DNA of 17,856 bases from Fulvivirga aurantia (GTDB lineage Bacteria; Bacteroidota; Bacteroidia; Cytophagales; Cyclobacteriaceae), in the NCBI RefSeq assembly GCF_009711475.1, contig NZ_SMMD01000919.1, positions 1-17,856 on the forward strand, given 5' to 3'. Under the pieces are notes generated by a model. That model searched no databases. It was given only the letters and a program-made list of their open reading frames with translations, and was not told the origin of the DNA. Each line of letters opens with the position of its first letter. Position 1 is the stretch's first letter. This document shows, piece after piece, positions 1-17,856 of the stretch. The translations under genes and the position numbers were made by a program.

Positions 1-627
1 TATGTAATCATAATAATCCCCTCCTACCCTATCGTGTGGTAAGTAGCTGGCCTCTATTTTTAGTCGCAGGCCGTTGGGTAGGTTTTCCGGAAACAGAAAC
101 TGCTGTACATCACTGGCAATTTCAATTTCCTTTCTCAAGGCTTCTTGCTCCAGCTGTTGCCTGGCGAGTTTTTTATTCTCAATAGCAACAATTATAATAT
201 TACTGAGCGCCTGAATAAAGCGCATACTACTCTTTTTGGCATCTTCCTCCTCCTCTTCAATATCGCCTACAAAAACCAGTGACAACAATGAAGATTTATG
301 TGTAACGGGAATTACGAAATCAAATTCATTGAAAGCTTCGGACTCTCCATTAATTTTCGTCACCCCTTTATAACCCAAAAACTGATCCTCAAGCAAGGTG
401 GCAAAACAGTCCATGTCGGTGCCGTAGTTTACTTTGCACTCCCACTCTTCATCTAGCACATAAAGTGCGAGCTTCTTAATTTTAAGATTTGCTCGGAGCG
501 TAAAGTCATAAATTTTATACAGAGAACTTTCAGGGAGGTTGTTATTGATTGCCTGAGTAATCTCAAGCAATGCATTAAGCTCCAGCTCTTTTATGTTGTA
601 TTTATTTTGTAAAGAAAGTGTCTCCAT
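1..627 (-). CDS. SpoIIE/RsbU-type PP2C phosphatase, C-terminus cut off by window edge
   Basis: This gene reads leftward and runs off the window, leaving 209 N-terminal residues. The part seen has a GAF-like sensory region (about residues 15-150), then a coiled-coil linker rich in Lys, Glu and Gln (about 150-175). After that comes the opening of the SpoIIE/PP2C phosphatase domain: IASDVQQFLFPENLP followed by DRVGGDYYDYI. The first Asp of GGDYYD is the metal-binding Asp of this family. Relatives dephosphorylate anti-sigma-factor antagonists in partner-switching signalling; here the target is unknown. The ATG at 627 is the first good start after an in-frame TAA near 665. It lies 66 bp after the glycosyltransferase stop, so the two may share a transcript. 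The family call is firm; the specific pathway is not. Confidence 0.85.
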   Translation of the reverse strand, partial: METLSLQNKYNIKELELNALLEITQAINNNLPESSLYKIYDFTLRANLKIKKLALYVLDEEWECKVNYGTDMDCFATLLEDQFLGYKGVTKINGESEAFNEFDFVIPVTHKSSLLSLVFVGDIEEEEEDAKKSSMRFIQALSNIIIVAIENKKLARQQLEQEALRKEIEIASDVQQFLFPENLPNGLRLKIEASYLPHDRVGGDYYDYI

Positions 628-693
628 ATCAATTTTACACGCTTCATCACCCTCCAGACGTGCTTATTCAATATAATATTTTATTTGGGATTA

Positions 694-1794
694 TTAAAGC
701 CTGTGCTTTCTGCCCTTCCAATTGTAGTGACCAAAGTTAGCAGTCAAACCGAATAGTACAACATAAAACGGGTAGGTAATCTGAAGAAAAATAAAGGCCG
801 GGAATGAAAACTTTGGCCCAGAAGTATTCATCACCGATTTAAGAAATATCCCTTCGGCCAGTAGCTTTAAAAATAAAAAGACAATGATCAACTCATGAGG
901 AGTGACAATTAGACTTATGTAAGCCCAAATGATCGAAACATTAAACGCAAATACTGTTGCTGCCAATAAACTGTTTTTTATGCTTTTATAGGCCTTCCAC
1001 TTACTGGCCCATCGCTTACGTTGGTTGTAAAAGTCTTTCCAAGTATGTTGTGCTGTGGTAAGTACAGCTGCACTATCTTGTTTTAAGAACGCTACTTTTC
1101 CTTTATAATGACGATAGATTTTATGCATTAAAAACTCATCGTCACCACTGGGCTGATCCAGGTTGTCGTTATACCCACCAACTTGATTGAAAGCTTTTTT
1201 GGTGAAAGCCAAATTAGCCCCATTACACATGCTTGGTAGTCCTAATCTAAGAGTGGAAGCACCGCTACCTATGAGACTGGCAAACTCAACCTGTTGCATT
1301 TTTTGAAAAAATGATTGTGGTTTAGCAAATGCGACAGCACCAAACACCATTTCAAGATTTTTTACTTCAAAGTAATAGCTGTAAATATGAAGCCAGCTAG
1401 ATGGCACCTTACAATCAGCATCGGTAGTGACGATGACTTCACCTTTAGCCAAATCAATGCCTGTATTAATTGCAGCCTTCTTTCCTTCACCTTCAGTTGC
1501 ATTTATCAATTTGAGATTAGGCCTGTCTATGTCTTTCAATACATGCTGCCATGTATCAGTAGAGTGATCATTAACCAGAATAACTTCATAATTTTCTTTC
1601 GGAAAGTTTAATCGATCAAGAGAAGCAATCAATGCTTTTAGGTTGTCGGCTTCATTACGAAATGGAATGATAATGCTGTAAAATAGCTTTGGCTCAATTC
1701 CTTTGATGTTGGGAGATGAGGTGCTAAACCAGCCATAGATCAATAACATCACAAAGCCACAATAAGCAAGGAGTATAGCTAACAGAACTGACAT
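694..1794 (-). CDS. Membrane-anchored family 2 glycosyltransferase
   Basis: The 366-residue protein is a processive-type GT2 enzyme that would transfer a sugar from a nucleotide sugar at the cytoplasmic face of the inner membrane. One N-terminal membrane helix (about residues 2-22) precedes the GT-A domain. SIIIPFRNEADN starts the domain, VNDHSTD (74-80) fits the nucleotide-binding Asp, TDADC (124-128) is the DXD-type metal site, GDDE (217-220) holds the likely catalytic acid, and QRKRW (258-262) is the acceptor-site motif. Two or three further hydrophobic helices follow (about 275-350). Its ATG sits immediately after the stop of the upstream flippase-like gene with no spacer, so translation is probably coupled. 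The sugar and acceptor cannot be told from sequence. Confidence 0.88.
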   Translation of the reverse strand: MSVLLAILLAYCGFVMLLIYGWFSTSSPNIKGIEPKLFYSIIIPFRNEADNLKALIASLDRLNFPKENYEVILVNDHSTDTWQHVLKDIDRPNLKLINATEGEGKKAAINTGIDLAKGEVIVTTDADCKVPSSWLHIYSYYFEVKNLEMVFGAVAFAKPQSFFQKMQQVEFASLIGSGASTLRLGLPSMCNGANLAFTKKAFNQVGGYNDNLDQPSGDDEFLMHKIYRHYKGKVAFLKQDSAAVLTTAQHTWKDFYNQRKRWASKWKAYKSIKNSLLAATVFAFNVSIIWAYISLIVTPHELIIVFLFLKLLAEGIFLKSVMNTSGPKFSFPAFIFLQITYPFYVVLFGLTANFGHYNWKGRKHRL

Positions 1795-2736
1795 TTAGCG
1801 ATCGACTTTGAGCTTCATAACTAAAGGTGTGCCTATTAATGTAGGCAGTAAAATATTGATCAGCCACAGCAAAAGGCTGGCAGCCAAAACGGGAATAAGG
1901 GGCACTTGAAAGTTATCAAAGTAATAGATTGCCGACACCTCTCTCACGCCTAAATCACTAAGAAAGTTAAAAGTAGGCAAAATTGATTTAGCCAGAAAAA
2001 TCCAGGTTACCCCCGCAAGCTTAATTAGGGCATCAAGCTCTACAAACATCGATAACACCAGAAAAAACTGAAGTGTAAAAACCAGATATCTAACTATTGA
2101 TAAGGAAAAAACATTAAGGAAATCCTTCACTTTGTAAGTAGATATAATGTCTATGTAATAAATCAGTTTGTTAAGCCATTTCCAGCCTGTCTTAAATTTT
2201 AATTTGAGTAGAGCAATGCCTGTGATTAATAGAGAGCTAAGTAAAATCAGGTACATACTCAAAAAAGAACTCCCTAACAGCACATAGACCCCAAGGCTAC
2301 CAAAGATTAATGTAGCTGACATTTGTAATAGGCGGCCAAGCAGTACTGACCCTACCAACTTTGATCGCTCAGCTGAAGTGATTAGCAATACTCTACCGAT
2401 ATAAGTACCAATACCATGGGGGGTAATAAAACCAACACTTAAACCTGCCAGGACTCCCTTAAGCGCACCCATCATATGTAATCTGGTAATAGGTCTAACC
2501 AAAACCTGCCACTTCTTGGCTTCCAGCAACCAATTAAAAGGCATGAGAAAAATGACAGATATAAAGTATAGGTAATTACTATTTTCGAAAGCTTCCTCAA
2601 AAGCTGCTAATACCTTTTCGTTGAAATTATCTTCATCTTTCAACTTAAAAAAAACAAACAGTAAAATCCCGATAACCACCCCAAGTTTAGTCACGAAAAG
2701 AATCGAACGATATGTTTTTTTATTATGACTGCCCAT
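1795..2736 (-). CDS. Flippase-like / lysylphosphatidylglycerol synthase TM-domain protein (UPF0104 type)
   Basis: This 313-residue integral membrane protein has about seven or eight hydrophobic segments and no soluble catalytic domain. Motifs near [13 protein letters not shown] and [15 protein letters not shown] match the two conserved loops of the flippase-like TM family (commonly tPgr..e and G.REa). That family includes the TM half of MprF and many stand-alone proteins beside glycosyltransferases. Transport of a lipid-linked substrate is therefore a reasonable inference. I chose the ATG at 2736, giving MGSHNKK; a longer version from 2781 would add 15 residues that overlap ruvC and look non-conserved. 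It abuts the GT2 gene directly, which suggests a two-gene functional unit. Confidence 0.8.
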
Positions 2737-3321
2737 ATGTCTATATTGCAGATTGTGGGCAAAATAGATAAAAAACAGCAAAGCGAAACTATAATTCTGG
2801 GGCTAGATCCTGGCACAAGTGTAATGGGTTATGGACTCATATCGGTTAAGGGTCAGCAAATCAGTTTATTGCAGTTTGGTGTCATACATTTGAGTAAATA
2901 CAAAAATCATGAAATAAAGCTCAAGAAGATTTTTGAGCGCGTAGTGAGTATAATTGACGACTATCACCCAGACGAGGTAGCATTAGAAGCTCCTTTTTAT
3001 GGTAAAAACGTACAGTCTATGCTAAAATTAGGCAGGGCGCAGGGCGTGGCTATGGCTGCGGCACTTTCCCGCGACATTCCGATTACAGAGTATGCGCCTA
3101 AGAAAGTAAAACAATCTGTAACCAGTAATGGAAATGCCAGCAAAGAGCAAGTTGCCAATATGCTGATCAGCTTATTAAATATTAAAGAAGCACCTAAAAT
3201 GCTTGATGCAACAGACGCTTTGGGGGTGGCAGTTTGCCATCATTTTCAGAAAGGCACTATCACCATGTCATCTAAAAGCTGGAAGGCATTTATCAGTGAT
3301 AATCCGGGGAGAGTAAAATAG
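2725..3321 (+). CDS. ruvC: Crossover junction endodeoxyribonuclease RuvC
   Basis: RuvC is the nuclease that cuts Holliday junctions symmetrically after RuvAB branch migration. All four acidic catalytic residues are visible (numbered from 2725): Asp28 in LGLDPGT, Glu88 in ALEAPF, and Asp161 and Asp164 in [13 protein letters not shown]. The [15 protein letters not shown] segment and the [21 protein letters not shown] segment are also typical. The start is uncertain: ATG at 2725 or 2737, or GTG at 2755, which would give the usual compact N-terminus before [20 protein letters not shown] box at 2711-2718 matches the Bacteroidota -7 consensus at five of its six fixed positions, but I see no convincing -33. 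It diverges from the flippase-like gene with overlapping 5' ends. Confidence 0.95.
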
Positions 3322-3336
3322 AGGTTCTTTTCTTCT

Positions 3337-3360
3337 AAAATCAGTAAAAAAAGTGATTTT
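3337..3360 (+). terminator. Weak AT-rich hairpin after ruvC
   Basis: AAAATCA (3337-3343) and TGATTTT (3354-3360) form a 7-bp stem around a 10-nt loop between ruvC and the methyltransferase gene. The T-run is short and the stem is AT-rich, so it would be a weak terminator at most. The segment GATTTTTG at 3355-3362 also matches the -7 promoter box at five of six fixed positions, so a promoter role for the next gene is equally possible. Confidence 0.25.
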
Positions 3361-3368
3361 TGCAGGCG

Positions 3369-4136
3369 ATGGTAGATTACGAAAACAGATCATACGAGTC
3401 AGTTACTGACATTCGAAATAAAAACAAGGTCGATAAACTTTTTAAATTAATACCTGAAGATGTAAATACTGTAATTGACATCGGGTGTGGTAATGGGTTA
3501 ATCACCAACGAATTAGGCAAGCACTACGATGTTTTAGGTGTTGATATCAACGAATCAAAGTTAAAGTTTGTAGAAACGAATAAACTTAAATCGTCTTGTG
3601 ACAGCATACCTAAGCCTGACAAGTCTTTTGATATGGTCTTTTCCAGTGAAATGATCGAGCATCTTGATGACGATTTATTCAATCGCACCATGAACGAATT
3701 TGATAGGTTGTCAAAAAAATACATTCTAATCACCATCCCTAATAAGGAGCCTTTACACAAGCTGGTTGTGAAGTGTAAAAACTGCCATAAACTTTATCAT
3801 AAAAACGGTCATCTAAGAAGCTTTGATACCAATTCTGTTAAAAGCCTTCATCCCAACTGGGAGGTAATTACTACAGAAGAGTTTGGGGGAAATGTGAGAA
3901 ATTACCATAAAAGTCTGGCCTCACTTAAACATAAACTAACCCCTGCCGACTCGTGGATACCTAATTACTGGATTAAAAATCAGGGTGTCAATTATCATTT
4001 CTGTATTCATTGTATCCATAAAAACGAATTGAAGTATCGTTTTCATCCCATTTCATTTGCGCTTGATACTCTAAATATCATGACTACAGGCAAATCTAAA
4101 AGTCATTTACTGGCCTTATTTAAGAAGAGACAATAA
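3369..4136 (+). CDS. Class I SAM-dependent methyltransferase with cysteine-rich C-terminal half
   Basis: The 255-residue protein has a Rossmann methyltransferase domain. VIDIGCGNG (35-43) is the SAM-binding glycine motif, GVDI (57-60) ends in the acidic residue that normally binds the ribose, and SSEMIEHLDD (92-101) is motif II/III. The C-terminal part carries CKNC (136-139), several histidines, and CIHC (212-215), which could bind a metal. Such proteins in glycan clusters usually methylate a sugar or an associated lipid; the substrate is not visible. I chose ATG 3369 rather than TTG 3360, which would add only three residues. The next gene begins 2 bp after the stop, indicating an operon with the Wzx-like flippase. 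Confidence 0.8.
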   Translation: MVDYENRSYESVTDIRNKNKVDKLFKLIPEDVNTVIDIGCGNGLITNELGKHYDVLGVDINESKLKFVETNKLKSSCDSIPKPDKSFDMVFSSEMIEHLDDDLFNRTMNEFDRLSKKYILITIPNKEPLHKLVVKCKNCHKLYHKNGHLRSFDTNSVKSLHPNWEVITTEEFGGNVRNYHKSLASLKHKLTPADSWIPNYWIKNQGVNYHFCIHCIHKNELKYRFHPISFALDTLNIMTTGKSKSHLLALFKKRQ

Positions 4137-4138
4137 CA

Positions 4139-5599
4139 TTGGGCGTTGTCAAAAAACATAGCATCCGTTTTACTTTTATTTACTACATAGGCGTAATTCT
4201 TGGTTATGTAAATACGGTTGTCCTCTTTCCAAGATTATTGGAACCCGACCAGTTTGGTCTAACACGAATTCTGCTATCAGTAGCAATTATAATTAGTCAG
4301 TTTGCACAGTTGGGCACACCGGGCATGGTGATAAGATATTACCCTGTTCTTAAGAATAAAGTTTTTTCTTTAGGAGCTCTAATTTGTGGAGCAGGGAGCT
4401 TAATCGTTTTGAGTATCATCACGATTTTTCAATCACCAATCAAATCTTTCTACACTGAAAATTCGACCCTGTTTACTGACTATTTTTACTTACTACTTCC
4501 ATTTGGTGCCGCTATCGTTTTTTACAATTTATTTGATTCCTACTTAAGGGCATTATACAAAAATTCGGTTTCGACATTCTTATCTAATGTCGTGCTAAGG
4601 TTAATCTGGATGGCATTAATTATAGTTTACAGTTTTGACATCCTTTCTTTTGAGGTTTTTATAGCATTATATGCTTGCTCATATGCCGTCATTTCGTTGG
4701 TGAGTCTCATATATATAATTAAAATCGATAACCCCGGACTCACGTTACAATTTAACGAACAGGACAAAGGCTTTATCAATCAGATCAGAAGTTTTAACTT
4801 TTTCACTCTTTTAGCAGGCCTCTCCTCTTTTCTAATCAATAAAATAGACATACTCATGCTAGGTAGCCTCGAAGGACTGGAGATAGTAGGCCTTTATGCG
4901 ATTGCAGCATATATGGGTATGGTTATTAGGGTGCCGGCAAGTTCTATAGCCCGGACAGCCCAAATATTAGTTTCAGAATCTTTTAAAAATAATGACTTAA
5001 AGTCGATTGCCTCACTATACACCAAATCATCCATTACGCAAATGATTTTGAGTGGCGGTATTTTCTTACTGATACTCTTAAATTATAACAACATCCTCTA
5101 CCTGCTTCCGGAAGAATTTCGCGATAGCTACTTAATCTTCCTATTGTTGGGGCTTACACAGGTAATTGATTCTGCTATGGGAATCAATGGTTTTATCATG
5201 ATTAACTCACAATATTATAAAGTAGAAACATTGTTTTCTTTTTCTCTGCTCATTCTGACAATTACCTCTAACCTGATTTTCATTCCTATGTATGGGGCTA
5301 TTGGTGCAGCTTTAGCCACTTTGGGCTCCATCACTATTTATAATCTATTGAGACTTATTTTTATATGGTCGAGATTTAAAATGCAGCCATTTAGTTTTAA
5401 ATCGCTCATTGGTCTACTAATCGGATTTGTAGCTTTTTTAATCAGTAATCAATTACCTGTCATGGGCTTTTTCATTGTAGATGCCATCGTACGGACAGCA
5501 GTTTTTAGCATACTATTTATACCCTTGGTCTACTATACCAAGCTCTCTCTTGATATCAATACCATGATAGAAAAGCTTTTTAGCCTTTTGAAAAAGTAG
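4139..5599 (+). CDS. Wzx-like polysaccharide flippase (MOP superfamily)
   Basis: The 486-residue protein is almost entirely membrane-spanning, with roughly 12-14 hydrophobic helices. It has the polysaccharide-biosynthesis-family pattern: LLEPDQFGLTRILLS near residues 33-47, QLGTPGMVIRYYP near 57-69, and NKIDILMLG in the mid-region. Members move undecaprenyl-linked repeat units across the inner membrane. The start is a TTG 2 bp after the methyltransferase stop; no ATG is available because an in-frame TAA lies near 4121. The purine-rich AAGAAGAGA upstream may help initiation. The last 20 bp overlap the end of the convergent glycosyltransferase. Confidence 0.88.
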   Translation: MGVVKKHSIRFTFIYYIGVILGYVNTVVLFPRLLEPDQFGLTRILLSVAIIISQFAQLGTPGMVIRYYPVLKNKVFSLGALICGAGSLIVLSIITIFQSPIKSFYTENSTLFTDYFYLLLPFGAAIVFYNLFDSYLRALYKNSVSTFLSNVVLRLIWMALIIVYSFDILSFEVFIALYACSYAVISLVSLIYIIKIDNPGLTLQFNEQDKGFINQIRSFNFFTLLAGLSSFLINKIDILMLGSLEGLEIVGLYAIAAYMGMVIRVPASSIARTAQILVSESFKNNDLKSIASLYTKSSITQMILSGGIFLLILLNYNNILYLLPEEFRDSYLIFLLLGLTQVIDSAMGINGFIMINSQYYKVETLFSFSLLILTITSNLIFIPMYGAIGAALATLGSITIYNLLRLIFIWSRFKMQPFSFKSLIGLLIGFVAFLISNQLPVMGFFIVDAIVRTAVFSILFIPLVYYTKLSLDINTMIEKLFSLLKK

Positions 5600-6776
5600 C
5601 GTAAAGGTTGATTAATTGCGCACTGGTGAGGTTCCAGTTCCATTTATTTGCCACAGCCTGCATGCCATTGCGACCCATTTCTTCAGCTGTCTCCGGATCA
5701 TCATAAATTGCTATAATTTTAGCTGCCAAGTCGTCTTCATCATCGGCCTGATGTACTAAACCACAGTTTTCTTGTTTAATCACATTGGCCTGAGCGGTAG
5801 AGTCGCTCACCACAACAGGTTTACCAACCGCCATGTATTGAAAGATTTTATTAGCAAAAGTAGTATCATGGTGTGCATTACGCTTCAATGGAGAAATACA
5901 AACCGATGCCGATTTTACATAAGAAGGAAAGAGAGAAACATCCTGCCACCCTTCCATGACTACACTTTCTTGCAAGCCCAATTCAGTAATCAAAGATCGT
6001 AATACTTCATCTTCCGAATTGTTATTACCCACTAATACTAGCTTTGCATTATCGATATGCTTTAAAATTTTAGGCATCGCTTTTATAGCTGTATCGGTTC
6101 CTCTCCTGAGGCCGGTATCTCCCAGGTACAGAATTATAAATTCGTCACGAAATCTATCAACTATTTTCTGATCAACTGGATACTCGTTGTATATTTCCGG
6201 ATGAATGGTATTAGGTACAACTATAATATCTTCTGAGGCTTTATTCTTATATTCTAACGAAGCCAGCTTAGCTTCTTCAGTTACAACCACGACTTTATCT
6301 GCCAGGCCAACGAACTCCTCTTGTTTTTTCTCCCATTTATCGGGACTGATGAGCAACCTGCCCTTCAGACTCTTTACATGGCCATAATGCCTCATTATTT
6401 CGGGTCGGTTTTCATGCAAATCTAAAACCAAGGGTAAACCTAGCTTTTTATTGACATCAAAAGCCGCCTGAGCAATAGCCATATCATGCACATGAATGAC
6501 TTCAATATCATGGTTGATCAAAAATTCTCTGATTTTAGGAGCCATTAATTTTTGATAGGCTGAAATAGTGTAGGCAAGTGCCGACAGTTTATACTCTAAT
6601 TTGTTTGACTTATAACGCCTAACCTGAATCCCATTAATGACCTCTTCGTCACTTGCCTCTCCGTAATGCAAGCAAAATAAAAATACTTCATGTCCTGCGT
6701 CAATAAGACTGATAGCCTCATTTTCTACCCTGGAATCGGGCGGAAATGTTTTATCTAAAATCATTCCTATACGCAT
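5580..6776 (-). CDS. Family 4-type (GT-B) glycosyltransferase
   Basis: The 398-residue protein has the two Rossmann halves of a GT-B enzyme. The N-terminal half begins MRIGMILDKTFPPDSRVENE and includes VIHVHDM and LVLDLHENRPE, typical of GT4 acceptor-side regions. The C-terminal half has ILYLGDTGLRRGTDTAIKA, where the donor phosphates are bound, and FANKIFQYMAVGKPVVVSD, the E-x7-E-like donor loop with Gln in place of the first Glu. It probably works in the cytoplasm on a lipid-linked glycan. It converges on the flippase gene with a 20-bp overlap and diverges from the sulfotransferase-like gene across a 59-bp gap. Sugar specificity is unknown. Confidence 0.88.
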   Translation of the reverse strand: MRIGMILDKTFPPDSRVENEAISLIDAGHEVFLFCLHYGEASDEEVINGIQVRRYKSNKLEYKLSALAYTISAYQKLMAPKIREFLINHDIEVIHVHDMAIAQAAFDVNKKLGLPLVLDLHENRPEIMRHYGHVKSLKGRLLISPDKWEKKQEEFVGLADKVVVVTEEAKLASLEYKNKASEDIIVVPNTIHPEIYNEYPVDQKIVDRFRDEFIILYLGDTGLRRGTDTAIKAMPKILKHIDNAKLVLVGNNNSEDEVLRSLITELGLQESVVMEGWQDVSLFPSYVKSASVCISPLKRNAHHDTTFANKIFQYMAVGKPVVVSDSTAQANVIKQENCGLVHQADDEDDLAAKIIAIYDDPETAEEMGRNGMQAVANKWNWNLTSAQLINLYATFSKG

Positions 6777-6793
6777 AAAACAGTAGTTAATTA

Positions 6794-6811
6794 GAAAATT
6801 ACCTTTATTTG
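6794..6811. promoter_or_regulatory. Divergent candidate -7 boxes between GT4 and sulfotransferase-like genes
   Basis: Reading leftward, TAATTTTC (6801-6794) matches TAnnTTTG at five of six fixed positions, 17 nt before the glycosyltransferase ATG. Reading rightward, TTTATTTG (6804-6811) matches at five of six, 24 nt before the ATG at 6836. Both are placed plausibly, but I could not find a clean TTG -33 for either. Confidence 0.35.
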
Positions 6812-6835
6812 CAGCTTGATCAAGCGGTAAAATAA

Positions 6836-7456
6836 ATGAATGTATTTGTATTAACCACAGGCAGGACGGGATCTTTAAGTTTTGAGCGGGCTTGTAGTCA
6901 TATCGAAAATTATACCGCAGCTCATGAGTCGAGATGCCAACTTCTTGGTGATGAGAGATTAAACTTTGCTGATAACCATATCGAGATAGACAATAGACTC
7001 TCCTGGTTTTTGGGAAGGCTGGGTGAAAAATATGGTGACAATGCTATTTATATTCACCTTCTTCGTGATGAGAAAAAAGTAGCTGCCAGCTATAAAAAAC
7101 GCTGGAATAGAGAAACTAGCATTGTAAGAGCTTATGCTTACGGTATCTTAAAGAATCAGGAGCACCACATTGATGATCCGTATAACATCTGCCTTGATTA
7201 TGCCGAAAATGTGAATACAAACATTCGCGATTTCCTGAAAGATAAATCTAAAACCATGACTTTCCATCTTGAGAATCTAGATAAAGATTTTAAGAAATTC
7301 TGGGAGCTAATCGATGCTAAAGGCAATTATGAAGCAGCACTCGAAGATTTTAAGTCAACCCATAATTATACCGGCTCTGACAGTAGCGATTACTCGCTTA
7401 TAAACAAAACCTTACGCGTAATTAAAAAACTACCCTCTTTTATAAGAAACGCCTAA
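6836..7456 (+). CDS. Sulfotransferase-like P-loop protein
   Basis: The 206-residue protein begins FVLTTGRTGSLSFERA. The TGRTGS turn (8-13) resembles the 5'-phosphosulfate-binding loop of PAPS-dependent sulfotransferases. HLLRDEKKVAASYKKRW (74-90), with Arg77, Ser85 and Arg89, resembles the 3'-phosphate-binding segment (R-D-P-x-S-x3-R). It is short for the family but covers the core. In this setting it could sulfate a glycan; that is inferred from context. The start is the first ATG and immediately precedes a hydrophobic beta strand as expected. Its final 17 bp overlap the end of the convergent aminotransferase gene. Confidence 0.68.
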   Translation: MNVFVLTTGRTGSLSFERACSHIENYTAAHESRCQLLGDERLNFADNHIEIDNRLSWFLGRLGEKYGDNAIYIHLLRDEKKVAASYKKRWNRETSIVRAYAYGILKNQEHHIDDPYNICLDYAENVNTNIRDFLKDKSKTMTFHLENLDKDFKKFWELIDAKGNYEAALEDFKSTHNYTGSDSSDYSLINKTLRVIKKLPSFIRNA

Positions 7457-8519
7457 CCTCCTCCACGAGCCGACTCACCTCTTCCTTACGAAGACCTGGA
7501 AAAAGAGGTATCGAAAGAATTTGGCTGGCTGCTTTTTCTGCACTTGGTAAATGCTCATTGGAATGATAGGCTTCAATTTGATGAATAGCCTTAGGGTAAT
7601 GAATGGCTGTAGCTATGCCTTTTTCACTTAAGTGTTCCTTAAGCGCATCCCTCCTGCTAGACATAATTGTAAATAGATGAAAAACCCGACTTTCATTAGA
7701 TGTAGGCAGTATTAAATCACAGTCTTTTAAACCTTCCAGATACTGATTGGCAAGTTGTGCACGTTCTGCATTCCATTGGTCCAGGTGTTTGAGTTTGAGC
7801 GACAAAACAGCGGCTTGTAATGTGTCTAATCGACTATTCCTTCCAACGGTCAGATGTTTATCTCTTACCTGTTGACCATGATCTGCTAGTAAGCGGATTT
7901 TGTCGCTTAAAGTATTGTCATTTGTAACTACAGCTCCTCCATCACCCAATGCACCAAGGTTTTTGGTTGGGTAAAAGCTAAAAGCCGAGGCATTACCAAA
8001 AGTACCTACCTTCTGTCCTTCTATGTGAGCCCCATGTGCCTGTGCACAGTCTTCGATTACTTTAATATCATGTTTTTTAGCCAAATGCATGATGGCCGGC
8101 ATGTCACAGGGGACGCCATACAGGTGTACAGCCATAATCACCTTTGTATTTATGTTGATCAGAGGCTCGATCATTTCTGCGGATATGTTGTATCCATGAG
8201 CCGGGAGGTCTGCAAAAACAGGCTTGGCTCCCACTCTAATCACGACTTCTGCATTACTCACCCAGGTAAAGGAAGGAATTATGACTTCATCACCCGGGCC
8301 AATTTCCATTGCTTCAAGTACCAATTCAAGGGCATCTGTACCATTGCCGCAGCTTATGCAGTGCCGAGCACCCAGATAAGCAGCAAACTCTTCTTCAAAT
8401 TGCTTCACTCTGGGCCCACCAACATACCATCCTTCCTCAACTACTTTTTGAGTAACTGCGTTTAACTCGTTCTGAATGTCTTGATGATGCCTTTTTAGTT
8501 CTAGAAATGGAATATTCAT
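7440..8519 (-). CDS. DegT/DnrJ/EryC1/StrS-family PLP-dependent sugar aminotransferase
   Basis: This 359-residue enzyme would add an amino group to a keto nucleotide sugar using PLP, normally with glutamate as donor. GNGTDALELVL (58-68) binds the cofactor phosphate, IEDCAQAHGA (155-164) has Asp157 for the pyridine nitrogen, and SFYPTKNLGALGDGGAV (181-197) places Lys186 as the Schiff-base lysine. DHGQ, GRNSRLD and HLFTI are further family blocks. Similarity by eye is to the group making 3-amino-3,6-dideoxy sugars or related 4-amino sugars, but regiospecificity cannot be assigned. Its ATG overlaps the upstream glycosyltransferase stop by 4 bp (ATGA), so the two are translationally coupled. Confidence 0.92.
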   Translation of the reverse strand: MNIPFLELKRHHQDIQNELNAVTQKVVEEGWYVGGPRVKQFEEEFAAYLGARHCISCGNGTDALELVLEAMEIGPGDEVIIPSFTWVSNAEVVIRVGAKPVFADLPAHGYNISAEMIEPLININTKVIMAVHLYGVPCDMPAIMHLAKKHDIKVIEDCAQAHGAHIEGQKVGTFGNASAFSFYPTKNLGALGDGGAVVTNDNTLSDKIRLLADHGQQVRDKHLTVGRNSRLDTLQAAVLSLKLKHLDQWNAERAQLANQYLEGLKDCDLILPTSNESRVFHLFTIMSSRRDALKEHLSEKGIATAIHYPKAIHQIEAYHSNEHLPSAEKAASQILSIPLFPGLRKEEVSRLVEEVRRFL

Positions 8520-9784
8520 GATCTCTCTAATACCTTGACTAATTTCTCTGTAAGGTTTCTTCTGGTAAAATCACTGATGTCAGCATCAGCGTTTTTATTT
8601 CCGCTCTCATACTCATTCTGAAGTTTGAGGAGTGCTTTCTCAATCCCTGTTATATCATTTTCAGCTACTGCAACCCCCGCCCCTGTCTGGTTGATGATTT
8701 GGGCTGTATCACCAGATAGATCTCCCAACGATAATATAGGGCGCTGTGCAGCCAGGTATTCAAAGATTTTGCCCGGTATATTTCCTTTGGAATTGGCAGC
8801 ATTCATAGGTAAACTCAAAAGCACAGCCGACTCTCGGTATAACCTTAAAACTTCACTATGTGGCACATATGGCTTGAAGCTCACCAGTTTTTTAAGCTCA
8901 ACATCTGCCTTCACCTCTTCCTTTAAAGCCTCGTTTACGTTTCCGACAAACTCAAGCGGACAATCAATACCTTTTTGAGCAAGACTTTTAATAGCAGAAA
9001 GCACAGGTCGCGGATTACGCTGCTCATCAACCACACCAATATGCCGTATTATAAAGCTCTCCGGTTCTGTTTTTTCCTGGCTTTTAAATTCTTCATCGTC
9101 AAAGCCATTGGTAATCACATCAATATCTTTACCTGCCAGCTTTTTAAGCCCCTCAGCATAAAACTTACTTACGGTCACGATTTCATCTGCTTGCTGCAGA
9201 ACCTTTTGCTCCAACTTTTGATGTCGGCTCCAGGCTAACTTAGACATGTGAAAACTTTCTAATAAACCCCATTGTGTCCAAGGGTCTCTGAAGTCGGCCA
9301 CCCATTTTATATCTAACTTCTTTTTTAATTTAAGACCGATCAGGTGCATGCTGTGAGGCGGGCCGGTGGTGACTATCACATCGATGCCGTTTGAGGAAAT
9401 GAGATCTTCGAGCACTTTTGCGGCCGGTTTAACCCAAAATCTGCGTGGGTCGGGTATAAAAAGATTACCTCTGATCCATAATAAGGCATTAGCCAACAAT
9501 CCCTTTTTCTTTTTCTTTACCAGATCACTCTGCTGATTGCCTTTACCTTTAAATTTATTGATCAGACCATAAGGCTCCCATATAGGCAGTTTGTAAACCT
9601 CCACCTCCTTGGGTATATCATTTACAAGGCTTTGATCTTTTACTTCAAAGGATGGGTTTTCTGGTGTGAATACGTATGGCTGCCAACCAAACTGTGGTAG
9701 GTATTTAGCAAATTTAAGCCAGCGTTGTACGCCACTTCCGCCACTTGGAGGCCAGTAATAAGTTATGATCAGCACCTTCTTCAT
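8516..9784 (-). CDS. GT4-type glycosyltransferase
   Basis: The 422-residue GT-B protein opens with MKKVLIITYYWPPSGGSGVQ, the loop typical of a group common in Bacteroidota. Next come FIPDPRRFWVKPA, VTTGPPHSMHLIG and WVADFRDPWTQWG. The donor half includes VTVSKFYAEGL, VITNGFDDEEF and NIPGKIFEYLAAQRPILSLG, whose FEYLA supplies the donor-binding Glu. It probably extends a lipid-linked glycan at the inner membrane. It is coupled by a 4-bp overlap to the sugar aminotransferase, hinting that it may transfer the amino sugar made by its partner. A perfect TAnnTTTG box lies only 7 nt before its start. Confidence 0.88.
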   Translation of the reverse strand: MKKVLIITYYWPPSGGSGVQRWLKFAKYLPQFGWQPYVFTPENPSFEVKDQSLVNDIPKEVEVYKLPIWEPYGLINKFKGKGNQQSDLVKKKKKGLLANALLWIRGNLFIPDPRRFWVKPAAKVLEDLISSNGIDVIVTTGPPHSMHLIGLKLKKKLDIKWVADFRDPWTQWGLLESFHMSKLAWSRHQKLEQKVLQQADEIVTVSKFYAEGLKKLAGKDIDVITNGFDDEEFKSQEKTEPESFIIRHIGVVDEQRNPRPVLSAIKSLAQKGIDCPLEFVGNVNEALKEEVKADVELKKLVSFKPYVPHSEVLRLYRESAVLLSLPMNAANSKGNIPGKIFEYLAAQRPILSLGDLSGDTAQIINQTGAGVAVAENDITGIEKALLKLQNEYESGNKNADADISDFTRRNLTEKLVKVLERS

Positions 9785-9791
9785 GTGGTCA

Positions 9792-9799
9792 CAAATATA
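9792..9799 (-). promoter_or_regulatory. Perfect Bacteroidota -7 box before the GT4/aminotransferase pair
   Basis: Reading leftward, TATATTTG matches TAnnTTTG at every fixed position. Only 7 nt separate it from the ATG at 9784, so the transcript would be leaderless or nearly so. No good TTG -33 is seen about 19-21 nt upstream. Confidence 0.5.
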
Positions 9800-9840
9800 G
9801 AATAATCAATGTGTAATGAATTTTGTAAAGGAAGGAAGTT

Positions 9841-10503
9841 CTATTTATAGTGGTAAAACCTGGCCAAATATTTAGTATTTACACCTATATAATAAAGGCT
9901 GACCAAAGCAACATTCAGAAACTGCTGTCTGAGCACGCCATTCTTTACAAATCGCCTCGAAGAAGATATTATTGGCGTATTCAATTTCACAAAAGAACCT
10001 CTTCTTTTGATTCGCCTTACCATATCAATATCCTCCATAATTGGGATTTCTCTAAAGCCATTAAGTTTTTCAAAAACCGTCCTTTTTATAAATAAACCCT
10101 GATCACCATATGTGAAAACAGAAAAATTAAGCTTACTCATAGTAGAGTAAAAGCCTAATAACCTGTTTTTATAATCAAATGATAAGTAAAAACTACCGGC
10201 ATCATAAGTTTTTAATACACGAGGTATTTGTGCAAAATCGGCCTGAGATACATTACTATCGGCATGTAGAAAAAGTAAAACTTCATGTTTCGCCTTTTTG
10301 GCACCAAAATTCATCTGTCTCGCTCTCCCCATTTTACTTTCGTAAAAATCCACATCATGTTTACGCGCTATTTTTTGTGTATCATCTTCACTACCACCAT
10401 CCACCACGATTATTTGCCCAACTACGTCTTCTCGGATCAATATTGGAAGAAGTTTTTTTAAGTTGGATGACTCGTTAAGCGCAGGAATAATTACTGAAAT
10501 CAT
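9841..10503 (-). CDS. GT2 glycosyltransferase of the TIGR04283 type
   Basis: The 220-residue GT-A protein begins MISVIIPALNESSNLKKLLP. It has VVDGGSEDDT (33-42), GRARQMNFGA (59-68), LFLHADS (77-83, in place of a DXD), YGDQGLFIK (132-140) and PIMEDIDMVRRIKRRG (154-169). This order is the signature I associate with TIGR04283, named for arsenosugar biosynthesis. The usual TIGR04282/DUF2064 partner is not in the window, so an arsenosugar role is doubtful and a surface-glycan role may fit better. The C-terminus has a short hydrophobic stretch (about 190-206). It lies 56 bp upstream of the next minus-strand glycosyltransferase, which seems to have its own promoter box. Confidence 0.85.
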   Translation of the reverse strand: MISVIIPALNESSNLKKLLPILIREDVVGQIIVVDGGSEDDTQKIARKHDVDFYESKMGRARQMNFGAKKAKHEVLLFLHADSNVSQADFAQIPRVLKTYDAGSFYLSFDYKNRLLGFYSTMSKLNFSVFTYGDQGLFIKRTVFEKLNGFREIPIMEDIDMVRRIKRRGSFVKLNTPIISSSRRFVKNGVLRQQFLNVALVSLYYIGVNTKYLARFYHYK

Positions 10504-10665
10504 TTATTTAAAAGTGCCGATGCAACCATTTGTTCAAATCGTGAGTCTTAGTGATGTGTGTTCTAATGCGGACAGTTAAAAAGTCCATAATCGATCACAT
10601 TTAAGCAAAAATATGGGTTTTATAACGATAAAAAGCAATGGCACAGACATTGTAAAATAAACGAC
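10504..10665. other. 162-bp divergent intergenic region
   Basis: This gap separates the leftward GT2 gene from the rightward small membrane protein gene. I see no perfect TAnnTTTG box in either direction. ATTTG-TT-CAAAT at 10528-10539 is a short perfect palindrome that could be an operator half-pair. Nothing else stands out. Confidence 0.4.
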
Positions 10666-10854
10666 ATGCCTCGGTATCTCGACAAACGAACCATAACCAT
10701 TATTCTGGGAATTATAGTTGCAGCACTAATCATCTTTAGTACCAGCTCATATGCTATATCCTACCCTGATTTATCAGGTTTTGAGCCCCAACCAGTAGAA
10801 ATAAAAATCACCAATATACTCCACCAACTTAAAACCAAACTTCCACTACTATGA
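10666..10854 (+). CDS. Small single-pass membrane protein, coupled to DUF4097-like gene
   Basis: This 62-residue protein has a basic N-terminus (MPRYLDKRT), one strongly hydrophobic segment (about residues 10-29, ending FSTSSYA) and a polar tail with a basic, Leu-rich end. The segment could be a membrane anchor or an uncleaved signal. Its stop overlaps the next gene's start by 4 bp (ATGA at 10851-10854), which supports real translation and coupling. I do not recognise a family. A role assisting export or assembly of the downstream secreted protein is a guess. Confidence 0.6.
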   Translation: MPRYLDKRTITIILGIIVAALIIFSTSSYAISYPDLSGFEPQPVEIKITNILHQLKTKLPLL

Positions 10855-11708
10855 AATCTTTGGCCTACTCAATGATCGCTTTGCTTTTTCCATTTGTGCT
10901 ACAAGCACAGGATGAATATAAGCTTAACAAGGAATACGAAATAAACCTCAATGGCACACTTAGCTTAAATACCAACGATGCCAATGTAAAAATTACAGGA
11001 AGCAACCGAAGTAATGTAGCGCTGAAAGTTTACAGAAAGATCACTACAAAAGGCGTCTCTTGGGGAGACAAGAGTTTTTCTATAGAAGTAGAACAGAAAA
11101 ATGGTAATCTGGATATCTATGAAAAATCAGAAGGGTCACACTTTAGTGTAGCTGGCTACGTGCGTGAAGAGTACACCATAGATATTGACGTACCTCTGGG
11201 CATTAGTCTCGATATTAATGGGGATGATGATGATTACCTGATTAATAATATCAAAGGGTCTATTGCCCTAAAATTGGATGATGGAGATGTGGAGTTAAAT
11301 AACTGTGGTGGTTCATCTTTTGATTTTAATGCGGATGATGCCGATATCTCTATGAGAGGAGGCTCCGGGTCTATTAAAATAAGGCAGGATGAAGGTGAGG
11401 TAAATATTAAGAATGCTGCCTTTTCAGAAATTGATGCCACCATGGATGATGGCGATATGGTCATCGAGACAAGTTTGGCCAGTGATGGTTCTTATTATTT
11501 TAAGGCCGATGATGGCGATATTGTATTGAGTGTACTTAGTGGCGGTGGCAATTTTTTGATCGATCATGATGACTCAAGGCTCTATACCTCTGGCAACTTT
11601 ACCATGATGAAGAAAGACGATAATCACACCGAACTCAAGTTAGGTGATGGGTCGGCCTTAGTGAAAATTCGGGTTGACGATGCTTCTATCAGAATAAACA
11701 GCAACTAA
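10851..11708 (+). CDS. Secreted DUF4097-like beta-repeat protein with DDGD motifs
   Basis: The 285-residue protein starts with a signal peptide, MKSLAYSMIALLFPFVLQA, probably cut after Ala19. The mature part resembles the DUF4097/adhesin-like beta-helix families: short strands separated by turns. From about residue 140 an acidic turn recurs every 18-21 residues: DDGD (143), DDAD (162), DEGE (180), DDGD (199), DDGD (220), DHDD (238) and DDAS (276). This pattern fits stacked turns of a beta-solenoid with an aligned acidic ladder, which might bind cations; that is inference. Only one cysteine is present in the mature chain (Cys152). Location is likely periplasm or outer surface. It ends 3 bp from a convergent gene. 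Confidence 0.75.
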   Translation: MKSLAYSMIALLFPFVLQAQDEYKLNKEYEINLNGTLSLNTNDANVKITGSNRSNVALKVYRKITTKGVSWGDKSFSIEVEQKNGNLDIYEKSEGSHFSVAGYVREEYTIDIDVPLGISLDINGDDDDYLINNIKGSIALKLDDGDVELNNCGGSSFDFNADDADISMRGGSGSIKIRQDEGEVNIKNAAFSEIDATMDDGDMVIETSLASDGSYYFKADDGDIVLSVLSGGGNFLIDHDDSRLYTSGNFTMMKKDDNHTELKLGDGSALVKIRVDDASIRINSN

Positions 11709-11724
11709 TCTTTAGTTGACCTGT
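11698..11724. terminator. Hairpin covering both stop codons of convergent genes
   Basis: CAACTAA (11702-11708) and TTAGTTG (11712-11718) form a perfect 7-bp stem with a 3-nt loop. ACAG (11698-11701) and CTGT (11721-11724) can extend it across a 2-nt bulge. Both TAA stops lie inside the stem. No T-run follows on either strand, so termination, if any, would be weak. Confidence 0.45.
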
Positions 11725-12218
11725 GAGTCGAAGGGCTTTTTGTGAATGATAATTTCTCTCTCCTCGCCATTGAGTTGCAAATCGCCCACATACTTTTGAG
11801 GGGTAGGCCTATTTAGCGATAAGACGAGCAATAGAAACATATAGCCTACTATAAATACTGAAGACGTGGTAAGGTAAAGGCCCACAATCATTAAAATACT
11901 ACCCCCCTCAATAAATGACCAAAACACCAACGAACTGGTGAAATAGGCTTTTAATTTCTTTTGAAAATCATCTATTGTCCTGGCGTTTTTAAGGTTACGC
12001 TTATGCAAATAATAACCAATCGCCAAATCTGCAACGCTGATAGCCACCAATAAAATAATGATTACCTTATCATCGATACCGGTATCTAAAGCCGGTGAGA
12101 AAGCTCTGTTTTTAATTTCTAAAAACAAGTAAATAAAAACGGCTAAAGGCACTGCCAGCATGGCGTGAAATATAAAGCCTAACTTGTTGTGAAAATCTTC
12201 GGGACTTTTGAATTGCAT
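11712..12218 (-). CDS. Four-helix integral membrane protein of unknown function
   Basis: I do not recognise this 168-residue protein. It has four hydrophobic segments: roughly residues 17-34, 49-67, 90-112 and 113-134, numbered from the ATG at 12218. A basic loop (HKRNLKNARTIDDFQKKLKA) lies between helices 2 and 3. The tail is soluble and polar (about 35 residues, ending DSQVN). The start at 12218 gives MQFKSPEDF, a normal amphipathic lead-in; an ATG at 12233 would add five residues. It diverges from the TetR-family gene across a 63-bp gap and converges on the DUF4097-like gene 3 bp away. No link to phenylacetate metabolism is evident. Confidence 0.7.
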   Translation of the reverse strand: MQFKSPEDFHNKLGFIFHAMLAVPLAVFIYLFLEIKNRAFSPALDTGIDDKVIIILLVAISVADLAIGYYLHKRNLKNARTIDDFQKKLKAYFTSSLVFWSFIEGGSILMIVGLYLTTSSVFIVGYMFLLLVLSLNRPTPQKYVGDLQLNGEEREIIIHKKPFDSQVN

Positions 12219-12269
12219 ATATTGGTACGTCAAAACTAAGAAATTACTTTATCCGAAAACAATTATCAT

Positions 12270-12277
12270 TATTTTTG
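12270..12277 (+). promoter_or_regulatory. Perfect Bacteroidota -7 box before the TetR-family gene
   Basis: TATTTTTG matches TAnnTTTG at every fixed position and ends 4 nt before the ATG at 12282. A weak TTTA at 12248-12251 lies 18 nt upstream as a possible -33. The expected transcription start falls on or just after the start codon, suggesting a leaderless mRNA or an additional promoter further upstream. Confidence 0.5.
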
Positions 12278-12281
12278 TAAG

Positions 12282-12866
12282 ATGGTGGGTGTAGAAAACA
12301 TAAGCAGAAAAGAGCAGGTGATAAGAACTGCCGCAGAGCTTTTTAAAGATAAAGGCTACGTGGCTACCTCTATGCGCGATCTTGCCCAGGCCCTGGGTAT
12401 AGAAGCAGCCAGCTTATATTCTCACATAAAATCGAAAGAAGAAATACTACAAAGCCTGTGTTTCGAGATGGCTGAGCTCTTTAGAGACTCTCTCAGTGGT
12501 GTAGAAGAAGCAGATATCTCCTTTAGCGAGAAGCTAAGAAAGGGAATTCTTGGTCATATTGAAGTGATGGCCAAAGACCTTACGGCATCAGCAGTGTTTA
12601 TGAATGAGCACCGACACCTAAGTGCCGATCATTTAAAAAGATTTCTATTACTGAGAATAAATTATATCAATCGGTTTAAAAAAATTATAGAGGGCGGCAT
12701 CAGCGCTGGTGAGTTCAGACCATTAGACACTAAATTGGCCGTGATGACCCTTTTCTCATCATTAAACTGGATGCCCAATTGGTACGATCCCTCAGGGATT
12801 ATTAACCCCATAGAGCTGGGAAATCAGTTGGCCGATATGTTGATTGAGGGCTTGAAAACTAAATAA
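12282..12866 (+). CDS. TetR/AcrR-family transcriptional regulator, likely paa regulator
   Basis: The 194-residue protein has the TetR N-terminal DNA-binding domain: RKEQVIRTAAELFKDKGY (9-26), then TSMRDLAQALGIEAASLYSHIKSKEEIL (29-56), where the ALGIEAASLYSH part is the recognition helix-turn-helix. The C-terminal ligand-binding part is all-helical and ends in a typical amphipathic helix. It sits 43 bp before paaA on the same strand. TetR-type regulators (PaaR) respond to phenylacetyl-CoA in several bacteria, so control of this paa cluster is the likeliest role, as inference from position. A palindrome between this gene and paaA is a candidate operator. I leave the symbol blank because sequence alone does not show the ligand. 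Confidence 0.88.
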   Translation: MVGVENISRKEQVIRTAAELFKDKGYVATSMRDLAQALGIEAASLYSHIKSKEEILQSLCFEMAELFRDSLSGVEEADISFSEKLRKGILGHIEVMAKDLTASAVFMNEHRHLSADHLKRFLLLRINYINRFKKIIEGGISAGEFRPLDTKLAVMTLFSSLNWMPNWYDPSGIINPIELGNQLADMLIEGLKTK

Positions 12867-12873
12867 GTGATCA

Positions 12874-12899
12874 TTTTGTTGTAAACTTGAATAACAAAA
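12874..12899. promoter_or_regulatory. Candidate operator upstream of paaA
   Basis: TTTTGTT (12874-12880) and AACAAAA (12893-12899) are perfect inverted arms around a 12-nt spacer; the 13-nt half-sites match at 9 of 13 positions. The left arm overlaps TCATTTTG (12871-12878), a -7-like box matching five of six fixed positions, about 31 nt before the paaA start. Binding here would block transcription. A TTG at 12852 is spaced 16 nt, shorter than usual. Confidence 0.4.
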
Positions 12900-12909
12900 A
12901 TCAAGATAT

Positions 12910-13896
12910 ATGTACGGAGGAGGAAATACTTTTGAGTCAGCTAAATTTGAAGGTCTTGAAAACGAAGATCCTCAAAAACTAGCTGAGTTTGAAGCGCGCA
13001 TCGAGCGTGGAGAAAAAATCGAACCTAGTGATTGGATGCCTAAGCTGTATCGCAAGCAACTTATCAGAATGATAGAGCAGCATGCGCACAGTGAAATCAT
13101 CGGAGCTTTACCTGAGGGTACATGGATAACCAGAGCACCTGGCTTTAAAAGAAAGTTGGCACTTATGGCCAAAGTTCAGGATGAGGTAGGTCACGCACAG
13201 TTGTTATACAGTGCGGCTGAAACCTTGGGCAAACCTCGTGAAGCAATGATCGATGACCTAATCACCGGTAAATCAAAATACTCCAACATATTTAATTACC
13301 CTGCTTTTACATGGGCAGACTCATGCTTCATCAGTTGGTTGGTAGATGCTGGCGCTATTGTAAACCAGTTGGCCAATGCACGCGGAAGCTACGGCCCTTA
13401 TTGCCGAGCTTTAGATAGAATTTGTGCAGAAGAGTCTTTCCACCTAAAATATGGACACCATTGTGTGATACACATGGCTACAGGTTCTGAAAAGCAGAGA
13501 GAAATGATGCAGGCTGCCATTAACAGGTGGTGGGGACCAATGATGCACTTTTTCGGACCACCAGATAAAGTTTCTGTACATACAGAAGTGTTGATGAAGT
13601 GGAAAGTAAAAATGGCGAGTAATGATGACTGCAGAAATCAATTCCTCGACATGTACGTGCCTAAAATCTGGGAGCTTGGTTTAACCATTCCAGATCCTAA
13701 TTTGAAGAAAAACGAAGACACCGGCCGTTGGGAATACACCGAGCCGGATTGGGAAGAATTTAAGCGTGTAATTAACGGTGACGGACCTTGCAACAAAGAG
13801 AGACTTGCCGTAAGAAGAACTGCCGAAGAGCGTGGCGCATGGGTGAGAAAAGCCCTACTTGCACCGAAGACAGAGTATGTCGCTCCATTAGCTTAA
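12910..13896 (+). CDS. paaA: Phenylacetyl-CoA 1,2-epoxidase catalytic subunit PaaA
   Basis: PaaA is the diiron oxygenase subunit that inserts one oxygen atom into the ring of phenylacetyl-CoA, giving the 1,2-epoxide. The 328-residue protein has a ferritin-like four-helix fold. [13 protein letters not shown] (57-69) supplies a first Glu ligand, DEVGHAQ (91-97) is an ExxH pair, and [12 protein letters not shown] (172-183) is the second. [30 protein letters not shown] and [15 protein letters not shown] are all strong family blocks. Its length is close to the usual 310-330. It lacks a clear ribosome binding site, as is normal in the phylum. A strong terminator follows it, so it may be transcribed apart from paaBC. 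Confidence 0.97.
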
Positions 13897-13926
13897 TATT
13901 TCTCAATTTTCAAGATCATATAAAAG

Positions 13927-13960
13927 AAAGGATCGCACTTAATAATGCGATCTTTTTTTT
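13927..13960 (+). terminator. Strong intrinsic terminator after paaA
   Basis: GATCGCA (13931-13937) pairs with TGCGATC (13946-13952) around an 8-nt loop. AAAG upstream extends the stem against the eight-T tract at 13953-13960. It is 30-60 bp after the paaA stop and would end paaA transcripts before paaB. Confidence 0.88.
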
Positions 13961-13980
13961 GGCCTGCCAAAAGGTGCATC

Positions 13981-13996
13981 TGCTATTCTTATAGCA
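13981..13996. repeat. Short stem-loop in paaA-paaB gap
   Basis: TGCTAT (13981-13986) and ATAGCA (13991-13996) form a 6-bp stem with a TCTT loop. It is followed by A residues, not T residues, on the plus strand, so it is not a terminator in the paa direction. Function unknown. Confidence 0.35.
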
Positions 13997-14009
13997 AAAA
14001 AATGATCTA

Positions 14010-14025
14010 ATGCATTCGATTGCAT
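14010..14025. promoter_or_regulatory. 16-bp palindrome, candidate operator before paaB
   Basis: ATGCATTC (14010-14017) faces GATTGCAT (14018-14025); the half-sites agree at 7 of 8 positions. It overlaps the TTG (14020-14022) that serves as the candidate -33 element of the paaB promoter, a natural place for repression. It does not resemble the palindrome before paaA. Confidence 0.4.
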
Positions 14026-14050
14026 AACCATCAATAAAATGACATCTTTG
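14020..14050 (+). promoter_or_regulatory. Candidate paaBC promoter
   Basis: TTG at 14020-14022, a 20-nt spacer, then CATCTTTG at 14043-14050 (five of six fixed positions of TAnnTTTG). The spacing fits Bacteroidota promoters. GACATC/GGTGTC (14041-14046 and 14053-14058) form an inverted pair around the -7 box with one wobble. The leader to paaB would be about 76 nt. Confidence 0.5.
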
Positions 14051-14074
14051 CAGGTGTCAATTTTTACCTGATAT

Positions 14075-14103
14075 AAGGTCTTAGCTTACGCTAAGGCTTT
14101 TTT
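14075..14103 (+). terminator. Terminator-like hairpin in the paaB leader (possible attenuator)
   Basis: AAGGTCTTAGC (14075-14085) pairs with GCTAAGGCTTT (14090-14100) around a TTAC loop: 11 bp with two G-U pairs, running into six T residues (14098-14103). It ends 29 bp before the paaB ATG, downstream of the only promoter-like pair I see. It would stop paaBC transcripts unless read-through is regulated, or it ends a very short RNA. Confidence 0.7.
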
Positions 14104-14132
14104 AACAAATAGAAAGTCGCAAGAATTTATAC

Positions 14133-14744
14133 ATGGAATCATTAGACCCTAGAGTATCACGACTGAATATTGATGAGAACGCCTCGTTATCACCAAAGGC
14201 ACCACTCGATCAGTTCGGAACATTTGAAGTTTTTGTACAGCTCAAAGAAGGCAAGCAATACAAGCATGAGGGCGCAGTACATGCCCCTAACAGAGATATG
14301 GCTTTTATTTTTGCCAAAGAGCAATTTAGTCGCAGACTTATGTGCAGCGGTCTTTTTGTAGTAGATACGCGCAATGTTTTCGTTACTGAATATACCGAAG
14401 ACACGGTAAATGTATATGAAAAAGTAGCCGACAATGCCGATGCGCAAGGCGAGGCTCAGGAGTTTGAGTTTTTTCACCTTATGAAAAGAGGTAAGCAGCA
14501 TGAGCATATTGGTAGCATAGAAGCCCAGAGTGCCGAGCAGGCACTGGTCATGGCTAAATCTGAGTTTATCAATAGCGATAAACCGATATATAATGTATGG
14601 GTAGTAAAAACTAATGATATTTTATTTTCATCAGAGGAAGACAAGGTGATTTGGAATACGCTTCCGGAAAAGAAATTTAGAGATGCCATAGCATATAAAG
14701 CCGCAGACAAGGTAAAGGCGTTTAAAATAAGACAGCATAAATAA
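14133..14744 (+). CDS. paaB: Phenylacetyl-CoA epoxidase subunit PaaB with two tandem PaaB domains
   Basis: PaaB bridges PaaA-PaaC heterodimers in the epoxidase. Family members such as E. coli PaaB are about 95 residues; this one is 203. Domain 1 starts at Phe31 (FEVFVQLKEGKQYKHEGAVH) and domain 2 at Phe111 (FEFFHLMKRGKQHEHIGSIE). The spacing is exactly 80 residues, and 14 of the first 35 positions are identical by my alignment. Domain 1 keeps the SRR segment of the E. coli protein (residues 66-68), while domain 2 keeps VWVVKTNDI (155-163) and the C-terminal extension. The halves therefore look specialised. An acidic linker (about 91-110) joins them. The 30-residue N-terminal tail is polar. 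The stop overlaps the paaC start by one base (TAATG). Confidence 0.9.
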   Translation: MESLDPRVSRLNIDENASLSPKAPLDQFGTFEVFVQLKEGKQYKHEGAVHAPNRDMAFIFAKEQFSRRLMCSGLFVVDTRNVFVTEYTEDTVNVYEKVADNADAQGEAQEFEFFHLMKRGKQHEHIGSIEAQSAEQALVMAKSEFINSDKPIYNVWVVKTNDILFSSEEDKVIWNTLPEKKFRDAIAYKAADKVKAFKIRQHK

Positions 14745-15493
14745 TGAACCAGACAGCACTAAAAGAATTACTATATAAGATCGCTGACGATCAGTTGATA
14801 TTAGGCCATAGAAACTCTGAGTGGACAGGCATGGGCCCATTGCTGGAAGAAGATATCGCTTTTTCTTCTATGGCACAGGATAAAGTAGGCCAAAGCCATG
14901 CAATCTACCAGATACTGCATGAGATAGGCGAAGGTGAGCCAGATCAGGTAGCATTTATGCGCAATGCTGAGCAATTTCATAACTGCCAGATGGTGGAGCT
15001 ACCCAATGGAGAGTACGACTTCAGCCTGATGCGTCATTTCTTATACGATACCGCTGAGGCGATCAGATTTGATATGCTCACGAAATCATCTTATGAGCCA
15101 CTTGCTCTGCTAGCAAAAAAAATACAAGGCGAGTTACGCTACCACACCATGCATGCCAAAACATGGATAAAACAATTAGGTACAGCAACAGAAGAAAGTA
15201 AAAGTAGGCTACAAACCAGTTTTAATGAGCTTTTTCCTTATGCTTTGGGCATGTTTGAGCAATCTCCTTACGAAAACGACATCATCGCTGACGGTATCTT
15301 TCCTGGGGAAGAAGCGCTGAAAGAAAAATGGATGGCTCGTGTTGAGGAAATAATAGGCCAGACTGATTTAAAGATGCCAGAAGTATCTGAAGCGAAATTA
15401 GGTGGCAGAAAAGGTGAACACACTGAATACCTCCAACCGTTACTTGATGAAATGTCAGAAGTTTTCAAAATCGACCCTACCGCTGACTGGTAA
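14744..15493 (+). CDS. paaC: Phenylacetyl-CoA epoxidase structural subunit PaaC
   Basis: PaaC is the ferritin-like partner that forms the core heterodimer with PaaA but is not the catalytic diiron site. At 249 residues it has the usual length. ADDQLILGHRNSEWTGMGP (14-32), then LLEEDIAFSSMAQDKVGQ (33-50), FLYDTAEAIRFDML and GELRYHTMHAKTWIKQLG are family blocks in the expected order. The C-terminus, HTEYLQPLLDEMSEVFKIDP, is also typical. The ATG overlaps the paaB stop by one base, so synthesis is coupled to PaaB and the two should be made in fixed ratio. Confidence 0.96.
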   Translation: MNQTALKELLYKIADDQLILGHRNSEWTGMGPLLEEDIAFSSMAQDKVGQSHAIYQILHEIGEGEPDQVAFMRNAEQFHNCQMVELPNGEYDFSLMRHFLYDTAEAIRFDMLTKSSYEPLALLAKKIQGELRYHTMHAKTWIKQLGTATEESKSRLQTSFNELFPYALGMFEQSPYENDIIADGIFPGEEALKEKWMARVEEIIGQTDLKMPEVSEAKLGGRKGEHTEYLQPLLDEMSEVFKIDPTADW

Positions 15494-15502
15494 TACGATT
15501 TG

Positions 15503-15542
15503 GGATTTTAGATTTAAGAAGTGGAATTTTAGATTTTAGAAG
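15503..15542 (+). repeat. Imperfect tandem repeat between paaC and paaD
   Basis: Two units of about 20 bp, GGATTTTAGATTTAAGAAGT and GGAATTTTAGATTTTAGAAG, sit side by side in the 112-bp paaC-paaD gap. They differ by small insertions and substitutions. No clear promoter is seen here, so paaD may be read from the paaBC transcript. Confidence 0.6.
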
Positions 15543-15605
15543 GAAGCGTCAAGGAACTAACCTATCGCTAATTTGTTTTAATAAGTGAATTAAGCCTTTG
15601 CAAAA

Positions 15606-16094
15606 TTGAATGAAGTAATAAATAAAGAGCAGGTACTTGATTGGCTGGATGAAGTGAAAGATCCTGAGATACCTGTAATTTCTCTGATAGATTTAGGAGT
15701 AATCACCAATGTTGACATAACTGATAATAAGGTAACTGTTGACATGACTCCCACATTTGTGGGCTGCCCTGCCATGGACTACATGAAGCAGGACGTGGTT
15801 GACGTACTTACCAAGCATGGTGTAGATAATGTGGAAGTAAACATCAGCTTTAAAGAATCGTGGAACTCCAATAAGATCACCGATAAAGGCAGAAAGGCAC
15901 TTCATGATTTTGGCCTCGCCCCTCCCCCAAAGCACAACCTACAGGTAGATATCGATATACTTGAGCATGTGGAATGCCCTAATTGTGGCAGCGACAACAC
16001 CATACTTAAAACCCCTTTCGGCCCTACAGCCTGCCGCTCTATACACCACTGCGACAGCTGCCACGAGACGTTTGAGCAGTTTAAGCCTTTGTAA
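15606..16094 (+). CDS. paaD: Phenylacetyl-CoA epoxidase assembly factor PaaD
   Basis: PaaD is thought to help build the iron-sulfur centre of the PaaE reductase. The 162-residue protein has an N-terminal MIP18/DUF59 domain: VKDPEIPVISLIDLGVI (17-33) and TPTFVGCPAMDYM (48-60), with the conserved Cys54. A zinc-ribbon tail follows: CPNC (124-127), Cys143, and CDSC (149-152). The start is a TTG; an in-frame TAA at 15591-15593 leaves no ATG option. Finding PaaD without PaaE next to it implies that a reductase gene lies elsewhere in the genome. Confidence 0.93.
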   Translation: MNEVINKEQVLDWLDEVKDPEIPVISLIDLGVITNVDITDNKVTVDMTPTFVGCPAMDYMKQDVVDVLTKHGVDNVEVNISFKESWNSNKITDKGRKALHDFGLAPPPKHNLQVDIDILEHVECPNCGSDNTILKTPFGPTACRSIHHCDSCHETFEQFKPL

Positions 16095-16097
16095 AGC

Positions 16098-16212
16098 GTA
16101 CAACCGGATTTACAAAACCTTTGTAAGATTTAATTTTAGCTGCAATTTCTTACTTTTGGATTGAATTTTAAGTTATATCAAACACTCGGTGTAGTTTAGC
16201 CGATTGTTGGGC
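16098..16212 (+). other. Speculative attC-like segment between paaD and accessory genes
   Basis: GTACAAC (16098-16104) matches the integron R'' consensus RYYYAAC at 6 of 7 positions. GTTGGGC (16206-16212) matches GTTRRRY at all 7. They lie 115 bp apart, within the size range of attC sites, and CAACCGG near the left end can pair with CCG-ATT-GTTG near the right. No integrase gene is in the window, and the L boxes are not clear. Confidence 0.2.
16110..16126 (+). terminator. Weak terminator-like hairpin after paaD
   Basis: TTACAAA (16110-16116) and TTTGTAA (16120-16126) form a perfect 7-bp stem with an ACC loop, 16 bp after the paaD stop. The following GATTTAATTTT is T-rich but interrupted. It could end the paa transcript weakly. 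Confidence 0.45.
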
Positions 16213-16224
16213 TCAATTACTCGC

Positions 16225-16734
16225 ATGTCGCAAGAGAACATATCAAACACCGTGCTTATAGACAACCTCTACGATTCTGCAGGTGAGCATTTGAGGAACA
16301 CTGTAACGGACTGGACGAACCACGAACTATGGAGTGATGCTGTAGATGAATTGGATGCCAACGAACGTGCAGTGTATCTAATTGGAGTACTCAACCAACA
16401 AGTAATGAACGGAGGTTTCATCCAATATTTCGACAACTCATATGGGATGTTTGGTTATGAAACTCTGAGAGTCCTGCGAACAGTTGGAGCTGTAAATTCG
16501 GCTAACTTATTGGAACTAGCCCTTAAGATTGTTAACCGCGAACAACTAACACCAGATCAATTCTCAAAGTACATTGCGACCAACATCGTAGCAGATGAAC
16601 TTGGTGACGAACTTGATCAACTAGATGAACAATACTACAAACTTGAGAACACGGAATACCTAGAAGAACTTCTAGCGAACTGGATAAAAACTGAGCCCAA
16701 CAAGCGTTGGCAAGCATACAAGAGCAAGACCTAA
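16225..16734 (+). CDS. DMP19/DUF4375-family protein
   Basis: The 169-residue protein is all-helical and soluble. It contains VMNGGFIQYFDNSYGMFGYE (60-79), then RVLRTVGAVNSANLLELALK, which is the hallmark of the DMP19 (DUF4375) family. The family is named after a DNA-mimic protein of Neisseria; most members have no known function, so DNA mimicry should not be assumed here. The C-terminal half is acidic (DELGDELDQLDEQYYKLE, 124-141). I chose ATG 16225; an earlier TTG at 16204 would run through the GTTGGGC motif. Its stop overlaps the lipoprotein start by one base (TAATG). Confidence 0.8.
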   Translation: MSQENISNTVLIDNLYDSAGEHLRNTVTDWTNHELWSDAVDELDANERAVYLIGVLNQQVMNGGFIQYFDNSYGMFGYETLRVLRTVGAVNSANLLELALKIVNREQLTPDQFSKYIATNIVADELGDELDQLDEQYYKLENTEYLEELLANWIKTEPNKRWQAYKSKT

Positions 16735-17639
16735 TGAATAAAATAACTCTCCTTCTCTTCTTTTTGACTATTGTTTCATGTAACTCAAAATCAAATAATG
16801 ACTCTGAATCTAATAAGCCGAAATGGAAACAAGTCAGAACTGAGTCAATTCAATATATACCACAACAAGGTGACCTAACTAAAATTCTGATTTCAACATT
16901 TGATACAGGAGGTGAGCTCGTTACCGACACTACTATAATTTATCAAGCTTTCAAGGACACCCTCCTAATTGAAGAAATTAAGTTTAATTTATTTATGGGT
17001 GACACCACGAAATGGCGACATCGAGTTATGCAATATGATATAAACGGCAATAAAATACATGAGATAGATTCAGTGAATGGTACATTAAGAGGCAAGTATT
17101 CATACTATTTTGAAAAAGGTCTTCTTACCAAATCGAACACATTAGGTCTAATTCCACAGTTAGAGGTTGTAAATGGACAAATGAAAACAAATGGGTTTGA
17201 TACCATTCAATTTGAACGATTTGAATATTACGATTCGGGTATTAACCATAAAACCATAACAGTCGAAGAAAATAAATTAAAATCGAAGCTCACTCAGAAT
17301 GTTTCTTTTGATACAACATACACTTTTCACGAATACGATGGTTCGAACCGACTTCAACGAAGTATTTCTGTCGTGGATTCGGACACAACTTCCATTTCAG
17401 TTTTTGAATACGATGAATCAGGTAATGAAATCAAATTTATTCTCGCCACCGAATCGGATGGTTTTCATATAATACAATCTAAATTTGATGAACTGAATAA
17501 CAAAGTATCCGAAACCTTTCAAGATGATGTAATGACTCAGCGAACTGAATTCATTTATGAAAACAATGGAAGAGTTATTCAAAGGAAAATTTATGAACTA
17601 GATACGCTTGCCAACGTGATGAATGATCGCATGCGCTAA
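16734..17639 (+). CDS. Lipoprotein with YD-like repeats, coupled to DMP19 gene
   Basis: The 301-residue protein begins MNKITLLLFFLTIVSC, a short lipoprotein signal with lipobox IVSC and Cys16 as the lipidated residue. A polar Ser/Asn-rich tether follows (17-30). The rest resembles short YD-type repeats: YDINGNKIHE (101), YDSGINHK (166), YDGSNRLQR (201), YDESGNEIK (226), FDELNNKVSE (251) and YENNGRVIQR (275). The last four are 24-25 residues apart. Such beta-hairpin repeats occur in RHS/MORN-like surface proteins; here they lack a toxin core. I chose the ATG at 16734, since an upstream start at 16707 would bury the signal peptide. Function unknown; likely on the outer membrane or periplasmic face. 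Confidence 0.78.
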   Translation: MNKITLLLFFLTIVSCNSKSNNDSESNKPKWKQVRTESIQYIPQQGDLTKILISTFDTGGELVTDTTIIYQAFKDTLLIEEIKFNLFMGDTTKWRHRVMQYDINGNKIHEIDSVNGTLRGKYSYYFEKGLLTKSNTLGLIPQLEVVNGQMKTNGFDTIQFERFEYYDSGINHKTITVEENKLKSKLTQNVSFDTTYTFHEYDGSNRLQRSISVVDSDTTSISVFEYDESGNEIKFILATESDGFHIIQSKFDELNNKVSETFQDDVMTQRTEFIYENNGRVIQRKIYELDTLANVMNDRMR

Positions 17640-17650
17640 AGTGCTGTTCA

Positions 17651-17671
17651 GGTCGGTTCGTGCGAAGGACC
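17651..17671 (+). repeat. Hairpin just after the lipoprotein gene
   Basis: GGTC (17651-17654) pairs with GACC (17668-17671), and TTCG (17657-17660) with CGAA (17663-17666), separated by a small internal loop. It begins 11 bp after the stop. No T-run follows, so it is a weak terminator candidate or part of the structured tail. Confidence 0.4.
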
Positions 17672-17675
17672 GCTC

Positions 17676-17815
17676 TTCTGTGTTTAGAGCTTACTCCTAT
17701 TTCGGTAGTTCTTCCTTGAGCTTCTGGTAGCTTTTCAGGCTCACTCAAGTTCGGCCAGGCTGTGAAGAGAATGTGCTTTGCCTTGGGTCGGTGCTATTTG
17801 AACATAAACACAGAA
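17676..17815. repeat. 140-bp non-coding segment bounded by an 11-bp perfect inverted repeat
   Basis: TTCTGTGTTTA (17676-17686) and TAAACACAGAA (17805-17815) are exact reverse complements. Inside lie CTTGAG/CTCAAG (17715-17720 and 17744-17749) and a repeated GGTAG-TTCTTC-like unit. The base composition looks richer in G and C than the neighbouring genes. I see no open reading frame worth calling. It could be a MITE-like or recombination element, or a structured RNA; the window ends 41 bp later. Confidence 0.5.
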
Positions 17816-17856
17816 TTACTCATACACACAATTCATGCCGCACAACCCCTCGTGAA

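Follow-up and report, generated by a model that had tools for sequence, protein, structure and literature searches.

The paa locus of Fulvivirga aurantia raises the question of how a 1,2-phenylacetyl-CoA epoxidase would be organized around a PaaB subunit that carries two domains in one chain. Canonical PaaB (PF06243, TIGR02157), the bridging subunit of this enzyme, has 95 or 96 residues (PDB 3EGR and 4IIT), and that of Klebsiella dimerises. In Klebsiella, according to excerpts of two reports (PMC4498308, PMC9493321), PaaA and PaaC are bound by PaaB in a cleft, and PaaB is also the subunit through which the complex pairs; the hexamer is assembled by dimerisation of PaaB (PMC4498308), and the product yield of the epoxidase is reduced more than 100-fold without PaaB (PMC9493321). 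In comparison, the protein encoded in the stretch of DNA analysed here (17,856 nucleotides, to be referred to as the window) has two domains per chain, and the conserved features are divided between them.

Table 1. Positions in the window of the paa genes and of the conserved features of the tandem PaaB.
Feature	Position	Strand	Evidence or remark
TetR-family regulator, possibly PaaR (named by analogy)	12282..12866	+	profile match
paaA, catalytic subunit	12910..13896	+	profile matches
paaB, tandem PaaB	14133..14744	+	203 aa; profile matches
N-terminal motif SLDPRVSRL, residues 3-11	14139..14165	+	no copy before domain 2
PaaB domain 1, PF06243 positions 2-63, without tail	14214..14399	+	genome profile scan
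His50 (VHA), domain 1	14280..14282	+	invariant in 120 aligned homologues
Arg67-Arg68, retained in domain 1	14331..14336	+	alignment
PaaB domain 2, PF06243 positions 3-88, most of tail included	14457..14714	+	genome profile scan
Glu130, domain 2 counterpart of His50	14520-14522	+	alignment
Asn147-Ser148, domain 2 counterpart of Arg67-Arg68	14571-14576	+	alignment
C-terminal tail, domain 2 only	14634..14741	+	alignment
paaC, structural subunit	14744..15493	+	profile matches
paaD	15606..16094	+	profile matches

The two PaaB domains lie within the paa operon in a single open frame without a stop. The gene order is TetR regulator, paaA, paaB, paaC and paaD. Among 80 tandem loci, some of which end at contig ends, matches were found to the regulator in 70, to paaA in 77, to paaC in 79 and to paaD in 68. 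An earlier note on this DNA had described the gene as a fusion of two PaaB domains in tandem; the profile search confirmed it with the expected double match. PF06243 is matched over two stretches (101.2 bits, cut-off 27), as is TIGR02157 (87.1, cut-off 85.45, with both halves summed). In the profile scan of the genome each half alone is above the Pfam cut-off (51.9 and 49.4 bits), and positions 14133-14744 are the sole PF06243 locus found; PaaA and PaaC are each encoded once in the genome, in both cases inside the window. The translation agrees with the coordinates, the length of 203 residues and the domain positions (Phe31 and Phe111) given before, and places the SRR and VWVVK segments, as described there, at residues 66-68 and 155-159. 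The family size of about 95 residues assumed in that note is that of the solved PaaB chains (95 and 96 residues).

By its profile score, its location between paaA and paaC and its fold, the protein is a PaaB, but it is not a single domain of about 95 residues with patch and tail together. Its score for the Htur_1727 rSAM-partnered family (TIGR04031), 32.7, is below the cut-off of 57.2. An artefact of assembly is unlikely. The uninterrupted frame, the lengths of the homologues (among the best 120 of 1534, window protein included, 119 have 191-238 residues and one has 181) and the many matching loci argue against errors of assembly or frame alike; 80 loci, retained from 141 confirmed places, encode at least residues 3-197 of the window protein. 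An unrelated fold in the second half is ruled out by the PF06243 and TIGR02157 matches and by the AlphaFold model, in which helix 54-65 sits between His50 and Arg67. A Foldseek search of the PDB with this model gave no match below an E value of 0.001; 3egr_A was found with an E value of 0.033 and a probability of 1.00.

The core patch of PaaB consists of the His residue of the VHA motif and a pair of Arg residues, located at the two ends of a helix. It is nearly invariant, as is the C-terminal tail, of which Trp174, Lys180, Phe182, Arg183 and Tyr188 are invariant across 120 aligned homologues of the window protein. The two halves were compared in a main alignment of 135 Cytophagales tandems (the best 120 listed and 15 from loci), 57 tandems of a Deinococcota set, and single-domain proteins (25 with the SLDPR start motif, 5 from other Bacteroidota, and 51 canonical or reference). 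A separate alignment held 56 tandem and 64 single proteins of a haloarchaeal set. In the Deinococcota set, 5 of 118 proteins were unsplit and were excluded, and every second one of the 113 split proteins was aligned.

In all three sets, the first domain retains the VHA His and the Arg pair and is without the tail, whereas the second domain retains the tail and is without the His and the Arg pair. Among the Cytophagales tandems, the His and both Arg residues are present in 135 of 135 first domains and in none of the second, and the Ser of the N-terminal motif in 132 and none, respectively. The opposite distribution is observed for the tail, with the Lys in 6 first and all 135 second domains, the Arg in 1 and 135, and the second Tyr in 0 and 135. 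The first tail Tyr is present in only 11 of the 135 second domains, where the consensus is Phe. The Deinococcota set shows the same division (His and each Arg 57 and 0; tail Lys 4 and 57, Tyr 2 and 56, second Tyr 0 and 57), although the tail Arg is found in only 6 of the 57 second domains and is a Lys in the sequences inspected. So does the haloarchaeal set (His and each Arg 56 and 0; tail Lys 1 and 56, Tyr 0 and 56, Arg 3 and 56, second Tyr 0 and 56).

In the single-domain relatives, by comparison, the His, the Arg pair and the tail are nearly always together in one domain. The 25 SLDPR-type proteins all have both Arg residues and the tail with its Lys and Arg, and 24 have the His (VRA replaces VHA in one). 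The His, both Arg residues and the tail Lys, Tyr and Arg are each present in all 64 haloarchaeal singles, and each of these residues in 50 or 51 of the 51 canonical and reference proteins. The 5 other Bacteroidota singles have the tail Lys in 3 cases and the second Tyr in 2. Two further features follow no common rule across the three sets. The first His of the HxH motif is in the second domain of the Cytophagales tandems (134 of 135, as against 1 of the first domains) and in the first domain of the Deinococcota set (47 and 0 of 57). The core Trp is present in 14 first as against 135 second domains of the 135 Cytophagales tandems, in 56 and 42 of the 57 Deinococcota proteins, and in 53 and 56 of the 56 haloarchaeal ones. 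The alignment upholds the earlier claim that conserved features are divided between the halves, and conserved residues are lost from them in the complementary manner expected of a fused pseudo-dimer.

We infer that the residues lost and kept are those of a binding site. The patch of an ordinary PaaB subunit would act together with the tail of its partner. Loss of the tail of the first copy would then leave the patch of the second copy useless and free to decay. The tandem would be a fused PaaB dimer with one patch and one tail, and thereby one complete, composite docking site, probably for one PaaA-PaaC pair rather than for bridging two; we give this reading an even chance of being correct. 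If patch and tail acted in cis, an intact second domain and a worn first domain would be predicted, and the opposite is seen in three of three groups, which favours action in trans. This argument is a modest one, as with an independent patch and tail the patch would fall in the first domain three times with a chance of 1/8, assuming that the tail is fixed at the C-terminus.

The main rival, which follows the earlier note's suggestion of one bridge with two unlike faces, is an unequal bridge, in which one tandem joins two PaaA-PaaC pairs, one through the patch of the first domain and the other through the second domain with its tail. Klebsiella PaaB does bridge two pairs, according to the excerpt of PMC4498308, and the second domain retains its fold, Trp156, the residues Arg119, Gly120, Gln122 and His123, and the tail. 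However, residues that are almost constant in single PaaB are missing from it in all three sets, and with one PaaA and one PaaC in the genome it would need two different ways of binding one and the same surface. A single docking site formed by both halves fits the losses at least as well, and we consider the unequal bridge possible but rather unlikely.

Alternatively, the tail might bind another partner such as the reductase, so that one tail would serve one reductase while the patch alone binds PaaA-PaaC. This is compatible with a composite docking site, but is itself unlikely. It is in keeping with the crystal structures, where only residues 3-65 or 4-65 of PaaB are modelled and the tail is missing from the PaaB chains of two entries, and with the composition A2B3-4C2E1 of the canonical complex, with one PaaE, given in the excerpt of PMC4498308. 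A paaE-type reductase gene adjoins paaABCD in five of five canonical plasmid loci. Against it, no reductase match is present in the examined flank of 53 of the 57 tandem loci longer than 8 kb; the other four have a partial match at the edge. Nor was a reductase found beside the paa genes in the Deinococcus, Halorubrum, Natrinema and Haloferax loci examined. The genome of the window has a PaaE-like frame elsewhere (contig C81:4197-5222), with 287 bits below the cut-off of 420.8. Loss of PaaE was considered as a cause of the fusion and rejected, because the reductase gene is equally missing near a haloarchaeal single PaaB; its absence may go with the class of PaaC and not with the fusion.

A third possibility is that there is no functional asymmetry, the assembly being much unchanged. 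Fusion itself can explain the missing first tail and second N-terminus, and the remaining losses would be drift. But the His and the Arg pair are interior to the second domain and nearly invariant in singles. They are present in every first domain of the three sets (135, 57 and 56 proteins) and in no second domain, a distribution too clean for drift, which makes this explanation quite improbable.

The earlier note had named a lineage-wide pattern as support for its reading, but tandem PaaB is not a feature of Bacteroidota as a whole. In a sample of the phylum (395 genomes, 128 with PaaB), 7 of the 8 PaaB genomes in the order of the window have the tandem and one has a single PaaB, while by match count none of the 120 others has a tandem; one genome outside the order has two short PaaB matches on two contigs. 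In a sample of close relatives (58 genomes), 27 of the 30 genomes with PaaB have two matches and 3 have one. Among 390 genomes of the order, 121 have PaaB, 65 of them with at least two matches and 56 with one; these three samples overlap. One of the 56 is a weak match, and the remaining singles have scores typical of canonical PaaB (at least 135 bits). The five order singles placed in a tree have a PaaC of the canonical class, and whole paa clusters therefore seem to have been exchanged. The tandem records carry the names Fulvivirga, Roseivirga, Ohtaekwangia, Chryseolinea, Cesiribacter and others of Cytophagales type, or belong to bins labelled unspecifically as Bacteroidetes or Flammeovirgaceae; a single bin bears the title Bacteroides.

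Beyond Bacteroidota, tandem PaaB is present in Deinococcota and haloarchaea. When plasmids were searched with a single PaaB (60 records listed of 170), a 197-residue tandem was found between paaA and paaC in Deinococcus psychrotolerans. This protein in turn identified a second Deinococcus on plasmids, these two being the only records of 157 covered to at least 80%. The search of proteins with the Deinococcota type found 522, and 118 of the 120 listed have 175-230 residues (two, of 129 and 147, were excluded by length); the named ones among these 120 are Deinococcus, Meiothermus, Calidithermus, Deinobacterium or Thermaceae. With the window protein as plasmid query (18 records), tandems were found in two Halorubrum (174 residues each) and one Natrinema. 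The protein search with a haloarchaeal tandem found 340, and the named ones among those listed are haloarchaeal. The 120 listed and two more comprise 56 of tandem length (at least 165 residues), 64 singles (fewer than 125) and two in between (145 and 148), which were excluded. Separately, a Rhodococcus ruber plasmid (L193:2327-4570) has two PaaA/PaaC-family genes flanking a short divergent PaaB, in a cluster that also holds an iron-sulfur assembly protein and an acyl-CoA ligase.

The Deinococcota and haloarchaeal tandems are similar to that of the window in having two domains with the same division of patch and tail, and in the loci inspected their gene is likewise between paaA and paaC. Unlike the window protein, they are without the SLDPR motif. 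The second domain is very diverged in Deinococcota, and the tails of the haloarchaeal tandems match those of haloarchaeal singles.

The start motif SLDPRVSRL is common to the window tandem and the single-domain PaaB of other Bacteroidota. These singles form a separate class (SIDPR replaces SLDPR in one), and those listed score about 69-101 bits against the Pfam family, versus 119-152 for the canonical Bacteroidota matches inspected. In 132 of the 135 Cytophagales tandems the SLDPR motif is in the first domain, and in 133 the [FY]R[DE][AV] tail is in the second domain and never in the first. In the PaaC tree the Cytophagales tandems form a single clade (support 97/93) beside the SLDPR singles (joint support 100/100), and their union with the Deinococcota tandems, represented by 2 rows, is rejected (p 7.9e-12). 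The PaaA tree also unites tandems and SLDPR singles (100/98). In it, Deinococcota and the canonical class group with each other (100/98), and two changes are required for the Cytophagales tandems because one single form (L151) lies inside their group on a weak branch.

Trees of the domains were based on 73 to 95 columns. With the His and Arg pair columns dropped, the haloarchaeal second domains group with haloarchaeal singles (100/100) and the Cytophagales second domains with SLDPR singles (99/97). A single clade of all tandem domains is rejected for second domains (p 0.0008) and for first domains (p 9e-9), and so is a grouping of Cytophagales with haloarchaea (p 0.0008 and 0.0007, respectively). 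First domains also reject Deinococcota with haloarchaea (p 0.02) and a common origin of Cytophagales and Deinococcota (p 0.026). The Cytophagales first domains join the SLDPR singles in one tree (99/91); the group is absent from another best tree and is not rejected (p 0.46). A haloarchaeal fusion separate from that of Cytophagales is supported by these trees, a shared origin being rejected.

The Deinococcota fusion is probably separate from the Cytophagales one as well, a favoured but unsettled reading of the trees. The second domains of the two form a clade in one tree (99/100), for which shared losses and long branches may be responsible, and with the loss columns dropped this clade is still not rejected (p 0.54). 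The three cases may therefore be only partly independent. A clade of the two domains of one group is neither recovered nor rejected (p 0.27 for Cytophagales, 0.32 for Deinococcota), and all four domain sets of these groups as one clade are not rejected (p 0.38). It is very improbable that the tandem is ancestral and that an in-frame deletion, joining the first domain to the tail of the second, gave rise to the SLDPR-type single: such a deletion yields exactly this form, and the SLDPR singles as one clade, possibly a sister group, are not rejected in the PaaC tree (p 0.53), but the sampled outgroup classes are single-domain, Deinococcota excepted, and the haloarchaeal second domains lie inside the singles, with two changes forced in one domain tree and one in another.

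The larger proposal, that there were at least three fusions, each with the patch first and the tail second, that the PaaB site is built in trans, and that the epoxidase is one-sided with one pair, is put forward tentatively, as it is rather more apt to fail than to hold in full. If it is true, organisms with tandem PaaB would run a one-sided, one-pair phenylacetyl-CoA epoxidase, which bears on the stoichiometry of a key enzyme in aromatic-ring breakdown. The tandems of bacteria and archaea are a natural experiment in which patch and tail are separated, and they suggest how the two are paired; their unequal wear hints at how ordinary PaaB works.

Double-hotdog hydratases and monomeric herpesvirus dUTPases are pseudo-dimers or pseudo-trimers that arose by fusion and retain a single composite site. 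Tandem PaaB would resemble them in that an oligomer was fused and site residues that had become redundant were then lost. However, their sites are catalytic and known from structures, whereas PaaB is a scaffold subunit seen here through its sequence. No tandem or duplicated PaaB appears in the titles and abstract openings searched, and none is mentioned in the excerpts of PMC4498308, PMC9493321, PMC13186573, PMC2653477 and PMC6651687. PaaB has also a two-domain form, only loosely named in records; the Deinococcota and haloarchaeal tandems are called 'phenylacetic acid degradation protein' or 'PacF protein' in the database.

The 236-base gap between paaA and paaB contains two terminator-like hairpins (13931-13952 and 14040-14059), in a stretch where five were found and 3.1 are expected. 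The score of the first refers to the minus strand, although the plus strand likewise runs into T. These hairpins could uncouple the expression of paaB from that of paaA, or be due to chance. Further upstream (694-10503) are glycosyltransferases, an aminotransferase and a polysaccharide-synthesis gene, with ruvC in between, which suggests a surface polysaccharide locus.
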